A DNA stretch of 64,000 bases from an uncultured Actinomycetes bacterium (GCA_903850565.1 CAINLV010000029.1:62001-126000); one strand, 5' to 3'. Numbered from the stretch's first letter, positions 1-64,000 are shown. Made by a program: numbers and translations. The notes: a model not told the origin generated them from the letters alone.

Positions 1-154
1 CGCCGCGATCCAATCGAGCAGTGATAACAAAGCCAGAGATCACAAAGAAAATATCAACACCTAGAAACCCGCCTTTTACTTGCGAAAATTCCAGATGATA
101 AAAAAGAACCGAAACAATAGCCAGGCCTCGCAGGGCCTGGATATCTCTTCTCAT
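1..154 (-). CDS. Acyltransferase 3 family protein (OafA/YrhL type), N-terminal fragment
   Basis: This is the first 51 codons of a membrane acyltransferase; the rest lies beyond the left edge. The reverse strand starts at ATG 154 and reads MRRDIQALRGLAIVSVLFYH, then a stretch containing GGFLGVDIFFVISGFVI. R-x-D-I-Q-x-L-R-G followed by a helix with a conserved His, and GxxGVDxFFVxSG, are hallmarks of the first two membrane segments of acyltransferase 3 proteins, which transfer acetyl or other acyl groups to cell-surface polysaccharides. The acceptor cannot be told from the fragment. Family assignment is firm; the role in surface-glycan decoration is inferred from the family. Confidence 0.85.
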   Translation of the reverse strand, partial: MRRDIQALRGLAIVSVLFYHLEFSQVKGGFLGVDIFFVISGFVITARLDRG

Positions 155-170
155 TACTTAATGACGACTT

Positions 171-632
171 TTATGACTTGAGTTCAACTGTTAATTCAAT
201 TTCAACTGGTGCATCCAATGGAAGTTCGGCAACGCCGATGGCAGATCTAGCGTGCTTGCCATTGGTGTCTCCCCACAACTTTATAAGGAGTTCTGATGCG
301 CCGTTCACAACAAAGGGACAGTTGATGAAACCCGATACGCCATTTACATATCCAACAACTCGGACAACCCGGACGATGTCATCCACATTTGCAACGGTAT
401 TGATTGCAGCCAGGGCGTTGAGAAGGCAAACCTGGGCCATCTCTTTTGCTTGTTCCGGAGTAACTCCGCCATCGACCTTTCCGATATGAGGAATTTTTCC
501 ATCAATAAGTGGCAGTTGACCCGCAGTGAAAACTAAGTTCCCCGTCTTTACCGCTGGGATGTAAGCGGCGACAGGAAGAGATGCCACCGGTAGGACTAAT
601 CCAAGTTCAGCAAGTTTGGCTGCGACATCCAT
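171..632 (-). CDS. RidA/YjgF-family protein
   Basis: A 153-residue protein of the RidA/YjgF/L-PSP superfamily. Members hydrolyse reactive enamine/imine intermediates released by PLP enzymes, or serve in ring-cleavage pathways. The N-terminal half carries the pattern AAYIPAVKTGNLVFTAGQLP, followed by a helix with QVCLLNALAAI. It is longer than classical RidA (about 130 residues) and resembles the YjgF-like subgroup whose C-terminus reads ARSAIGVAELPLDAPVEIE; the arginine in that motif corresponds to the usual carboxylate-binding Arg. The start directly abuts the stop of the small DUF4177 gene upstream, so the two are probably cotranscribed with the YqeY gene. The specific substrate is unknown. 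Confidence 0.85.
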   Translation of the reverse strand: MDVAAKLAELGLVLPVASLPVAAYIPAVKTGNLVFTAGQLPLIDGKIPHIGKVDGGVTPEQAKEMAQVCLLNALAAINTVANVDDIVRVVRVVGYVNGVSGFINCPFVVNGASELLIKLWGDTNGKHARSAIGVAELPLDAPVEIELTVELKS

Positions 633-788
633 TTATTTTGCCTCGCGCTTCATGTAAGCAACCAACTGCTCGCCAGTTCCAGGAGCGGGAACGACCTGAA
701 CCAGCTCCCAACCCTCCGAGCCCCAAGTATCGAGGATTTGCTTGGTTGCGTGTGAAAGCAAGGGCACCGTTACATATTCAAACTTCAT
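633..788 (-). CDS. DUF4177-like small protein (51 aa)
   Basis: A 51-codon gene starting at ATG 788 (MKFEYVTVPLLSHATKQIL) and ending in YMKREAK. The order of a short beta strand, a helix, the signature WGSEGWELVQV and a closing strand matches DUF4177 proteins, where the motif is usually G-x-x-GWELVxV. It lies between the YqeY and RidA genes with a 23-bp gap upstream and no gap downstream, and AGGAGAAAT just before the start is a good ribosome binding site. Function is unknown. In actinobacteria this little gene often sits beside RidA, which is the only contextual clue. Confidence 0.75.
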   Translation of the reverse strand: MKFEYVTVPLLSHATKQILDTWGSEGWELVQVVPAPGTGEQLVAYMKREAK

Positions 789-811
789 TATTTCTCCTTC
801 TCGCGATTTCA

Positions 812-1264
812 TTAACCAGCAAGTGCTGCTTTAACCAAAGTTGAAACTAATCCGCCATCTGCTTTGCCAGCGATTTGAGGGGAAACTATTTTCATAACCA
901 GTCCCATGCCTGCCGGTCCAGTGGCGCCAGACTGGGCAATAGCTGCGGCGATGATTTCTTGGATTTGCACCTCGGATAACTGCTCCGGCAGGTACAGGGC
1001 GATGACTTCACCTTCGGCTCGCTCTTGAGCAGCACGGTCGGGGCGGTTGGCCGCAGTAAAAGCCTCCGCTGACTCGCGACGCTTCTTTGCTTCCCGGGAG
1101 AGAACGGTGATGATCTCGGCCTCGGTCAAGGTGCGAGCACTCTTTCCAGAGACTTCCTCGTTGGTAATTGCGGTGAGAACCATTCGGATTGTGCCTGAAT
1201 TGACCTCACTTCGGGAGCGAATCGCTTCAGTCAGATCCGCCTGGAGTCGTTCTTTTAGTCCCAT
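812..1264 (-). CDS. GatB/YqeY domain protein
   Basis: A 150-residue protein made only of the YqeY domain, related to the C-terminal tRNA-binding region of GatB, the amidotransferase subunit. The N-terminus (LKERLQADLTEAIRSRSEV) and the C-terminal signature GPAGMGLVMKIVSP, then AGKADGGLVSTLVK, match the family, where the second part is normally G-K-A-D-G-x-x-V. Full length is typical (about 150). A role in amidation of misacylated tRNA has been suggested for the family but not settled. It is the first gene of a leftward unit with DUF4177 and RidA, and is divergent from the phosphoesterase starting 15 bp away, so the two share a very short promoter region. Confidence 0.9.
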   Translation of the reverse strand: MGLKERLQADLTEAIRSRSEVNSGTIRMVLTAITNEEVSGKSARTLTEAEIITVLSREAKKRRESAEAFTAANRPDRAAQERAEGEVIALYLPEQLSEVQIQEIIAAAIAQSGATGPAGMGLVMKIVSPQIAGKADGGLVSTLVKAALAG

Positions 1265-1278
1265 AGGGGTATCTTCTC

Positions 1279-2103
1279 ATGTCTATGGCTTATCAGGTGC
1301 GAAGAGAATCGGTCCCCATCTTGTCCTTGGGCGCCCGAGACATTCGCGTGCTTCATATATCCGACCTTCACCTGACACCCTCCAGCCATTCTGAAATTGG
1401 CGATATAAAAAGTTTGAAAGACCTAAATCCCGACCTGGTGATTGTCACTGGTGATTTCCTGGCTCACATGAAGGCAGTACCTGTTGTCCTGGATGCGCTT
1501 TCCAATTTACTTTCATTGCCTGGGGTATTTGTTTTCGGGTCTAACGATTATTACGCACCGAAATTTAAAAACCCACTGGCCTACCTCAGAAGCGATCATG
1601 GGGGGAGAAAGTTGGGCCGAGAACTACCTTGGCAAGAACTAGATGCAGGGCTTCAATCCAAAGGATGGGTTAACGTCAATCATCAGCGCGCTTTGTTGAA
1701 AATTAACGGAAGTAACCTTGAATTTCGTGGCACCGACGACGCCCATTTGAATTTGGATAAATATGGCGAAGTTGCAGGTGAGCCCAGTCCGCAGGCCGAT
1801 GTTGCAATCGGAGTCACGCATGCTCCATATTTGCGAATTCTGGAATCTATGTCGGAAGATCAACTGGATATGATTTTTGCCGGTCATACACATGGTGGTC
1901 AAGTGCGACTCCCTTGGCCTGGCGGAAGTAAAGCTCTAACGACCAATTGTGATTTACCAACCTGGCGCGCCCGTGGTTTAACAAAAGTGCAAGACGAACC
2001 GTGGCTCAATGTTTCCGCAGGAATGGGCACCAGTCCCTTTGCAAAAATAAGAGTGGCATCTCCTCCAGAAGTTTCTTTGATTACGTTGGAGCCATCGCTG
2101 TAG
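1279..2103 (+). CDS. Calcineurin-like metallophosphoesterase
   Basis: A 274-residue metallophosphoesterase. The metal-binding blocks occur in order: VLHISDLHLTP (D-x-H), VTGDFL (G-D), FGSNDYY (the family block GNHD in the variant GSND), IGVTHAP (H) and FAGHTHGGQVRLP (GHTH). The set is complete, so catalysis on a phosphate ester is expected; relatives act on UDP-diacylglucosamine or unknown lipids. There is no clear signal peptide or membrane segment, unlike membrane-anchored YkuE-type relatives. The start could be ATG 1279 or ATG 1285, two codons later. It diverges from the YqeY gene. Substrate unknown. Confidence 0.88.
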   Translation: MSMAYQVRRESVPILSLGARDIRVLHISDLHLTPSSHSEIGDIKSLKDLNPDLVIVTGDFLAHMKAVPVVLDALSNLLSLPGVFVFGSNDYYAPKFKNPLAYLRSDHGGRKLGRELPWQELDAGLQSKGWVNVNHQRALLKINGSNLEFRGTDDAHLNLDKYGEVAGEPSPQADVAIGVTHAPYLRILESMSEDQLDMIFAGHTHGGQVRLPWPGGSKALTTNCDLPTWRARGLTKVQDEPWLNVSAGMGTSPFAKIRVASPPEVSLITLEPSL

Positions 2104-2118
2104 CTAAGGGCTAATTAC

Positions 2119-3111
2119 TTACCAACGAAATATTGGACGAGAAATTACATCTGCTTCATAAAGGGAATCAATGTCGTTATAAATTCTGGACTCGCTGGAA
2201 ATTAGCGGAGTTGTTTCAAACTTGTTGATTATTTCCCTTAATAATACGTACTGTACTGAGGACCTGTAATAACCTTTGGAATTAAGATCCCAATCGATCT
2301 TTTCATCCAAGTTTGAAGTGAATTTATAGTGAAGCAGCGCACCTGAAACATCCAAATTCGGCACCTCGTAAATTGCATGATCATGCAGGTGTCGCGCTCC
2401 GGCCCCATTATTTATTAACGGAACCTTCCATGATTTTGGCCCATTCAAACCCACGCCGTATTCACTCAGAATCGATTCCACCAATTCTGGGTATTGCGAA
2501 TTAAGTTGCATTAGAAGTCTAGAAATTATTCCTCGTTCAAATTTTATTGCAGGTTCATATCTTCCATCTTCGTACTCATGATACGGACCTTGATCAAAGA
2601 AAATCGCTTGGCTAATTTCGCTATTACCTACCGGGGAATTTCGTTGGGAAAGCGTTAATGGGTAAAGCTCAACCATAGCGGCGGTCATATGAGAAATTTT
2701 TCTAGTCTCCAAATGTTGGATGCACTCAGGCAAGGATGGAAACTCTTTTGGTAGCACCAAGAACTCGTCAGCATCGGCGACTAAAACCCAACCATTGGGG
2801 ACAAATTGCTTTGGAAGGTTGGCTTTCATCCAATGAACAAATCTCATTTCGGTTCCGTTGTTGTACAGACCTACCACTTCACCAAAATTAGTATCTGAAG
2901 TTAGAACTGAAGTATTTTCTTCGCCGAGTAGATATTCCAGGGTGCCATCCTTGGAATGATCATCATAAAAAATAAATTGATTAATTCCCAAATTACGATA
3001 ATGACTGAAGAACTCCGGAAGAAGTGCTATCTCATTTCGAACTATCGAAAAAAGAGTTGGTTCGCGCTGCTCAAGGGTATCTACCTTTAAGGAACGGACA
3101 TCTGGAATCAA
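2119..3111 (-). CDS. Glycosyltransferase, GT2-like (Glyco_tranf_2_4 type)
   Basis: A 330-residue predicted glycosyltransferase. The N-terminus reads FSIVRNEIALLPEFFSHYRN followed by FIFYDDHSKDGT, the typical nucleotide-sugar fold of GT2 relatives annotated as Glyco_tranf_2_4 or GT92-like. VLVADADEFLVLP supplies the DxD metal and sugar-nucleotide site. The C-terminal half has HLHDHAIYEV and ends in RPIFRW. No membrane helices are evident. It is monocistronic, converges on the phosphoesterase with a 15-bp gap, and is divergent from the GH16 gene. Role in surface glycan synthesis is plausible because an acyltransferase lies nearby, but donor and acceptor are unknown. Confidence 0.75.
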   Translation of the reverse strand: MIPDVRSLKVDTLEQREPTLFSIVRNEIALLPEFFSHYRNLGINQFIFYDDHSKDGTLEYLLGEENTSVLTSDTNFGEVVGLYNNGTEMRFVHWMKANLPKQFVPNGWVLVADADEFLVLPKEFPSLPECIQHLETRKISHMTAAMVELYPLTLSQRNSPVGNSEISQAIFFDQGPYHEYEDGRYEPAIKFERGIISRLLMQLNSQYPELVESILSEYGVGLNGPKSWKVPLINNGAGARHLHDHAIYEVPNLDVSGALLHYKFTSNLDEKIDWDLNSKGYYRSSVQYVLLREIINKFETTPLISSESRIYNDIDSLYEADVISRPIFRW

Positions 3112-3195
3112 GTTGAACCAATCTCTATAGAAAATGTTATGTGGCGACTATACAAGATGTCTCAAATCCCCCTTAATCAGGAAGGGAATATCGCT

Positions 3196-3211
3196 ATGAA
3201 AGCGCTATCAT
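3196..3211. promoter_or_regulatory. LacI-family operator before the GH16 gene
   Basis: ATGAAAGCGCTATCAT is a 16-bp inverted repeat with one mismatch. It differs at one base from the perfect palindrome at 45880-45895, and both carry the central AAAGCGCT typical of LacI/GalR-family operators. It lies 6 bp before the GH16 start codon. TATCAT inside it (3206-3211) could be the -10 box of a leaderless promoter, since no ribosome binding site precedes the start. A repressor bound here would cover the promoter. The regulator gene is not in this window. Confidence 0.7.
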
Positions 3212-3217
3212 TATGAA

Positions 3218-5245
3218 ATGCGCAGCAAAAGAACGGTAACTCTTCTTTTGCTTATAGCTTTCTCCTTCAGCCTTCAACCGGCGCTGGGCGCGACTAAAAC
3301 AATTAATGGAACAGCTTGTAAGAAATTGGGATCCACAACAATTTCGTTAAAGAAAAAGTATCTTTGTACGAAGAAAAGTGGTCGTTTGATTTGGGCCTTA
3401 TATGTTGCGCCAAAATTAAGCACGCCAACGCCATCTATTAAGCCGACTCCGACTCCAGTTGCATTGCCAAGTAGTTCGGCCACACCAAGACCGTCTTCAA
3501 CGCGTACCCCAATTCCAAAGCGGACACCTGTTGCAATTCCAACTCCGGTGTTTCCCCGCACCCCAACGCCTCGTCCAACGCCAACGCCAACACCGACGCC
3601 AACTCCGACACTTACGCCGACTCCAACGCCGACTCCAACGCCAACTCCCACACCTACTCCGACTCCGACGCCAACACCAACGCCAACACCCACTCCGACG
3701 CCTACTCCGACACCTACTCCGACACCTACTCCGACACCTACTCCAACGCCAACACCCACTCCGGCACCTGCGCCTGCACCTGCACCTGCACCTGCACCTG
3801 CACCGACGCCGACTCCCACACCAACGCCAACGCCAACTCCAACGCCAACTCCAACTCCAACTCCAACAATCGTTGGAACTGGTCTACCTCGATCGGTATT
3901 GCTCGCTGGCTCAACTGGCCTACTAGGTTTAGTTGATAAAACTTCGGCATCAAAAGATTGGGCGCAGTTTTACGGAACTGGGCTGGGATATAAAGATGCA
4001 TATGTGCTGCAATCTTCAACCTTTGCATTGGTGTGGAAAGTGACCAACGCACAAGGTCTGCCAATGGCAAATCAACAAGTTTGGTTGCAAGCCAACAAAG
4101 GTTACGGGGGAAGCACAGCAACATTTACCTGTGGATCAGTAGGGGTCTCAAATACTGCTGGTGCAAATGATGGAGCTCTCATTTCAGGGAACACAGATAG
4201 CCAAGGAAATGTAACTTTCACTTTGACCAATACTTCTCTCACGGGCGAACCAGCATCGACACCACCCAATGGAATTGATACATTGAATGCGGCGAATGGC
4301 GCAATCTACGGACAGTTTGGGTTAAGAATCGGAACAGTCGCGCAAATTTCTCAATCTATGGACATTGTTGACGTTCACATCATTTCTTCTGGAGTAGCTC
4401 CCACTCCAACTCCAAGTGCTTCACCTTCACCTTCACCTACCCCAACCACGATTCCCTCCGCGCTAATCTGGAGCCAGGAATTCAACGACGCGGTCGGAAC
4501 CAAGCCAGATTCGCAGTATTGGACGCCACTTATCGGCGATGGAAGCTCTATTGGTTTATACCGATATGGAACTGGTGAAATTGAAATAAACACCGCCGAT
4601 GCCGCAGCGCAAGATGGAAATGGCAATCTGGTAATTACGGCACAGAAGAGCAATGGCACTTGGACAAGTTCCCGGTTATGGACACAGGGCAAGATCAATT
4701 TCCAATATGGGAATATCGAAGCGCGAATCAAAATGCCGACTGGTCGTGGTCCTTGGCCGGCTTTTTGGATGCTTGGTTCTAATTACATGCCACCCGTTCC
4801 ACCTGTCGGTTCAAATTTTGGAAAAGTGAGTTGGCCCAATAGCGGCGAAATAGATATTGCAGAAGTTCTAGGTGGTAGCACCACGACATCTCAAGGAACA
4901 ATCCATGGAAATGATCCTGGATCTACTTCCGATTGGAAAGGTGGAGCGGGATACACCGGGTACACGCCGAATACTTTTAACTTGTCGGCAGATTTTCATA
5001 CCTACGGAATGCTTTGGACTCCAACTGGAATTACCTTTACTTTCGATGGCGTTGCCTTTGCCACTAACACAAAGGCAAATATCACTACGCAAACTGGTGG
5101 CGTCTGGCCTTTTGATCAACCATTCTTCTTAATCCTAAACGTGGCCATCGATCAGTCGTATTTAGATCCAAATCTCACTTCTACCAAAATGTATGTGGAT
5201 TGGATTCGCTACTCCAGTTACAACGGAACCGGTGCCATCAAATAA
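3218..5245 (+). CDS. Secreted GH16 endo-glucanase (laminarinase type) with Thr-Pro linker
   Basis: A 675-residue extracellular enzyme. Residues 1-24 are a signal peptide (ends PALGA). Residues 27-60 form a small two-cysteine module ([18 protein letters not shown]) also seen in two other exported proteins here. Residues 115-217 are an almost pure Thr-Pro/Ala-Pro linker. About 218-395 is a beta-rich, Ig-like domain of unknown role, followed by a second short linker. From about 415 to the end is a GH16 domain: [24 protein letters not shown], and the catalytic signature [10 protein letters not shown] (nucleophile and acid/base Glu in E-x-D-x-x-E). The family cleaves beta-1,3 or mixed beta-glucans. 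A LacI-type operator abuts the start, linking it to the glucosidase locus at 45.9-52.4 kb. Confidence 0.9.
3560..3868 (+). repeat. Hexanucleotide repeat coding for the (Thr-Pro)n linker
   Basis: About 50 tandem copies of an ACNCCN-type hexamer encode residues 115-217 of the GH16 protein, with a block of GCACCT/GCGCCT units (Ala-Pro) at about 3763-3801. Third codon positions vary (acg, aca, act, acc; ccg, cca, cct, ccc), so copies are not identical at the DNA level. This favours selection on the protein linker over recent slippage. Such linkers are extended and often glycosylated in secreted actinobacterial enzymes. Because of its repetitive nature the length in the assembly may not be exact. 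Confidence 0.9.
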
Positions 5246-5279
5246 GAAGATAAGTAAGAAGATAAGTAAGAAGATAAGA
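5244..5279. repeat. Three tandem 12-bp repeats
   Basis: AAGAAGATAAGT is repeated three times head to tail (the third copy ends in A). The first copy overlaps the stop codon of the GH16 gene, and the block ends four bases before the CCA end of tRNA-Pro on the other strand. Read from the tRNA strand it is a CTTATCTTCTTA-type pyrimidine tract and could help end the tRNA transcript. This is a slippage-type repeat with no known function. Confidence 0.75.
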
Positions 5280-5282
5280 AGG

Positions 5283-5359
5283 TGGTCGGGGTGACGGGAT
5301 TTGAACCCACGACCTCGCCGTCCCGAACGGCGCGCGCTACCAATCTGCGCCACACCCCG
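5283..5359 (-). tRNA. tRNA-Pro (CGG)
   Basis: The reverse strand folds into a cloverleaf: acceptor CGGGGTG pairs with CACCCCG, the D arm is GCGC...GCGC with the loop AGATTGGTA, the anticodon arm is CGCCG-TTCGGGA-CGGCG with anticodon CGG, and the T loop is TTCAAAT. The discriminator is A (5286) and CCA is encoded (5285-5283). It reads the proline codon CCG. Confidence 0.95.
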
Positions 5360-5422
5360 ATTGCTCAATATTAATAGTTGATTCTTATATTAAGTAAGGG
5401 TATTAAAAACTAAGATGGAAGA

Positions 5423-6490
5423 GTGAATAGCGAACAGTCAGAAAAATATGCTCGTATCTGTCAACTTCTGGATGAGAAGAAACTCGATGCAGTAGTTCTC
5501 CGCAAACAGGCCAACGTGGGTTGGATGATCGGTGGCCGGGCAAATATTCCAACCACTGTGGAGCTCTCTTGTCTCGATGTGGTTATTTCCAGAGAAGGTG
5601 TCACTGTTGTTACCAATGTGATTGAGGCGCCTCGGCTTGATGCCGAAGAGTTAAATGGAATCGGCCGCATCATTGCGGTTCCCTGGTGGCAAGGCCGTGA
5701 ATCTCAATTACCGCACGGCGCGCATGTCGGCGTGGATACCGCGGATTCGGACTGTCTCAATATTGGAACCGAAATTGAAAACCTTCGGCGCGCACTCAAC
5801 GAAGAAGAGGTAGAGCGATTGCGCTCCATCGCCACCGATTCGGCCAAAGCAATGTATGAAGCGCTCCGAACTCTCACCGGAAGGGAGAGTGAGGTCGAAG
5901 TCGCCGGTGCTATCGCTGGACAACTCTGGGCTCGGAACTTAGAGCCGGTAGTCCTGTTAGTCGCGGGAGAGATTCGCGCTCCTTTCTTCAGACATGCACT
6001 TCCCACTGTTTCACCCGTCGGAAATCGAGCCGTCGCATCCATCTGCGCCCGCCGAAAGGGTTTGATCGCCAGCGCAACCAGAATTGTGACTTTTGGCGAA
6101 CTTTCCGACCATGACGTTGACCAATATCAGCGACTTCTAGAAGTCGAAGCTGCCTTTTTGGATCAAACCACGGTCGGGAACACCTTTGGTGAGGTCCTGG
6201 TCGAGGCCGTGAGCGCCTACGAAGATCAAGGATTCGATGCCAACGAATGGCACCATCATCACCAGGGCGGTTCTTCTGGCTATTTGCCTCGGGACTTCCC
6301 GGCGACGCCACAGAATTCCACGCCAATCCTGCCGGGCAATGTGATCGCTTGGAACCCGACTGCCGCCGGCTGGAAAGTGGAAGATACCTTGATCATGACC
6401 GATTCCGGCTTTGAAATCCTAACCATTGAGGATCATTGGCCCATTCAGGTCGTGCATGAGCGAAAGCGGCCTGCCCTGTTGCGCCATTAG
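5423..6490 (+). CDS. M24 (pita-bread fold) protein, probably catalytically altered
   Basis: A 355-residue protein resembling Xaa-Pro aminopeptidases: an N-terminal creatinase-like domain (about 1-125: LDAVVLRKQANVGWMIGG) and a pita-bread domain (about 130-345: LRRALNEEEVERLRSIATDS). In active M24 enzymes two Asp, one His and two Glu bind two metals. Here the strand that should hold the first Asp reads ASICARRKGLIASATR, where D-x-G-x-x-x-x-G-x-x-S-D-x-T-R is expected, and both Asp are missing. A His-rich loop (EWHHHHQGGSSGY) and VEDTLIM near the end are kept. It is therefore likely a non-peptidase relative. The start is GTG 5423 behind GGAAGA. It sits upstream of the sulfosugar locus; a role there is unproven. 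Confidence 0.7.
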   Translation: MNSEQSEKYARICQLLDEKKLDAVVLRKQANVGWMIGGRANIPTTVELSCLDVVISREGVTVVTNVIEAPRLDAEELNGIGRIIAVPWWQGRESQLPHGAHVGVDTADSDCLNIGTEIENLRRALNEEEVERLRSIATDSAKAMYEALRTLTGRESEVEVAGAIAGQLWARNLEPVVLLVAGEIRAPFFRHALPTVSPVGNRAVASICARRKGLIASATRIVTFGELSDHDVDQYQRLLEVEAAFLDQTTVGNTFGEVLVEAVSAYEDQGFDANEWHHHHQGGSSGYLPRDFPATPQNSTPILPGNVIAWNPTAAGWKVEDTLIMTDSGFEILTIEDHWPIQVVHERKRPALLRH

Positions 6491-6564
6491 CCCCAATTAT
6501 TGTTATAAAAAAGTTCCCTAGATTCGTTGACGAACCCGCCCTTTCGGTGGCACTCTCTGCCAAG

Positions 6565-6577
6565 AGGTCTTACCACT
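6565..6577. promoter_or_regulatory. GntR/FCD-type operator copy 1 (AGGT-NNN-ACCACT)
   Basis: AGGTCTTACCACT, an inverted repeat GGT-N3-ACC with a conserved ACT tail, ends nine bases before the start of the FucI-like gene. Two near-identical copies stand at 14848-14860 and 14922-14934, before the other two transcription units of the locus. TGGT-N(about 3)-ACCA is the usual half-site pattern of FadR/FCD-type GntR regulators, and one is encoded in the same locus. The site also argues that translation starts at 6587 and not further upstream. Confidence 0.65.
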
Positions 6578-6586
6578 GGGAGTTCA

Positions 6587-7987
6587 ATGACGCGCGTCGC
6601 ACTGGTTGCATTAGCTAGACCCACCTTTGATTTACGGTGGGCACAGGCAAATTTCGATAGCGCACGAAAACTTCTCACTGATTTAGGTGCCGAAGTGGTC
6701 GGACCAGCAGAACTCATAATGACTTCGGAGGATGTTGCCGCCGTCAATCTCCCCGATGCCGATCTTCATATTCTCTTCATGGCCTCTTTCTCCGATGCCT
6801 CTCCCGCCGTTGCGCTCTTGGGAAATGTTGCTGGACCGATTCTGGGTTGGTCTATGCGGGAACCGGGCGAAGTGGGCGAACGCTTGAAGTTGAATTCAAT
6901 GTGCGGTGTAAACCTGGCGGCCCATGCCCTACTTAATGTTGGGCAAACGCTCCGACATATTCACGGCAATGCCGACGAAAAAGAAGTGCGCGAATTGTTA
7001 GCAAATGCACTTATGGGAGAACTTCCTCCCATTTCCACTCTCGAGCTGAAAAGTGGCGAGCTAGCCTCGGAAGCGGATGTTGCTCTCGCTTTAGAAAAGT
7101 TGGCGAATCGAAAAATCGGATCAGTTGGAGAAGCACCAGGTGGTTTCTCGCCATGTGTTTATGACAGCGATCAATTACAAGCACTCTTTGGTTTAACTGT
7201 TGAACAGATGAATATGGATGAGGCCTTCGCAAGGATTTCTCAAGTTTCCACCGAACGCAGCGATCTTGCTTACGCAAGTGCGGTGGCAGCTCAACCTTCG
7301 CTTAGCGATGTAAATGTTGCTGAAGCTAAAAAGGTTTCTGGCGTAGAAGTGGCCTTAGATGATTGGCGCTCCGAAGCGGCCCTTGATGCAATTGCAATTC
7401 GGTGCTGGCCAGAATTTCCCACCGATTTGGGCGCATGTATCTGCTCATCATTGGGAAGACTTTCCGATCGCGGCATCGTCACTACGTGTGAGCGCGATGT
7501 CCTTGGAGCGGTAACTATGCTGGTCTGCGAAGCGCTCGGTAGTGATCAAAATTATTTGGTGGATATCGTCGATCTAGATGCCAGTGCTGGACTTGTTCGG
7601 TTATGGCATTGTGGTTCGGCAGCAACAAAATTGGCAGCCGATCCCAGCAATGCAACTCAATCCATTCATTGCAATCGCAAATTGGGAGTTGCCGGTAATT
7701 TTCCGCTTAAAACTGGAGCAGTGACCCTGTTCCGAATTGATCGGGATGTAGATCCAGCGAACAAAACGGGTCTACGCATTGTTATGAGCCGTGGGGAATC
7801 CATCGCTGCTCCTAACCAGTTCCAAGGAAATACAGCGACGGTCGTGACAGAACCAGATGCTGCAGCACTTGTAAACGCCATCATCACTGGTGGATACCCA
7901 CATCACCTAGTTATTTCTTGGGTTGATGTAAGACCGGGTATCCGTCGAATGGCGAAGTTGTTGGGGATACCCCTCAATGAATGGTAA
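6587..7987 (+). CDS. L-fucose/L-arabinose isomerase-like protein; candidate sulfoquinovose isomerase
   Basis: A 466-residue protein with the L-fucose isomerase-type fold: N-terminal Rossmann-like domains (MTRVALVALARPTFD, ILGWSMREPGE, LNSMCGVNLAAHAL) and a C-terminal domain with LVRLWHCGSAA and the closing PHHLVISWVDVRP, RRMAKLLGIPLNEW. HCG and the paired His near the C-terminus are typical of this group and could hold the metal and substrate. I chose ATG 6587 because GGGAG stands five bases upstream; a longer TTG-started version from 6527 would swallow the operator. It heads a unit with a sugar transporter, YihV-like kinase and YihT-like aldolase, so the missing step, SQ to sulfofructose, is its most likely job. 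Family call is good; substrate is inferred. Confidence 0.72.
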   Translation: MTRVALVALARPTFDLRWAQANFDSARKLLTDLGAEVVGPAELIMTSEDVAAVNLPDADLHILFMASFSDASPAVALLGNVAGPILGWSMREPGEVGERLKLNSMCGVNLAAHALLNVGQTLRHIHGNADEKEVRELLANALMGELPPISTLELKSGELASEADVALALEKLANRKIGSVGEAPGGFSPCVYDSDQLQALFGLTVEQMNMDEAFARISQVSTERSDLAYASAVAAQPSLSDVNVAEAKKVSGVEVALDDWRSEAALDAIAIRCWPEFPTDLGACICSSLGRLSDRGIVTTCERDVLGAVTMLVCEALGSDQNYLVDIVDLDASAGLVRLWHCGSAATKLAADPSNATQSIHCNRKLGVAGNFPLKTGAVTLFRIDRDVDPANKTGLRIVMSRGESIAAPNQFQGNTATVVTEPDAAALVNAIITGGYPHHLVISWVDVRPGIRRMAKLLGIPLNEW

Positions 7988-8023
7988 CCAAACCTCACCC
8001 CTACGAAATGCAAGGATCACACT

Positions 8024-9472
8024 ATGAAAAGAATGATCAATGGCGTAAGACCCGTTGGTTTTATGCGGATTGGATTGGTGACCGCAGCAGTTGCTGCCGT
8101 TGTTCTCGCTCCAATCGCTCGCGCAGATTCACCAACATTTGGTAAGTCCTGTACCGTCCAAGGACTAAGTACTGGTATTAAAACTACCGACTTGGTTTGC
8201 CAACAAGATGCCAATGGCAAGTTAAAGTGGGCAAAAGTTTTCGTGGGTTCTGCCCGCGTAAAGCCAGCTGCCGCTATGACATCACCAGCTGGAACTATTG
8301 AGTTCTACCACTGGCGTCCAGAAGATAAGGCCGTATTTGCCAGCATCATTTCAAAATTTGAAGCTGCAAATCCAGGTGCCCACATCACCCAAGTCATCAG
8401 CAACTCTGTGGATTACACCAACTTGGCCTTTGCAAAGATTAAGGCCGATCCAAAGGCAGCGGTTTTCGTAACCAGCCGTGGTGGTCAATTCCAGCAATTC
8501 TACGATGGCGGTTTGCTTCGCGATATTTCAAGCGAGCGATACGTCAAGCAGAATGTTGTTAGTTCGGCTTTGGCACCAGCCACAGTCAATGGCAAGGTCT
8601 ACGGAATTCCATACCAATTCTTGTTCAATGACCCGCTATACAACACCGATATTTTCGCCAAGAACAATTGGGATGTCCCTGCAAACTGGTCCGATGTTCT
8701 AGCTTTCTGTAAGAAGGCAAAGGCCGCTGGCTACATTCCTTTCGCATATCCAGGTGCAACCCGCGGAAACGCCGGTCAGATCATGAACTCCTTCATGATG
8801 AACTCAGCTCCTGACTTGGCCACATTGACCAGTCGCCTACAAGCGATTGACACCGGAAAGGCCGATCTAACCTCTGATTGGTTCACCGCGCTGGCCAAGC
8901 AATACAAAGCAATGGCCGATGCTGGTTGCTTCCCACCAAACGTCACTGGTTATACGGATACATCTGCTGCCGCTGACTTTGCCAATGGAAAAGCTGCCAT
9001 CTACCCAACCGGCACCTTCTCAATCTCTACCGTTGTTGGATTAAACCCAGCAATGAAGGGAAAGATGAAGTTAATGTCGTTCATCGCAGTAGATACCAAG
9101 CCAACATACCAAGGTATCTTCAATGACACCTTCATCCTGAGCGTGAATCCAAAAGCAACCTCGCGTGATCAAAATATCGCTCGTGCCTTCATTTCATTCT
9201 TGGCACAAGCACCAATCGCGCAAGAATATGCAGTTGGAACTTCTCAGCACGTCAGTATCGTCAACGTTGATTATTCTTCAAATATCGATTTGTCGAATAC
9301 ATCTGACATCATGGGCAAGAACTTGATGCTTGCACCACGATTCATTTTCAACAACGTTGGAACTGTTCGTAACCCAATGGAAGATGCTTTGATCGCCATC
9401 GCTGGTGGTGCCGATGTCACTAAGACACTGGCAGACACTTCGAAGACCATCAAGCAAGGATTGAGTGGCTGA
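8024..9472 (+). CDS. ABC sugar transporter substrate-binding protein with N-terminal Cys module
   Basis: A 482-residue extracytoplasmic binding protein of the CUT1 carbohydrate class. Residues 1-34 are a signal peptide ending ARA. Residues 36-70 form the two-cysteine module (GKSCTVQG, LVCQQDANGKLKW) shared with other exported proteins here. The binding fold starts near residue 90 (IEFYHWRPEDKAVFASII) and includes GIPYQFLFNDPLYN and FANGKAAIYPTG. There is no lipobox cysteine at the cleavage site, so it is not an obvious lipoprotein. Two permeases follow. In context it probably captures sulfoquinovose or its glyceride, as SmoF does in alphaproteobacteria; that ligand is inferred from the pathway genes, not from binding residues. 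Confidence 0.85.
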   Translation: MKRMINGVRPVGFMRIGLVTAAVAAVVLAPIARADSPTFGKSCTVQGLSTGIKTTDLVCQQDANGKLKWAKVFVGSARVKPAAAMTSPAGTIEFYHWRPEDKAVFASIISKFEAANPGAHITQVISNSVDYTNLAFAKIKADPKAAVFVTSRGGQFQQFYDGGLLRDISSERYVKQNVVSSALAPATVNGKVYGIPYQFLFNDPLYNTDIFAKNNWDVPANWSDVLAFCKKAKAAGYIPFAYPGATRGNAGQIMNSFMMNSAPDLATLTSRLQAIDTGKADLTSDWFTALAKQYKAMADAGCFPPNVTGYTDTSAAADFANGKAAIYPTGTFSISTVVGLNPAMKGKMKLMSFIAVDTKPTYQGIFNDTFILSVNPKATSRDQNIARAFISFLAQAPIAQEYAVGTSQHVSIVNVDYSSNIDLSNTSDIMGKNLMLAPRFIFNNVGTVRNPMEDALIAIAGGADVTKTLADTSKTIKQGLSG

Positions 9473-9499
9473 TTAGCGCCGTAGTCAATAATCAGACTG

Positions 9500-9524
9500 G
9501 CCTTGCCGCTAAAAGCGGCAAGGC
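9500..9524 (+). terminator. Hairpin between binding-protein and permease genes (attenuator-like)
   Basis: GCCTTGCCGC-TAAAA-GCGGCAAGGC is a perfect 10-bp stem with a 5-base loop, 27 bp after the binding-protein stop. Only a weak T-containing stretch (TCGGTTTGG) follows, so it may stabilise the upstream message or end transcription partially, giving more binding protein than permease. It also lies inside the open frame that extends upstream of the permease start. Confidence 0.65.
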
Positions 9525-9594
9525 TCGGTTTGGTCGTTCTAAGAAAGCCAAGCCAAATGGCTCCAGGCTGGTAGAAAATCGAACTCTCGTTCTC

Positions 9595-10440
9595 ATGGTG
9601 CTACCTGCACTGGCAATTTATGCCTTCCTTTATTTATATCCCGCACTCTCCAATTTGGCCTACGCCTTGCAACGTTGGGATGGGGTAACCAAAGCTAAAT
9701 TTGTTGGGCTACACAACTTCGTTAACATGACCAATAACGACGATCTGCTCCACAAAGTAGTCGGTAACAGTTTTAAATTTACCTTCTTTGTAGTTATTTT
9801 TCAGACCGCCGCATCTTTATTCTTCGCTACCTTCTTAGTGAAGAACACCAAGACCAATATTGCGCTGCGAACCCTCTATTTCTTTCCCACGATTCTCTCC
9901 TCAGTCTCCGTGGGTTTAATTTGGACTTTTCTTTACGATCCAAACTTTGGTTTTGTTAATGCCATCTTTAAAAAGGTAGGTCTTAACTCCTTCGCGCTCA
10001 ATTGGCTAGGTAGCGAGAAGAGTTCGCTCTATGCCATTGCGTTCTCTCAAGTTTGGTTCCATACCGGCCAGATGATGGTTATCTATATCGCCGGGTTACA
10101 ACAAATTCCTGCCGAACTGTACGAAGCCGCTGAAGTAGACGGTGCCAGCAGATGGCAGCAATTTAAGAACGTTACTTGGCCCATGGCAATGCCCACAACG
10201 GCCGTTGTGGTTGCGTATACAACTATTCAGTCGTTCCGAGCTTTCGATCTCATATATTCCATGACACAAGGTGGCCCACAGAATTCTTCCAATATTCTGG
10301 TGACTTTGATTTACAACACCGCATTTTCCAGCTTCCGATTCGGCTATGCCTCTGCTGAATCCATTTTGCTAGTAGTGGTCGTTCTAGTCATCACTTGGCT
10401 TCAGCGACGAGTGCTGAGAATTAACACAGGTGAAAAATAA
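9595..10440 (+). CDS. ABC sugar transporter permease (MalF/UgpA type)
   Basis: An inner-membrane permease with about six helices. The EAA loop that docks to the ATPase reads EAAEVDGASRWQQFKNVTWP. The given start, ATG 9595, is the first standard start in frame, but it falls at the edge of the first helix and lacks a ribosome binding site. The frame stays open upstream to 9472, and its translation just before the ATG (KKAKPNGSRLVENRTLVL) looks like the usual basic N-terminus of such permeases. The true start is therefore probably upstream at a non-standard codon, or a base is wrong. It overlaps the next permease by one base (TAATG). No ATPase gene is present. Confidence 0.85.
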   Translation: MVLPALAIYAFLYLYPALSNLAYALQRWDGVTKAKFVGLHNFVNMTNNDDLLHKVVGNSFKFTFFVVIFQTAASLFFATFLVKNTKTNIALRTLYFFPTILSSVSVGLIWTFLYDPNFGFVNAIFKKVGLNSFALNWLGSEKSSLYAIAFSQVWFHTGQMMVIYIAGLQQIPAELYEAAEVDGASRWQQFKNVTWPMAMPTTAVVVAYTTIQSFRAFDLIYSMTQGGPQNSSNILVTLIYNTAFSSFRFGYASAESILLVVVVLVITWLQRRVLRINTGEK

Positions 10441-11255
10441 TGTTCTATAACTTTGCCCGACGCGTTGCACTTATCTCATTTGCACTTGCCATCATTGTCC
10501 CGACTTCTATCGTGGTCCTCGGTGCCTTCAAAAAAGATCTAGAGATTTATACCCAGCCTTTGGCCTGGCCAAAACACTGGAGTCTTTTCAACTTCTCCCG
10601 ATTAATTCATGAAGGCAATGTCTTTGTGCCATTTCGAAATAGTTTAATTGTCACTACCTGCTCGGTAGCAATTACCCTGACCTTGGCCAGCATGGCTGCC
10701 TACGGAATCTCCCGAATGATCAATGTGACTGGGAAAGTGCTCTTCCTTCTCTTCTCACTTGGTCTTGCAATTCCCGGACAGGTAAACATCATTCCGATTT
10801 ACATTCTCTTCACAAAACTGCACCTTACAAATTCCCTCATCGGTCTAATTATGGTGAATGTGGCTGTTACCTTGCCGATCTCGATTTTCATCCTCACCAC
10901 GTTTTTCCGAAATATCCAGAAGGAGATGTTCGAAGTTGCCGGCATCGATGGTGCAACAACTTGGCGGATTTACCGCTCAATTGCGCTACCGCTTTCCAGG
11001 CCAGCTATGGGTGCCACGGGGATCTTCTTGTTTGTGATCTGCTGGAATGATTTGCTCTATCCCTTGATGTTGATCACCCAGGCCGATAAAAAGACGCTAC
11101 CGCTGACGCTGATCGACTTCCGAGGCGAATATGCAACCAGCTTTAGCATGCTCTTCACCGCTATTTTGGTCGCTTCTATGCCATTGGTGATCATGTATGT
11201 CTTTATGCAGCGTTCATTTGTGGCAGGCCTGACCGCCGGAGCTGTGAAAGGCTGA
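10440..11255 (+). CDS. ABC sugar transporter permease (MalG type)
   Basis: A 271-residue permease pairing with the MalF-type protein just upstream. The EAA motif reads EVAGIDGATTWRIYRSIALP, and the C-terminus RSFVAGLTAGAVKG is the classic end of CUT1 MalG-type subunits. Its start overlaps the preceding stop codon, implying translational coupling. The expected third part, an MsmK/UgpC-type ATPase, is missing from the locus and from the window; in many actinobacteria one ATPase gene elsewhere serves several sugar transporters. Substrate is inferred from the neighbours as a sulfosugar. Confidence 0.88.
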   Translation: MFYNFARRVALISFALAIIVPTSIVVLGAFKKDLEIYTQPLAWPKHWSLFNFSRLIHEGNVFVPFRNSLIVTTCSVAITLTLASMAAYGISRMINVTGKVLFLLFSLGLAIPGQVNIIPIYILFTKLHLTNSLIGLIMVNVAVTLPISIFILTTFFRNIQKEMFEVAGIDGATTWRIYRSIALPLSRPAMGATGIFLFVICWNDLLYPLMLITQADKKTLPLTLIDFRGEYATSFSMLFTAILVASMPLVIMYVFMQRSFVAGLTAGAVKG

Positions 11256-11259
11256 CCCC

Positions 11260-11964
11260 GTGACTCTCATGATGCCGCAAGGAAGCCAGCGCGTGACCCG
11301 GATTGCCAATCAGTTACTGGAGATGATTGAAAATAGGGGTCTGGTGCCAGGCTCAGCTTTGCCCTCCGAACGAACTTTGGCTCAACAATTAGAAGTTAGC
11401 CGACCTAGTCTTCGCGAAGCGCTCCATATATTGCAGGCCCAAGGCATGGTCACCATCAAACATGGCCAAGGAACTTTTGTTGCTGAACCACTTTTAGCTC
11501 AGGAGTTGCGTTCAAAGATTATTTCTAAAACTACCGACCTCAATGAGCTCTTTGATGCCCGTGAAGTACTGGAAGTTCCAGCGTCGCGATGGGCCGCATC
11601 AAAGGCGACTAAAGAAGATATCCGCAATTTGCGAGTTACCTTAAATGAGATCGCAGCCATCACCGCAGTCTCCCCCGTTAACTATGACCAACTCCAAGTA
11701 TTGGATGCGAAATTCCATTTAACGATTGTCCAGATCGCAGGAAATAGATTTATTAACCAGACCTTAGGTGTTTTGCAAGATGTCATGCAAAAATCTATGC
11801 AGACGACACTGCGCCTTCCTGGCAGAAGCGAAATTTCGCGAATTCAACACGAAGCCATGTTGCAAGCAATTGCAGATGGCAATGGCGAACTTGCTTCGCA
11901 AATCACATTAGAACATATCACTGGGGCAAGATTGACCGCAGTTAAAGATGCCGAAAGCAAATAG
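11260..11964 (+). CDS. GntR-family regulator, FCD (FadR) subfamily; likely regulator of the sulfosugar locus
   Basis: A 234-residue transcription factor. Residues 10-75 form the winged helix (LEMIENRGLVPGSALPSERT, VSRPSLREALHIL, KHGQGTFV). Residues 95-225 are the all-helical FCD ligand domain, with DAREVLEVPASRWAA, DAKFHLTIVQIAGN and a late EH pair; Asp and His residues there usually hold a metal that contacts an organic-acid ligand. The start GTG 11260 is followed by ATG codons at 11269 and 11272, either of which could be used. It lies four bases after the permease and overlaps the kinase. Three AGGT-N3-ACCACT sites in the locus fit its subfamily. The inducer could be a sulfonated acid or sugar phosphate; this is inference. 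Confidence 0.88.
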   Translation: MTLMMPQGSQRVTRIANQLLEMIENRGLVPGSALPSERTLAQQLEVSRPSLREALHILQAQGMVTIKHGQGTFVAEPLLAQELRSKIISKTTDLNELFDAREVLEVPASRWAASKATKEDIRNLRVTLNEIAAITAVSPVNYDQLQVLDAKFHLTIVQIAGNRFINQTLGVLQDVMQKSMQTTLRLPGRSEISRIQHEAMLQAIADGNGELASQITLEHITGARLTAVKDAESK

Positions 11965-12847
11965 TCCCCAAGTCCTCTGCGTGGGAGTAATCACCATGGA
12001 CACGATTGCTCTGGTCGAACGCTATCCAGGTGCAGATGAACGAGTCCTCGCAAAAGAGATCGTTCGTGCAGGAGGTGGACCAGCAGCTGTCGCAGCCGTT
12101 GCACTTGCACGACTGGGAGTTTCCACGGCGATAGTAGGCACCATTGGCGACGACGAAGATGGCCACGAAGTTCTACGAATCTTTGAGCGAGAATCCATAG
12201 ATGCCCAAGGTATTTCCTTCGCTGGCGCACATACTGCTGGCAGCGTCATAGTTGCTGCACTAGAGGAAAGCACTCGTGCCATAAGCACTCGGCAACCGCT
12301 TCACCAAGCCCCAGTAAATGATTACGCCAAATCCTTAGTCCATAGCGTCGAGTGGGTTCATGCAGATCATGTTGGAATTCACCTCCTGGCAGAGCTGGGA
12401 GTTGCCAAGGGAAATGGCCCACAGATTTCCTTTGACGCTGGTTATGGTGTCGAAAACTTTGATCCTTCTATTGTGGATCTCTTTGTACCTACTGATCGGC
12501 AGATGAAATTGCGGTACCCGCAGTTGGAATTGGTCCAATCACTGCAGCAAGATTCAGAGGCCGGCGATTGCACCGTGGTGGCGACCTGTGGTGGCAAAGG
12601 CAGCGCCGGATTCTCTCGAACCGATGGTTATGTGCGGGCCGAAGGTTTTTCTGTTGATGTAGTTAGCACCTTGGGAGCCGGCGATGTTTTCCATGGCGCT
12701 TTGATTGCGCAATTAGTTCAAGGAAGAACTTTGGAAAGTTCATTAAGGCGGGCCAATGCCGTAGCGGCACTCTCCTGCCGAGCCATTGATGGGCAATCTG
12801 GCATACCAAATACTCGCGAACTCGAAGAATTCTTAGAGAGGCAATGA
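11948..12847 (+). CDS. PfkB-family kinase resembling 6-deoxy-6-sulfofructose kinase YihV
   Basis: A 299-residue ribokinase-fold sugar kinase expected to phosphorylate sulfofructose at C1 with ATP. The N-terminus VLCVGVITMDTIALVERYPG and RAGGGPAAVAAVALARLG match the PfkB substrate site. The C-terminal signature DVVSTLGAGDVFHGAL holds the catalytic Asp of GAGD, and QSGIPNTRELEEFL ends the protein. From memory, E. coli YihV has the corresponding GGGPAATAAVAAARLG, TTGAGDVFHGAL and GIP blocks, giving a closer match than to ribokinase or fructokinase. It overlaps the GntR gene by 17 bp and the aldolase by 4 bp, so kinase and aldolase are surely made together. Specificity needs alignment to confirm. 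Confidence 0.8.
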   Translation: MPKANSPQVLCVGVITMDTIALVERYPGADERVLAKEIVRAGGGPAAVAAVALARLGVSTAIVGTIGDDEDGHEVLRIFERESIDAQGISFAGAHTAGSVIVAALEESTRAISTRQPLHQAPVNDYAKSLVHSVEWVHADHVGIHLLAELGVAKGNGPQISFDAGYGVENFDPSIVDLFVPTDRQMKLRYPQLELVQSLQQDSEAGDCTVVATCGGKGSAGFSRTDGYVRAEGFSVDVVSTLGAGDVFHGALIAQLVQGRTLESSLRRANAVAALSCRAIDGQSGIPNTRELEEFLERQ

Positions 12848-13734
12848 TGAGAAGAGACCTAAGCCAAATTGCACGAAAGAGCGGCGCCCTTGCCATGGTC
12901 GCAGTCGATCAACGTGAAGCACTGCGAGGAATGTTGGCGCCACATCAGAGCGAACCAGTCACGGACAGCCAATTAACTCAATTTAAGGTTGATGTAGCCC
13001 GAGAACTTTCGCCATACGCTTCCGCACTTTTGGTGGATCAGGAATTTGGATTAGATGCAATCGTCGATCAAAAAGTCTTAGATCGAGGTTGTGGTTTGAT
13101 TGCCGCCGCAGATCTACTCCTTGGTCCGGCTGGTGGAGCTGCAACAGATACAGATATTGATCCCCTAGTTGACCCAATTCGAATGAAGAATATTGGTGCT
13201 GCCGGATTAAAGTTCTTGGTCTTGTGGCGAGCCGATGAAAGCGTAGAACAGCGAGCTCGATTGGTTGCCGGATTTAACCAACTCTGCGACGCTGCAGATC
13301 TTCCTTCGATTATTGAAATCATCGTCAAACCACCACTTGATTCCTCGGTTGCCTTCGATCGTGAAGAGCAGTTGATTACCGCAGCAAAAGAAGCGGCCTC
13401 ATGGAAGCCCGATCTCTATAAGGCAGAAGTACCTTTTCATGGTGAAGGGAGTTTGAGTCAGATCACCGCTCACGCGGAACGAATGAGTGAAGCGATTAAT
13501 GGTCCGTGGGTGGTTTTATCCAATGGGGTAAAGGCCGATAATTTTGCCAATGCAGTAACCGCATGTGCATTAGGAGGCGCTAGCGGATTCCTGGCCGGGC
13601 GAGCAGTGTGGGCCGATATCGTCGGATCTGCAGATACTCCTGGCGCACTTCGAGATGTCTCTATTCCACGGTTGCGAAACCTAAGTGAAATCGTAGATAA
13701 ATATGCCAAGCCATGGACAAGTTGGAATAACTAA
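12844..13734 (+). CDS. yihT: 6-deoxy-6-sulfofructose-1-phosphate aldolase, YihT-like
   Basis: A 296-residue class I aldolase expected to split sulfofructose-1-phosphate into DHAP and 3-sulfolactaldehyde. It follows E. coli YihT nearly block by block: AMVAVDQREALR, ELSPYASALLVDQEF, LKFLVLWRADESVEQR, DLYKAEVPFHGEG, PWVVLSNGV and GASGFLAGRAVWADIVG. Lys193 in LYKAEVP is the predicted Schiff-base lysine. The length equals YihT (about 292). Tagatose-bisphosphate aldolase LacD is the nearest alternative, but it is longer and lacks these precise blocks. The start ATG overlaps the kinase stop. The next gene, the Gfo/Idh protein, converges on it with a 3-bp gap. I rely on remembered YihT sequence, so an alignment would settle it. 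Confidence 0.85.
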   Translation: MMRRDLSQIARKSGALAMVAVDQREALRGMLAPHQSEPVTDSQLTQFKVDVARELSPYASALLVDQEFGLDAIVDQKVLDRGCGLIAAADLLLGPAGGAATDTDIDPLVDPIRMKNIGAAGLKFLVLWRADESVEQRARLVAGFNQLCDAADLPSIIEIIVKPPLDSSVAFDREEQLITAAKEAASWKPDLYKAEVPFHGEGSLSQITAHAERMSEAINGPWVVLSNGVKADNFANAVTACALGGASGFLAGRAVWADIVGSADTPGALRDVSIPRLRNLSEIVDKYAKPWTSWNN

Positions 13735-13737
13735 TAT

Positions 13738-14841
13738 TTATCCCAGTATTTCCTTAAGCGCGACCAGTCGATTTTCTTTAATACTTAAGTGTGCCGCTAA
13801 TCCAGTTGCCACTGATGTAATACCATCTTCTAAAGTGACTTCTGCTGGCGTTGAATTAAGCAAGGCATCTCTAAACTTCAAATGCTCAATGTATGAAGCA
13901 CCGTAATGATGGCCGTAGTACTTAATGCTTAGATCAATGACCTGCTTAATCTCACTGCCCCGTCCAGTTCCAGCTTTGGCATCCCAACCGGTTTTTCTTC
14001 CCCAGTCAGCACGACGGCTATAACGAACTGTTTGCGACGGCAAGAATGATTCCAATTTTCCTTGGTCACCAACGATGGTCACAATCTCTTTGTCGAAGGA
14101 ACCTTCACCAAACATGCACAGATCCAACATGGCACGCGCACCACTGGCGTAGTCAACTATGACAAATGCGCTATCCAACATGTCCGCTTGTCGCCCATCG
14201 TAAATCTCATCTTTATGATTTACATTCTGACCGCCGGAAGCAAATACTTGAGTTGGTCTTTCCCCCATTATTAGATCCATTAAATTGAAGTAGTGACAAC
14301 ATTTTTCAACTAAAGTTCCGCCAGTTCTTTCGGAGAAGCGATTCCAGTTGCCTACCTTTGGATAGAAAGGTTCGCGGTGTTCGCGGATTGATACTTGCTG
14401 CACCTTCCCAACTTCGCCGGCGTGAGCACGCGCAATTACTTCGGCTACAGGTGGCATAAAGCGATACTCCAGGCCCATCCAGGTCAGAGCAGTTCTTGCC
14501 CTATTCCATTCCAAGATTTGCTTGCAATCTTCGATGGTTGTGGCCAGGGGTTTCTCCACGAAAACTGCGATATTGGTGACGAGCGCATCTTTAAGGACTG
14601 CGGCATGTGTGTCGTTGGGTGAAGCGATCACTACGGCATCCACTAACCCAGATTCCAAAAGCTCTAAATGGTTGGAAAAGGTCTTAGCGCCAGGCACCAT
14701 AGCAAGCGCGGCGCTACGGGATTCTTCCCATGGGTCGCTGATCGCGGTGATGGTGGCCCCGCCCATAATTTTGATATTTTCGATGTGCTCTCGGCCCATG
14801 CTGCCGGCGCCGATAATCCCGTATCTCAACTCTGATGCCAT
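13738..14841 (-). CDS. Gfo/Idh/MocA-family protein; candidate NAD-dependent sulfoquinovosidase (GH188-like)
   Basis: A 367-residue NAD-binding protein. Residues 6-40 form the Rossmann start (YGIIGAGSMGREHIENI), VEKPLATTIEDC is the family's EKP block, and GGTLVEKCCHYFNLMDLI contains the His that usually sits at the sugar-binding site. Ordinary members oxidise sugars or inositol. A branch of this superfamily, GH188, uses NAD as a cofactor in a redox mechanism to release SQ from its glycosides and lives in SQ gene clusters that lack a GH31 sulfoquinovosidase. That fits this locus, which has no GH31 gene. Fold is certain; the glycosidase assignment is inference, a plain dehydrogenase being the alternative. 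An operator copy lies 7 bp upstream of its start. Confidence 0.75.
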   Translation of the reverse strand: MASELRYGIIGAGSMGREHIENIKIMGGATITAISDPWEESRSAALAMVPGAKTFSNHLELLESGLVDAVVIASPNDTHAAVLKDALVTNIAVFVEKPLATTIEDCKQILEWNRARTALTWMGLEYRFMPPVAEVIARAHAGEVGKVQQVSIREHREPFYPKVGNWNRFSERTGGTLVEKCCHYFNLMDLIMGERPTQVFASGGQNVNHKDEIYDGRQADMLDSAFVIVDYASGARAMLDLCMFGEGSFDKEIVTIVGDQGKLESFLPSQTVRYSRRADWGRKTGWDAKAGTGRGSEIKQVIDLSIKYYGHHYGASYIEHLKFRDALLNSTPAEVTLEDGITSVATGLAAHLSIKENRLVALKEILG

Positions 14842-14847
14842 TGGTAC

Positions 14848-14860
14848 AGGTTAGACCACT
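14848..14860. promoter_or_regulatory. GntR/FCD-type operator copy 2
   Basis: AGGTTAGACCACT, matching copies 1 and 3 at 11 of 13 positions each and with the same GGT-N3-ACC-ACT layout. It lies 7-19 bp before the start codon of the leftward Gfo/Idh gene, so a protein bound here would block initiation of that gene. Confidence 0.65.
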
Positions 14861-14921
14861 TCATACTTTTTTGGCAGAGGGGTAGCCTATTTAACCTCAT
14901 ATCCCATAGACTCCGCCAAAG

Positions 14922-14934
14922 AGGTCAGACCACT
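14922..14934. promoter_or_regulatory. GntR/FCD-type operator copy 3
   Basis: AGGTCAGACCACT; the core GGTC-A-GACC is a perfect inverted repeat, the most symmetrical of the three copies. It stands 44 bp before the suyA start in the 137-bp divergent region shared with the Gfo/Idh gene. Its position suggests control of the desulfonation unit suyA-suyB-slcC-comC-exporter. Confidence 0.68.
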
Positions 14935-14978
14935 GAGGGCGATGTGGGAGATCCGCGCTTTCGAAAGGAGCACAACTA

Positions 14979-15281
14979 ATGGCAGGTAGCGCGCCGCAAT
15001 TTCTTCTCCATCACGATGGAGATTCGGTAGCAGTAGCCGTAATGGACCTGTTGCCAGGTTCGGTAAATGGCGCAGCACTTAAGGGAGGGACGAAATACAC
15101 CTTCGACTTATTGGCTGCATGTCCGCTTGGACACAAGTTCGCCGCTGTGGAAATCAAGAATGGCGAAGACATCATCAAATATGGCGTTCGAGTTGGTGTC
15201 GCAACTGCAGATATCAAAGTCGGAGAGTACGTACACGTTCACAACATGAGGAGTGCTAGATGGCAATTAAGCCGCGCTTAA
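14979..15281 (+). CDS. suyA: (2R)-sulfolactate sulfo-lyase, alpha subunit SuyA
   Basis: A 100-residue SAF-domain protein, the small subunit of the enzyme that cleaves (R)-sulfolactate to pyruvate and sulfite. It belongs to the UxaA family, where small and large parts can be separate genes. Visible blocks are FLLHHDGDSVAVAVMDL, CPLGHKFAAVEIKNGEDIIK, YGVRVGVATADIKVGEYVHV and HNMRSARW. AAAGGAG eight bases upstream is a strong ribosome binding site. Its last 22 bases overlap suyB. The alternative, the N-terminal part of altronate or galactarate dehydratase, is less likely given the split gene and neighbours (two sulfolactate dehydrogenases and a sulfite/sulfate exporter). Confidence 0.85.
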   Translation: MAGSAPQFLLHHDGDSVAVAVMDLLPGSVNGAALKGGTKYTFDLLAACPLGHKFAAVEIKNGEDIIKYGVRVGVATADIKVGEYVHVHNMRSARWQLSRA

Positions 15282-16426
15282 CCGGTTACCGACGTCCAGA
15301 TGGAATGGTCGGAATTAGAAACCACGTTGTTATTCTCCCCGTTGATGATCTTTCCAACGCAGCTGCCGAAGCCGTTTCCAAAGTTGTCCCTGGAACAATG
15401 GCGCTTCCTCATGCCTATGGTCGCCTCCAATTCGGAGCAGATCTAGAGCTTACTTTTCAGACGCTCATTGGCACTGGAAAGAATCCAAACGTGGCAGCAG
15501 TCATCGTTATCGGAATTGAACCTAACTGGACTAATAAGGTTGTTGAAGGAATCAAACTATCCGGCAAGCCAGTCTTTGGAATCGCAATTGAAGGACAAGG
15601 CGACTTGAAAGTTATTGAGCAGGCTTCACGAGTTGCTCAAGCATTTCTCCAAGATGCCAGCGAAATCGAACGCGAACCCGTTCAGTACGGTGACATGATC
15701 CTCAGCATTAAGTGCGGCGAATCTGATACCACTAGCGGACTCGGTGCTTGCCCCACTACATCTGAAGCAGTGGATCGTTGGGTTGAAGCTGGCGGAACAG
15801 TCTTCTTTGGTGAAACGAGCGAACTAACTGGCGGCGAATACTTGATTGCCGACCGTTGCATAGATGATGCCTGCCGCTTGGCTTTCCAAACCACTTATGA
15901 CAAGTACATGGAAGTAATTGAATCTACTGGCGCTAACCTCTTGGGATCTCAACCAACCCAAGGAAATATCGCTGGTGGACTTTCAACCATTGAAGAAAAA
16001 GCCATGGGTAATATTGCTAAGACTGGATCGGTTCCAGTTGTTGGCGTCTTAGCGCCAGCACAAGAGCCAGATAAGAACAAGCCTGGTCTCTACTTTATGG
16101 ATACATCCTCAGCTGCTGCAGAGTGCATCACTCTTATGGCTGCCGCTGGCGCTGCGATTCATTTATTCCCAACAGGTCAAGGCAATGTCATTGGTAATCC
16201 AATCGAGCCAGTAATTAAGCTCACGGCCAATCCAAAGACAGTTGCCACAATGGGCGAACATATCGACCTTGATGTTTCTGGTCTGCTTCGACTTGATTAC
16301 GAATTACCTGAAGCCGGCGATCGCTTAATGACCGTCATCGACCGAACCATCAATGGGCGACTAACTGCCGCTGAGTCTCTAGGGCACCGTGAATTCACCT
16401 TCACAAAGCTCTACATCAGCGCTTAA
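15260..16426 (+). CDS. suyB: (2R)-sulfolactate sulfo-lyase, beta subunit SuyB
   Basis: A 388-residue large subunit of sulfolactate sulfo-lyase; its length matches known SuyB (about 388). The N-terminus GYRRPDGMVGIRNHVVILPV, then DDLSNAAAEAV, HAYGRLQFGADLE, IKCGESDTTSGLGACP, FGETSELTGGEYL, DSQPT-like SQPTQGNIAGGLSTIEEKA, LFPTGQGNVIGNPI and AESLGHREF follow the family throughout. CGESD and the later cysteines fit an iron-containing UxaA-type lyase site. The reaction needs no external cofactor and yields pyruvate plus sulfite. It overlaps suyA and precedes slcC by 45 bp. SuyB rather than altronate hydrolase is favoured by these blocks and the context. Confidence 0.87.
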   Translation: MAIKPRLTGYRRPDGMVGIRNHVVILPVDDLSNAAAEAVSKVVPGTMALPHAYGRLQFGADLELTFQTLIGTGKNPNVAAVIVIGIEPNWTNKVVEGIKLSGKPVFGIAIEGQGDLKVIEQASRVAQAFLQDASEIEREPVQYGDMILSIKCGESDTTSGLGACPTTSEAVDRWVEAGGTVFFGETSELTGGEYLIADRCIDDACRLAFQTTYDKYMEVIESTGANLLGSQPTQGNIAGGLSTIEEKAMGNIAKTGSVPVVGVLAPAQEPDKNKPGLYFMDTSSAAAECITLMAAAGAAIHLFPTGQGNVIGNPIEPVIKLTANPKTVATMGEHIDLDVSGLLRLDYELPEAGDRLMTVIDRTINGRLTAAESLGHREFTFTKLYISA

Positions 16427-16471
16427 TTCGCTTCATTTGCTAACGAAGTAATTTCAAAGGAGATCGGGTTC

Positions 16472-17434
16472 ATGATTTTGATTACCGAAGATGTGTGGGG
16501 TCCTGAGTTTGAGGCCCTCAGTAATCGGTACCAACTTCGCTATGAACCCGACCTCTGGAAAGATCCATCACAGATCAAAGAAGTTCTGCCCGAAGTTACG
16601 GCATGGGTAGTCCGTAATAAAACAAAAGTCACTGCCGATTTAATTTCAGCCGCTCCTAATCTGCGCGTTATTGCTCGCGCTGGAGTTGGGTTGGACAACA
16701 TAGATTTGACTGCAGCCAATGCCGCTGGAGTCGCAGTAAGTGCAGCATTAGGTGTCAATGCAGTTTCGGTTGCTGAACACACATTAGGACTGGCACTTTC
16801 GTTAGCGAGGGACACGATTCCACTGAATCAGGCATCACTTGCTGGTCAGTGGAATCGACTCCCCGGAGTTGAGCTTGCCGGAAAAACTTGGGGCTTACTT
16901 GGATTTGGCGCAACTGCTCGAGCGACTGCAAACCTGCTCAAAGGATTCGGGGTCCGGATTCAGGCATATGATCCCTATGCAACCCCCACAGAAGCACAAC
17001 TAAACGAGTTGAATGCTTCACTTGGAAGCGCCGAAGAAGTATTTGAACAATCAGATCTCATTTCTATTCACCTTCCAAATACTCCTTCGACAAATAAATT
17101 TGTTAATGCCCAGTCAATTGCCCAGATGAAGGATGGCGTTTTCATCATCAATGTTGGCCGGGGCGAGGTCATTGATGAAACAGATTTAATTCAGGCGTTG
17201 AAATCTGGAAAAGTCGCTGGCGCTGGATTAGATGTTCGCGAAAGTGAACCACCAGTTGTGGGTGAAATGGAAACATTGAAGAACGTCGTTCTAACCCCTC
17301 ATATTGCGGGGATTACCAATGAGAGCCAATCCCGAATCATTCGTTTTCTCAGCGATGATATTGACCGAGCATTGAGCAACAAAGACTTACTTTGCGCGGT
17401 TGGTGACGTAAAAACATTTGCGACTACAGCATGA
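16472..17434 (+). CDS. slcC: D-2-hydroxyacid dehydrogenase family; likely (S)-sulfolactate dehydrogenase SlcC
   Basis: A 320-residue NAD-dependent dehydrogenase of the D-isomer 2-hydroxyacid family. The Rossmann block WGLLGFGATARATANLLKGF binds NAD; INVGRGEVIDE holds the catalytic Arg region, GLDVRESEPP the Glu and LTPHIAGIT the His of the charge relay. SlcC, the (S)-sulfolactate dehydrogenase that makes sulfopyruvate, belongs to this family and is coded beside ComC and SuyAB in sulfolactate-degrading bacteria, which is the basis for the name. A phosphoglycerate dehydrogenase reading is the alternative but lacks the ACT domain and suits the context poorly. A strong AAAGGAGATC ribosome site precedes the start, and the stop overlaps comC. 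Confidence 0.8.
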   Translation: MILITEDVWGPEFEALSNRYQLRYEPDLWKDPSQIKEVLPEVTAWVVRNKTKVTADLISAAPNLRVIARAGVGLDNIDLTAANAAGVAVSAALGVNAVSVAEHTLGLALSLARDTIPLNQASLAGQWNRLPGVELAGKTWGLLGFGATARATANLLKGFGVRIQAYDPYATPTEAQLNELNASLGSAEEVFEQSDLISIHLPNTPSTNKFVNAQSIAQMKDGVFIINVGRGEVIDETDLIQALKSGKVAGAGLDVRESEPPVVGEMETLKNVVLTPHIAGITNESQSRIIRFLSDDIDRALSNKDLLCAVGDVKTFATTA

Positions 17435-18438
17435 ACTTCCTGGCCACAGATGAAATTGCGCAGACCACCAGAAGTTTGATGCAGTTCGGTTTATCTGCCG
17501 AAAATTCCGAGATCACCGCCCGATCCATTGTTTGCTCTGATGTTTGGGGAGCAGCAAGCCATGGCCTAATGCGTCTTCCTTTTTATTTCGCCAGGCTTGA
17601 AAAAGGTGGAATCAATCCGAAAGCAACCTTGCAAAGCTTGACCAAGGCCGCCTCAGTCGCGACCTTCGATGGAAATGCGGGCATGGGACATTGGCAGGTT
17701 TTCAAGGGCGCTGAAATTGGAGCTGCAATGGCACAGGAGACCGGCATCTCTCTAGTCACGATAAAGAACTCCAATCACTGTGGCGCATTGGGTATTTACC
17801 TATACCCAGCACTGGATAGAAATCTTCTCGCCATCATCACTAGTACTGGCCCTGCGGTCATGCCAGCCTTCGGGGGCAAGAAAGCGATACTTTCAACCAG
17901 CCCTATTGCCGCTGGTATTCCTTCCGCACCAGTTCCGATCATCATTGATTTGGCTACCAGCGCCGTCGCCAGAGGAAAGATTGCCTCAGCAGCAAAAAAT
18001 GGCGGCACCATCCCCGAAGGATGGGCCGTTGATAAAGAGGGAAACCCAACGACAGATGCCCAAGCAGCGCTGATGGGGATGCTTTCACCATTGGGAGGTG
18101 CCAAAGGATTCGCACTGGCACTGCTTGTTGAATCGTTATCGGCCGGACTCTCTGGCGGAGAAACTGCAATCAACATTCCCGACATGTTCAAGGCTGAAGA
18201 TGACGCAAGGCCTCAGTTAGTTTCTCACTCCATTATTACTATCGACCCAATGAAAGTTGCCGGAGCAGACTCCTTAGCTGGCTTTTCCGAGATTGCCCAA
18301 AATATTCTTAATAGCGGCGGACGGATCCCCGGCGCAAAACGGGTACATCCATCTACCATTTCCGAAGAGATGATCACGATTCCTGAGAATATTGCGGATG
18401 AACTGGCACAGTGGGCCAAGCGCTTGGAGGCCGAATGA
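17431..18438 (+). CDS. comC: LDH2/MDH2-type dehydrogenase; likely (R)-sulfolactate dehydrogenase ComC
   Basis: A 335-residue oxidoreductase of the malate/L-lactate dehydrogenase 2 family. VTIKNSNHCGALGIYLYPAL contains the catalytic His of this fold; ILSTSPIAAGIPS and PLGGAKGFALALLVESLSAG are the cofactor and dimer blocks. ComC of this family interconverts sulfopyruvate and (R)-sulfolactate with NAD(P)H. Working after SlcC it would complete an inversion from (S)- to (R)-sulfolactate, the isomer SuyAB accepts. It overlaps slcC by 4 bp (ATGA) and the exporter gene by 4 bp. Specificity is inferred from context; ureidoglycolate or malate dehydrogenase are family alternatives. Confidence 0.8.
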   Translation: MNFLATDEIAQTTRSLMQFGLSAENSEITARSIVCSDVWGAASHGLMRLPFYFARLEKGGINPKATLQSLTKAASVATFDGNAGMGHWQVFKGAEIGAAMAQETGISLVTIKNSNHCGALGIYLYPALDRNLLAIITSTGPAVMPAFGGKKAILSTSPIAAGIPSAPVPIIIDLATSAVARGKIASAAKNGGTIPEGWAVDKEGNPTTDAQAALMGMLSPLGGAKGFALALLVESLSAGLSGGETAINIPDMFKAEDDARPQLVSHSIITIDPMKVAGADSLAGFSEIAQNILNSGGRIPGAKRVHPSTISEEMITIPENIADELAQWAKRLEAE

Positions 18439-19442
18439 ATTTGGTGAAACTTTTGAAGTTGCCTTCACTGCGAGATCTATTTTATTTAGCAATCATCGCG
18501 GCAGTGGTCGCCGTAACTTTTCTGATAAACCATTTCTATTACTTTCTTAGCCCACTATTTCTCTCGCTCATTGCCGGACTTCTTATTTCTAACTTTCTCA
18601 GCTGGCCCACGGCCGGCAAGGAAGCGCTAAATTTTGCGTCGAAGAAATGCTTGCGTTTTGGCGTGATTCTTCTTGGACTTCAAATCACCTTACATAAGTT
18701 TGTGGAAATTGGACTCAGGGGATTTGCCGCCATTTTGCTGATTGTCATTCTCACTTTCACCGGGGTTCGCTTCTTCGCTAAGAAATCCGGCTTATCGCCT
18801 ACATTGGCAATGTTAATTGCTGGTGGTTTTGCCATATGCGGGGCTTCTGCGGTTGCGGCAATTGGTTCGGCAAAGAAAAGCGCCAATGACGAGATCTCTT
18901 ATGCGGTTGGCTTAGTAACCCTTTGTGGCACCCTTTCAATCTTCGTTATTCCGCCAATAACAAAACTATTCTCCTTATCTCACTCCACCGCAGGGGCGTG
19001 GATCGGTGCAGCAGTACACGATGTCGGTCAGGTGATTGCGACCGCCTCAGTCGTGGGCGGCTCCACCATGCAATACGCCGTAATATCCAAACTGGCTCGG
19101 GTAGTTCTCTTAGCGCCACTTCTGATCATCTTGACTTTACGGGAACGTGAAGCGGGAACTGAGAAAAAGAAATTGTCACTTACGACACTTTTGCCGCCAT
19201 TTATTATCGCCTTTCTAGTTGTCGCACTCTTAAATAACACCGTTCACCTACCCGCAACCACCTTGAGCTTTTTCGTCAATGTTTCAAAGTTCCTACTTTC
19301 TATGGGGCTCTTTGCGATGGCGGCCAATGTTCGTTGGAGTTCGCTGAGAAAGATTGGTGGAAAGCCACTTCTCTTCGGATTGAGCGCCTGGGTTATTTGT
19401 GGCGGACTATCATTAGGAATCTTAAAATTGGTAGGTCTATAA
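18435..19442 (+). CDS. YeiH/SuyZ-family exporter, putative sulfite or sulfate efflux
   Basis: A 335-residue membrane protein with about ten helices, of the UPF0324/YeiH putative sulfate exporter family. Signatures are FGVILLGLQITLHKF, GGFAICGASAVAAIGSAKKS and AGAWIGAAVHDVGQVIATAS. A member named SuyZ accompanies suyAB in Paracoccus and is thought to remove sulfonate-derived sulfite or sulfate; here it would expel the sulfite made by SuyAB. ATG 18435 overlaps the comC stop as ATGA; an upstream GTG at 18411 gives eight extra residues and is less likely. No sulfite dehydrogenase is seen, so export of sulfite itself, or oxidation elsewhere, has to be assumed. Confidence 0.82.
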   Translation: MNLVKLLKLPSLRDLFYLAIIAAVVAVTFLINHFYYFLSPLFLSLIAGLLISNFLSWPTAGKEALNFASKKCLRFGVILLGLQITLHKFVEIGLRGFAAILLIVILTFTGVRFFAKKSGLSPTLAMLIAGGFAICGASAVAAIGSAKKSANDEISYAVGLVTLCGTLSIFVIPPITKLFSLSHSTAGAWIGAAVHDVGQVIATASVVGGSTMQYAVISKLARVVLLAPLLIILTLREREAGTEKKKLSLTTLLPPFIIAFLVVALLNNTVHLPATTLSFFVNVSKFLLSMGLFAMAANVRWSSLRKIGGKPLLFGLSAWVICGGLSLGILKLVGL

Positions 19443-19466
19443 AGATTGCTTTAGCAAGGAGTTTGG

Positions 19467-19715
19467 ATGGCGCTCTGCATCGATTGTGGTTCCACCGTCA
19501 CGGGCATCGCCGTATGTCCTAAGTGCGGAAGCAATAATGTTAAAGAGATCGATAAGAGTGTTTTTGGAACTTCCAATATTCCAGACCGCCGCACCGTCGA
19601 TGGCGATTGGGATGCGGCAGCGGCAGAGTTAATGAAGAAGCCAACGAAGGAATCGCTTCGAGAGGTAAAACGCGAAGGTCGAAAGAGAAGATTCTTCCGA
19701 AGAAGATTTACTTAG
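19467..19715 (+). CDS. Small zinc-ribbon protein, function unknown
   Basis: An 82-residue protein with two CxxC knuckles at the N-terminus ([17 protein letters not shown]), making a zinc ribbon in the first 24 residues, and a strongly basic tail ([17 protein letters not shown]) that could contact nucleic acid or ribosomes. AAGGAG eight bases upstream is a clear ribosome site. It begins 25 bp after the exporter gene, but nothing ties it to sulfur metabolism. Its last 8 bp overlap the end of the converging asd gene. I do not recognise the family. Confidence 0.7.
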
Positions 19716-20763
19716 TAAATTCTTTGGCAACCAATTCAGCGATTTGGGCGGTATTTAGCGCAGCACCTTTTCGCAGGTTATCGCCACAGAGAAAGAGATC
19801 TAAGGATTTCTTGTCATCCAGGCTCTGACGTACTCGGCCAACCCAAGTTGGATCGGTACCTACGACATCAGCTGGCGTTGGAAAAATATGATTTTCGGGA
19901 TCATCCATGAGTTCGACCCCAGCTGCTTTTCGAAGGACTTCTTGCGCATCCTTTCGCGAAACCTTTTTCTTGAAGGTTGCATGAACGGCCAAAGAGTGAG
20001 TCGTGAGCACCGGAACGCGGACACAGGTGGCCGACACTTTCAGGTCTTTCATTCCTAGAATCTTGCGAGATTCATTTCTAACTTTTAGCTCTTCAGAGGA
20101 ATAGCCAGCTTCTTTTAGAGAACCAGCCCACGGAACGACATTCAATGCCAGCGGGGCTGGAAATGGACCAAATTCGGTAATGACTTCGCGAGAATCGCGA
20201 GCGTTATCGCCCACATTCGTGCCAGCAACTGCAGAAATCTGGGCGCGCAAGGTATCTATTCCTATTTGCCCAGCTCCAGAAGCAGCTTGGTAAGAGGCAA
20301 CTACTAATTCCTTCAATCCGAACTTTCGATTCAAGGCTCCCATGGCAACGATCATGGAGAGAGTGGTGCAGTTTGGATTTGAAATAATCCCCTTCGGGCG
20401 ATTCCTTGCTTGCTTGGGATTTACCTCAGGGACGACAAGTGGAACTTCAGGATCCATGCGGAAAGCACCGGAGTTGTCGACCACTACCGCACCTTTTTTG
20501 GCGGCGATTGGTGCCCACTCTTGCGAAATTTCATCTGGGACGTCAAACATTGCAATATCAATACCTTCAAAGGCTTCAGGTGAGAGCGCCACAACTGTTA
20601 ATTCTTCACCACGGCACATGAGTTTCTTGCCGGCACTTCGAGCTGAAGCAATTAGTCGAATCTCGCCATAGACATTTGGACGCTTGGTGAGAATATCCAA
20701 CATAACCGTACCTACGGCGCCCGTGGCACCGACGACTGCAAGTGAAGGTAGCTTCTTTTTCAT
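19708..20763 (-). CDS. asd: Aspartate-semialdehyde dehydrogenase
   Basis: A 351-residue enzyme reducing aspartyl phosphate to aspartate semialdehyde for lysine, diaminopimelate, threonine and methionine. The N-terminus [18 protein letters not shown] is the NADP site. [15 protein letters not shown] contains the catalytic Cys; the later [16 protein letters not shown] holds the substrate Arg and His. Its start overlaps the lysC stop by 4 bp, the classic actinobacterial lysC-asd pair. Length and motifs are normal. Confidence 0.96.
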
Positions 20764-22028
20764 CGACCGGTTCCTCCATAAACTATTGCTTGCTCATCAG
20801 TATCAAGATCAAAGGCAGTGTGTGCGGCTTTCACGCCACGTTCAATATCTTCGGCGCGACAAATTATGGAAATCCGAATTTCAGAGGTAGAAATCATTTC
20901 GATGTTGACGCCAGCATCGGCAAGGCAGGCAAAGAATGTCGCCGTTACGCCAGGATGTGAACGCATACCGGCACCGATCAAGGAGAGCTTGCCGATTTGA
21001 TCATCGTATTGAAGTGAAGCAAAACCAACTTCGCCTTGAACTTTGTTTAGTACTTCTGTAGCGCGACCACCTTCAGTTTTTGGCAAAGTAAAAGAAATGT
21101 CGGTCAATCCGGTTGCGGCAGCGGAAACGTTTTGAACAATCATGTCGATGTTGATGTGAGCATCGGCGATGGTTTGGAAAATTCTGGCCGCGATACCTGT
21201 TCGATCGGGAACACCAACGATGGTGATCTTGGCTTCGCTACGATCGTGAGCGATTCCAGCGATAATTGCTTGTTCCATGTCGCCTCCTTCTGGATGATCT
21301 TTGACCACCCAAGTTCCTTCGTTATTTGAAAAAGATGATCGAACGTGAATTGGTAAGTCATAACGTCGTGCATATTCCACACAACGAAGATGGAGAACTT
21401 TTGCCCCTGACGCCGCAAGTTCCAACATCTCTTCATAAGTTACGGTCTTAAGTTTTCTGGCGGTTGGTACAACGCGTGGATCGGCAGAGAAGACACCATC
21501 GACATCGGTGTAAATTTCGCAAACATCTGCCTCTAGTGCAGCGGCAAGTGCGACCGCAGTTGTGTCCGATCCACCTCTACCTAGCGTCGTGACATCTTTA
21601 GTGTCCTGACTAATTCCTTGGAAGCCGGCGACAATTGCGATTGCGCCTTCATCGAGTGCTTCTTTAATTCGACCAGGGGTTACATCAATGATCCGAGCTC
21701 GACCATGTGCGGAATCGGTAATGACACCGGCTTGAGATCCGGTGAATGATCGCGCCTCATGACCAAGGTTTCCAATTGCCATCGCCAGCAGCGCCATTGA
21801 GATTCGCTCGCCAGCGGTGAGCAACATATCTAGTTCACGGCCATTAGGAAGGGGCGTAACTTGATTGGCTAATTCAATGAGTTCATCGGTGGTGTCGCCC
21901 ATGGCGCTCACTACTACGACGACCTGATGGCCGGCGCGCTTAGTGGCCACGATGCGATTGGCGACCCGTTTTAGCCCTTCGGCATCAGCAACGGAGGAAC
22001 CGCCATATTTTTGAACAATCAATCCCAT
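20760..22028 (-). CDS. lysC: Aspartate kinase
   Basis: A 422-residue aspartokinase, the first committed step to the aspartate-family amino acids. [20 protein letters not shown] is the kinase signature, and [16 protein letters not shown] and [13 protein letters not shown] follow. Two ACT domains occupy about residues 265-410 ([20 protein letters not shown] and [19 protein letters not shown]) and would bind lysine and threonine for feedback inhibition. The length matches actinobacterial LysC-alpha; an internal start for a separate beta subunit is possible in this family, but I did not identify one. Upstream lies an 82-bp gap to recR with no evident riboswitch. Confidence 0.96.
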
Positions 22029-22110
22029 GGCGTAAATCTGACAGAAAAACTTTATCTAGGCTAGTTATCTTAGATAATGAGACGCTCAAGCATCTTATTA
22101 TGTGAGATTT

Positions 22111-22710
22111 TTAGGACTCAACTGTCCTTCGACCCTCAAATGCCCGTCCTAAGGTCACTTCATCGGCATATTCCAAATCTCCCCCGACCGGCAGACCGCT
22201 GGCCAGACGAGAGACTTTGATCCCCATGGGTTTGATCAATCGAATCAGATAGGTAGCGGTTGCTTCGCCTTCAAGGTTTGGATCTGTGGCAATGATGATC
22301 TCTTGGATTTCAGTGGCAGCTAAACGAGTCAGTAACTCTCGGATCCGCAAATTCTCTGGACCGATTCCATCGATTGGCGAAATCGCTCCGCCGAGAACGT
22401 GATACTTCCCGCGGAATTCGCGGGTCTTTTCAATAGCTAAAACATCTTTGCTTTCTTCAACTACACAGATTGATGAACCATCGCGTCGTGGGTCACGGCA
22501 GATTCGGCAAAGTTCTTCTTCGGTGATATTTCCACATTCGATACAAAATTTAACGCGTTCTTTTACCGTCCGGAGAACTTCGACTAACCGGGAAACATCG
22601 ACGCGTTCGGATTGAATAATATGGAAAGCAATTCGTTGCGCGCTCTTAGGTCCGATCCCAGGCAAACGCCCGAGTTCATCGATGAGGTCCTGAATTGCTC
22701 CTTCGTACAT
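22111..22710 (-). CDS. recR: Recombination protein RecR
   Basis: A 199-residue recombination mediator helping load RecA at gaps with RecF and RecO. The N-terminal helix-hairpin-helix reads [20 protein letters not shown]; a zinc finger follows ([18 protein letters not shown]), then the Toprim domain ([34 protein letters not shown]). Length is standard. It lies 25 bp downstream of dnaX, the usual dnaX-recR order; the YbaB gene common between them is absent here. Confidence 0.97.
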
Positions 22711-22735
22711 AGTTCACACCGTAGCGCACGAAGCG

Positions 22736-24454
22736 CTATTCCTTGGTGAACTCCTTAATGACTTTAGCTCCTAATTCGCGCATCAAGAGTTCGGTACCCG
22801 AAAGTTGATTAGCATCAGAGGGATCTTCAACGGTTCTGCCCGCTGCTGGAGAGTTGACGGTTGAATCGACAACACATTCGATCTTTCGATCCAGACCAGT
22901 CACATCGACGAAGGCAGCACGAAGAATTTCATCCGAACCAGAACGAATAAATGAATCTCTGGCACCAGTATTAACAATACCGATGGTGATTGCTTTTTCA
23001 TCTACTGATAGAACTTGTGCGCTGGCGCTGAGAAGAGACCACGTAAGTCGCCGACGCTTTTTCACATTTTCAATTACATCTGGCCACAATCGGCGCAACG
23101 CCGCAATATCGATCGGTCCGGTTGGTTTTATGGGAGCCGGTGTCGGTGCCGCTGCACGAATTGGTGCCGGCCGAGATTCAGCGACAGGCGCAGGATTGTC
23201 ATTACTAACTGGCGCAACTTTCGCACCAGTTGGTGCTGATCTCACATTAATTGGTGCAGATTCTGCGGCAGGTGCTGAAGTGAGCGGTGCCATCGCTGAT
23301 GAAGTGCGTTCCAATCGCTCCAACCGAGCCAGGAGACCTGAGTCAGAAGAATCTGGCAAAAGTATGCGTCCGCAAATGAGTTCAAGCATAAGTCGTGGCG
23401 CAGTAGCTCCACGCATCTGCGTTAAACCTTCCGCGACAATATCTGCCGAACGAATAATGGTAGCCGTACCAATCAAAGTCGCTTGTGAGCGCATTCGTTG
23501 CAATTGATCCGTTGGGATTTCCCGCAAAATATGGCTGGCGTTATCTTCTACCGCACCAACAATAATTAAGTCGCGCAATCGCTCCAGAAAGTCTTGAGTG
23601 AAACGCCGTGGATCATGTCCTGATTCAATAACGCGATCAATAATCTTGAAAAGTGTTGCCGCATCGTGGGCTGCCAATGCGTCTATCGCTTCATTGAGCA
23701 GTGCGCCATCGGTATATCCCAATAATTGAATCGCAATTTCATATGTCACTCCGGCTTTTCCAGCGCCAGCTAAAAGTTGGCCTAAGATGGAGAGTGCATC
23801 ACGAACTGATCCCCCGCTTGCCCGAACAACCAAGGGAACCACACCTTTAGCAACTTTGATGCCTTCGGCATTACAAATCTTTTCTAAGTGCGCCGCCAAA
23901 ATCCCAGGTGGCACTAACCGAAATGGGTAGTGATGAGTTCGGGAACGAATTGTTGAGATAAGTTTTTCAGGTTCGGTTGTGGCGAATATAAATAGAACAT
24001 GTGGCGGCGGTTCTTCAACCACTTTGAGTAGAGCGTTAGCCGCGCCGGGTCCGAGTTGGTGGGCCTCGTCAATAATATAAATCTTGTACCGAGAACTAAC
24101 TGGTGCGAAAAATGCTTTATCGCGAAGTTCGCGCGCATCGTCTACCAGACCGTGAGTTGCCGCATCGAGTTCAATGACATCAATAGATCCAGGTCCATTG
24201 GCAACTAAATCTTTACAGGATTGGCACTCACCGCATGGAGTTGGGGTTGGTCCCTTTTCACAATTGAGGCTTCGGGCCATGATGCGAGCGCTGGAAGTCT
24301 TTCCGCAGCCTCTGGGACCGGAAAATAGATAGGCGTGATGAATCTTGCCGGAGGTCAGTGCATTGGAAAGGGGTTCAGTGACATGTTCCTGCCCAATGAC
24401 TTCGGCAAAGGTCGAAGGTCGGTATTTGCGATAGAGAGCTAAGGACACCGCCAC
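22736..24454 (-). CDS. dnaX: DNA polymerase III subunit gamma/tau
   Basis: A 572-residue clamp-loader subunit. Residues 1-240 are the AAA+ module: KYRPSTFAEVIGQEHV, Walker A GPRGCGKTSSA, a four-cysteine zinc site around CGECQSC, IYIIDEAHQLGP (Walker B) and the sensor FATTEPEKL. Domain III follows to about 370. Residues 375-450 are an Ala-Pro rich linker, then a C-terminal tau-like domain (IAALRRLWPDVIENVKKRRR). I see no slippery A-run that would suggest programmed frameshifting. It starts just after the SRP RNA gene and runs toward recR. Confidence 0.96.
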   Translation of the reverse strand: MAVSLALYRKYRPSTFAEVIGQEHVTEPLSNALTSGKIHHAYLFSGPRGCGKTSSARIMARSLNCEKGPTPTPCGECQSCKDLVANGPGSIDVIELDAATHGLVDDARELRDKAFFAPVSSRYKIYIIDEAHQLGPGAANALLKVVEEPPPHVLFIFATTEPEKLISTIRSRTHHYPFRLVPPGILAAHLEKICNAEGIKVAKGVVPLVVRASGGSVRDALSILGQLLAGAGKAGVTYEIAIQLLGYTDGALLNEAIDALAAHDAATLFKIIDRVIESGHDPRRFTQDFLERLRDLIIVGAVEDNASHILREIPTDQLQRMRSQATLIGTATIIRSADIVAEGLTQMRGATAPRLMLELICGRILLPDSSDSGLLARLERLERTSSAMAPLTSAPAAESAPINVRSAPTGAKVAPVSNDNPAPVAESRPAPIRAAAPTPAPIKPTGPIDIAALRRLWPDVIENVKKRRRLTWSLLSASAQVLSVDEKAITIGIVNTGARDSFIRSGSDEILRAAFVDVTGLDRKIECVVDSTVNSPAAGRTVEDPSDANQLSGTELLMRELGAKVIKEFTKE

Positions 24455-24482
24455 ACCCTTCTATTAGCCACTGACAGTTAAG

Positions 24483-24573
24483 AGGACCCTCCGTGCACCC
24501 ATCAGAGCGGGCCTACCCTTGCTGCCTTCCAGCCCTGGGGGAGTTCAGCACGATAATGTCGCACGGAGGATCT
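24483..24573 (-). ncRNA. ffs: Signal recognition particle RNA, small bacterial (4.5S) type
   Basis: On the reverse strand, GATCCTCCGTGCGACATTAT at the 5' end pairs with the 3' arm GTGCACGGAGGGTCC, and the tip holds the invariant SRP core CAGGGCTGGAAGGCAGCAAG with its GGAA tetraloop. This is the about 90-nt form with a single hairpin that binds Ffh. It stands between tRNA-Ser and dnaX, a common actinobacterial position. End points are estimates from the stem limits. Confidence 0.93.
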
Positions 24574-24616
24574 GGGTGGAATTCTAGCCGTCTCGGTCGG
24601 GATAAGGTTCTCCTCT

Positions 24617-24701
24617 GGAGGATTCGCATAGCGGCCGAGTGCGCACGCTTGGAAAGCGTGTATAGGGCAACCTATCGAGGGTTCAAATCCCTCATCCTCC
24701 G
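24617..24701 (+). tRNA. tRNA-Ser (GGA)
   Basis: The acceptor GGAGGAT pairs with ATCCTCC, followed by discriminator G (24701). The anticodon arm is CACGC-TTGGAAA-GCGTG with anticodon GGA, the long variable arm TATAGGGCAACCTATC marks a class II tRNA, and the T arm is GAGGG-TTCAAAT-CCCTC. CCA is not encoded. It reads UCC and UCU. Confidence 0.95.
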
Positions 24702-24732
24702 CTCTTCACTGTCAGGTCAACTCGATATGTAA

Positions 24733-25857
24733 CTACTTCTTCTGCCAAGAACTTTTCCCGTCACTACCTACCTTGCAGGCAAGTTGAGTTCCATCAGCGG
24801 CCTTACCGCTTGCACCCTTTGTGGGATCGCATGACTCTCCAACTTGTTGAAAGACTGGACCACCAGAATTGTTAGGAGCCTCTGGTTTTTGCGTCTCGCC
24901 TGGCTTAGCACCGCTATCGGAGTTGCCGGAATTACTCTGTAAGGAAGAAACGTTCGCGGCAATTGTTTCTCCTTTGAGGGCAACCCAATCTGCGGTGGTG
25001 CGCCCTGTTCCAACACTAAAGTCGCAAGGGTTTGTTTTCCGTTCTGCAATGGAAATCTTCATATCTGATGGAGTGATCCCGTGTTCAGCGAACGTCGCCA
25101 AGACTTCTTTGGTCATGTGATCAAAGATGCTTCCGAGTATTTCGGCATCGTTTGGTGCTCGTGATTTTCCAGTCAAATCTATATCGAAATCAAAACCTGA
25201 TTCCGCTAACGAAGCAAAGCCTAAGAAATCGCCAGCCTTTACCGAGTCTCCGACTCTAAAGTTCTTAGTGAAATATATATGTCCAAAAGTGAAAAGAACA
25301 TTTTGGTCAATGGGGGTAGAAAGCCCCAGTCCATTTCCATTCTTTGGACGCCCCTGGCCTTTTTTGTCTGCTTCAAGAAATATCGTGTCTACCTTGCCAT
25401 CAAATGGCGCGAAAACTTTGACTTTATCTGTGGTTCCTTGAAGTTCTAGAATCGGAAAGAAATAATGTTTAAGTGAAGCATTACTCACGAGAGTTTTATC
25501 GAAGGTGTAGCCATCTCGATTGTGGCCAGAACAGCTCGCATATTTTGAAATGCTGTTTATCTGATCTAAGTCAACCGGAACGGCAGTAATGTATTTGGCA
25601 TCAAGGCTTGGCCAACCATTTTTTGAAACTGAGGGATCTTTTTTTTGTGAATTGGAATCGACAACTGCTGATCCTTTATCCCAAACTAATTTCTTGCCCG
25701 ATTTAACACATCGATATTTCTTACCGGAATCGAAAACTGTTTGACCTGCCACTTTGCAAGTAGAACCTGACTTAATCGCGGCGCTGGCTAACGGGGTGAA
25801 AGAAGTCAGCGCAAGTGAAGTGAGTAGTAAAGAGAAGATCAAAATAGTGCGCTTCAT
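24733..25857 (-). CDS. Exported degenerate M23 (LytM-like) protein with two Cys modules
   Basis: A 374-residue secreted protein. Residues 1-27 form a signal peptide. A two-cysteine module follows (STCKVAGQT, YRCVKSGKKLVW), and a second, related one closes the protein (ESCDPTKGA, LACKVGSDGKSSW). The middle looks like an M23 endopeptidase: VKVFAPFDGKVDTIF, LFTFGHIYF and RVGDSVKAGDFLGFA are its beta strands. However, the metal-binding HxH strand reads GFDFDIDL, so ligands are missing and it probably binds glycan or protein instead of cutting peptidoglycan. A disordered Ser/Pro-rich stretch precedes the last module. Exact role unknown. Confidence 0.75.
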   Translation of the reverse strand: MKRTILIFSLLLTSLALTSFTPLASAAIKSGSTCKVAGQTVFDSGKKYRCVKSGKKLVWDKGSAVVDSNSQKKDPSVSKNGWPSLDAKYITAVPVDLDQINSISKYASCSGHNRDGYTFDKTLVSNASLKHYFFPILELQGTTDKVKVFAPFDGKVDTIFLEADKKGQGRPKNGNGLGLSTPIDQNVLFTFGHIYFTKNFRVGDSVKAGDFLGFASLAESGFDFDIDLTGKSRAPNDAEILGSIFDHMTKEVLATFAEHGITPSDMKISIAERKTNPCDFSVGTGRTTADWVALKGETIAANVSSLQSNSGNSDSGAKPGETQKPEAPNNSGGPVFQQVGESCDPTKGASGKAADGTQLACKVGSDGKSSWQKK

Positions 25858-25906
25858 AGCGCCACTTTACGACCTTGCTTTGATTGGCGGAATGCTTCGG
25901 CAGAAA

Positions 25907-25942
25907 AAAGCCCCGCTTCGGATTCCTCCAAAATGGGGCTTT
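25907..25942 (-). terminator. Intrinsic terminator of the aldehyde dehydrogenase gene
   Basis: On the reverse strand AAAGCCCC (25942-25935) pairs with GGGGCTTT (25914-25907) around a 20-base loop that itself can pair partly, and TTT continues after the stem to give a six-T run. It lies 26 bp after the stop of the leftward aldehyde dehydrogenase gene. Confidence 0.85.
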
Positions 25943-25968
25943 CAAATCTCTCCGCGAGCTTTGCGTTG

Positions 25969-27393
25969 TTAAATCTCCACGCCAATATATTTTGTCTCTA
26001 AGAATTCATGGATTCCATCGAAACCACCTTCGCGGCCCAAACCACTCTGCTTTACGCCACCGAAGGAAGCAGCAGGATCTGAGATAACACCACGGTTGAT
26101 CGCAACCATGCCCGATTCCAAAGCTTCTGCAGTTCGAATTGCCCGGCCTAGTTCACCTGAGAATACATAGGAGATCAAACCGAATGGGGTGTCATTTGCT
26201 AGTGCGATTGCTTCTTCGTCGGTGTCGAAAATAATCACTGGAGCAACTGGACCGAAGACTTCGTGGGCCAGAATCGGATTGTCTTTCTCAATCTGAAGAA
26301 CGGTTGCTGGATAGAACGCGCCTTCGCCTTCAGGAATCACGCCGCCTGTGGTGACTTTCCCGCCAGCTGCAACAGATGCGTCCACTAGTTCGGCAATTTT
26401 GTTTCGCTCTTTCAAGGAAACACTTGCACCAAGTTGTGCGCCTTCAGACATACCGTCTGCCATTTTTAGGCTAGACATAGCCAGCGTTAACTTTGAGGTG
26501 AATTCTTCGGCAACCGAACGAGCAACAAACATACGGTTTGCTGCGGTGCACGCGGCTCCACCATTTCGCATCTTTGCAATCATGGCACCTTTGACGGCTT
26601 CGTCGATATTTGCATCATCTAATACTAGAAGTGGGGCATTGCCACCTAACTCCATTGATGTTCGAATCACCTGGTCGGCTGCTTCGCGAATTAACACGCG
26701 GCCAACTTCGGTGGAACCAGTGAAGGAGAGATTGCGAACCCGCGGATCGTGAAGCATTCGAGAAATTGCTGGGCCTGTTTTCTTAGGAAGAATCAAATTG
26801 ATAACGCCTTTAGGAACACCAGCGCGTTCCATAATGTCAACGATCCAAAGTGCAGTCAGCGGAGTTTCGCTAGCTGGCTTCAAGATCATGGTGCATCCGG
26901 CTGCAATTGCTGGGCCAATCTTTCGGGTAGCCATACCAGCAGGGAAATTCCATGGGGTAATTAATAAGGAGACACCAATTGGTTGGTGAGTGATCAAAAT
27001 TCGCTTGTCGCCACTTGGGGACTTTCGGAAATCTCCGGCGGTTCGAACTGCTTCTTCAGAGAACCAACGAAAAAATTCGGCGGCGTAGAGAACTTCACCA
27101 CGAGCATCAGAAAAGACCTTGCCATTTTCTAAGGAGATCAGCTTTGCAATATGGTCTGCTTCAGCAATCATGATTTCGAAAGCTTTGCGGAGGATTTCCG
27201 CACGGTAGCGAGGTGCGGTTTTTGCCCAGGCTGGGAATGCTCGGTAGGCGGCGTCAACTGCTTCGTCGCATTGCGCGTCGCTGGCGGCTTGAACCTCGGC
27301 AATAACCTCCCCCGTCGAAGGGTTCAGTACCGGAATCGTGCCTTCGCCTTTAACCCAGGCGCCGTCAATATAAAGGTCGGTTTTAAGTAGCAT
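25969..27393 (-). CDS. Aldehyde dehydrogenase (succinate-semialdehyde/SLA dehydrogenase type)
   Basis: A 474-residue NAD(P)-dependent aldehyde dehydrogenase. The cofactor block LLITPWNFPAGMATRKIGPA, catalytic Glu in SMELGGNAPLLVLDDANID, and catalytic Cys in RNGGAACTAANRMFV are intact, and the C-terminus GGVKQSGLGREGGFDGIHEF is typical of GabD-like enzymes. Ordinary annotation would be succinate-semialdehyde dehydrogenase. The sulfolactaldehyde dehydrogenase of SQ-degrading Pseudomonas belongs to the same superfamily, and this is the only aldehyde dehydrogenase in the window, so it is a candidate for the oxidation step missing from the locus at 6.5-19.4 kb. It is alone in its transcription unit and has no copy of the locus operator upstream, which weakens that idea. 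Confidence 0.9.
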   Translation of the reverse strand: MLLKTDLYIDGAWVKGEGTIPVLNPSTGEVIAEVQAASDAQCDEAVDAAYRAFPAWAKTAPRYRAEILRKAFEIMIAEADHIAKLISLENGKVFSDARGEVLYAAEFFRWFSEEAVRTAGDFRKSPSGDKRILITHQPIGVSLLITPWNFPAGMATRKIGPAIAAGCTMILKPASETPLTALWIVDIMERAGVPKGVINLILPKKTGPAISRMLHDPRVRNLSFTGSTEVGRVLIREAADQVIRTSMELGGNAPLLVLDDANIDEAVKGAMIAKMRNGGAACTAANRMFVARSVAEEFTSKLTLAMSSLKMADGMSEGAQLGASVSLKERNKIAELVDASVAAGGKVTTGGVIPEGEGAFYPATVLQIEKDNPILAHEVFGPVAPVIIFDTDEEAIALANDTPFGLISYVFSGELGRAIRTAEALESGMVAINRGVISDPAASFGGVKQSGLGREGGFDGIHEFLETKYIGVEI

Positions 27394-27442
27394 TAAAGAA
27401 GCATACGCTTGGCTTGCGAAGTAAAATCATCACCCTGGCAAA

Positions 27443-27458
27443 GTGAAAGCAATTTCAC
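27443..27458. promoter_or_regulatory. Inverted repeat GTGAAA-N4-TTTCAC in divergent promoter region
   Basis: GTGAAAGCAATTTCAC lies between the leftward aldehyde dehydrogenase and the rightward APC permease. Its inner 14 bases match 12 of 14 positions of the LacI-type operator at 45880, but the essential central CG is AA, so it may belong to another regulator. A second inverted repeat, TTGCCA...TGGCAA, follows at about 27467-27488. Evidence is symmetry and position only. Confidence 0.35.
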
Positions 27459-27505
27459 ACTCCCAGTTGCCACCCTAGGGGCTGGCAAGCCCAGAGCAGA
27501 AAGAA

Positions 27506-29869
27506 GTGACCGTGCCCAAGTCTTGGACAGATGACGCTCCCGAACCTATGGCTCTGCAAGAACACGCTCACCTGCGCGATCCGCTCTCTTATAAAATCAA
27601 AAAAGCGCTCCTGGGTGACCCGCTAAACCGCCATTCACTCTCCCACCAGCGCCTGAGCAAGCGCTTCGCCTTGGGAATCCTTTCCTCGGATTGCATCTCC
27701 TCTTCGGCCTACGGCAGCGAGCAAATCCTGCTCGCCTTACTTCCAGCCTTCGGTTTGGCCGCCTTTAATATTTTGATGCCAATGACCCTGGTGGTCTTAT
27801 TCGTTCTGGTGATCATTTCATTCTCATATCGCGAAGTCGTTCAGATCTACACCAAGTCCGGTGGTGCGTACGTGGTCTCGCGCGACAACTTGGGTCAGGT
27901 CGTTGCCCAAATTGCTGCAGTCGCACTCATGTTGGATTACATAGTTACCGTTGCTATTCAATCCTCGGCAGGTATCGATGCTGTGCTTTCAACTTTTGCA
28001 AATTTACATCCATACAAATTGCAAATGACAGTCGCGGTCATTTTGTTGCTTACCTACGGAAACCTGCGCGGAGTGAAGGAAGCAGGCGCGGCCTTTGCAT
28101 TACCTACTTATCTTTTCGTGGGTGCGCTTGCGGTTGTCTTCGGAATGGGTATCTATAGAACTATTAATGGCACACTTCCAAAATACGATCCTCATGTTGC
28201 TGGTGCCGTTCCAGTGGGTCATTCACAAGGATTGCTGACCTTCGCTGCAATCTTTATTTTGCTGCGTGCGTTTGCTAACGGCGGTTCATCGCTCACCGGT
28301 CTTGAAGCGATTTCTGATGGCGTTTCTCTCTTTAAAGTTCCCGAAGGTGTCAATGCCCGAAAGACCTTGATGATCATGAGTGGAATTTTGGGAACCATGG
28401 TTTTTGGTGTCTCTTGGTTTGCACATTCAACTTGGGCGACTCCTTACATGAAAGGTTCGCCGACTGTTATTTCACAGATTGCTAAGGCCGCACTTGGCCA
28501 AGGCGGATTTGGTTCGGTCTTCTTCTATGTGGTTCAGGCAGCTACAACTTTGATTCTGATTACCGGAGCAAATACTGCATATAGCGGTTTCCCTTATCTT
28601 GTGAATTTTGTGGCCAACGATGGATATCTGCCGCGTCAACTCACCAAGCGTGGTCACCGATTAGCTTTTTCTAATGGAATTATTTTACTTGCCAGCAGTG
28701 CAACCGTCTTGGTTATCGCAACAAAAGCTTCCGTAGATCATCTTGTGGCCTTTTATGCACTTGGTGTTTTTACTGGTTTTGCTTTGGTCGGTTTTGGTAT
28801 GGCCAAACGAGCCAAGAGCAATAAGGAGGCTGGCTGGCGCTGGAAATTCGGCATCAACATCGTCTCCGGAGTGGTTTCGTTCACGATCATTATTATTTTC
28901 GCGGTAGTGAAATTCACCGAAGGTGCTTGGGTAATTATCGTTATCACGCCAATTCTGGTTGTTGCCTTACTTCGACTAAATCGCCAATACCGCCAGGAAC
29001 AAACGGCTCTGAAAGTTACTCAGGTTCAATCACGAGCGACCTCCATTACTCGGCATAATGTTTCGGTCTTGGTTGATAGCGTGGATATTGCCACGGTTGG
29101 TGCGGTTCGATACGCACGCAGTTTGAGCCCAAGAAACTTGTCCGCTGTTCACTTTGTTATTGATGACCGAAGATCAGAAATGATCAAAGAAGAATGGGCA
29201 TCTAATAAGGCACTAGCCGACGTTCCTTTGGAATTAATCGATTGTCCAGACCGAAGAATTCCTAATGCTGCGCTGGATTATGCCATCCGGGCTACGGCAT
29301 CCCAGGATGTAGAACTCACCTTGTTGTTGCCACGTCGTTCATATTCCTTCTTCTTGGGACGGCTGTTACACGATCAGACAGCTGAAGAAATTGCCCGTCC
29401 AATCTCCCAGTTGCCCAGAGTTGTTGCAACAATTATTCCTTTCGATGTCGAAAAAATTATTTCTGGTGAAAAGGTCGATGTCCACGCAGAACACGATATG
29501 GCTCAATCTTTGCAACCCATGACAGTGCCGGCACATCGCGATCCAATCGATGATGATTCACCGATTTTGTCCGCAACTGGCGAGGTAAGCCACTATGCGG
29601 AAAATATCTATCCGATCGGAAAGGCGACTTGGCGTAAACGTGCTCATATTCGCGGTCGCGTCTCTTCTATCCGTACCGCCCCTTCTGGTGGTGCACCACG
29701 TGTTGAAGTAGAAGTGTGGGACACAACCGGCGGCATTACCTTGCAATTTCTAGGCCGGCGTGAAATTGCCGGACTTGAAGTTGGTTCGACAATCTGCGCC
29801 GAAGGTATGGTTGGCGAGCAAGATGGTGCGCTCACGATCTTGAATCCTTCTTACGAAATCGTTATCTAA
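27506..29869 (+). CDS. APC-family permease with cytoplasmic domain and C-terminal OB-fold
   Basis: A 787-residue fusion. Residues 60-470 form a 12-helix APC-type cation or amino-acid permease (AYGSEQILLALLPAFGLAAF, YTKSGGAYVVSRDNLGQVVA, GLTGLEAISDGV-like SLTGLEAISDGVSLFKVPEG), resembling the KimA-like group of actinobacteria. About 500-650 is a soluble USP-like domain (NVSVLVDSVDIATVGAVRYA). The last 90 residues (RKRAHIRGRVSSIRTAPSGG, VEVWDTTGGITLQFLGR) are a complete OB-fold resembling nucleic-acid-binding domains that are normally a separate small gene near this permease. The start is GTG 27506. Substrate is unproven; potassium or amino acids are the likely classes. Confidence 0.85.
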   Translation: MTVPKSWTDDAPEPMALQEHAHLRDPLSYKIKKALLGDPLNRHSLSHQRLSKRFALGILSSDCISSSAYGSEQILLALLPAFGLAAFNILMPMTLVVLFVLVIISFSYREVVQIYTKSGGAYVVSRDNLGQVVAQIAAVALMLDYIVTVAIQSSAGIDAVLSTFANLHPYKLQMTVAVILLLTYGNLRGVKEAGAAFALPTYLFVGALAVVFGMGIYRTINGTLPKYDPHVAGAVPVGHSQGLLTFAAIFILLRAFANGGSSLTGLEAISDGVSLFKVPEGVNARKTLMIMSGILGTMVFGVSWFAHSTWATPYMKGSPTVISQIAKAALGQGGFGSVFFYVVQAATTLILITGANTAYSGFPYLVNFVANDGYLPRQLTKRGHRLAFSNGIILLASSATVLVIATKASVDHLVAFYALGVFTGFALVGFGMAKRAKSNKEAGWRWKFGINIVSGVVSFTIIIIFAVVKFTEGAWVIIVITPILVVALLRLNRQYRQEQTALKVTQVQSRATSITRHNVSVLVDSVDIATVGAVRYARSLSPRNLSAVHFVIDDRRSEMIKEEWASNKALADVPLELIDCPDRRIPNAALDYAIRATASQDVELTLLLPRRSYSFFLGRLLHDQTAEEIARPISQLPRVVATIIPFDVEKIISGEKVDVHAEHDMAQSLQPMTVPAHRDPIDDDSPILSATGEVSHYAENIYPIGKATWRKRAHIRGRVSSIRTAPSGGAPRVEVEVWDTTGGITLQFLGRREIAGLEVGSTICAEGMVGEQDGALTILNPSYEIVI

Positions 29870-30693
29870 AGTTTCTGCGAAGGAATCAATAGCTCAATCG
29901 TTGGGATAAGTGAGAGTATCTCTTGATCGGAAAGCCCCTCGAAGAGTTTTGGACCCATTTGAGACTTGTGGCATCGCAATGCCGCGACTTTTTCGGAAAT
30001 GAATTCGGCAACCGGAACGGCCACAGTCTGTTCCATAACTTCTAAAGCCGATTCCAATGCGCCATCTAGAAGTTCCTTCACTGAAGTTAAATTCGCAGTT
30101 AAGTTCAAGCTTTCCAGCGCTTGGGAATCGGGAATCATGCACCACATAAGTATTGGGGCTTGGTCCCCACTTTTACCGAGCTGAGTTGATTCGGCAACAA
30201 TCGCTAGGGCTTTAGTCGTTATCAGGTTGGTCTGAATGTGGTCCGGGTGGCCGTATCCACCGCTGGGGTCATAAGTAATAACGATTTGGGGGTCAAAGTC
30301 CAAGATCACTTGTGCCAACAGGTTTGCTCGTTCCATCACATCTGCCTTTATGAAGGCGTGTGGGTGCTGGTTTGAGATTCGCCCGGTCATGCCACTATCT
30401 CGGAATTTTCGCGTCGGTGCTCCTAAAAATAAGTGGCGCCTAACGCCAAGAACCTGAAGTGCGGCCGCTAATTCCTCACTTCGGTATTGTCCTAAATTGT
30501 CGTTCTTCGCTGACGCCGACTGGCTCAGAGATGGATCCAATATGTCGCCCTCTTCGCCTCTGGTGCAAGTCACGACCATAACCTGGAAGCCATCAGCGAT
30601 GCATTGCGCGATCGATGCGCCGGTATAAAGCGCCTCGTCATCAGGATGGGCGTGAACAAAGAGAACACGACGAGATTGCGCGGATACGGGCAC
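29866..30693 (-). CDS. mshB: PIG-L deacetylase, probable mycothiol biosynthesis MshB
   Basis: A 275-residue zinc-dependent N-acetylglucosaminyl-inositol deacetylase. VLFVHAHPDDEALYTGASIA carries the H-P-D-D zinc site; TCTRGEEGD, RSEELAAALQVLGV, FLGAPTRKFRDSGMTG and ITYDPSGGYGHPDHIQTN (second zinc His) follow MshB block by block. MshB removes acetyl from GlcNAc-Ins during synthesis of mycothiol, the actinobacterial thiol. It overlaps the end of the APC permease by 4 bp on the opposite strand. Other PIG-L members are possible, but RDSGMxG and GGYGHPDH favour MshB. Confidence 0.85.
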   Translation of the reverse strand: MPVSAQSRRVLFVHAHPDDEALYTGASIAQCIADGFQVMVVTCTRGEEGDILDPSLSQSASAKNDNLGQYRSEELAAALQVLGVRRHLFLGAPTRKFRDSGMTGRISNQHPHAFIKADVMERANLLAQVILDFDPQIVITYDPSGGYGHPDHIQTNLITTKALAIVAESTQLGKSGDQAPILMWCMIPDSQALESLNLTANLTSVKELLDGALESALEVMEQTVAVPVAEFISEKVAALRCHKSQMGPKLFEGLSDQEILSLIPTIELLIPSQKL

Positions 30694-30765
30694 GAACTAA
30701 GGTTAGCGCTCGACGTGTGCGAAATTCTAAGAGTTAGACTTATGGAAATTGTCAGGAGCTCAAAA

Positions 30766-31542
30766 ATGAAGCATCACGTAGCGATCGCTCTATGGGACAG
30801 CTCTCTTCTGACCGCTTCGCAAACCATCGATGCCCTCGCCACTTCTGGGATAGACGTAATCACGATAAATTCCAGTTTAAAGAGGGCGATTGGAACGGAT
30901 ATCTCTTCCCCAAACATATTTATCGAACAAGTAAAGAAGGCAGTCCGGTCCTGTCCTGAAGGCGACTACTTTTTTACTTATATTTCCGGTGATGTGAGCT
31001 CTTCGAATTGGGGTTCATATATTCAGCGATTAACTCAAGTCATAACTGCGCTTGACCCTTTTGTTTACGCCCCTTATTTAACCTCGGAAGGATACCCTCG
31101 AGAGTTCGTCCACTTAACCGCAGATTTAGAGAGCGCGGATTTGGATATCGCTTGCATGACCGATGGGCTCGTTTTTTCACTACATCCGACGATTGTGCAA
31201 GAGTTGAAGAACTTCTTTGCATATCTAGATGCGCAAAACGCACGGTTTACAGTTGGATGGGGATTGGATTGGATCTGGTGCTTATTGGCGATTCATCATC
31301 AGAAGTACATTATTCGAGACGTGGCAATGCCACTTTTACACCCATCTGGCACCTCTTATGACAAATCGCAGGCGAAAGAAGAATTTCATCAGGTAATCAA
31401 TTTCTTTTTGGATTACCGCCATCAATTAGATGGAAGTGACACTCAATTTCGAAAATATATTTATATGATCAATGAAAGGTTTAAGAACAACCCCAAATTC
31501 TTGCAAGCGAATGCATTCTTCCCAAAGGTAGGGTCAATTTGA
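30766..31542 (+). CDS. Unrecognised protein, possibly glycosyltransferase-like
   Basis: A 258-residue soluble protein, first gene of a six-gene overlapping cassette. It begins MKHHVAIALWDSSLLTASQT, looks like an alpha/beta nucleotide-binding start, and has YFFTYISGDVSSSNW and DIACMTDGLVFSLHP, then FTVGWGLDWIWCLLAIHHQK, a layout reminiscent of sugar-nucleotide transferases where a D-x-x or D-W motif binds the donor. AGGAG stands eight bases before ATG 30766; an in-frame ATG at 30742 is the alternative. Its stop overlaps the TTG start of the GT4 gene. I cannot name the family with confidence. Confidence 0.6.
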   Translation: MKHHVAIALWDSSLLTASQTIDALATSGIDVITINSSLKRAIGTDISSPNIFIEQVKKAVRSCPEGDYFFTYISGDVSSSNWGSYIQRLTQVITALDPFVYAPYLTSEGYPREFVHLTADLESADLDIACMTDGLVFSLHPTIVQELKNFFAYLDAQNARFTVGWGLDWIWCLLAIHHQKYIIRDVAMPLLHPSGTSYDKSQAKEEFHQVINFFLDYRHQLDGSDTQFRKYIYMINERFKNNPKFLQANAFFPKVGSI

Positions 31543-32678
31543 AGATTCTCCATGTTGCCCCAAACGCCTACCCATTTACCGGTGGGATAGAAGTCTTACT
31601 CCGTAATTTGGCGTTGTATGAAAAGAATTTGGGCATAAACGAATTACTGATCGCCTTTCCTGATCGCTCCCACATTTTCGACTCACAATTCAGCATTGAT
31701 GGCACCAGAGTCATTCCTATGAAAGTCTTGATGCAAAAACCCACCAATCCACTCCTTCCCAAGCCGGTCTACAAACCTTCGGAAATTGTGGAGATATTCT
31801 CACTTTATCGAAATCTTTTGCTCACCGAAAAGCCAGATGTCATTCACCTTCATGACTACAGCGAGGCCTCCTTGCCAGTTATATCCGTGGCACGAAGCCT
31901 TGGGATTCCATTAATTCAACATCTGCACATCATGATTACCTCTGCATTTCCAGATGACCTCATAAATAACTTCAAGAACCTGACCAACTTCATTGCCGTT
32001 TCGCAAGCAGCTAAGGATGCGTTAGATCGCGCGATTGGAAAGGAAAGTAATGCGATTGTCGTTCCAAATGGAATTCCTGAAGTTTCCGAAGAAACGCTAA
32101 ATCTTTCAAAAGATCACACCAATATCATTTTGTGCGTTGGTCGATGTGTGCCCTCCAAAGGGTTCAATAGGGCATTTAATATTCTGGAAGGTCTTTTGAA
32201 ATCCGGGATCGATTGTCGCCTGGAATTCATTGGAGCCGGGCCCACCCTGTCGCATTTGAAAGTTGAAACAACAGCACGGAGCCTTGATTCGCGAGTCTCC
32301 TTCTACGGATTACTAGATCGAGACGTTGTTCTGCAAAAGATCAGAACCGCTACCGTTTTACTGGTTCCTTCCGAATCGGAAGAAGGGTTTGGCCTAGTAG
32401 TAGCCGAAGCTGGCGCCTGTAAGACTCCTGTAGTTGCCACAAAGATTGGTGGGCTAGTAGAAACTGTTGAAGATGGAGTCAACGGCTACTCACGTGAACT
32501 CAATGACGAACCAGGTTTAATTGAAGCGGTTGCGAAAATCATCACAAATCCGAAATTGGCAGAGGAGTTGGGTGAAGCCGGATATTTACGTTTCCAACGT
32601 ATGTATGGCATAAAGGAATTCGCTGCGAAAGTTGATAGCCTCTACCAACTCGCATTATTGAAAGGGACAATTTGGTGA
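31539..32678 (+). CDS. GT4-family glycosyltransferase
   Basis: A 379-residue GT-B glycosyltransferase. The acceptor half begins LHVAPNAYPFTGGIEVLLRN; the donor half has ILCVGRCVPSKGFNRAFNIL and the catalytic E-x7-E region VPSESEEGFGLVVAEAGACK followed by PVVATKIGGLVETVEDGVNG, the nucleotide-sugar site. Length is typical. It starts with TTG inside the stop of the previous gene (TTGA overlap) and its own stop overlaps the PqqD-like gene. Role is probably in a cell-surface or secreted glycan. Confidence 0.9.
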   Translation: MKILHVAPNAYPFTGGIEVLLRNLALYEKNLGINELLIAFPDRSHIFDSQFSIDGTRVIPMKVLMQKPTNPLLPKPVYKPSEIVEIFSLYRNLLLTEKPDVIHLHDYSEASLPVISVARSLGIPLIQHLHIMITSAFPDDLINNFKNLTNFIAVSQAAKDALDRAIGKESNAIVVPNGIPEVSEETLNLSKDHTNIILCVGRCVPSKGFNRAFNILEGLLKSGIDCRLEFIGAGPTLSHLKVETTARSLDSRVSFYGLLDRDVVLQKIRTATVLLVPSESEEGFGLVVAEAGACKTPVVATKIGGLVETVEDGVNGYSRELNDEPGLIEAVAKIITNPKLAEELGEAGYLRFQRMYGIKEFAAKVDSLYQLALLKGTIW

Positions 32679-33118
32679 CTACTACTCCTATTGCTTATGA
32701 AATTTGTGCCGGAGAACTAGAGTGGGAGCGACTCAACGGAGAAGTAATCGTCATTTCATTTAAGTCCGGAAAATATTTTAGTCTCAGTGGTGCTGCAGCC
32801 GATCTATGGAGTTTGATCGTTGAAATTGTTCCCATCTCTGATTGGCATCAAGTGTTGGCTCAGGAATGGTCAGGCATTGAAATAGATCAAAAGGAAATTG
32901 ATTCCTTTATTTCGCAATGTTTAGCGGAGGGTTTAATAAGATCAGTAGAAGCAACAAATACTAAATCGGGTCCAATTCAACTGCTGAAAGATTTTGATCG
33001 AAAGGTCTTTGCCGTTTCGCTAATGACCTTCGGAAACCTTCAGGATTTAATTATGGTTGACCCCGTACACGATGCCTCGTTGATAAATTGGCCGCTTCCA
33101 ACCGATGCCTCAATCTAG
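32675..33118 (+). CDS. PqqD-like protein
   Basis: A 147-residue protein. Residues 12-95 match the PqqD/RRE-like winged-helix fold: WERLNGEVIVISFKSGKYFS, LSGAAADLWSLI and a C-terminal helix pair. PqqD domains bind leader peptides for RiPP-modifying enzymes, but similar proteins also occur with HPr-kinase-like genes in glycan loci. The C-terminal tail is unusual: FGNLQDLIMVDPVHDASLIN, then WPLP, resembling a conserved D-L-Q-D-L-x-x-x-D-P-x-H-x motif of this subgroup. I take GTG 32675 (GTGA overlap with the GT4 stop); TTG 32672 is one codon upstream. It overlaps the kinase gene by 14 bp. Confidence 0.75.
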   Translation: MTTTPIAYEICAGELEWERLNGEVIVISFKSGKYFSLSGAAADLWSLIVEIVPISDWHQVLAQEWSGIEIDQKEIDSFISQCLAEGLIRSVEATNTKSGPIQLLKDFDRKVFAVSLMTFGNLQDLIMVDPVHDASLINWPLPTDASI

Positions 33119-34103
33119 TATTTCTGATTTTTGCCAGGCATTCCTGGCTCAGGCAATTCATTCCACAACAAAGACCCCGATTGTATTTCATTCTCGCTTA
33201 GGCGTAAGAAGTGTTGCGTTGATCTCTCAACCCAATTTGCCAGGCATAGAACTCATTAATTCAGCACTTCTGCCTTCAACAGATATCCCAACAGAACATA
33301 TCTATTTATGGAGTAGCGAATCCGTGACTTCGCTTGAGGAAATTCCTGGATATCACTCAATTCAGCGCCTGCACCCCAGTGAATCTGAATTCGAAGATTT
33401 TCGGGTCGCGTGTGATCCTTCTGGGTTATTTATCTATGTATTTAATACAAGCACCAGAGAAGGTGCTGTTTGGTTAAGTCCACTATTGCGAAGTCAACCT
33501 GAGCCGTTGATTACTCCTTTTCGTGCGCTGCTCTCCTGGATTATTCAGGCCGATCACGGGCAGATTCTTCATGGAGCTGCCTTCGACTTTCAAGGTTTCG
33601 GGGTGCTTCTTTCTGGCCCATCTGGAAGCGGTAAATCAGTGATAACGCACCGAGCGTTAGCCGCCGGTTCACCCATTTTGGCAGATGATGCAATCTTGCT
33701 CATTGGTGGCACTGCCTACCCCATCTACACCAAAATGAAATTGAAAGAGGAACTGCCTGCAGAATTGCATCAATATCTGAACGCAACGCCAGAAATTGTC
33801 GGGAGTAAATCAACACTCAACCTTTCGGCACTCGGCTCACGATTTTTACCGAAAATGTCCGCGGATTACTTACTCTTTCCTTCCGTGACACAAGTTTCGC
33901 TCTTGACCAAGTTGGCCACCATGATCGCGATCAAAAAGATCCTCATAGACAGTTCCTCGGAAACTTTAGGGTCTGGGGCTGGAACGCTGAGGTCGCTCAT
34001 GTCTACTCTTTCCAAGAGCCAATGCTACGAATGGCAATTGGTTTCCGATGTGGAAGAAAACTGGACTCAACTCCTGACGATTTTTCCCCAAGGTGAAGAA
34101 TGA
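33105..34103 (+). CDS. HPr-kinase-like protein
   Basis: A 332-residue protein whose C-terminal half resembles the HprK/P-loop kinase domain: HGAAFDFQGFGVLLSGPSG continues into SGSGKS (Walker A, about residues 169-176), and GSPILADDAILLI supplies the Asp pair seen in HPr kinase. The N-terminal half (1-150) is a beta-rich domain without a match I can name. HPr itself is not encoded nearby, so the substrate is not HPr in any obvious way; HprK-like kinases in lasso-peptide and glycan clusters phosphorylate other targets. Tight overlap with the PqqD-like gene suggests the two work as a pair. Confidence 0.75.
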   Translation: MPQSSISDFCQAFLAQAIHSTTKTPIVFHSRLGVRSVALISQPNLPGIELINSALLPSTDIPTEHIYLWSSESVTSLEEIPGYHSIQRLHPSESEFEDFRVACDPSGLFIYVFNTSTREGAVWLSPLLRSQPEPLITPFRALLSWIIQADHGQILHGAAFDFQGFGVLLSGPSGSGKSVITHRALAAGSPILADDAILLIGGTAYPIYTKMKLKEELPAELHQYLNATPEIVGSKSTLNLSALGSRFLPKMSADYLLFPSVTQVSLLTKLATMIAIKKILIDSSSETLGSGAGTLRSLMSTLSKSQCYEWQLVSDVEENWTQLLTIFPQGEE

Positions 34104-34777
34104 TGGAAAATTATTCTGCAATTCTTCCGGTTCATAATGGTGCCAACTACATTTCCCAAGCCTTGGAATCTATCCTGGAACAGAGTTTTTTACCTGCGGA
34201 AATCATTTTGGTAGATGACCATAGTGAGGATGCAACCATCGCAATAGCAAGATCTGTATTCCCGGAGATTCGCATCTTGCACACATCCACTAGGGGTCAG
34301 TCTGCGGGATTAAATGTAGGAGTAGCGGCCGCCACATCGGAGTTCGTCGCATTCTTAGATCATGACGATATGTGGGACAAAGAGAAATCGAAATTGCAAT
34401 ATGAAATATTAAAGAGCAATCCCGACTATTCAGCGATTTACTCGCAAGTTGTGAATTTTACCGGGGATTCCAACGTTGCCGAGCAGAGAATAAATATGGG
34501 AAGTGCCAGAGTTCTTGCGGCGGCGTTCTTTCGAAAATCCTTTTTTAATGAAGTAGGAATCTTTGATGAATCACTTACTCATCACGCCATAGTTGATTGG
34601 TGGCTCAGAAGTGAGCGGGCTGGCATGAAAGTTCTGGAGGATAATCACATCGCTCTTTATCGCCGCATCCATGAGAGCAACTCTGGAGTCGTTCACAAGG
34701 ACGCTGCGCGTTCGGCCTTATTTAGCATTCTGAGAAATGAAATCCATCGTGATCCAACGGGTGACACCAATGGATGA
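34100..34777 (+). CDS. GT2-family glycosyltransferase
   Basis: A 225-residue GT-A glycosyltransferase: YSAILPVHNGANYISQALES, IILVDDHSEDATIAIA and VAFLDHDDMWDKEKSK, where the last holds the DxD-type metal site in the variant DHDD. The catalytic base region is near HHAIVDWWLRSERAG. It lacks membrane helices. ATG 34100 overlaps the previous stop (ATGA) and its own end overlaps the next gene by 8 bp. It likely adds one sugar to the product of this cassette. Confidence 0.88.
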   Translation: MMENYSAILPVHNGANYISQALESILEQSFLPAEIILVDDHSEDATIAIARSVFPEIRILHTSTRGQSAGLNVGVAAATSEFVAFLDHDDMWDKEKSKLQYEILKSNPDYSAIYSQVVNFTGDSNVAEQRINMGSARVLAAAFFRKSFFNEVGIFDESLTHHAIVDWWLRSERAGMKVLEDNHIALYRRIHESNSGVVHKDAARSALFSILRNEIHRDPTGDTNG

Positions 34778-36227
34778 GAGGGAGAATCAACTAATAATTG
34801 CTGCGCTCGGAAAGCCGGAATTGGCACTCATCGCATGGAATCAATGGCGATCAGGTTTCCAAGATTACAAAGATGCCCCCCACGTCCTCTCTTGGGCCGC
34901 CGGATACATTTACAAAAACCTCTCCCAAGCCGGAATTGAAGAGAATTACCTCCGCGGTATTTATCGTCACAATTGGTTAGCCAACAATTTTCGATTTCAA
35001 CAGACCCAGGAAATTCTGAGAGAAATTACCGATCGCTTCAAGATCGCCCCGTTGAAGAGCTTTGGAATATCCGTTAGAGATTATTCCCTTGGACTTCGGC
35101 CCGTCGGTGACTTTGATTTCTATGTAGAAAGCAAGGATCTTCCAGGTGTCGTGGAAATCCTTAATTCACACGGATACCAAGCCCAATTAGATGTAAGTCA
35201 TGATGAATTTTTCGACAAGTTGGTAGGCCTGCGCGGTTCATGGAATTTCATGAACCAAGATCAGTCGGACCTAGATCTTCACTGGCGGATCTTCGACCAT
35301 CTGGATTTAAATCAGAATCAGGAAATAGTTGATAAATACTCCACCCTGGTTTCTAGCCCGAATTTTGGCCAATACCGAGAGTTGATCGCCGAGGTTACAA
35401 CGGTCCAAATTGCCTGCCATCATTTTATCGATGGCGGTCCGTTGTACAGCGGAATCTTTGATTTCCATATGTTGTATACCAAATCTGATCCGGTTGTAAT
35501 CTTCGAAATCGCTAAATTGGTCGGAGCTATAAATCTGGTTCAGGAATTACTCAAAAGTATCGATCACGCCCTTGGCTCAGATCTATCCTCAGTGTGGAAT
35601 GAGATGATGGCTAAGTTCTCGGAGGTTTCTTCGCATGTTGGCGGGAGAGCGCACACGATCATGCCAATTCAAGATCGATTCATAGAACACAAAGCCATTA
35701 GGTATCGAGCCATTTACAAACTTTGGCTCTTCTTGGGGCTGAACCCCGCTCATGAAAGATTTCTTTTGAAGTTTTTGCGTAGTTTCTCTAACCCAAATTC
35801 GTACCTTGCCATTGAATCGAATGACATTTTTTCTAATGAAAATGCCACCATGGGTTTGGGTTGGCATCATAAATACCCAGGACAATATTTCCGCTGGGCC
35901 AGGAATGTCGAGAGCCGTTGGATTGCACGTCTTGAGAAGGAAAGCAGATATTCGATTCGAGTAGTTTTAGATGAATTCTTCTGGGCCTGGAAAAAGGATT
36001 TTCAACTCAATCTCTACTGTGCTGGGTACTTTGTGGGAACCGTAAACCATTCCTTCTATTCATTTGAATTTGAATTACCAAGTCACCTAAATGGACTGGT
36101 TGAATTTAGTTTGCGTTCAGAAAAAATCCCGCCGCCAGAACAACTTTCCATTCATTACAACTGGTATCGCCTAACCGCGCCAGTTACGTCCATCTCCATA
36201 ACGCAAGGAGATAAGTTAGTTCAATGA
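34770..36227 (+). CDS. Nucleotidyltransferase-fold protein (NTP_transf_5 type)
   Basis: A 485-residue protein of the uncharacterised nucleotidyltransferase group often coded beside PqqD and HprK-like genes. The diagnostic part is PLKSFGISVRDYSLG, RPVGDFDFYVESKDL (the G-S/D-x-D metal motif as GDFDFYV) and QSDLDLHWRIFDH. The C-terminal 130 residues (from FRWARNVESRWIARLEKESR) form an extra beta-rich domain. I chose ATG 34770 because it overlaps the GT2 stop region; an earlier ATG at 34737 would lie inside that gene. Substrate unknown; transfer of a nucleotide or a phosphoryl group to a glycan or protein is possible. Confidence 0.78.
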   Translation: MDERENQLIIAALGKPELALIAWNQWRSGFQDYKDAPHVLSWAAGYIYKNLSQAGIEENYLRGIYRHNWLANNFRFQQTQEILREITDRFKIAPLKSFGISVRDYSLGLRPVGDFDFYVESKDLPGVVEILNSHGYQAQLDVSHDEFFDKLVGLRGSWNFMNQDQSDLDLHWRIFDHLDLNQNQEIVDKYSTLVSSPNFGQYRELIAEVTTVQIACHHFIDGGPLYSGIFDFHMLYTKSDPVVIFEIAKLVGAINLVQELLKSIDHALGSDLSSVWNEMMAKFSEVSSHVGGRAHTIMPIQDRFIEHKAIRYRAIYKLWLFLGLNPAHERFLLKFLRSFSNPNSYLAIESNDIFSNENATMGLGWHHKYPGQYFRWARNVESRWIARLEKESRYSIRVVLDEFFWAWKKDFQLNLYCAGYFVGTVNHSFYSFEFELPSHLNGLVEFSLRSEKIPPPEQLSIHYNWYRLTAPVTSISITQGDKLVQ

Positions 36228-36240
36228 GATTGGAGTCATC

Positions 36241-36735
36241 ATGCAAAATCCACTAGTTCAAAGATCTTTCAAACACATGGCCTGGGCAAACGGGCGAATG
36301 TTAGAAATCCTGAGCCATCTTCCCGATGAAGCGATTAACTTTTCGGCCCGGAATCCAGATTGGACCGTGGGGAAAATTGCTCATCACATCATCACTGCTG
36401 AAGGAAGATTGATTTCCCGCGTTAAGAATCAATCGCCACCGGAAGAATTTCCAGCTCCGGCAACGGCGAATGGTATTCAGGGTTTGATTTCTACCTGTAA
36501 GGAACGCGATGCTCAACTCTTGGAATTAGTAAATTTTCCGGATGAAGGTCATAAATTTCTCCGTTACGGAGTCGAGGTTGAATTCTTAACTTCCACAATA
36601 TTGGTCCAAGCCGTGCACCACGCATCCGAGCACAGAGCCCAGATTGCCGACATCTTGGCCGCCAACCAAATGGATGTCCTCAATTTAGATGAAATTGATT
36701 TGTGGTCATTTGAGATGTGGGAACGAACTCAATAG
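36241..36735 (+). CDS. DinB-family protein
   Basis: A 164-residue four-helix-bundle protein of the DinB/YfiT superfamily: the first helix FKHMAWANGRMLEILSHLPD, then WTVGKIAHHIITAEGRLISR, and the last metal His in VQAVHHASEHRAQIADILAA. The three His expected for the metal site (HH, and H-x-x-x-H) are present. Family members act as thiol S-transferases, including mycothiol-dependent ones in actinobacteria, which agrees with mshB nearby. GGAG six bases before ATG 36241 is the ribosome site. Specific reaction unknown. Confidence 0.85.
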   Translation: MQNPLVQRSFKHMAWANGRMLEILSHLPDEAINFSARNPDWTVGKIAHHIITAEGRLISRVKNQSPPEEFPAPATANGIQGLISTCKERDAQLLELVNFPDEGHKFLRYGVEVEFLTSTILVQAVHHASEHRAQIADILAANQMDVLNLDEIDLWSFEMWERTQ

Positions 36736-36762
36736 ATACGTTCTCTCAGTCATTGGAAGAAC

Positions 36763-36852
36763 TGGCGGTGGCGGTGGGATTTGAACCCACGGTGGAATTT
36801 CTTCCACACACGCTTTCGAGGCGTGCTCCTTAGGCCGCTCGGACACGCCACC
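36763..36852 (-). tRNA. tRNA-Ser (CGA)
   Basis: On the reverse strand the acceptor GGTGGCG pairs with CGCCACC, discriminator G, and CCA is encoded (36765-36763). The anticodon arm is CACGC-CTCGAAA-GCGTG with anticodon CGA, the long variable arm is TGTGGAAGAAATTCCACC (class II), and the T arm is GTGGG-TTCAAAT-CCCAC. It reads UCG. Confidence 0.95.
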
Positions 36853-36878
36853 ATGGGTGACGATACCTTAGGCACAAT

Positions 36879-37337
36879 TCAGTTGCGAAACTCGCTGAAA
36901 AAGTCAGTTAATAAGGCGGCGCATTCGGATTCCATCAATCCTGCAATGACCTCCACCTTATATAAAGCCCGAGGATCGCGAACGACATCCCAAACCGAAC
37001 CCACCGCCCCAGCCTTTTCATCCCATGCCCCGAAAACCAAAGTCTTTATTCGAGCCTGTGAGATTGCACCGGCGCACATTGCACAAGGTTCTAAAGTGAC
37101 GACCAAAGTGTGATTATCCAATCGCCAATTTTGGCTCGCTTGGGCGGCTTCGCGAAGGGCCACAATTTCTGCGTGTGCGGTGGGATCGTTATCGAGCAGT
37201 CGACGATTTCTGCCTACGCCAACAATTTGGCCTTGTGCATTTAAAACAATGGCGCCAATCGGCACATCAGTAGATTGAAGTGCCTCTGTTGCTATTTCGA
37301 TTGCTTTAACCATGAAGCTTTCATAATTAATAGTCAA
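36879..37337 (-). CDS. tadA: tRNA-specific adenosine deaminase TadA
   Basis: A 152-residue zinc deaminase making inosine at position 34 of tRNA-Arg(ACG). The zinc motif is TAHAEIVALREAA (H-A-E with the catalytic Glu) and VTLEPCAMCAGAI (P-C-x-x-C). DVPIGAIVL and GRNRRL are also typical. The start given is ATG 37337; ATG 37313 eight codons later would fit the usual family length just as well. It follows the tadA-associated gene with a 10-bp gap, the normal actinobacterial order. Confidence 0.95.
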   Translation of the reverse strand: MTINYESFMVKAIEIATEALQSTDVPIGAIVLNAQGQIVGVGRNRRLLDNDPTAHAEIVALREAAQASQNWRLDNHTLVVTLEPCAMCAGAISQARIKTLVFGAWDEKAGAVGSVWDVVRDPRALYKVEVIAGLMESECAALLTDFFSEFRN

Positions 37338-37347
37338 TCAAGAATCC

Positions 37348-37806
37348 TTATGGCAGTTCATACAATTCAACAAATTCATCACCAAACCCTAGTCGAGCAG
37401 CGATTGCATCAATCTGTTCGTCAGGGAAAAGTTCCGGATCATCGCAGAGCGCTTCCAATTCCATTGCATTCATTCCAAGGTCAGCCAAGAGATCTATGTC
37501 GCCGCCCGGTTGTGAATCGTCGTCCTCTTCCGGAAACGGAATGTCTATTATTTCGACGAGCTCTGCTGCGACTTCATAATCTGTTGCATAGGTAACGTCA
37601 CTGATCATCATCTGCATATTGGTTCCTAGTGCCCGCGCGACGATAAAGAAATCTTCATCAATAGAAATAAGCGCGATAGAACCACCATTGGTTTGTTGGG
37701 ATTTTAAACGATCTATCAAGTAACCAATGTCACGAGTTTCATCCAGCATGGCCACATTCCAGCGTCCATCTTCATGCCAAGCAATAACTCCAAAATCTTC
37801 GGCCAT
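37348..37806 (-). CDS. tRNA adenosine deaminase-associated protein
   Basis: A 152-residue very acidic protein that accompanies tadA in actinobacteria. It starts MAEDFGVIAWHEDGRWNVAM, has SIALISIDEDFFIVARALG and ends in an acidic stretch PFPEEDDDSQPGGD followed by DPELFPDEQIDAIAARLGFG. The function is unknown; association with TadA rests on constant gene order. A longer open frame reaches upstream to 38049, but it would run through the start of upp on the other strand, so ATG 37806 is preferred. Confidence 0.85.
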   Translation of the reverse strand: MAEDFGVIAWHEDGRWNVAMLDETRDIGYLIDRLKSQQTNGGSIALISIDEDFFIVARALGTNMQMMISDVTYATDYEVAAELVEIIDIPFPEEDDDSQPGGDIDLLADLGMNAMELEALCDDPELFPDEQIDAIAARLGFGDEFVELYELP

Positions 37807-37901
37807 GGCACGCCTCGCTTTGCGATCAGGTCGTTCCCTTGGGTCCAACCCAAGGTGTTTATAGTGACACCAATTAGGTAGGTGCGACAAGGTCTCTGAG
37901 T

Positions 37902-38558
37902 GTGAGTAAAGTGGGCAAGGTGAAAATTCATGTAGTGGATCACCCACTTTTAACTCATAAATTGACGGTTTTGCGGGATGAGCGAACCGATTCGCCAACT
38001 TTTCGAAGGTTGACTGAGGAAATTGTGACTTTGCTGGCCTATGAAGCAACTCGCGATGTCCATGTGGTGCCGGTCACGGTTAAGACTCCGGTTGCGATGA
38101 CTGAAGGTAAAGTTCTTGCCAAACCTCGGCCAGTTGTAGTTCCAATTCTTCGCGCTGGCCTTGGCATGTTGGAGGGAATGACTCGACTTATTCCTACCGC
38201 AGAAGTTGGATTTCTTGGCATGGTACGTGACGAAGTCACACTTCAGGCATCTACCTATGCAAATCGATTGCCGGAAGATCTCACTGGTCGACAGTGCTAC
38301 ATCTTGGACCCAATGTTGGCTACTGGTGGCACCTTGATCGCTGCGATTAATTACCTCTTCGAAAAGGGTGCACGGGATATCACGGCGATTACCATCCTTG
38401 CCGCTCCTGAAGGTATTGCGGCAGTTGAAAAAGCTTTTGCTCACACCGAAGCACCAATCACAATTGTGACTGGCGCGCTAGATGAAAAATTAAATGAACA
38501 CGGATATATCGTCCCAGGTTTGGGCGACGCCGGCGATCGCTTGTATGGAGTTGTATAG
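37902..38558 (+). CDS. upp: Uracil phosphoribosyltransferase
   Basis: A 218-residue salvage enzyme converting uracil and PRPP into [36 protein letters not shown] and the PRPP loop [16 protein letters not shown] are diagnostic; [13 protein letters not shown] ends the uracil site. The start is GTG 37902. It is divergent from the tadA-associated gene and followed directly, with no gap, by the malic enzyme gene. Confidence 0.96.
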
Positions 38559-39935
38559 ATGGCATCAACCAGTCCCGGCTACGCAATAACAATTCGTGTA
38601 GATGGACCACCTTCAGCACAACCAGTCGCTGAGGTAACCAGCGCAATAACCGCAGCGGGGGCCAGCATCACCGCCCTGGATGTAGTTGAATCGTTTATCG
38701 ATCACGTGGTCATCGATGTCACCTGCGATGCCATAGATGCAGAACATGCCGAAAGAATCACGGCATCTATCGAACTTCATCCAGATTTGAATGTTCGTGC
38801 GGTTAGCGATCGCACCTTCTTATTGCACCTGGGTGGAAAGATTGAAGTTCAATCTAAAGTGCCACTCAAAACTAGAGATGATCTCTCTCGCGCTTACACC
38901 CCTGGGGTTGCTCGGATTAGTATGGCAATTGCGAAAGATCCATCTGATGCCCGTCGTTTGACGATCAAGCGAAATACGGTTGCCGTGGTAACTGATGGTT
39001 CGGCAGTTCTGGGTTTAGGAAACATTGGCCCAGCCGCTGCCCTCCCGGTAATGGAAGGTAAAGCCGCCTTATTTAAGCGTTTTGCAGATGTTGACGCCTG
39101 GCCAGTCTGTCTTGATACACAAGATGTAGATGAGATCGTTCGAACCGTCCAAATCATTGCCCCTGTCTATGGCGGGATCAATCTTGAAGATATTTCCGCG
39201 CCCCGCTGTTTTGAAATTGAGCGACGTCTTCGCGACCTGCTGGATATCCCAGTTTTTCACGATGATCAGCATGGAACTGCGATTGTTGTACTAGCCGCAT
39301 TAAAGAATGCCTTGAAGTTGGTTAAGAAGGATTTGTCGGCTGCTCGGATTGTTATGAGTGGTGCCGGAGCAGCTGGAACCGCTATTGCTCGCCTTCTCGT
39401 AGCCAGCGGGGCAAAGCAAATTATCGGTTTTGATAAAGATGGCTTGGTTTCAGAGCATAAAGAGGGCGATGACTCGATGCGAACTTGGTTCGTTGACAAT
39501 TGTTATCCAGCTGGCTTTGAAGGAACCATCTCGGAAGCAATGGATGGTGCCGATGTTTTCATCGGTGTTAGTGCTCCGAATGTGCTGAAAGAAAGCGATG
39601 TTGCCAGCATGGCAAAGGGATCTATCATCTTTGCGTTGGCAAACCCTGATCCAGAAATTGATCCAGTTATTGCTAGAAAATATGCCACCGTTGTGGCAAC
39701 CGGTCGAAGCGACCAACCTAATCAAATTAATAACGTCTTGGCATTTCCTGGAATATTTCGCGGACTGCTTGATGGCCGAATCACCAAGATTCATGATTCG
39801 ATGCTCGTTGCCGCTGCCGAAGCTATTGCCGAATGCGTTACCGACGAACAATTGAACGCAAACTTCATTGTCCCTAGCGTTTTTGATCAACGAGTTGTCA
39901 CGAAAGTTGCAGCTGCCGTAAAGCGATCCGTTTAA
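38559..39935 (+). CDS. NAD-dependent malic enzyme with N-terminal ACT-like domain
   Basis: A 458-residue enzyme decarboxylating malate to pyruvate. Residues 1-90 form an ACT-like regulatory domain (TIRVDGPPSAQPVAEVTSAI), common in the actinobacterial form. The catalytic part carries RAYTPGVARISMAIAKDP-like YTPGVARISMAIA, FHDDQHGTAIVVLAAL (metal-binding Asp pair) and the NAD site MSGAGAAGTAIARLL, and ends with NNVLAFPGIFRGLLDGR. Length fits the short bacterial class. ATG immediately follows the upp stop codon. Confidence 0.93.
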   Translation: MASTSPGYAITIRVDGPPSAQPVAEVTSAITAAGASITALDVVESFIDHVVIDVTCDAIDAEHAERITASIELHPDLNVRAVSDRTFLLHLGGKIEVQSKVPLKTRDDLSRAYTPGVARISMAIAKDPSDARRLTIKRNTVAVVTDGSAVLGLGNIGPAAALPVMEGKAALFKRFADVDAWPVCLDTQDVDEIVRTVQIIAPVYGGINLEDISAPRCFEIERRLRDLLDIPVFHDDQHGTAIVVLAALKNALKLVKKDLSAARIVMSGAGAAGTAIARLLVASGAKQIIGFDKDGLVSEHKEGDDSMRTWFVDNCYPAGFEGTISEAMDGADVFIGVSAPNVLKESDVASMAKGSIIFALANPDPEIDPVIARKYATVVATGRSDQPNQINNVLAFPGIFRGLLDGRITKIHDSMLVAAAEAIAECVTDEQLNANFIVPSVFDQRVVTKVAAAVKRSV

Positions 39936-39940
39936 TCACA

Positions 39941-40552
39941 GTGGGCCAGTATCACGTTCTTGCTGCATCATTCAGCACTCAACTAACGCCACTGGCACCA
40001 TTTCTTTTCTATGCAATCGCCGGCGTAGTGATCTTTGTTGAAACTGGCTTATTGGTCGGCTTCTTCTTTCCAGGTGATTCACTTTTGTTTAGCGCTGGTT
40101 TAGTGGCCGCTTCTCGGAGCAATATCAATGTTGTCATCTTGGTTGCCGTAGTCTTTGTTGCGGCATTTATCGGAGATCAAATTGGCTATATTTTCGGCCG
40201 CCACTACGGCCGGCCATACCTCCAGAAACGTCCGAAATTAGCGAAGTTAATAACCAGGTCTGAAGATTTCTATGGCACGTACGGATGGTGGTCCGTGGTC
40301 ATTGCTCGTTACATTCCTTGGGTTCGCACCTTCGTGCCACCAATCGCTGGAATTTCTTCTATGAATTACTACCGATTTCTCTCTGCCAACGCTCTTGGGG
40401 CGCTCCTGTGGGGCACGGGGATTACCTTGGCTGGTTATTACTCCGGATCAATATCTTGGGTAAAAAGTATTTCTTATGGCTTGGCCATCTTTTTCATTTG
40501 CGGCTCATTAGTGTCCGGTTATTTCAACTTCCGCCGAAAGAGTCGGGACTGA
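39941..40552 (+). CDS. DedA-family membrane protein
   Basis: A 203-residue protein of the DedA/SNARE-associated family, now linked to undecaprenyl-phosphate or lipid flipping. VETGLLVGFFFPGDSLLFSAG, DQIGYIFGRHYGRPYLQKR and the conserved arginine motif VIARYIPWVRTFVPPIAG are intact. Four to five helices. The start GTG 39941 follows malic enzyme by 5 bp; its end overlaps the converging DUF606 transporter by 34 bp. Confidence 0.92.
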   Translation: MGQYHVLAASFSTQLTPLAPFLFYAIAGVVIFVETGLLVGFFFPGDSLLFSAGLVAASRSNINVVILVAVVFVAAFIGDQIGYIFGRHYGRPYLQKRPKLAKLITRSEDFYGTYGWWSVVIARYIPWVRTFVPPIAGISSMNYYRFLSANALGALLWGTGITLAGYYSGSISWVKSISYGLAIFFICGSLVSGYFNFRRKSRD

Positions 40553-41439
40553 CCACCGACAATCACGCCAATGTAAGTCATCAAGATGCCAGCAACTAGG
40601 TAGCCCGTAACATGCACGCCAGATATTGGTGAAACTAAATCGATCACCAAAGAACCAAGCAGTTGTCCACCCACGCTAAAGAGCGTGAATGTCAGAACTC
40701 CTAGATGTTGAACAACTGTCGCTGAGAAGGCGATATAAATAACGCCAGTGACTCCCCCTAGATAAATCCACCAAGGTCCTGATGGCAATGGATAGACCTT
40801 TTCATGTCTAACTGTCATTGTGAAGATAAGAATCAGAAATAGCGCGCCAGCGCCCATAATGAAATTCAGAAGCGAGGTAGTGAAGTTTTGACGCGAATAT
40901 TGATTTATCCGACCATTGAGCGCGCGTTGCACTCCTATTAAACAGCCACTGATAATGGAAAGAACGACGGCGAAAATTTGAAAATGAGAAACAGTCAGCC
41001 GATCTAAAACCGAAATGACCACTGCCAATATTGTGGTTACCGCTGCAACTATTCGACGAGGTGAAATCTCTTTTTTCCCCCCACCAGTTAATCCAATCCG
41101 ATCAACTAATAGCGAAATCATGGTTTGTCCCGAAATCGTGCCAACAGAATAAACGGCCACCCCAATGAGTGGAAGTACGTGGGTCTGCATCCCAATTACC
41201 GTTCCGCCCAAGGCGCCAGCAAGTAGTGTCCATTTGGGAATCTGATTTTGTTCTACAGCAGTGCGTAACTCCTTTATCCCTTTTTTCATCGAAGGTGAAA
41301 AGAAGGCGATGATGGTGATAATGAATAGCCCAGAAGAGAAGGAAATTAACGCCGCTTCCACTGAATTATTAATAAGGTGGGATAACTGACCATTTGATCG
41401 TGCCTGAATTGCGATAAGTACGCCAGTAGCGGCCGCCAT
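40519..41439 (-). CDS. DMT-superfamily transporter with duplicated DUF606 (YdcZ) unit
   Basis: A 306-residue membrane protein with about ten helices in two repeats. The first begins GVLIAIQARSNGQLSHLINN, the second SIISGCLIGVQRALNGRINQ, both matching the N-terminal signature of YdcZ/DUF606 (Q-x-x-x-N-G-x-L). Each repeat ends with VGTISGQTMISLLVDRIGLT or FSVGGQLLGSLVIDL. The duplicated form is usual in actinobacteria. Substrate unknown. Its last 34 bp overlap the DedA gene tail to tail. Confidence 0.88.
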   Translation of the reverse strand: MAAATGVLIAIQARSNGQLSHLINNSVEAALISFSSGLFIITIIAFFSPSMKKGIKELRTAVEQNQIPKWTLLAGALGGTVIGMQTHVLPLIGVAVYSVGTISGQTMISLLVDRIGLTGGGKKEISPRRIVAAVTTILAVVISVLDRLTVSHFQIFAVVLSIISGCLIGVQRALNGRINQYSRQNFTTSLLNFIMGAGALFLILIFTMTVRHEKVYPLPSGPWWIYLGGVTGVIYIAFSATVVQHLGVLTFTLFSVGGQLLGSLVIDLVSPISGVHVTGYLVAGILMTYIGVIVGGQSRLFRRKLK

Positions 41440-41470
41440 AATTTCTAGCCGCGTATGAGAAATTTTGGAA

Positions 41471-43252
41471 TTAATCGCTGATCTCCTCTAACTGTGCACT
41501 TGCCCGCAGCCATTCTTCTTCAATCTCTAAAATCCGCGCGTGGACCTTCGCTAAATTCTTCATAATGTCGATCAGTTTTTCGTGATCGTTCCCGTTCTCC
41601 TCTTGTGAAGATCGCAGGTCGGCTTCCTCAATTTGCGCTTTTTCTAGCTGTTTTTCCAAGCGCGCCAGATCCTTCTTTAATTCGCGCGAACGAGCCGCTC
41701 CGGATTTAGATGAAACGGCACTAACGCTCTTTTGACCAGCGAGCGCTTCCTTCCGCAATTCCAAATATTGATCCACTCCCTTAGGCAGATCGCGCATTTT
41801 TCCATCACCTAAGAGACCTACAAAAGTGTCGCAAGTTCGTTCCAGGAAGTATCTGTCGTGCGAAATAACCAACATGGTGCCGCCGTAGGAATCAAGTAGG
41901 TCTTCCAGTGCTGTCAAAGTTTCGACATCGAAATCATTAGTGGGTTCATCGAGCAGCAGAACGTTAGGGCTATCCATCAATAACCGAGTCAATTGCAATC
42001 GGCGACGTTCACCTCCCGAAAGATCTCCCACTGGGGTCCATTGGGAATCGGTGTTAAAACCCAACTTTTCGCAGAGCTGACTGGCCGATAACTCTTTTCC
42101 ATTTCCGAGTTGCACATGGTGTGCTACTCGTTCGACCGCCTCTAAGACTCGCCACTCTGGATCTAGTTCCTCCAAGTGCTGCGAAAGAAAGGCGGGTTTA
42201 ACCGTGATTCCAGTGACGATCTTCCCCGAAGTTGGCTTGATGTGTCCAAGGAGCGCACGCATAAGCGTTGTTTTACCAGAGCCATTAATGCCCACGATTC
42301 CGATTCGATCCCCAGGTCCTATATTCCAATAGACATCATCCAAGATTGGTTTTTCGCCCGCGCGGATAGATGCCTGATGCATTTCAATAACAGTATTTCC
42401 CAAACGATTGGCGGCGAAGTTGAGGAGCTCGCTTTCGTTTCGAGGTGGTGGCTCATTGGCGATCAAAGTATTGGCCGCTTCGATTCTAAATTTCGGTTTC
42501 GCGGTACGTGCTGGTGCACCTCGACGAAGCCAAGCCAATTCTTTTCGAATCAACATATTTCGCTTGCCATCTTCGACCGATTGCTGACGTTGTCGTTCGG
42601 CCTTGGAGAGAATAAAAGCTGAGTAACCACCTTCGTAGGTGAGGACTTCCCCATCCACTACTTCCCAGATCTGCTCGGATACTTCATCTAAAAACCAGCG
42701 ATCGTGGGTAATGACAACGACAGCTAATTTAGTTCTAGCAATTAAATGGCTAGCCAACCAAGCAACCCCTTCAACATCAAGGTGATTTGTTGGTTCATCC
42801 AAGAGCAGCAAATCCAGGTCATCGATGAGCAACTTCGCCAAATTGACTCGGCGGCGCTCCCCACCCGAAAGAGAGGCAAAGGGCCGATCCAAGAGATCAT
42901 CGGTGAAGCCGCCAAATAGGCCGGTAAAGATTTCGCGAATCGCGCCATCGCTGGCCCATTCGTGAGTGGCCTTTTCGCCAAGGACTACGTCCCTAATCAA
43001 TGCTCCGGGTTTGGCATGGTCCACCTGACTCAAAATCCCCACCCGAACGTTGCCGGCTTTAGCTACTCGCCCGGAATCTACTGGCTCAATCCCGGCCATC
43101 ACTTTGAGGAGAGTGCTCTTACCGCCACCGTTTCGACCAACAATTCCGATGCGTTCGCCTTCGTTTATTCCCAGCGATACCTTGGTGAGCAATGGCTTGA
43201 TATCAAAGGCCTTAGAGACTGTTTCAAGGTTGAGAAGGTTTCTAGAGGCCAT
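41471..43252 (-). CDS. ABC-F family ATPase (Uup type)
   Basis: A 593-residue soluble protein with two ABC domains and no membrane part. Domain 1 has Walker A GIVGRNGGGKSTLL, signature LSGGERRRVNLAKLL and Walker B LLLLDEPTNHLD; domain 2 has GIVGINGSGKTTLM, LSGGERRRLQLTRLL and VLLLDEPTNDFD. A C-terminal coiled coil (AARSRELKKDLARLEKQLEK) matches Uup, an ABC-F tied to ribosome or replication rescue. I chose ATG 43252 (MASRNLLNLE); GTG 43270 adds six residues. The divergent kynU starts only 36 bp away from ATG 43252. Confidence 0.93.
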   Translation of the reverse strand: MASRNLLNLETVSKAFDIKPLLTKVSLGINEGERIGIVGRNGGGKSTLLKVMAGIEPVDSGRVAKAGNVRVGILSQVDHAKPGALIRDVVLGEKATHEWASDGAIREIFTGLFGGFTDDLLDRPFASLSGGERRRVNLAKLLIDDLDLLLLDEPTNHLDVEGVAWLASHLIARTKLAVVVITHDRWFLDEVSEQIWEVVDGEVLTYEGGYSAFILSKAERQRQQSVEDGKRNMLIRKELAWLRRGAPARTAKPKFRIEAANTLIANEPPPRNESELLNFAANRLGNTVIEMHQASIRAGEKPILDDVYWNIGPGDRIGIVGINGSGKTTLMRALLGHIKPTSGKIVTGITVKPAFLSQHLEELDPEWRVLEAVERVAHHVQLGNGKELSASQLCEKLGFNTDSQWTPVGDLSGGERRRLQLTRLLMDSPNVLLLDEPTNDFDVETLTALEDLLDSYGGTMLVISHDRYFLERTCDTFVGLLGDGKMRDLPKGVDQYLELRKEALAGQKSVSAVSSKSGAARSRELKKDLARLEKQLEKAQIEEADLRSSQEENGNDHEKLIDIMKNLAKVHARILEIEEEWLRASAQLEEISD

Positions 43253-43288
43253 GGGGCTAGCGTATTTCACTATTGGTAGAGTGGGTTA

Positions 43289-44563
43289 ATGACCGTTACC
43301 GACCGCGCTTTTGCGCTCGAACTGGATGCCAATGACCCGCTTGCAAGATTTCGGGATCAGTTTGTCATCGCCGATCCCAACATTTGTTACTTGGATGGCA
43401 ATTCGCTTGGGCGTTTACCAAAGAAGACCATTGAAGTTGTAAATGATTTTCTTATCAAAGAATGGGGAGCGCAGGCTGTTGAAGGTTGGAGCCATTGGAT
43501 TGATGAGGCACAACGAACTGGCGATCTGATTGGCCGAGCAACTTTGGGAGCCGCTGAGGGTCAAGTATTGGCGTGCGATACAACTTCAGTAAATTTCTTT
43601 CAACTTGTTGGCGCCGCATTAGCTGCCCGACCGGGTCGTAAAACGATTATTACCGACGCCGCAAACTTTCCAACCGACCGCTATATCCTGCAAGGTCTTG
43701 CCGAAAGATTTGGACTTAATCTGATCACGATAGATAACGAATCAGCGGGAGGTGCAGAATATGAACGGATTACTCCAGAAATTTTGCAACCATATCTCTC
43801 TGATGATGTTGCTTTCGTAACCTTTGAAGTAATCCAATACCGGTCCGGTGCACGTACTGATATCAAAGCAATTACCGATCTGGCCAGATCCTACGGCGCC
43901 CTAACTATCTGGGATGCAAGTCATGCAGTAGGTGCCATCGAAATGGACTTCGATGCCAACGGGGTTGATCTTGCCGTCGGCTGTACTTATAAATATGGAA
44001 ATTCTGGTCCTGGAGCTCCAGCATGGTTCTATGTCAATAAAAGCGTTCAATCTTTATTGCAGGTTCCAATTCAAGGTTGGTTTGCCCAGGCAGATCAATT
44101 TGAAATGGGTGCGATATTTGAAAAGAGCAATTCGATCCGAGGATTCCAAATCGCCAGTCCTTCCATCGTGGGATTGCGTTCGATTCAGTGCGCCTTTGGA
44201 ATGATCGAAGAAGCCAGCATCGAAGCAATTGCACATAAGTCGGCACAGGGTACGGCGATGATGATTGATCTTTATGATGCCTGGTTGGCCGATCTTGGAT
44301 TCACTTTAAATACCTCTCGAAATCCGTCGGAGCGAGGCGGCCACATTTCCCTGATTCACCCTGAGGCAAAACGAATTGCAGTTGCACTAAGGCAATTCGC
44401 CAATGTGATCCCCGATTATCGAGCCCCTAACTCAATTCGCCTTGCGATAGCCCCACTTCCGACAAGTTACGTTGAAGTATGGGATGGATTCCAACGGCTT
44501 CGAGATTTGGTTTCGACCAGGCAGTACGAGAAAGTATCGGTCGAAGGGTCGCGCGTAACATGA
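43289..44563 (+). CDS. kynU: Kynureninase
   Basis: A 424-residue PLP enzyme splitting kynurenine into anthranilate and alanine. CYLDGNSLGRLPKKTIEVVN is the family N-terminal block; TFEVIQYRSGARTDI and IWDASHAVGAIEMDF (Asp pairing with the PLP ring) precede the PLP lysine in CTYKYGNSGPGAPAWFY. GHISLIHPEAKRIAVAL lies in the C-terminal domain. It is followed with an ATGA overlap by kynA. The formamidase KynB is not in the window. Confidence 0.95.
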   Translation: MTVTDRAFALELDANDPLARFRDQFVIADPNICYLDGNSLGRLPKKTIEVVNDFLIKEWGAQAVEGWSHWIDEAQRTGDLIGRATLGAAEGQVLACDTTSVNFFQLVGAALAARPGRKTIITDAANFPTDRYILQGLAERFGLNLITIDNESAGGAEYERITPEILQPYLSDDVAFVTFEVIQYRSGARTDIKAITDLARSYGALTIWDASHAVGAIEMDFDANGVDLAVGCTYKYGNSGPGAPAWFYVNKSVQSLLQVPIQGWFAQADQFEMGAIFEKSNSIRGFQIASPSIVGLRSIQCAFGMIEEASIEAIAHKSAQGTAMMIDLYDAWLADLGFTLNTSRNPSERGGHISLIHPEAKRIAVALRQFANVIPDYRAPNSIRLAIAPLPTSYVEVWDGFQRLRDLVSTRQYEKVSVEGSRVT

Positions 44564-45354
44564 GCAATTCACAAGATCCAGCACTTACTTACTCCTCTTA
44601 TCTAGCAGTTGATGAACTACTGACGCTACAGCGCCCGCTTTCAGATGGCCCTGAGCATGACGAGCTACTTTTCATTGTTATTCACCAAACCTACGAACTT
44701 TGGTTCAAGCAGGTTATTCACGAAATTCAAGCCGCGCAGCGCTCATTAGAGAGCGGAAATACCTTTTATTCGTTGGGTTTGTTGGGCCGAATTCGCACCA
44801 TATTGAAAGTATGCGTTTCGCAGATCGATATTTTGGAAACGATGACGCCACTTCAATTCAATTCCTTTAGAGGCCGGCTTTCCTCTTCCAGTGGTTTCCA
44901 GTCGGCACAGTTTCGAGAAGTTGAAGCGCTCTTTGGTCGCAGGGATTCGAAGATGGCTGGGCATCTGTCTTTGCAAGCCCAAGAACGGATTAAGGAGATC
45001 ACCAGTGCTCGGTCGGTCTGGGATTCCACTTTAAAATATCTATCCTGCCGCGGCTATGAAATCCCAACTAAATACTTGGAACGGGATTTCAACGTGGCTT
45101 ACCAGGCCAACCCAGAGATTCAAGAAATTCTTCTCAGAGTGCATCGCAATGATCCAGAAAGCTCAATGATCTGTGAGCGCTTAGTCGATATTGACGAAGG
45201 CTTGCAAGAATGGCGCTACCGCCACGTCAAAATGGTGGAACGAACTATCGGACACAAAGTTGGGACAGGTGGTTCATCTGGCGTGGGATATTTGAGTTCT
45301 ACCTTGTTCCATCCAACTTTTCCCGATCTTTGGGCAATCAGGGACCGCTTCTAA
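44560..45354 (+). CDS. kynA: Tryptophan 2,3-dioxygenase
   Basis: A 264-residue heme dioxygenase turning tryptophan into N-formylkynurenine. LTYSSYLAVDELLTLQRPLS, IVIHQTYELWFKQVIHEI and FRGRLSSSSGFQSAQFREVE are family blocks; the heme and substrate region continues to GTGGSSGVGYLSSTLFHPTF. The start ATG 44560 overlaps the kynU stop, supporting this start over an upstream one at 44479. Together the pair provides tryptophan to anthranilate if a formamidase exists elsewhere. Confidence 0.95.
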   Translation: MSNSQDPALTYSSYLAVDELLTLQRPLSDGPEHDELLFIVIHQTYELWFKQVIHEIQAAQRSLESGNTFYSLGLLGRIRTILKVCVSQIDILETMTPLQFNSFRGRLSSSSGFQSAQFREVEALFGRRDSKMAGHLSLQAQERIKEITSARSVWDSTLKYLSCRGYEIPTKYLERDFNVAYQANPEIQEILLRVHRNDPESSMICERLVDIDEGLQEWRYRHVKMVERTIGHKVGTGGSSGVGYLSSTLFHPTFPDLWAIRDRF

Positions 45355-45400
45355 TTTCGCACGAATAAAGTTACCGAACTCGTACCTAGGAGGTTAAAAA

Positions 45401-45880
45401 ATGGATATGAAAGATCTACCAGAATTGATTGCCAAGTATGAACTTGGAACACAAGTAGTAATCGATGCGATTGGTGACTACGAAGGACTAGATATTGATG
45501 CAAAACATCCGGAAGGCTGGAGCCCGCGCCAGATTATGCATCACCTCGCTGATAGCGAAACCAATTCCTACATCCGGTTACGACGATTACTGGGCGAAGA
45601 GAATGGAACACTTCTCTCCGGTTACGACGAAGGGGCCTGGGCAACTAATTCGACTCTTGGTTATGAAGTTCTTCCGATCGACCGCTCTTACACACTTTTT
45701 ATGTCAGTAAGAATGGCATCAGCGGAAATATTGCCGCGAATTACCGAAGCAGATTTGAAGAAGACTGGAGTGCATTCAGAGATTGGTCAGTACACATTGG
45801 CTAATTGGTTCAATAGTTATGTCGCCCACCCTTATGACCATGCAGATCAAATAACTCGTGCATACAAACGGGAATTATGA
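45401..45880 (+). CDS. DinB-family protein
   Basis: A 159-residue four-helix DinB-like protein. WSPRQIMHHLADSETNSYIR contains the metal His of helix 2, and NWFNSYVAHPYDHADQITRA the His pair of the last helix. It stands 46 bp after kynA behind AGGAGG, an excellent ribosome site. Because DinB folds include metal-dependent hydrolases and thiol transferases, it could relate to kynurenine metabolism, but I see no residues that would assign it as formamidase. Confidence 0.82.
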   Translation: MDMKDLPELIAKYELGTQVVIDAIGDYEGLDIDAKHPEGWSPRQIMHHLADSETNSYIRLRRLLGEENGTLLSGYDEGAWATNSTLGYEVLPIDRSYTLFMSVRMASAEILPRITEADLKKTGVHSEIGQYTLANWFNSYVAHPYDHADQITRAYKREL

Positions 45881-45895
45881 TGAAAGCGCTTTCAT
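45880..45895. promoter_or_regulatory. Perfect LacI-family operator before the glucoside locus
   Basis: ATGAAAGCGCTTTCAT is a perfect 16-bp palindrome with the central CG typical of LacI/GalR operators. It lies 162 bp upstream of the binding-protein start, just after the DinB stop codon. AT-rich TGTTATAA repeats at about 45918 and 45929 downstream may contain the -10 element. A one-mismatch copy stands before the GH16 gene at 3196. The regulator is not in this window. Confidence 0.85.
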
Positions 45896-45998
45896 TAAGG
45901 GGTTTTTGAGGGTCCTGTTATAAGATTGTTATAAACTTTTTGTATAGAAAGTGCCATTTTTGCTTGCACTTTTGTGCGCTTGTCCTGAGACTTCGCCT

Positions 45999-46034
45999 AG
46001 CGGGTATCGAGCTTTACAGGAAGCTCGGACCGCT
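45999..46034 (+). other. Structured 5' leader hairpin of the glucoside transporter mRNA
   Basis: AGCGG and CCGCT form an outer stem and CGAGCTT and AAGCTCG a 7-bp inner stem around the loop TACAGG, with a small internal loop between. It ends 22 bp before the binding-protein start codon, just upstream of the ribosome site GAAGGA. It may stabilise the abundant binding-protein message or modulate translation. No known riboswitch is recognised. Confidence 0.55.
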
Positions 46035-46056
46035 TACCCCTCGAAGGAATAAACAT

Positions 46057-47379
46057 ATGTCGATTCGTAGAAAGAGTTTGCTCACCGCTGCCGGTGTTGC
46101 CGTGCTTTCTCTTGTTGCAACAATGGTCACATCAGTAGGTTCAGCATCTGCTGCTGCTAACTGTGATCCATTCGCCGGTTACCACGGCCTCAAGGGCAAG
46201 ACCGTAACAATCTTTACCTCAATTCTTGAGCCAGAGCTTGGAACAATGAAGGCAGCCTGGAAGGATTTTGAATCTTGCACAGGCGTCAAGATCAAAATTG
46301 AAGGATCTAACCAATTCGAAGCGCTTCTTCCAGTTCGCGTCAAAGGTGGAAATGCTCCAGATCTAGCCCTTATTCCACAACCTGGTCTGCTTGCAGCCAT
46401 GGTTGCAACTGGCAAGGTAAAGCCTGCCCCAGCTGGTGTAATTGCTAACGTCAACAAGTACTACAGCCCATCATGGAAGGCTCTTGGTTCGGTCAACGGC
46501 AAGTTCTATGCCGCACCTCTCGGCTCAAACATGAAGTCGCTTGTTTGGTACTCACCAACACAATTCAAGAAGAATGGCTACACCGTTCCAACAACATGGA
46601 CTGAAATGACTGCACTTGCAGACAAGATGGCTGCTGCTGGTCAAACAGCATTCTGTGGTGGTATCGGTTCCGGCGGCGCAACCGGCTGGCCAGCAACTGA
46701 CTGGTTAGAAGAAGTTGTAGTTCGTATGTACGGACAGAAGATTTACAACGACTGGATCTCTCATAAGATCAAGTTCTCAGATCCAAAGATCGTTGCAGCA
46801 ATGAATACCGTCGCTGGCTGGATGCAAAATCCAAAGTGGGTTGGAGATCCTAAGGCCATTGCTACAACCTCATTCCAGGATGCAGGACAAGGCATTCCAT
46901 CCGGTGGTTGCAACATGTTGCAACAAGCATCGTTCTACGGAAGCCAATTCCCTGCTGGCACAAACGTTTCCCCAACCGGTGACGTCTTTGCCTTCTACCT
47001 TCCAGGAATTAATCCTGCAGTAACAACTCCAGTAGAAGGCGGCGGCGAATTCACCACCGCATTCTCAGCACGTCCAGAAGTACAACAAGTTCAGGCCTTC
47101 TTGGCTTCAGCAACTTATGCAACTTCTCGCGTAAACCTTGATCACTGGGTCTCTGCAAATAGTGGTGTTCCACTAGCTGCATACAAGGATCCAATCGATC
47201 GCCTATCTGCCCAATACCTTGCAAATCCAAAGTCAACCTTCGTGTTCGATGCATCGGATGCAATGCCAGCAGCAGTTGGTGCCGGCAAGGAGTGGACTGA
47301 ATTCACCGCATGGTTTGGTGAAGGAAAGTCTGTTGCAGATGTTGTAAAGGCTATCGATGCAGCTTGGCCTGCTAAGTAA
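46057..47379 (+). CDS. ABC alpha-glucoside-type substrate-binding protein (AglE-like)
   Basis: A 440-residue exported binding protein. Residues 1-33 are a signal peptide ending in SASAAA. TVTIFTSILEPELGTMKAAW begins the fold, and GNAPDLALIPQPGLLAAMVA, MKSLVWYSPTQFKKNGYTVP and TDWLEEVVVRMYGQK follow the AglE pattern of alpha-glucoside transporters. No lipobox cysteine directly follows cleavage. ATG 46057 is preceded by GAAGGA; an in-frame upstream start at 45940 lies in the leader and is rejected. A strong hairpin after the gene separates it from the two permeases. Ligand is likely a di- or oligoglucoside. Confidence 0.87.
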   Translation: MSIRRKSLLTAAGVAVLSLVATMVTSVGSASAAANCDPFAGYHGLKGKTVTIFTSILEPELGTMKAAWKDFESCTGVKIKIEGSNQFEALLPVRVKGGNAPDLALIPQPGLLAAMVATGKVKPAPAGVIANVNKYYSPSWKALGSVNGKFYAAPLGSNMKSLVWYSPTQFKKNGYTVPTTWTEMTALADKMAAAGQTAFCGGIGSGGATGWPATDWLEEVVVRMYGQKIYNDWISHKIKFSDPKIVAAMNTVAGWMQNPKWVGDPKAIATTSFQDAGQGIPSGGCNMLQQASFYGSQFPAGTNVSPTGDVFAFYLPGINPAVTTPVEGGGEFTTAFSARPEVQQVQAFLASATYATSRVNLDHWVSANSGVPLAAYKDPIDRLSAQYLANPKSTFVFDASDAMPAAVGAGKEWTEFTAWFGEGKSVADVVKAIDAAWPAK

Positions 47380-47410
47380 TTAGTAAGCAATCCAAGTCGT
47401 AAAGATCGGA

Positions 47411-47460
47411 GAGTTCGGGGTTTGGAAAGTTAATTCTTTCCATTCCCCGAAACTCTTTTC
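47411..47460 (+). terminator. Hairpin after the binding-protein gene
   Basis: GAGTTCGGGG-TTTGGAAAG pairs with CTTTCC-ATTCCCCGAAACTC around TTAATT, giving a long stem with one bulge, followed by TTTTC. It has terminator form and stands between the binding-protein and permease genes, so it probably lets only part of the transcripts continue. Confidence 0.8.
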
Positions 47461-47506
47461 ATAATTCTTCTTCTTTTCCTTCATTCGTCACTTAGAAAGG
47501 CGCACT

Positions 47507-48487
47507 ATGGGAACTTTCATTAGTGATAATGCGCCAAAGTTCGGGCAGGTATTAATTGCCGTCTTTGGCTTTCTAGCAATAATGAGCGCCATATTTTTTA
47601 TCGCAGGAAAAGCCAATGGCAAAAAGTCCAAACCCATTGCGAACATAGTCTTTCTCGGCCCGGCAGTTCTGCTTTTGGGAGCCGGTCTCATAGTCCCTAC
47701 TTTTCAAACCATCATGTTCAGTTTCAAAAACGATACTTCGCAAAAATGGGTTGGATTGGCCAATTACAAATGGATATTTACCGATCCCGATATTCACTTA
47801 GTTCTTTTTAACACTTTGCTTTGGATTTTAGTGGTACCCGTAGTGACCACCGGTATTGGTCTAGGCCTAGCGGTACTTATGGATCGAATGAGAAATGAAT
47901 CGATTCCTAAAGCGTTGATTTTTATGCCGATGGCTATCTCTTTTGTCGGCGCTTCCATTATTTGGCGCTTCGTCTATAACTACTCAACTCGTAACCAACC
48001 ACAGGTCGGCTTGCTCAGCGCGATCGTTAAATTATTTGGTGGACAGCCACAAAACTGGCTCTTGGTAAAACCGCTCAACACCTTTCTTTTGATGATCATT
48101 TTCGTATGGGTGCAAACCGGTTTCTCCATGGTGATTCTTTCGGCAGCTATCAAGGCAGTTCCAGCCGATATAGTCGAAGCATCTGCGCTGGATGGTGCTT
48201 ACGGTTGGCGGTTATTTAGATTTATCACCTTTCCATCGGTTCGCTCAACATTCATTGTGGTCCTAGCTACCCAAGTTGTGGGGGCGCTCAAACTCTTTGA
48301 CATCGTGCGCACTATGACTGGTGGAAATTTTGGAACCAATGTGATTGCCAACGAAATGTATGCGCAGGTTTTCGTTCAATTTAACCAAGGAAAGGGGTCG
48401 GCTCTGGCTATCGCGCTCTTTATGTGCGTCCTGCCGGTCCTTTTCTACAACATGAGAAACCTTCGCTTAGAAAGGTCCCACCGATGA
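47507..48487 (+). CDS. ABC glucoside transporter permease (AglF-like)
   Basis: A 326-residue inner-membrane permease with about eight helices; the two extra N-terminal helices (VLIAVFGFLAIMSAIFFIAG, FLGPAVLLLGAGLIVPTFQT) are typical of AglF, longer than plain MalF-type subunits. The EAA loop is EASALDGAYGWRLFRFITFP. GAAAGGCGC-type ribosome site precedes ATG 47507. It overlaps the next permease by 4 bp (ATGA). Confidence 0.88.
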   Translation: MGTFISDNAPKFGQVLIAVFGFLAIMSAIFFIAGKANGKKSKPIANIVFLGPAVLLLGAGLIVPTFQTIMFSFKNDTSQKWVGLANYKWIFTDPDIHLVLFNTLLWILVVPVVTTGIGLGLAVLMDRMRNESIPKALIFMPMAISFVGASIIWRFVYNYSTRNQPQVGLLSAIVKLFGGQPQNWLLVKPLNTFLLMIIFVWVQTGFSMVILSAAIKAVPADIVEASALDGAYGWRLFRFITFPSVRSTFIVVLATQVVGALKLFDIVRTMTGGNFGTNVIANEMYAQVFVQFNQGKGSALAIALFMCVLPVLFYNMRNLRLERSHR

Positions 48488-49401
48488 GCAAGGTAGCTAA
48501 CCATTCCCCCGGGCGTCGCATTTATTCAACTCGATTTGCCACGATTGTTGTATGGATCATTACGGTCGCTTGGACCGTTCCCACTTTTGGACTTTTCGTA
48601 AGTTCATTTCGCTCTAAGACCGATATCTACAACACCGGCTGGTGGCATGTATTCACTCATCCATCTTTCACCTTTGCCAATTATCGCGAAGTTCTTTTCG
48701 GTGGCGGCGCCCTTAGCTTAGGCAATGGTGTACTTCCTTACCTAGTTAACTCAATCGTAATAACGATCCCTTCGGTCATCATTCCGATTGCGGTAGCCAC
48801 ATTGGCTGCTTACTCACTGGCGTGGATTAAATTCAAGGGAAGTGACTTTCTTTTCTTCTTCATTTTTGCACTGCAGATTGTTCCATTGCAAATGTCATTG
48901 ATTCCTTTGCTGCAATTATTCACTGGTGGTGCGCACATTGGGCACATCACCATAATTCCTGCCTTTGGAATCGCGGGGCACTTTGCTGGAATTTGGTTGC
49001 CACACACAATGTTCGCACTCCCATTAGCGATTTACTTATTGCATAATTTTATTTCCTCCTTGCCTCGGGATTTAATGGAGGCCGCTCACATGGACGGTGC
49101 CAATCACTTCAAGGTGTTCCGTCAGATTGTTCTTCCACTTTCTATCCCAGCCATCGCCGCCTTCGCGATTTTCCAATTCCTCTGGGTGTGGAATGACTTG
49201 CTCATCGCATTGACATTTGCCTCTGGAACTGAAGAAATCGCGCCAATCAATGCCAAATTGGCATCTTTGGTTGGTCAATATGGTTCTGGGTGGCAATTCT
49301 TGACGGCGGGTGCCTTCGTTTCAATTGCAATTCCACTGGCCGTCTTCTTCTCACTTCAGAAGTATTTTGTCCGCGGACTGCTTGCCGGCTCAGTTAAGTA
49401 A
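48484..49401 (+). CDS. ABC glucoside transporter permease (AglG-like)
   Basis: A 305-residue permease partner. The EAA loop reads EAAHMDGANHFKVFRQIVLP and the end KYFVRGLLAGSVK is the CUT1 MalG-type terminus. ATG 48484 overlaps the aglF stop, which rejects the longer frame from 48424. As in the sulfosugar locus, no ATPase gene accompanies it, so a shared MsmK-type ATPase encoded elsewhere is expected. The glucosidase gene follows 8 bp later. Confidence 0.88.
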   Translation: MSKVANHSPGRRIYSTRFATIVVWIITVAWTVPTFGLFVSSFRSKTDIYNTGWWHVFTHPSFTFANYREVLFGGGALSLGNGVLPYLVNSIVITIPSVIIPIAVATLAAYSLAWIKFKGSDFLFFFIFALQIVPLQMSLIPLLQLFTGGAHIGHITIIPAFGIAGHFAGIWLPHTMFALPLAIYLLHNFISSLPRDLMEAAHMDGANHFKVFRQIVLPLSIPAIAAFAIFQFLWVWNDLLIALTFASGTEEIAPINAKLASLVGQYGSGWQFLTAGAFVSIAIPLAVFFSLQKYFVRGLLAGSVK

Positions 49402-49409
49402 GCGGCTCT

Positions 49410-50798
49410 ATGTTTATGGAAGGCGCTGCCGCCGATATTGCACGCCGTTTGGAAAAGGACTTTATCTTCGGTATAGCCACTTCCTCGTGGCAAATCGAAG
49501 GCAATAGCCAAAGTCGCGGCGCTTCGATTTGGGATGATTTCGCTGGCCTGCCCGGAAAGATAAAGGATGGCGCAACCGCCGACCCTGCCTGCGATCACAT
49601 CAATAAGTGGCGCGAAGATGTCGACCTACTTTCGTGGCTTTCGGTGGATTCTTATAGGTTTTCTTTCTCCTGGCCGCGCATTCAACCTGGTGGTCAAGGC
49701 GAAGTATCAAAGCAAGGTTTGGCTTTCTATGACCAATTAATCGACGAACTACTTGAACGAAATATTCAACCTAACGCCACCATTTATCACTGGGACTTAC
49801 CCAGCGAACTTGGCGCCAAAGGCGGTTGGGTCTGGGATGGGATCGCCGATACCTTTGCCCAATACACGCAGATCTTGGCCAGTAACTTCAGTGACCGAAT
49901 TTCACGCTGGGCAACTTTCAACGAACCATGGTGTTCGGCATTTCTGGGATATGCGGACACCGTCCACGCGCCAGGTGCGGGAAATCCCGCCCAAGGATTT
50001 GAAGCCGCTTACCGACTCCTGCTTGCGCATGGCCGAAGCATCGAGGTCCTCAGGTCTCACGGCGCGAAAGAGTTGGGAATTGTTCTAAACCTCACGGAAG
50101 TTATTGGCGAAGATCCAGAAATCGCAGATGCGGTCCGACATATCGATGGAATTCAAAATCGTCTGTGGTTGGATCCGCTCAGCGGCAGGGGAATCCCCCA
50201 AGATGTCATAGATCGCACTAGCAATTTTGTGGATTGGTCCTTTGTTAAGCCAACAGAGCTCAATGAAATTTCCACCCCCATAGATTGGCTAGGAATCAAT
50301 TACTACACACCGCAACGCATTGGGAAACCGGCGATCACTGGCGAGGGTGAAGTTATCGGAGATTCAAATAATGCCTATCCAGGCACGCCACCAATTACTT
50401 TTGTACCTAGGATGCCTCAAACAGAGATGGGTTGGGAGATCGCTGCAAGTAGCTTGAAGGCAACTCTCAAAGCTACCGCAAAAAGTTTTCCGATTACCCC
50501 GTTGTTCATCACCGAAAATGGCGGAGCATTCCCAGATGCCAACGTGGATGAGAAGATCAATGATCTAGATCGGATCGACTATTTCTCTCAACATATAAAT
50601 GCAGCCCTAGATGCAAAAGATGAAGGCGCTAATTTGCAAGGTTATTTCGCCTGGTCACTTCTGGACAATATCGAATGGGCCGAAGGATGGACGAAGCGAT
50701 TTGGAATTGTTCATGTGGACCTGGAAACCCAATTCCGCACCCCAAAGGCCAGCGCAGAATTTATTCGGGCAATTCTCCAAAACCGAAGAAAATCTTAA
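49410..50798 (+). CDS. GH1 beta-glucosidase
   Basis: A 462-residue cytoplasmic glycosidase of family GH1. FIFGIATSSWQIEG binds the glycone; RWATFNEPWCSAFLGY holds the acid/base Glu in NEP and PLFITENGGAFPD the nucleophile Glu in TENG; SLLDNIEWAEGWTKRFG is the final substrate block. It would hydrolyse imported beta-glucosides such as laminaribiose or cellobiose released by the secreted GH16 enzyme. It is last in the rightward unit, and its last 4 bp overlap the converging GH13 gene. Confidence 0.95.
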   Translation: MFMEGAAADIARRLEKDFIFGIATSSWQIEGNSQSRGASIWDDFAGLPGKIKDGATADPACDHINKWREDVDLLSWLSVDSYRFSFSWPRIQPGGQGEVSKQGLAFYDQLIDELLERNIQPNATIYHWDLPSELGAKGGWVWDGIADTFAQYTQILASNFSDRISRWATFNEPWCSAFLGYADTVHAPGAGNPAQGFEAAYRLLLAHGRSIEVLRSHGAKELGIVLNLTEVIGEDPEIADAVRHIDGIQNRLWLDPLSGRGIPQDVIDRTSNFVDWSFVKPTELNEISTPIDWLGINYYTPQRIGKPAITGEGEVIGDSNNAYPGTPPITFVPRMPQTEMGWEIAASSLKATLKATAKSFPITPLFITENGGAFPDANVDEKINDLDRIDYFSQHINAALDAKDEGANLQGYFAWSLLDNIEWAEGWTKRFGIVHVDLETQFRTPKASAEFIRAILQNRRKS

Positions 50799-52420
50799 AA
50801 CTGCAACCAAACCGTTGTATTCGAAGGAACATTCAGAACTCCATCCTGAACCACAATTTCCACCCGAGAGCTATGCAAAATTTCGACTTCACTCGTGAAA
50901 TTTAGCGAATAGGTTTCAGCACCTAGATTGGCGATGATCTGCAAGCCTAAGCTGCGCTGAAAATGCAGAACTGATTCGGGTGACTCAATCCATTGAATGC
51001 TATCTTCGCCGCCTAAAGCGGGATGGCTCTTACGAAGCGCCAAACTTTTTTTATAGAAATTCAAGAAACTATTAGGGTCAGCTGATTCCACATCTACGGC
51101 GTAATCTGCCCACGCTTTAGGTTGTGGCAACCATGGGCTTCCGGTCGAGAACCCATAATTTTCTGCTGCCGATAGCCATGGCAATGGAACCCGACATCCA
51201 TCGCGCCCGTTGTCGCTGCCATTACTTCGAAAGAAGACTGGGTCCTGACGAAATTCGGAAGGAACATCCGCATCTGGTAGTCCAAGCTCTTCGCCTTGAT
51301 AAATATAGATTCCACCTGGGAGTGCATGAAGAATCATTGATAGCGCCTTGGCCTTATCTGAATCGCCAAGCCTGGATACGATTCGAGAAGAATCATGATT
51401 GCACAGCACCCAAGTAGCGGGCGCTCCTACAGTGGCAACTTCCCGTAAAGTTCGATCTATCGACTCCTTGATCATCGTTGCATCCCAAGGCGCCACCAAG
51501 AAATCAAAGTTGAAAATTTGATGTAATTCATCTGGCCTTACATATCTGGTTCCTCGAATCGTAGGAAAGACCAGAATTTCAGCAACGCTCATTCGATCGC
51601 CCTCGTAGGAATCCAAAATCTTCCGCCACTGCCGATAGATCTGGTGTACTCCATCTCGATCAAAAAACGGAATATCCTTTAATAGATTCTCTCGAACCGT
51701 CTTCTCCATATCAACAACATCTAGCCGCAGCGCTCTGGTTAAACCTTCGGGGTCTGGATGATTTTGAGATATTGCATCCTTAGCTAGGCCATGGGCAACA
51801 TCAATTCGAAAGCCATCAATTCCAAGATCTAGCCAAAATCGGAGCGTTTTTTCGAAATCTTCCGCTACCTCTGGATTCTCCCAATTGAGGTCAGGTTGTG
51901 AAGAGTCGAATAAATGCAGGTACCACTGGCCCAGCGATCCATCAGCTTCTTTAACCCGACTCCATGATGGGCCGCCAAATACTGAATTCCAATTATTAGG
52001 TGGCTCATTACCTTCTGGGCCACGGCCATCGTAGAAGTGGAAGCGATTGCGTGAGGGTGAGCCTGGCTTAGATTTCAGCGCTTCCTGAAACCAAATATGA
52101 TCACTTGAGAAATGGTTTGGGACAATATCGAAAATGATCTTCATGCCGTGCTCGTGAGTCTTTAAAATCAACTCTTTCGCATCGACAAGTGAGCCAAATC
52201 GTGGATCAACATCGCGAGGATCGGAAACATCGTATCCGCCATCTCGATTAGGGGATTTGTAGAAAGGGCTAAGCCACAGGGCATCAACGCCAAGGCCGGC
52301 TAAAAAAGGCAATCTTTCAATGACGCCCGCTAAATCTCCCTCGCCGTCTCCGTTGGTATCTTGAAACGAGCGAGGATAAATTTGATAGATAGCCGCGTCA
52401 CGCCACCAGGTTTTAGTCAT
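50795..52420 (-). CDS. GH13 alpha-glucosidase
   Basis: A 541-residue enzyme of the oligo-1,6-/alpha-glucosidase subfamily of GH13. AAIYQIYPRSFQDTNGDGEG begins the barrel; GFRIDVAHG carries the nucleophile Asp, MSVAEILVF the acid/base Glu and LCNHDSSRIVSRL the transition-state Asp. The VAH in the nucleophile block is usual for this group (maltose- or sucrose-type alpha-glucosidases). Faces the GH1 gene; with the AglE-like transporter it accounts for use of alpha-glucosides. It has its own promoter; I see no LacI-type operator at its start. Confidence 0.93.
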   Translation of the reverse strand: MTKTWWRDAAIYQIYPRSFQDTNGDGEGDLAGVIERLPFLAGLGVDALWLSPFYKSPNRDGGYDVSDPRDVDPRFGSLVDAKELILKTHEHGMKIIFDIVPNHFSSDHIWFQEALKSKPGSPSRNRFHFYDGRGPEGNEPPNNWNSVFGGPSWSRVKEADGSLGQWYLHLFDSSQPDLNWENPEVAEDFEKTLRFWLDLGIDGFRIDVAHGLAKDAISQNHPDPEGLTRALRLDVVDMEKTVRENLLKDIPFFDRDGVHQIYRQWRKILDSYEGDRMSVAEILVFPTIRGTRYVRPDELHQIFNFDFLVAPWDATMIKESIDRTLREVATVGAPATWVLCNHDSSRIVSRLGDSDKAKALSMILHALPGGIYIYQGEELGLPDADVPSEFRQDPVFFRSNGSDNGRDGCRVPLPWLSAAENYGFSTGSPWLPQPKAWADYAVDVESADPNSFLNFYKKSLALRKSHPALGGEDSIQWIESPESVLHFQRSLGLQIIANLGAETYSLNFTSEVEILHSSRVEIVVQDGVLNVPSNTTVWLQF

Positions 52421-52491
52421 GGGCTAATTGTGACAGTTTTGGTAGAAAACTATCTTTCATTTTGACAACGATTAAGTTGCGAATGGTTGCG

Positions 52492-53628
52492 TTACAACGA
52501 AGGTGCTGAGCCCAAAGTTATCGAATAAACCTTTAAATCTCCGGCTGGAGATTTAACGGTTACTTTGATTGTGGCACCAGGGTTATAGGTACGAATTCGA
52601 ACAATCGCCTCAACGTAATCGGCGACTTTCACGCCTTCGATAGCAGTGATGATCGAACCGACTGTGATTCCAGCTTTATCAGCAGGGCCATCTGGGGTGA
52701 TGGCATAAATGCGAGCGCCTACTCCCGTATAGCTTGCATCGGGATTGAAGCCCAAGATTGGTCTAGTTGATTTACCAGTGGCAACAATTTCTTCCAAAAC
52801 TCGTTTTGCTTCGTTATAGGGAATTGCAAAACCCAACCCAATGCTTCCCGAGGATGAACCCGTTCCTAAGCTTGCAATCGCAGAGTTGATTCCGACCAAA
52901 CGACCCGATGAATCGGTCAATGGCCCGCCAGAGTTTCCTGGGTTAATTGCTGCATCAGTTTGAATAGCATCAATATAAGATTCTGAATTCGTGCTTCCAG
53001 TTACCACTGGACGATTCATGGAAGAGACAATTCCCGAAGTGACGGTGCGCGACAATCCAAGTGGTGATCCGAATGCAATAACAGGATCGCCGATACTCAG
53101 AGAGGTTGTATCTCCCAGTGCGATAACTGGCTGATTGCCTCTATTAATAGAAAGGACGGCTAAATCATAAATTGGATCGCGGCCCACGATAGTCGCAGGC
53201 TCCAAGTCGCCATTATCAAGTTCGATATTAATAGTGCCGATGGTGGCACCAGTGCTAGATACGGCAGCGTTGATAACGTGGTTGTTAGTAACAATTAATG
53301 AGGTGGAAGCGGTGGTTTTGTAGACGAACCCGGATCCGGTATCTCCACCAGAACCCACTGTTACATCGACTGAAACAACTGAGGGTGAAACTTTTTGCAC
53401 AATACTTTTTATGGAACCCGAGCCAGAGGATCCAAGATCCACAGCGGTTCGAGTCTTTGGGCAACTTCCATCCGTAGATGCGTACAGTGCCTGAGTTCTA
53501 ATATCTACACACGCTTTAACCAATGGATTGGAAAAAGTGCCTGCTACGGCAACTCCGCCCACAACAGTGGCCCCGAGAATGAAACCCACTAATACTTTTG
53601 CGGCGGTACTACGAAATGGACTACGCAT
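52492..53628 (-). CDS. HtrA-family serine protease with PDZ domain
   Basis: A 378-residue membrane-anchored or exported protease for damaged envelope proteins. Residues 8-30 are a signal/anchor helix (VLVGFILGATVVGGVAVAG), followed by a short two-cysteine segment (KACVDIRTQALY, GSCPKTRT). The trypsin-like triad is complete: His in VTNNHVINAA, Asp in PIYDLAVLSIN and Ser in INPGNSGGPLTDSSG. A single PDZ domain follows (ITPDGPADKAGITVGSIITA). Length suits actinobacterial HtrA/PepD. Confidence 0.93.
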   Translation of the reverse strand: MRSPFRSTAAKVLVGFILGATVVGGVAVAGTFSNPLVKACVDIRTQALYASTDGSCPKTRTAVDLGSSGSGSIKSIVQKVSPSVVSVDVTVGSGGDTGSGFVYKTTASTSLIVTNNHVINAAVSSTGATIGTINIELDNGDLEPATIVGRDPIYDLAVLSINRGNQPVIALGDTTSLSIGDPVIAFGSPLGLSRTVTSGIVSSMNRPVVTGSTNSESYIDAIQTDAAINPGNSGGPLTDSSGRLVGINSAIASLGTGSSSGSIGLGFAIPYNEAKRVLEEIVATGKSTRPILGFNPDASYTGVGARIYAITPDGPADKAGITVGSIITAIEGVKVADYVEAIVRIRTYNPGATIKVTVKSPAGDLKVYSITLGSAPSL

Positions 53629-53756
53629 TTAACTCCCCGATCGAATAGTCAAGCTCTTGGTAATGTGCTGAACCTCTGGCAGATGTAACTCTCGCAGACT
53701 TAGGATTGTAGAAGGAGATTCTAAAAGTTGGCTGAGAAAGTGAGATACTTTTCCCG

Positions 53757-54341
53757 ATGGAAAATCAAACTTTCGATCAAGATCTCTTGATCCGCACACA
53801 TAACCTGGATTTGCATACGGTTCGCCCTTCGGACTACGAATTATTGGCGGTAAATCGCGCTGATCCCACATTATGGATTGATCGTGGCTTCACCAACCCG
53901 CTGGGCCATTTAGTGGCCGATCCGGGTCCGCTGCCTCATCGGATCCCCCGAATCTTGGCTGACCCTTCCCTGGCCAAATATCTGCTCCGCTTGGCCGTCT
54001 ATCGTCCCGAACAGGTCATCATTGGTTCTGCCGGTTTTCATATGGCTCCCAACCCTGAGGGCATGATTGAAATTGGGTTGGGCATCGAGCCCGCTTACCG
54101 CGGTCGGGGATTTGCCCAAGAGTTACTGCACGGTATGTGGGGTTGGGTTGTCCAAGACCCACAAATAAAAACTTTGCGGTACACGGTTTCTCCTACCAAT
54201 CTGCCATCGCAAGCCATAATTGCCAAACTTGGATTCACTTTCGTGGGGCAACAGATAGATGAAGAAGATGGACCCGAAGACATATTCGAAATGAGCGCAG
54301 ACGACTACCGAGTAAAATTTGGTGGTGCGAATCAACCTTAG
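53757..54341 (+). CDS. GNAT-family N-acetyltransferase
   Basis: A 194-residue acetyltransferase of the RimJ/RimL-like type. MIEIGLGIEPAYRGRGFAQE is the acetyl-CoA pyrophosphate loop (R-G-x-G-x-A), and YTVSPTNLPSQAIIAKLGFT is the typical late strand-helix (N-x-x-S-x-x-x-x-x-K-x-G-F). The N-terminal 40 residues carry a polar extension. Target unknown. It overlaps the next MFS gene by 23 bp. Confidence 0.88.
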   Translation: MENQTFDQDLLIRTHNLDLHTVRPSDYELLAVNRADPTLWIDRGFTNPLGHLVADPGPLPHRIPRILADPSLAKYLLRLAVYRPEQVIIGSAGFHMAPNPEGMIEIGLGIEPAYRGRGFAQELLHGMWGWVVQDPQIKTLRYTVSPTNLPSQAIIAKLGFTFVGQQIDEEDGPEDIFEMSADDYRVKFGGANQP

Positions 54342-55566
54342 GGATAAAATTAAGCGTGCCATGCCGAAAGGGCAGGCCTTGCGAATCATGTCGACCAGCA
54401 CGCTCATTAACACCTTTGGAAATGGCCTTTTCTTTACTGTAGAAATTATTTTTCTGACTCGATCAGTTGGATTGTCGCCACACCAAGTTGGTTTTGGTTT
54501 TACCCTAGCCGCATTGGTTTCGCTACCTATGAGCATCCCAGCGGGACATTTTGCTAGTCGAGTAAACATTCGCCTCTGGGTTGCGATTTCCCAATCTATC
54601 CAAGGCTTAGTTGCTGCTTCCTTTATCTTTATCCATAGTTTTACCGTCTTTCTGATCCTCACCATCTCGGTTGACATAATGGTTTCAATTACCCAAACCA
54701 TGAGAATGGTCTTAATCAATGAGGTCGGAGGCGGCGGTGAAGATCGAGTTAGTTTTCGCGCTTATCTTCGTGCGGTTACCAATTTGGGAATTGGGTTAGG
54801 AACTTCAGTCGCAGGAATATCTTTGGTGATCGACAAGTGGGCCGGGTATGCCACTTTAGTTGTGATTAATGGTCTGACCTTCATCATCTCTGCTCTGATT
54901 TTTTATAAGGTTCCCATTTCCCACGCCGAACGAAATAAGCCAGAAGTGAAGGATGAACCGAAATTTATTGCGCTTCGGGATGGTAAATATGTTTCAGCCA
55001 TTATTCTCAACGCAATCTTTTCGATGCACTTTGTTATTCAAGGGATCGGGCTTCCGATTTGGATCATCAATTACACCTCCGCGCCCAGGTGGACGGTTTC
55101 GGCAGTTCTCTTGGTCAATACTGTTTCTTGCGTTCTATTCACGGTGAAATTGAGCAAGGGAACTAGCGAAATAAATAACGCCGCCAAAATCTTTTTCCGA
55201 AGTGGTCTTTTTGTTGCTGCCGGCTGCTTGGTTTATGCGATGGCCAGCGGTGTTCGCTCCACTATTGCCGTACCTCTCTTATTGGCAGGTATGGGCCTTC
55301 ATGTTGTCGGAGAGATGTTGGGATCAGGAGCTGGTTGGGGACTGGGATTTGGTCTGGCAAACGATGCCTATCAAGGGCAATACCAAGGGGTTTGGCAATT
55401 GAGCTGGGCTTTGGGCGGCATTGTTGGTCCAGCCTTCATAACCTCGCTCTTGGTAGATCTTCATAGAACTGGTTGGGTAATTCTTGCCGTTATCTTTACG
55501 CTCTCTACCTATCTGTATATTCCACTGGTTCGTTCAATGAAAGACAGGGAGAATATTAGTTCGTAG
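54319..55566 (+). CDS. MFS transporter
   Basis: A 415-residue major facilitator with about twelve helices. STLINTFGNGLFFTVEIIFL is helix 1; PHQVGFGFTLAALVSLPMSI and AGHFASRVNIRLWVAISQSI form helix 2 and the conserved loop 2-3 (G-x-x-A-S/D-R-x-x-x-R). The given GTG start overlaps the GNAT gene; ATG 54361 is a shorter alternative giving 401 residues. Neither has a strong ribosome site. Its end overlaps the converging MFS gene by 11 bp. Substrate unknown, perhaps a drug or metabolite exporter. Confidence 0.85.
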   Translation: MVVRINLRDKIKRAMPKGQALRIMSTSTLINTFGNGLFFTVEIIFLTRSVGLSPHQVGFGFTLAALVSLPMSIPAGHFASRVNIRLWVAISQSIQGLVAASFIFIHSFTVFLILTISVDIMVSITQTMRMVLINEVGGGGEDRVSFRAYLRAVTNLGIGLGTSVAGISLVIDKWAGYATLVVINGLTFIISALIFYKVPISHAERNKPEVKDEPKFIALRDGKYVSAIILNAIFSMHFVIQGIGLPIWIINYTSAPRWTVSAVLLVNTVSCVLFTVKLSKGTSEINNAAKIFFRSGLFVAAGCLVYAMASGVRSTIAVPLLLAGMGLHVVGEMLGSGAGWGLGFGLANDAYQGQYQGVWQLSWALGGIVGPAFITSLLVDLHRTGWVILAVIFTLSTYLYIPLVRSMKDRENISS

Positions 55567-56791
55567 GGTCGCTTGGCGAACGACTATCGAATTGCATATT
55601 GCGCACTTCAGGAAAAAAGAGCGTCCCGATTGCGATTACGAAACTAAGTGCCGCCGCATATTTCAATGTGGGACCTATTCCAAGTACGCCAGCTAACGGC
55701 GCAGCAACTGCAAGTCCTACCGGTCTAAACAAGGTAGATCCCATTGCGTCAAATGCCGAAACCCTAGAAAGGGAATCACGGGGAACTAAACGCTGTAATG
55801 CGGTTGTCCAAATAGAGCCCCACAAATCCAGGGAAATTCCCCAAAGAAATGCGCAGAATGCAATCAGTTGCAACGACAGTGGTGAGGATAGCGACCAGAT
55901 ATACAGCGACACCGTGGTGGTAAGAATCATCAGCGCTCGCATTGGATAGCGAAAGTGAACTCGCATCGCGATTAAAGAACCGCAAATGAAACCTACAGAT
56001 TCGCAGGTCAAAACAAATGCCCATGATTTTGGTCCGTTGAAATGTTTAAGGGCAATAAGTGGTCCTAGGACATTTTCGGCAGCTGCCCAAAACATAACAA
56101 TGAATGAAAACGCAGCGACGATAACGACAATCCATCTAAATGAAATGAAGACTTTCCAGCCATGTTTTAGATCATCAAGCATCGTATTTTCATTTTTTTC
56201 ACGAGGTGGTACTACGTGACCAAAACTGAGGATTAAAAATGCCGCCAACAGGAAACTGAGCGCATCAATAAATAGCGCGACCGTGCTTCCATATGCGCTC
56301 ACCAGTATTCCGGCGGTAGCCGCGCCAGAGATCAACGCCAAATTCGATACAAAATTACTTACGGCATTGGCTTTTTGCAAACCTTCTTCGGGAACGATCG
56401 CAGGCAATACCCCAGAGAAAGCCGGCCACCAAATTCCCCACATCAGTCCGAAGTTAATATTTGCCGCCAGCAATACCCAAAGTGGAACATTGCCCGTAGC
56501 AAAGAAACCGACCTGCACAAATAATCCCACCGAACCCCAAGCATCCGTTAAACCCACCATACGCACGCGACCATACTTATCAGCGATCACGCCGCCAAAC
56601 GGGCTCATGATAATCATGGTGAGAGTTGCCGAACCTAGTACTAAGCCCAGTTCGGTTGCCGAACCATGAGGTAAGTGCAATATTCCGAAAGCAAGCGCGA
56701 CCGGAGATATTCCGTTGCCAAAATTGGAGATGAGCCGAGCCAGAAAGAGTCGCTTCACATACTTCTGCCGAAGCAGATCTTTAAGTTTCAT
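55556..56791 (-). CDS. MFS transporter
   Basis: A 411-residue major facilitator. LARLISNFGNGISPVALAFG is helix 1, and MSPFGGVIADKYGRVRMVGL is the conserved loop 2-3 motif (G-x-x-A-D-R/K-x-G-R). It resembles the enterobactin-exporter-like/multidrug group common in actinobacteria. It starts 2 bp after the amidase stop on the same strand, so amidase and transporter are likely cotranscribed. Substrate unknown. Confidence 0.88.
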   Translation of the reverse strand: MKLKDLLRQKYVKRLFLARLISNFGNGISPVALAFGILHLPHGSATELGLVLGSATLTMIIMSPFGGVIADKYGRVRMVGLTDAWGSVGLFVQVGFFATGNVPLWVLLAANINFGLMWGIWWPAFSGVLPAIVPEEGLQKANAVSNFVSNLALISGAATAGILVSAYGSTVALFIDALSFLLAAFLILSFGHVVPPREKNENTMLDDLKHGWKVFISFRWIVVIVAAFSFIVMFWAAAENVLGPLIALKHFNGPKSWAFVLTCESVGFICGSLIAMRVHFRYPMRALMILTTTVSLYIWSLSSPLSLQLIAFCAFLWGISLDLWGSIWTTALQRLVPRDSLSRVSAFDAMGSTLFRPVGLAVAAPLAGVLGIGPTLKYAAALSFVIAIGTLFFPEVRNMQFDSRSPSDPTN

Positions 56792-56793
56792 CG

Positions 56794-58206
56794 CTACTTT
56801 CTGAAAGTTGGGTTGAGCACGCCAAGAGCAAAGGCGCCTTCGATTCGCGCCATAACTCTGACCAAGTTTAATTCATCCCTCGCGCCTGCCGCGACGGTAA
56901 TTCCTACCGGGAGCCCATCCACGAAACCCATAGGCAATGAACCAATTGGAGTGCCCGCGATTGAAGGAGCCATCGTTGCCCAACTGCGCGTTTTATATTC
57001 ATCGCCACCGCCAAGATTACTAATCCATGCGGGCGCGTATGCGGTTCCGATTAATGCATCAACTCCTTTTACTCCTTCGGACAACATGCGTTGAGCCCAC
57101 GCCAAATTTCTCTCTCTTATAATTTGATACTCGGAATTCCTGCTGCCTAGAAGCAGGGCTTCATCGAAAATCTCTTGCTGAAAATATTTCAACTCGAATT
57201 CATCATTGAGAACGTTAAAGCGCACTACCTCGGCCAAGGATCGAACACCTTCGCCGTGGCGGTTATCTAAATATTTTCCAAGATCGTCGAAGAGTTCATA
57301 TTTGAGCACCAGAAATTCATCGTTAGAAACATCATCGGCTGGAGGGTCAAGAGAAACTTCCACGAGTTCGATACCAGCCTTTTGCAAAGATGCCAGGGCA
57401 GCCTCAAATACTGAATCGGTTTCGGTGTGATGGGTGAGCCATTCTCGGACGACTCCTAAACGAATAGGTGTTTTATCGAGCAGGGAACTGAGCAAATCGC
57501 TCCGATCCATCATGACCTCAAGAAGCATGGCAACATCGGCCACACTTCTGGACATAGGCCCGGGACTATCTTGGCTTGAACTTATGGGAACCATGCCGCC
57601 ACGCGGAACTGAGCCGACCGTTGGCTTTATTCCAACACATCCATTTAGCGCTGCCGGGCAGACAATGGATCCATCGGTTTCACTGCCAACTGCCAAACTC
57701 ACCAATCCTGCAGCAATCGCAGCTCCGGATCCAGAGGAAGATCCCCCAGCGCTATGACCATGAATCCACGGATTAGCGGTAAGCCCGCCAACGGCTGACC
57801 ACCCGCTGGTGGAATTGGTGGAACGGATGTTGGCCCATTCCGACAAATTAGTAGAACCAACAATTATCGCTCCGGCATTTTTCAACCTGGCAACCAGAGG
57901 TGAATCAGCGATCACAGTTCGACCGGCCAAAGCTAATGAACCTGCCGTCGCCGGCAATCCAATCGCTTCAATATTATCTTTGATCAGAATTGGAAGACCT
58001 TCAAGTCGGCGGCCAGATTTTCCTTGGTCTACTTTTTTCCCATCTTGAAGGGCGCTGGCATTAAGCGCTAATACCGAATTCAATTCATATCCGTCTTGAT
58101 CAATATCAGAAATTCTTTGAAGCGATTCCGCTACTAACTCGGCAGAAGAAACTAAACCTGCTTGAAATTGCTCACTTAAATCTACGGCGGAGGTAAATTG
58201 AGTCAT
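56794..58206 (-). CDS. Amidase (amidase-signature family)
   Basis: A 470-residue amidase with the Ser-cisSer-Lys triad: Lys in LPILIKDNIEAIGLP, the cis-Ser and nucleophile Ser in GHSAGGSSSGSGAAIAAGLV followed by GSETDGSIVCPA. Length and order fit the amidase-signature enzymes, which hydrolyse varied amides; GatA is excluded by poor match to its conserved parts and absence of GatB/GatC. It overlaps its upstream neighbour by 1 bp and precedes an MFS gene. Substrate unknown. Confidence 0.9.
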   Translation of the reverse strand: MTQFTSAVDLSEQFQAGLVSSAELVAESLQRISDIDQDGYELNSVLALNASALQDGKKVDQGKSGRRLEGLPILIKDNIEAIGLPATAGSLALAGRTVIADSPLVARLKNAGAIIVGSTNLSEWANIRSTNSTSGWSAVGGLTANPWIHGHSAGGSSSGSGAAIAAGLVSLAVGSETDGSIVCPAALNGCVGIKPTVGSVPRGGMVPISSSQDSPGPMSRSVADVAMLLEVMMDRSDLLSSLLDKTPIRLGVVREWLTHHTETDSVFEAALASLQKAGIELVEVSLDPPADDVSNDEFLVLKYELFDDLGKYLDNRHGEGVRSLAEVVRFNVLNDEFELKYFQQEIFDEALLLGSRNSEYQIIRERNLAWAQRMLSEGVKGVDALIGTAYAPAWISNLGGGDEYKTRSWATMAPSIAGTPIGSLPMGFVDGLPVGITVAAGARDELNLVRVMARIEGAFALGVLNPTFRK

Positions 58207-58589
58207 TACTTAGATTTGCCTTCGATATCCCGCAAAACCCGATGAATATCTGCGGCAATATCTTTTAACTCCATTAACTCTTGGCGGGCTAATTCTCGAG
58301 CCTCTTTTGCTAGTTCGAATTCGCCAAGGCTGGCGGTATGGGTTTCGGTGATTTTCTGTTCCACCGAACTAGATGCAACATTCTGCCCCACCATAATGAT
58401 GGAGAGTAAAACCAATTGGAGAAAAGTTTGGGCAACCCAGCCGACAATTGTTATTGCGCTCCCAGACTTTAGCGCGGAAGGCAATGAGATCAGGGCGATG
58501 CCAGCGAAGGCGTATGCACACCACATAGTGGCGACGCCAGAAGTTATCTTCGCAGCCAACTTAGTATTGAAAGTCGAAATCTTGCTCAT
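58206..58589 (-). CDS. Small membrane protein with coiled-coil tail
   Basis: A 127-residue protein with two predicted helices (about 20-40, ATMWCAYAFAGIALISLPSA, and 47-67, IVGWVAQTFLQLVLLSIIMV) and a charged helical tail (AKEARELARQELMELKDIAA). The layout resembles a low-affinity iron permease/DUF1003-like membrane protein family of actinobacteria, but I cannot name it. It lies directly upstream of the amidase on the same strand. Function unknown. Confidence 0.65.
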   Translation of the reverse strand: MSKISTFNTKLAAKITSGVATMWCAYAFAGIALISLPSALKSGSAITIVGWVAQTFLQLVLLSIIMVGQNVASSSVEQKITETHTASLGEFELAKEARELARQELMELKDIAADIHRVLRDIEGKSK

Positions 58590-58644
58590 GTGGTCATAGT
58601 ACGACCAGGGTCAATAGGATGTGGTTCTAGCAACTGGAGCGTTC

Positions 58645-59604
58645 ATGAAATATCGAAAACTTGGCCCGTGGCAGGTATCGGCAATTGGATTAGGTTGCAT
58701 GCCACTTTCCCGACCAAGAGAAACTGAACCTGACCTCATCAAGAATCCGGAGTTGGCGATTGCGGTCATCCACTCGGCTTTGGATTCTGGAATTACTTTT
58801 CTGGATACGGCAGATATTTATGCACCATCGTGGCGCGATTTCGGCCATAATGAAAGATTGGTCGGCGAAGCATTTCGTTCCTGGCGCGGTACGCCGGAAG
58901 AGAAATCAAAGATCGTTATTGCCACTAAAAACGGAATTACTCGCGGACCAAACGAAAGTTGGGGTCGGGCTAGTTCTCTGGACTATTTCCTGCGAGCTGC
59001 CGAAGCCTCTGCGCTTCGACTTGGGGTCGAGAAGATTCAACTCTGGCAGCACCATCGAATGAATCCAGAGATGGATTTCGAGACCCAGTTCGAAAATGTT
59101 CTAGTCTTGAAAGATCGCGGAATTGTGGATCAAATCGGACTCTCTAATGTCAATGTCGAGCAATTGCGCCGAGCGATAAAAATCGGTGGCTCGAGTCAAG
59201 ACGGTGGCGTGGTTTCGGTACAGAATGAATACAGCGCTCGCTATCGCCTCGGCGAAGATGTCATTGATCTATGCCAAGAATTCGATATCGCCTTTCTTCC
59301 TTGGTCTCCCTTGGGAGGAATTGGCCGGTCAGTTGGCATTGCTAATGGTGACTTTGGAAAATTTGCCGAGCTGGCGCGTGCAAAGAATTGTTCACCCTAC
59401 GCACTAGCGATTGCCTGGCTTGGACATCGCAGTCCCGCCATCTTGCCCATTCCTGGCGCATCCAAGAATGAACAGATTACCGATTTAGTTTCCGGCGTAG
59501 ATGTAACCCTGACTGAAATCGAATTTAGTGAACTGCAAGCCAGTCTTCCCGAAAATCCGCAGTTGCAGTGGGAATTGGTAACGCAGCCGCCTTTTAGAGA
59601 TTAA
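58645..59604 (+). CDS. Aldo/keto reductase
   Basis: A 319-residue NADPH-dependent reductase. Catalytic tetrad: Asp and Tyr in TFLDTADIYAP, Lys in VIATKNGITRG and His in QLWQHHRMNP. IPGASKNEQITDLVSGVDVT binds the cofactor phosphate. ATG 58645 is preceded by GGAG at six bases; a GTG at 58621 is an alternative. It converges on the next MFS gene with no gap. Substrate unknown; the fold reduces sugars and aldehydes. Confidence 0.88.
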   Translation: MKYRKLGPWQVSAIGLGCMPLSRPRETEPDLIKNPELAIAVIHSALDSGITFLDTADIYAPSWRDFGHNERLVGEAFRSWRGTPEEKSKIVIATKNGITRGPNESWGRASSLDYFLRAAEASALRLGVEKIQLWQHHRMNPEMDFETQFENVLVLKDRGIVDQIGLSNVNVEQLRRAIKIGGSSQDGGVVSVQNEYSARYRLGEDVIDLCQEFDIAFLPWSPLGGIGRSVGIANGDFGKFAELARAKNCSPYALAIAWLGHRSPAILPIPGASKNEQITDLVSGVDVTLTEIEFSELQASLPENPQLQWELVTQPPFRD

Positions 59605-60825
59605 TTACTCTTGCATCGGCGAAACTGGTTTTGCCGGAAGTTTTAATCGCAACGCGGAGATGGAAACGATAGTTAGGCCGGTGACTAAGAGCCCGATCCA
59701 CGCCCAGTGAAGGCCAGCGCCGATCATTGTTCCTGCAAAGGAAGGCCCAAGGATCGCCGCAATCTGCCACGCATTGCTAGATGCAGCGTTGTAACGACCT
59801 CGCAAATGATCCGGAGCTAGCTGATTCACAATCGAAGGAATTGTTGGTGACCAAAACATTTCGCCAAAGCTAAAGACAAATTGGCAGAGGATGACAAAGA
59901 ACAAGCCGGCTTTTGGGAGAACGCCGGCAAGGCTTAAAGCCAGCCATGCGGCAATCCAGAAGAAGCCGGCAATTGCCATCGCCTTTGCTCGTTCGATTTT
60001 TTGAATCTTCTTTACGATCCACAATTGGCACGTTGCAATGAGAAACATATTTACTGCATATGCCCAAGCTAAATGTGCTGGAGTAACTTTTGCTACCAAT
60101 GTGGAAAAAGCGGCGAAGCCAACTTCGAGTTGACTGTACCCAAAGAGAATTGCCAGGAACCCAACAATCCAGAATTTAACAAAGGTGCGGTCGGCCAAAA
60201 CATCTTTCCATCCGCCTTCCAATGCCTTGTTATCGGCGCGTTGACCTTTGGTGCGATGCCCGGATTCTCGTAGCGTCATGGCGACGAAGAAATAAACAAT
60301 AAAGGAGATGCCATCGCCCCAATAGAGAACTTCAAAGGTATGTGGATTGCCAAGTTTCACAAAGGCCGATGCGATCAACCCGCCGATACCCAACCCAAGA
60401 TTAAGAAGTGCGAAATTCGTGGCAAAAGTCTTTTCCCGAAGATGATCGGGGGTGAGTTCGGCCAATATCGCCGACATCGCTGGCCAGGTCCCTGAATTTC
60501 CTAAGGCGGTTACCGTCATACAAGCCAAGGCGGCGGTCACCGAATGGACCAGGCTCAATGACCCATAGCCCACGGCAAGAATGAGGGTGGAAACCATCAT
60601 CACCGGCTTGGGGCCCCAATGATCAATTTGATGGCCAACCAGGGGCGAAGTAATTAATGAGGCGAGTGCGCCATAGCCAACGATCAACCCGGCCAAGGCT
60701 GCCGAAATCCCACGAACGTTATGAAGATAAATAAATAGGTAAGGTAAAACTAAGCCATTACCGATCGCGGAGAGCGTGGTGCCCAAAAGGACGATTCGGA
60801 CCTTGGGCGGCAATGGGTTAGACAC
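59605..60825 (-). CDS. MFS transporter
   Basis: A 406-residue major facilitator. TTLSAIGNGLVLPYLFIYLH is helix 1, ITSPLVGHQIDHWGPKPVMM the loop 2-3 motif in degenerate form, and GEMFWSPTIPSIVNQLAPDH, then LRGRYNAASS, a conserved middle segment of the MdtH/drug-exporter-like group. About 12 helices. Monocistronic as far as seen. Substrate unknown. Confidence 0.87.
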   Translation of the reverse strand: MSNPLPPKVRIVLLGTTLSAIGNGLVLPYLFIYLHNVRGISAALAGLIVGYGALASLITSPLVGHQIDHWGPKPVMMVSTLILAVGYGSLSLVHSVTAALACMTVTALGNSGTWPAMSAILAELTPDHLREKTFATNFALLNLGLGIGGLIASAFVKLGNPHTFEVLYWGDGISFIVYFFVAMTLRESGHRTKGQRADNKALEGGWKDVLADRTFVKFWIVGFLAILFGYSQLEVGFAAFSTLVAKVTPAHLAWAYAVNMFLIATCQLWIVKKIQKIERAKAMAIAGFFWIAAWLALSLAGVLPKAGLFFVILCQFVFSFGEMFWSPTIPSIVNQLAPDHLRGRYNAASSNAWQIAAILGPSFAGTMIGAGLHWAWIGLLVTGLTIVSISALRLKLPAKPVSPMQE

Positions 60826-60882
60826 TGCAGGAGCCTACCCAACCTTTGCGTTACCTGGCGTGGCAATTGTCGCTTTGAGAGG

Positions 60883-62136
60883 TTAAACGACCAACCACAT
60901 CGGGTTTTCAAAGCGTTTTACAAAAGCTGCCAACCATTGAGCTGCCAGCGCGCCATCAATTGCGCGGTGGTCCACCGAGAGCGTGAAATTAACGACCGAG
61001 GCGATTCCAATTACTCCATTCACTACTACTGGCTTTTGCTTGGCAGCACCAACCGCCAATATTGCCGACTGTGGTGGATTGAGAATTGCTGAAAATTCAT
61101 CGGTTCCGTACATCCCCAAATTCGTGACCGAGAAACTTCCGCCCATAATTTCGTTCTGCTTGAGCCGACCAATTCGGGCTCGCTCTATGAGATCTGCAGT
61201 CGTCGCGCTGATCTGGGCCAAGTTCATTTGGTTGACGCCACGAACGACCGGAGTGATAAGCCCATTGTCGGTGGCGACGGCGATAGAAATATCCACGTCA
61301 TCAAATTTGCGCATTTCTTCGGTAGTCCAAATGACATTGGCATCAGGCACGTCAGCGAATGCGGCTGCAACGGTTTTTAAAATGAGATCGGTGACGGAAA
61401 CTTTACTCTGCGACCACTCATTAATCTTCTTGCGCATATTGAGTAAATCATCTGCAATCACCGGCGCCGTTAAATAGAAGTGCGGCACCGTTGACTTGCT
61501 CTCTGTTAACCGACGAGCAATGGCCTGACGCATTCGAGAATGAGGAATGGCGATATAACTGCTCTCGCCCAATGAGAGGGCTTTTGCGGGGGTCGATGGT
61601 GGTGCCGAAACTTTGGTTGTTACGCCCGAGGCAATGGCAGCTTGAACATCTCTTTTTACGATTCGCCCATCTGGGCCAGTGCCATGAAGGTTCTTGGGAT
61701 CGATGCCATTTTCTTTAGCCAGTCGCCGAGCAAGTGGGCTGGAAAAAATCCTGGTCCCATGGTCTTGCTCCGCAGAAACGTTTTCCGCAATTTTGATTTC
61801 GGCAGCTACAGCAATAGTGGGAGTTGGAGTAACTGAACTCTCCGCCGCAGAAATATTTTCCTTAGCTAATGCCTGGGCAATTTCTGCCGCGCCTTCTCCT
61901 TGTTGCAACAACACGGCAATAGGTTCTCCGACCGCAACTGTCGCGCCACTCTTTGCTAGGTACTGACCAAGAATTCCATCGGTTTCAGCAACTACTTCAA
62001 CGACTGCTTTTTCGGTTTCAACTTCGGCAATGGGTTGACCTGTCGCAAAAGTTGAACCTTCTTCAACTAGCCACTTCGAAATAATCGCTTCAGTTGCGTT
62101 GGCAAGCACTTCGGGCATTCTCATAATGGTGGCCAT
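60883..62136 (-). CDS. Dihydrolipoamide acyltransferase E2
   Basis: A 417-residue E2 subunit of a 2-oxoacid dehydrogenase. Residues 1-78 form one lipoyl domain with the target Lys in EVETEKAVVEVVAETDG. Residues 130-165 are the subunit-binding domain (SSPLARRLAKENGIDPKNLH). From about 190 the catalytic domain has IPHSRMRQAIARRL and FTLSVDHRAIDGALAAQWLA, where His and Asp of H-x-x-x-D-G catalyse transfer. It starts at the E1 stop (1-bp overlap). No E3 is in the window. Pyruvate, acetoin or branched-chain specificity cannot be told. Confidence 0.9.
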   Translation of the reverse strand: MATIMRMPEVLANATEAIISKWLVEEGSTFATGQPIAEVETEKAVVEVVAETDGILGQYLAKSGATVAVGEPIAVLLQQGEGAAEIAQALAKENISAAESSVTPTPTIAVAAEIKIAENVSAEQDHGTRIFSSPLARRLAKENGIDPKNLHGTGPDGRIVKRDVQAAIASGVTTKVSAPPSTPAKALSLGESSYIAIPHSRMRQAIARRLTESKSTVPHFYLTAPVIADDLLNMRKKINEWSQSKVSVTDLILKTVAAAFADVPDANVIWTTEEMRKFDDVDISIAVATDNGLITPVVRGVNQMNLAQISATTADLIERARIGRLKQNEIMGGSFSVTNLGMYGTDEFSAILNPPQSAILAVGAAKQKPVVVNGVIGIASVVNFTLSVDHRAIDGALAAQWLAAFVKRFENPMWLVV

Positions 62137-64000
62137 TATTTGGCACCGCCAAATCCGGCACGAATCGCTTCAAGTCCAAAAACGACTTCCTCAACACCGG
62201 CGATCGCCGCACGTTCTAGAACTTTAGAAATGCTGGGAGATGCTTCTCCTCCAGTTACGCGGCCAATTGGTTGATCTAACCAATCAAAATATCTTCTCTG
62301 GATTTCATCGGCCAACCAAGCGCCGTAAGAAGTTCCTCGGGCACCTTGCTCGACGATTAAGACATTGTTGGTCTTTTTAATGCTTGCGCCGATGGTTTCC
62401 CAATCCAGGCTGGCACGATCTAGCCAGCGCAAATCGATAACTTCAGCATCAACACCACTGAGTTCGGTCGCGGTTAATGAGTGCTTCACCATGGATAAAT
62501 AAGTCAGCACCGTTACTTCAGTACCCGCACGACGAACATTGGCCTTTCCAAAGGCGATTTGATAATCCAAATCTGTTTCCGGAATTTCACCAACATCGCC
62601 ATATAAATCAACATGTTCCAGAACCAAGACTGGATCCTCCAGTTGCAGCGCTGCATTCATCAAACCAATGTAATCCGCTGGTGTTGAAGCCGCGACGATT
62701 CGCCATCCTGGGTTTGTAGCAAAGATTCCAGCTGGATCCATCAAGTGCTGGGAACCATATCCGCTACCCATAGCAACCTTAGTTCGAAGCACTAGGGGAA
62801 CTGGATTCTTTCCACCAAACATGTGGCGAGCTTTGCCAATTTGATTGAAAACTTGGTCAGCCGCGACCCACATGAAATCTGGATACATAAATTCAACTAC
62901 CGGATGGAAGCGACCATCTAGAGCCATTCCCCCACCTAAGCCCATAAATGCATTTTCACTAATAGGTGTTCCAAGAATTCGATTCGGATACTTCTTGGAA
63001 AGCCCTTTAGTGGCACCGTTGGTACCGCCATTTAGTCGATGGATATCTTCGCCCAAAATGATGATTCGTTCATCTTCTTCCATGCGACGATCCAAAACAC
63101 TTGCTACCGCATCGACAAATTTAGAACTCTTTGTTGCACCAGAATATTGTGAAGGTTCTAAGGTGCGAACGCCGTTGAGTTCGCTGGCATCGCCTCGAAT
63201 TCCAAAGTCAACGAATTTAACATCAGGCCACAAACCTGGTCGGATTCTTCGCTTTCCTGGCAAATCTGGATTTGCTTCCATGAGTTCGGCAATTGCAATT
63301 TTGTTTGCCGTTACCGCTTGTTCTCGGACCGAATCCACTCCAGCTTGATCGATCAAACCCAAGGCAATCATTTCTGTTGCTACACGAAGCAGTGGATCTC
63401 GTTCGCGCCATTGTGCTTCTTCTTCTTTGGTGCGGTATCCAAATGCACTTCCTGGAAATGGTCCATTTTGATGGAAGAAGCGGTAGACCTGGGCCTCGAT
63501 CACGGTTGGCCCGCCTCCAGATCTCATCCGCTCTTCCGCTGCCTTCATCGCTAAATGAACGGCAAGTGGGTCCATTCCATCAACACGCCACGATGGAATA
63601 CCAAAACCTAAACCCCTGGCCGAAAGCCGATGTTCACCGGTTACTTCATCGACGTGGGTTGAGACCGCATACATATTATTTTCAATGAAAAAGCAGAGTG
63701 GCAACTTCCAGGCAGAAGCTAAATTCATGCTCTCCAATACTGAACCAATATTGACTGCGCCATCCCCAAAATAAGTAACTGTGACGTTTTGAGTTCCTGA
63801 ATGTTTTTGTGCCCAAGCATTTCCAGCCGCTAGCGGTACTCCGCCTCCGACGATGGCATTTGTACCAAGCGCACCCGCCTCAAAATATTGAAGGTGCATG
63901 GAACCACCCCGGCCGGCGCAATAACCTTGGGCTAAACCTAAAATTTCCGCATGCGTTTTCTGCAGAACTTCTTGCAATTCTTTCGAAACTAAGTTCGCCA
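62136..64000 (-). CDS. 2-oxoacid dehydrogenase E1, fused alpha and beta parts, N-terminus beyond window
   Basis: At least 621 residues of a thiamine-diphosphate dehydrogenase in one chain. The alpha part keeps GCRGSMHLQ-like GYCAGRGGSMHLQYFEAG and the TPP motif YFGDGAVNIGSVLESMNLAS; AYGYRTKEE and IEAQVYRFFHQNGPFPGSAF follow. The beta part starts near FVDAVASVLDRRMEEDERII, with LGEDIHRLNGGTNGATKGLS and GGMALDGRFHPVVEFMYPDF. The frame is open to the window edge (codons read ANLVSKELQEVL), so the true start is outside and about 60-90 residues are missing. Normally alpha and beta are separate genes; fusions exist in some actinobacteria. It runs into the E2 gene. Confidence 0.9.
   Translation of the reverse strand, partial: ANLVSKELQEVLQKTHAEILGLAQGYCAGRGGSMHLQYFEAGALGTNAIVGGGVPLAAGNAWAQKHSGTQNVTVTYFGDGAVNIGSVLESMNLASAWKLPLCFFIENNMYAVSTHVDEVTGEHRLSARGLGFGIPSWRVDGMDPLAVHLAMKAAEERMRSGGGPTVIEAQVYRFFHQNGPFPGSAFGYRTKEEEAQWRERDPLLRVATEMIALGLIDQAGVDSVREQAVTANKIAIAELMEANPDLPGKRRIRPGLWPDVKFVDFGIRGDASELNGVRTLEPSQYSGATKSSKFVDAVASVLDRRMEEDERIIILGEDIHRLNGGTNGATKGLSKKYPNRILGTPISENAFMGLGGGMALDGRFHPVVEFMYPDFMWVAADQVFNQIGKARHMFGGKNPVPLVLRTKVAMGSGYGSQHLMDPAGIFATNPGWRIVAASTPADYIGLMNAALQLEDPVLVLEHVDLYGDVGEIPETDLDYQIAFGKANVRRAGTEVTVLTYLSMVKHSLTATELSGVDAEVIDLRWLDRASLDWETIGASIKKTNNVLIVEQGARGTSYGAWLADEIQRRYFDWLDQPIGRVTGGEASPSISKVLERAAIAGVEEVVFGLEAIRAGFGGAK

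Follow-up and report, generated by a model that had tools for sequence, protein, structure and literature searches.

The Closest Described Systems

RRE domains usually act in trans, capturing a separate precursor. The closest known system to the cassette described here is that of the linear polyphosphorylated peptides (LPPs), published in May 2026 and reported as restricted to Bacillota, as exemplified by the lpp cluster of Paenibacillus alginolyticus (PMC13381572). There, LppK phosphorylates LppA, and LppN was inactive in a heterologous host, possibly because it needs a partner that the core cluster does not encode (PMC13381572). LPP and lasso peptide leaders carry the motif [Y/W]xxPx[L/V/I/F/A], which is held in the groove of the RRE (PMC13381572). 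An RRE, an HprK-like kinase and a nucleotidyltransferase also occur together in the phosphoglycosylated lasso peptides paeninodin and pseudomycoidin; for pseudomycoidin, the HprK-like kinase phosphorylates a Ser, after which the nucleotidyltransferase adds one or two hexoses (PMC8498205). Two further systems pair a PqqD-like protein with an HprK-related or HprK-like kinase, namely HPr-rel-A (TIGR04352/TIGR04353) and SynChlorMet (ScmC/ScmD).

We analyzed a stretch of 64,000 nucleotides (hereafter the window) from an uncultured Actinomycetes bacterium (GCA_903850565.1 CAINLV010000029.1:62001-126000). The host is an actinobacterium with a small genome. The original prediction had read the overlapping genes at 30766-36227 as one unit; the ORFs were recovered at their predicted positions, and the unit turned out to lie within a larger insert (approximately 29869-36757). 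The features of the insert are as follows:

29869..36757, no strand: insert of about 6.9 kb, flanked by an APC-type transporter gene and the 3' end of tRNA-Ser(CGA); empty site in relatives
29866..30693, minus strand: putative PIG-L/LmbE-like deacetylase (ORF), left insert end, probably accessory
30766..36227, plus strand: unit of six overlapping ORFs (unknown/GT-like, GT4, PqqD, HprK-like, GT2, NTP_transf_5)
30766..31542, plus strand: ORF for a protein of possible glycosyltransferase-like type
31539..32678, plus strand: GT4-family glycosyltransferase (PF00534, 108 bits; PF13439, 56 bits)
32672..33118 (start 32672 or 32675), plus strand: PqqD-like protein, RRE domain plus C-terminal tail (PF05402, NF033536)
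33008..33115, plus strand: precursor-like tail, PqqD residues 113-148, FAVSLMTFGNLQDLIMVDPVHDASLINWPLPTDASI, aligned with 16 other tails
33059..33073, plus strand: DPVHD, near-invariant part of the tail, PqqD residues 130-134 (D, P and H in 17/17 tails)
33105..34103, plus strand: HprK-like P-loop kinase (Hpr_kinase_C, Walker A, acidic pair)
34100..34777, plus strand: GT2-family glycosyltransferase (PF00535, 96 bits)
34737..36227, plus strand: NTP_transf_5 nucleotidyltransferase, extended at the C-terminus by about 130 residues (PF14907, 58.9 bits, passing the cut-off of 31.2)
36241..36735, plus strand: DinB-superfamily protein, right insert end, probably accessory (PF05163, 33.3 bits)
36763..36852, minus strand: tRNA-Ser(CGA), whose 3' end is the insertion site (ARAGORN and junction alignment)

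All reading frames of the cassette are open. The protein encoded at 30766..31542 matched no Pfam or NCBIfam family, and no counterpart was seen in the other loci with a tailed PqqD. The PqqD-like protein scored 25.9 bits with PF05402 (cut-off 23.4) and 28.5 bits with NF033536, and its lasso-type RRE domain spans residues 21 to 92 approximately; the profile of this RRE family matches the solved, leader-binding lasso RREs TbiB1 and TfuB1 in the PDB. The kinase scored 27.9 bits with Hpr_kinase_C, below the cut-off of 33.3, and weak matches to the HPr kinase structures 1jb1, 2qmh and 1ko7 were its sole plausible structural relatives by sequence. Its Walker A motif GPSGSGKS (residues 171-178) is conserved in the aligned relatives, as is the acidic pair DD (residues 194-195), of which the second Asp is kept and which reads DE in one lasso-type comparator. 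The NTP_transf_5 protein retains a catalytic-type DFD (residues 125-127) and LDLH; a few members of the family have degenerate residues in place of these acids (NFH in Crinalium, DTH in genome G350). Predicted structures of the PqqD and NTP_transf_5 proteins had pLDDT values of 39 and 37, respectively, and the models were unusable.

The gene combination, which had been thought undescribed, is already known from LPPs, as their clusters in Bacillota pair an RRE with an HprK-like kinase and an NTP transferase and have no cyclase (PMC13381572). LPP clusters and the cassette share a discrete lasso-type RRE, an HprK-like kinase and an NTP transferase with no macrolactam cyclase, a glycosyltransferase-rich neighbourhood and a patchy horizontal distribution. 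However, LPPs have a separate precursor, whereas the cassette has a precursor-like tail on its RRE protein. LPP clusters also encode an SpI-like leader peptidase and an MsbA-like exporter, whereas a Pfam and NCBIfam scan found no peptidase in the genes at 30766-36735, and the 7 kb around the PqqD of the window encode no ABC exporter. LPPs are phosphorylated on Ser3, where all 17 tails have an Asp at the aligned position, and their cores are variable, whereas the tail is nearly invariant. Finally, LPPs are confined to Bacillota as reported, and the cassette occurs in other phyla. Since peptidase, exporter and separate precursor were all lacking, we did not file the cassette as an LPP, similar as it is in logic.

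Unlike the phosphoglycosylated lasso peptides, the cassette has no cyclase, B2 protease, separate precursor or conserved C-terminal Ser. Assignment to a lasso peptide cluster was rejected because the Asn-synthase-like cyclase and the B2 protease are both missing: as originally predicted, neither is found among the genes of the insert, and a family search showed that B2 family PF13471 is absent from the whole host genome. HPr-rel-A was also rejected, the window kinase scoring 19.5 bits against a cut-off of 200 and TIGR04353 (74 positions, no tail) giving no match to the window PqqD. So was SynChlorMet, with 14.1 bits for ScmC against a cut-off of 125 and an insert that lacks radical SAM genes. 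We found no description of the tail sequence, or of an RRE with its own precursor-like peptide, in the open-access literature.

A Conserved Tail on the PqqD-Like Protein

The original prediction had also held that any precursor peptide was absent. A precursor-like peptide is nonetheless present, fused to the C-terminus of PqqD (residues 113-148), and with this conserved leader- or precursor-like tail the gene set still appears RiPP-like. Tailed PqqDs were gathered from profile searches of Actinomycetota, a class search with the NTP_transf_5 protein, one genome-contig scan and a plasmid of Crinalium epipsammum PCC 9333. A genome-contig scan with a PqqD-pair query yielded four loci, and one with the HprK query gave no matches. 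The set comprises 17 proteins from 15 genomes or records, covering Actinomycetota, a cyanobacterial plasmid and an alphaproteobacterium. On the Crinalium plasmid, the genes for PqqD, NTP_transf_5, HPr kinase, FkbM and GT2 stand in a row, and its PqqD aligns with that of the window over most of its length, including the C-terminal end (FTDMEDLLLLDPIHEVDVEAGWP versus FGNLQDLIMVDPVHDASLINWP).

The tailed proteins scored at least 94 bits in the class search and the next match 64, a gap indicating that they are a discrete family and not the end of a continuum. A degenerate DNA pattern of the tail matched in five of 396 Actinomycetota genomes, each match being a tailed PqqD, while the reversed control gave none; no stand-alone tail peptide was detected by this pattern in the 396 genomes. 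A tblastn search of plasmids with the tail alone returned only the query's own record, and the two matches of the tail pattern in viral contigs were both due to chance and outside any PqqD frame. In a tree based on the RRE domain only, which has few columns and weak forks, the tailed proteins clustered together, the tail label changing twice against a shuffled mean of 15.6. A single origin of the tail would be compatible with so few changes.

Within 7 kb of the tailed PqqDs, HprK was found at all 17 loci, NTP_transf_5 at 16, B2 at none and an Asn-synthase-like gene at one (G188), where it is part of a second, lasso-type cluster next door; because the profiles were seeded partly from the same loci, these counts express linkage, not independent discovery. 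By comparison, B2 was present at 8 of 15 untailed PqqD loci. The combination thus holds in relatives, and the expected co-occurrence with glycosyltransferases was seen at nearly all tailed loci. PqqD, HprK, NTP_transf_5 and glycosyltransferases, with neither cyclase nor B2, form a recurring set in unrelated bacteria, to which FkbM, a Stf0 sulfotransferase, an APH/RIO-like protein, a predicted Wzm-like permease or a WecG-type enzyme are variably added.

Conservation within the tailed protein is highest in the tail, which has the consensus D[LM]xDLLxxDP[IV]H[DE]...GWP. In an 11-sequence alignment, the mean column entropy of the tail was 1.23 bits, compared to 1.97 for the RRE domain and 2.41 for the linker. 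The motif DP[IV]H has its Asp, Pro and His in 17/17 tails, a count partly conditioned by the use of this motif as the tail anchor. The leader-like motif [WFY]xxPx[LIVM] is present in 11 of the 17 tails, in each case precisely 18 residues ahead of the DPIH Asp, and occurs only three times in the 1202 residues of the tailed proteins outside the tail. The same spacing separates Tyr-16 from Ser3 in the LPP consensus YxxPxVLxHQxIxFETxxS, which places the tail Asp at the register of the Ser phosphorylated by LppK. Of the RRE-binding motif, the window tail retains the hydrophobic position alone; the aromatic residue and the Pro are gone.

From the DPIH motif onward, 5/17 tails have no Ser or Thr at all and an acceptor Ser/Thr is not conserved, so phosphorylation of a core Ser in the manner of LPPs cannot be general. 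Possible phosphate acceptors are the Asp, the His and residues that do not belong to the tail. Two untailed comparator loci (L052 and L054) encode short separate YxxP peptides beside PqqD (MKVEIYEKPVIVRHESIREITLVS... in L054). A filtered scan between the genes of the first 11 tailed loci found no small separate leader-motif ORF, although its sensitivity is limited, given that precursors in several lasso-type loci were also missed. The gaps of the window cassette, where the genes overlap, contain none either.

Possible Role of the Tail

Our tentative reading, possible rather than probable, is that the cassette carries out a RiPP-type peptide modification with an LPP-like logic, in which the precursor would be the C-terminal tail of the RRE protein. 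The leader-like half of the tail would sit in the groove of its own or a neighbouring RRE domain, a binding in cis that we infer, as we do the role of the tail as substrate and the order of the steps. The DPIHD...GWP end would thereby be offered to the HprK-like kinase, and the NTP_transf_5 protein and the GT2/GT4 enzymes would then add sugars, giving a phosphoglycosylated protein-bound peptide. The recurrent linkage to HprK, NTP_transf_5 and glycosyltransferases, the match to lasso RREs, the conservation and leader register of the tail, the lack of separate peptides in the scan of the first 11 tailed loci, the discreteness of the family and the biochemical precedent would all be in keeping with a built-in precursor. 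On the other side stand the five tails with no Ser/Thr, the lack of a leader peptidase and exporter in the cassette, the loss of the motif in the window and the degenerate NTP_transf_5 acids of a few members. Conservation this strong fits a docking motif as well as a core.

A docking role with a glycan substrate is in fact nearly as likely as a precursor role for the tail. Here, a leader-derived, unmodified tail would recruit or gate the kinase, the NTP transferase or the glycosyltransferases, and the substrate would be a surface glycan or lipid-linked sugar. We rate such a scaffold as somewhat unlikely in itself. It would account for a nearly invariant tail, in contrast to the variable LPP cores, for the lack of a conserved acceptor Ser/Thr and for neighbours such as FkbM, the Stf0 sulfotransferase, the predicted Wzm-like permease and the WecG-type glycosyltransferase. 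However, RRE, HprK and NTP_transf_5 are peptide-directed in every characterised case compared, and the leader-like motif stands in register in 11/17 tails. The original prediction of a glycan biosynthesis set controlled by the kinase and nucleotidyltransferase has the glycosyltransferase-rich context in its favour but is very improbable, as the characterised relatives of both enzymes modify peptides and no regulator or HPr target was seen in the insert.

The tail could also be an autoinhibitory element or placeholder that is displaced by the true precursor, encoded elsewhere in the genome. LPP and lasso RREs do bind separate leaders and the host genome is incomplete (about 95%), but the scan of the first 11 tailed loci showed no small leader-motif ORF between the genes, and the tail pattern was never a stand-alone peptide in 396 genomes; we regard this reading as improbable. 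Least probable of all is a relic, that is, a lasso or LPP cluster that has lost its cyclase, protease and transporter and is non-functional in the window. The missing WxxP motif of the window tail, the lack of a protease in family members and the weak HprK score would agree with decay, but the frames are open, the catalytic motifs of the kinase and NTP_transf_5 protein are intact, the tail is conserved, and the identical reduced gene set recurs in unrelated phyla.

If the tail is indeed a built-in precursor, a leader-like peptide on the RRE would break the usual mining rule, by which a small precursor gene is sought close to the RRE, and RiPP mining would miss the family. Moreover, the modification of peptides with phosphate and hexose, as in LPPs and paeninodins, each of which is reported from Bacillota only, would extend to other phyla with no cyclase involved. 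A RiPP class in which a single polypeptide unites the RRE, the leader and an almost invariant core, the recognition protein is itself the carrier for a phosphoglycan and the core is cofactor- or carrier-like instead of variable and antibiotic-like, is a more doubtful proposal that we consider unlikely. The cassette offers a simple test system, with one protein, one kinase, one NTP transferase and one or two glycosyltransferases.

Insertion Site of the Cassette

Two genomes of the same genus (G001 and G002) have an empty site: the alignment with the window ends at 29868, where the transporter gene of the window ends, and resumes at 36758/36763, with tRNA-Ser and tadA directly after the transporter gene. 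The transporter gene also directly precedes tadA in three other genomes (G005, G006 and G008). The G+C content of the insert is 0.453, compared to 0.472-0.495 in 6.9-kb windows of the host, and that of the cassette genes proper is 0.42-0.46. No integrase was seen at the insert. A search of 36 members of the genus and family gave no HprK relative, and the class profile search gave no tailed PqqD in those family members that it covered. Taken together, the empty sites, the low G+C content and the lack of HprK relatives and tailed PqqDs in the genus and family members searched make a horizontal and recent acquisition of the cassette most likely. At the left end, the putative PIG-L/LmbE-like gene has a G+C content of 0.505, at odds with the remaining insert. 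A homologue of the DinB-superfamily protein of the right end lies at another site in one relative (G016).

Loci related to linear polyphosphorylated peptide and lasso-type clusters

The untailed comparator locus L054, from MAG LQ108M_Bin_12, is similar to those of the linear polyphosphorylated peptides (LPP) of Bacillota and contains the following features:

9620-9742, precursor-like peptide YEKPVIVRHESIREITLVS
9739-9870, second precursor-like peptide YETPEIIRHDNLREITLVS, separate and in tandem with the first
9968-13974, after the peptides: PqqD, HprK, B2-type transglutaminase-like protein (PF13471), NTP_transf_5 and ABC ATPase

Both peptides resemble the LPP leader consensus, and no cyclase was seen near the gene set. 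L054 is thus an LPP-like locus, of which B2 is likely the peptidase.

In genome G188 (L046, 5889-17624), a tailed PqqD cassette is immediately adjoined by a lasso-type second set composed of an Asn-synthase-like gene, untailed PqqD, HprK, NTP_transf_5 and an ABC exporter, a pairing like that of LPP and lasso clusters in Bacillota. Two tailed cassettes on separate contigs were found both in this genome (L045, L046) and in G099 (L043, L143).

Variation among cassette proteins and flanking genes

Two predicted tailed PqqD ORFs carry apparent long N-terminal extensions, through either a fusion or the choice of start codon, namely those of L085 (9163-10476, 437 aa), whose extension had no Pfam match, and L144 (8956-10011, 351 aa). 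An extra C-terminal region, possibly a glycan-related beta domain, was observed in the NTP_transf_5 proteins of the window (34737-36227; approximately 130 residues), G581, G675 and G654, with no Pfam name for it in these four proteins. The NTP_transf_5 of Crinalium epipsammum PCC 9333 (L050, 6367-7431) has NFH where the DxD acids are expected, suggesting from sequence that catalytic nucleotidyltransferase activity may not be common to all members and that some may be non-catalytic in this respect. Inside the insert, the cassette is flanked by genes for a PIG-L-like deacetylase (window 29866-30693) and a DinB-superfamily protein (36241-36735).
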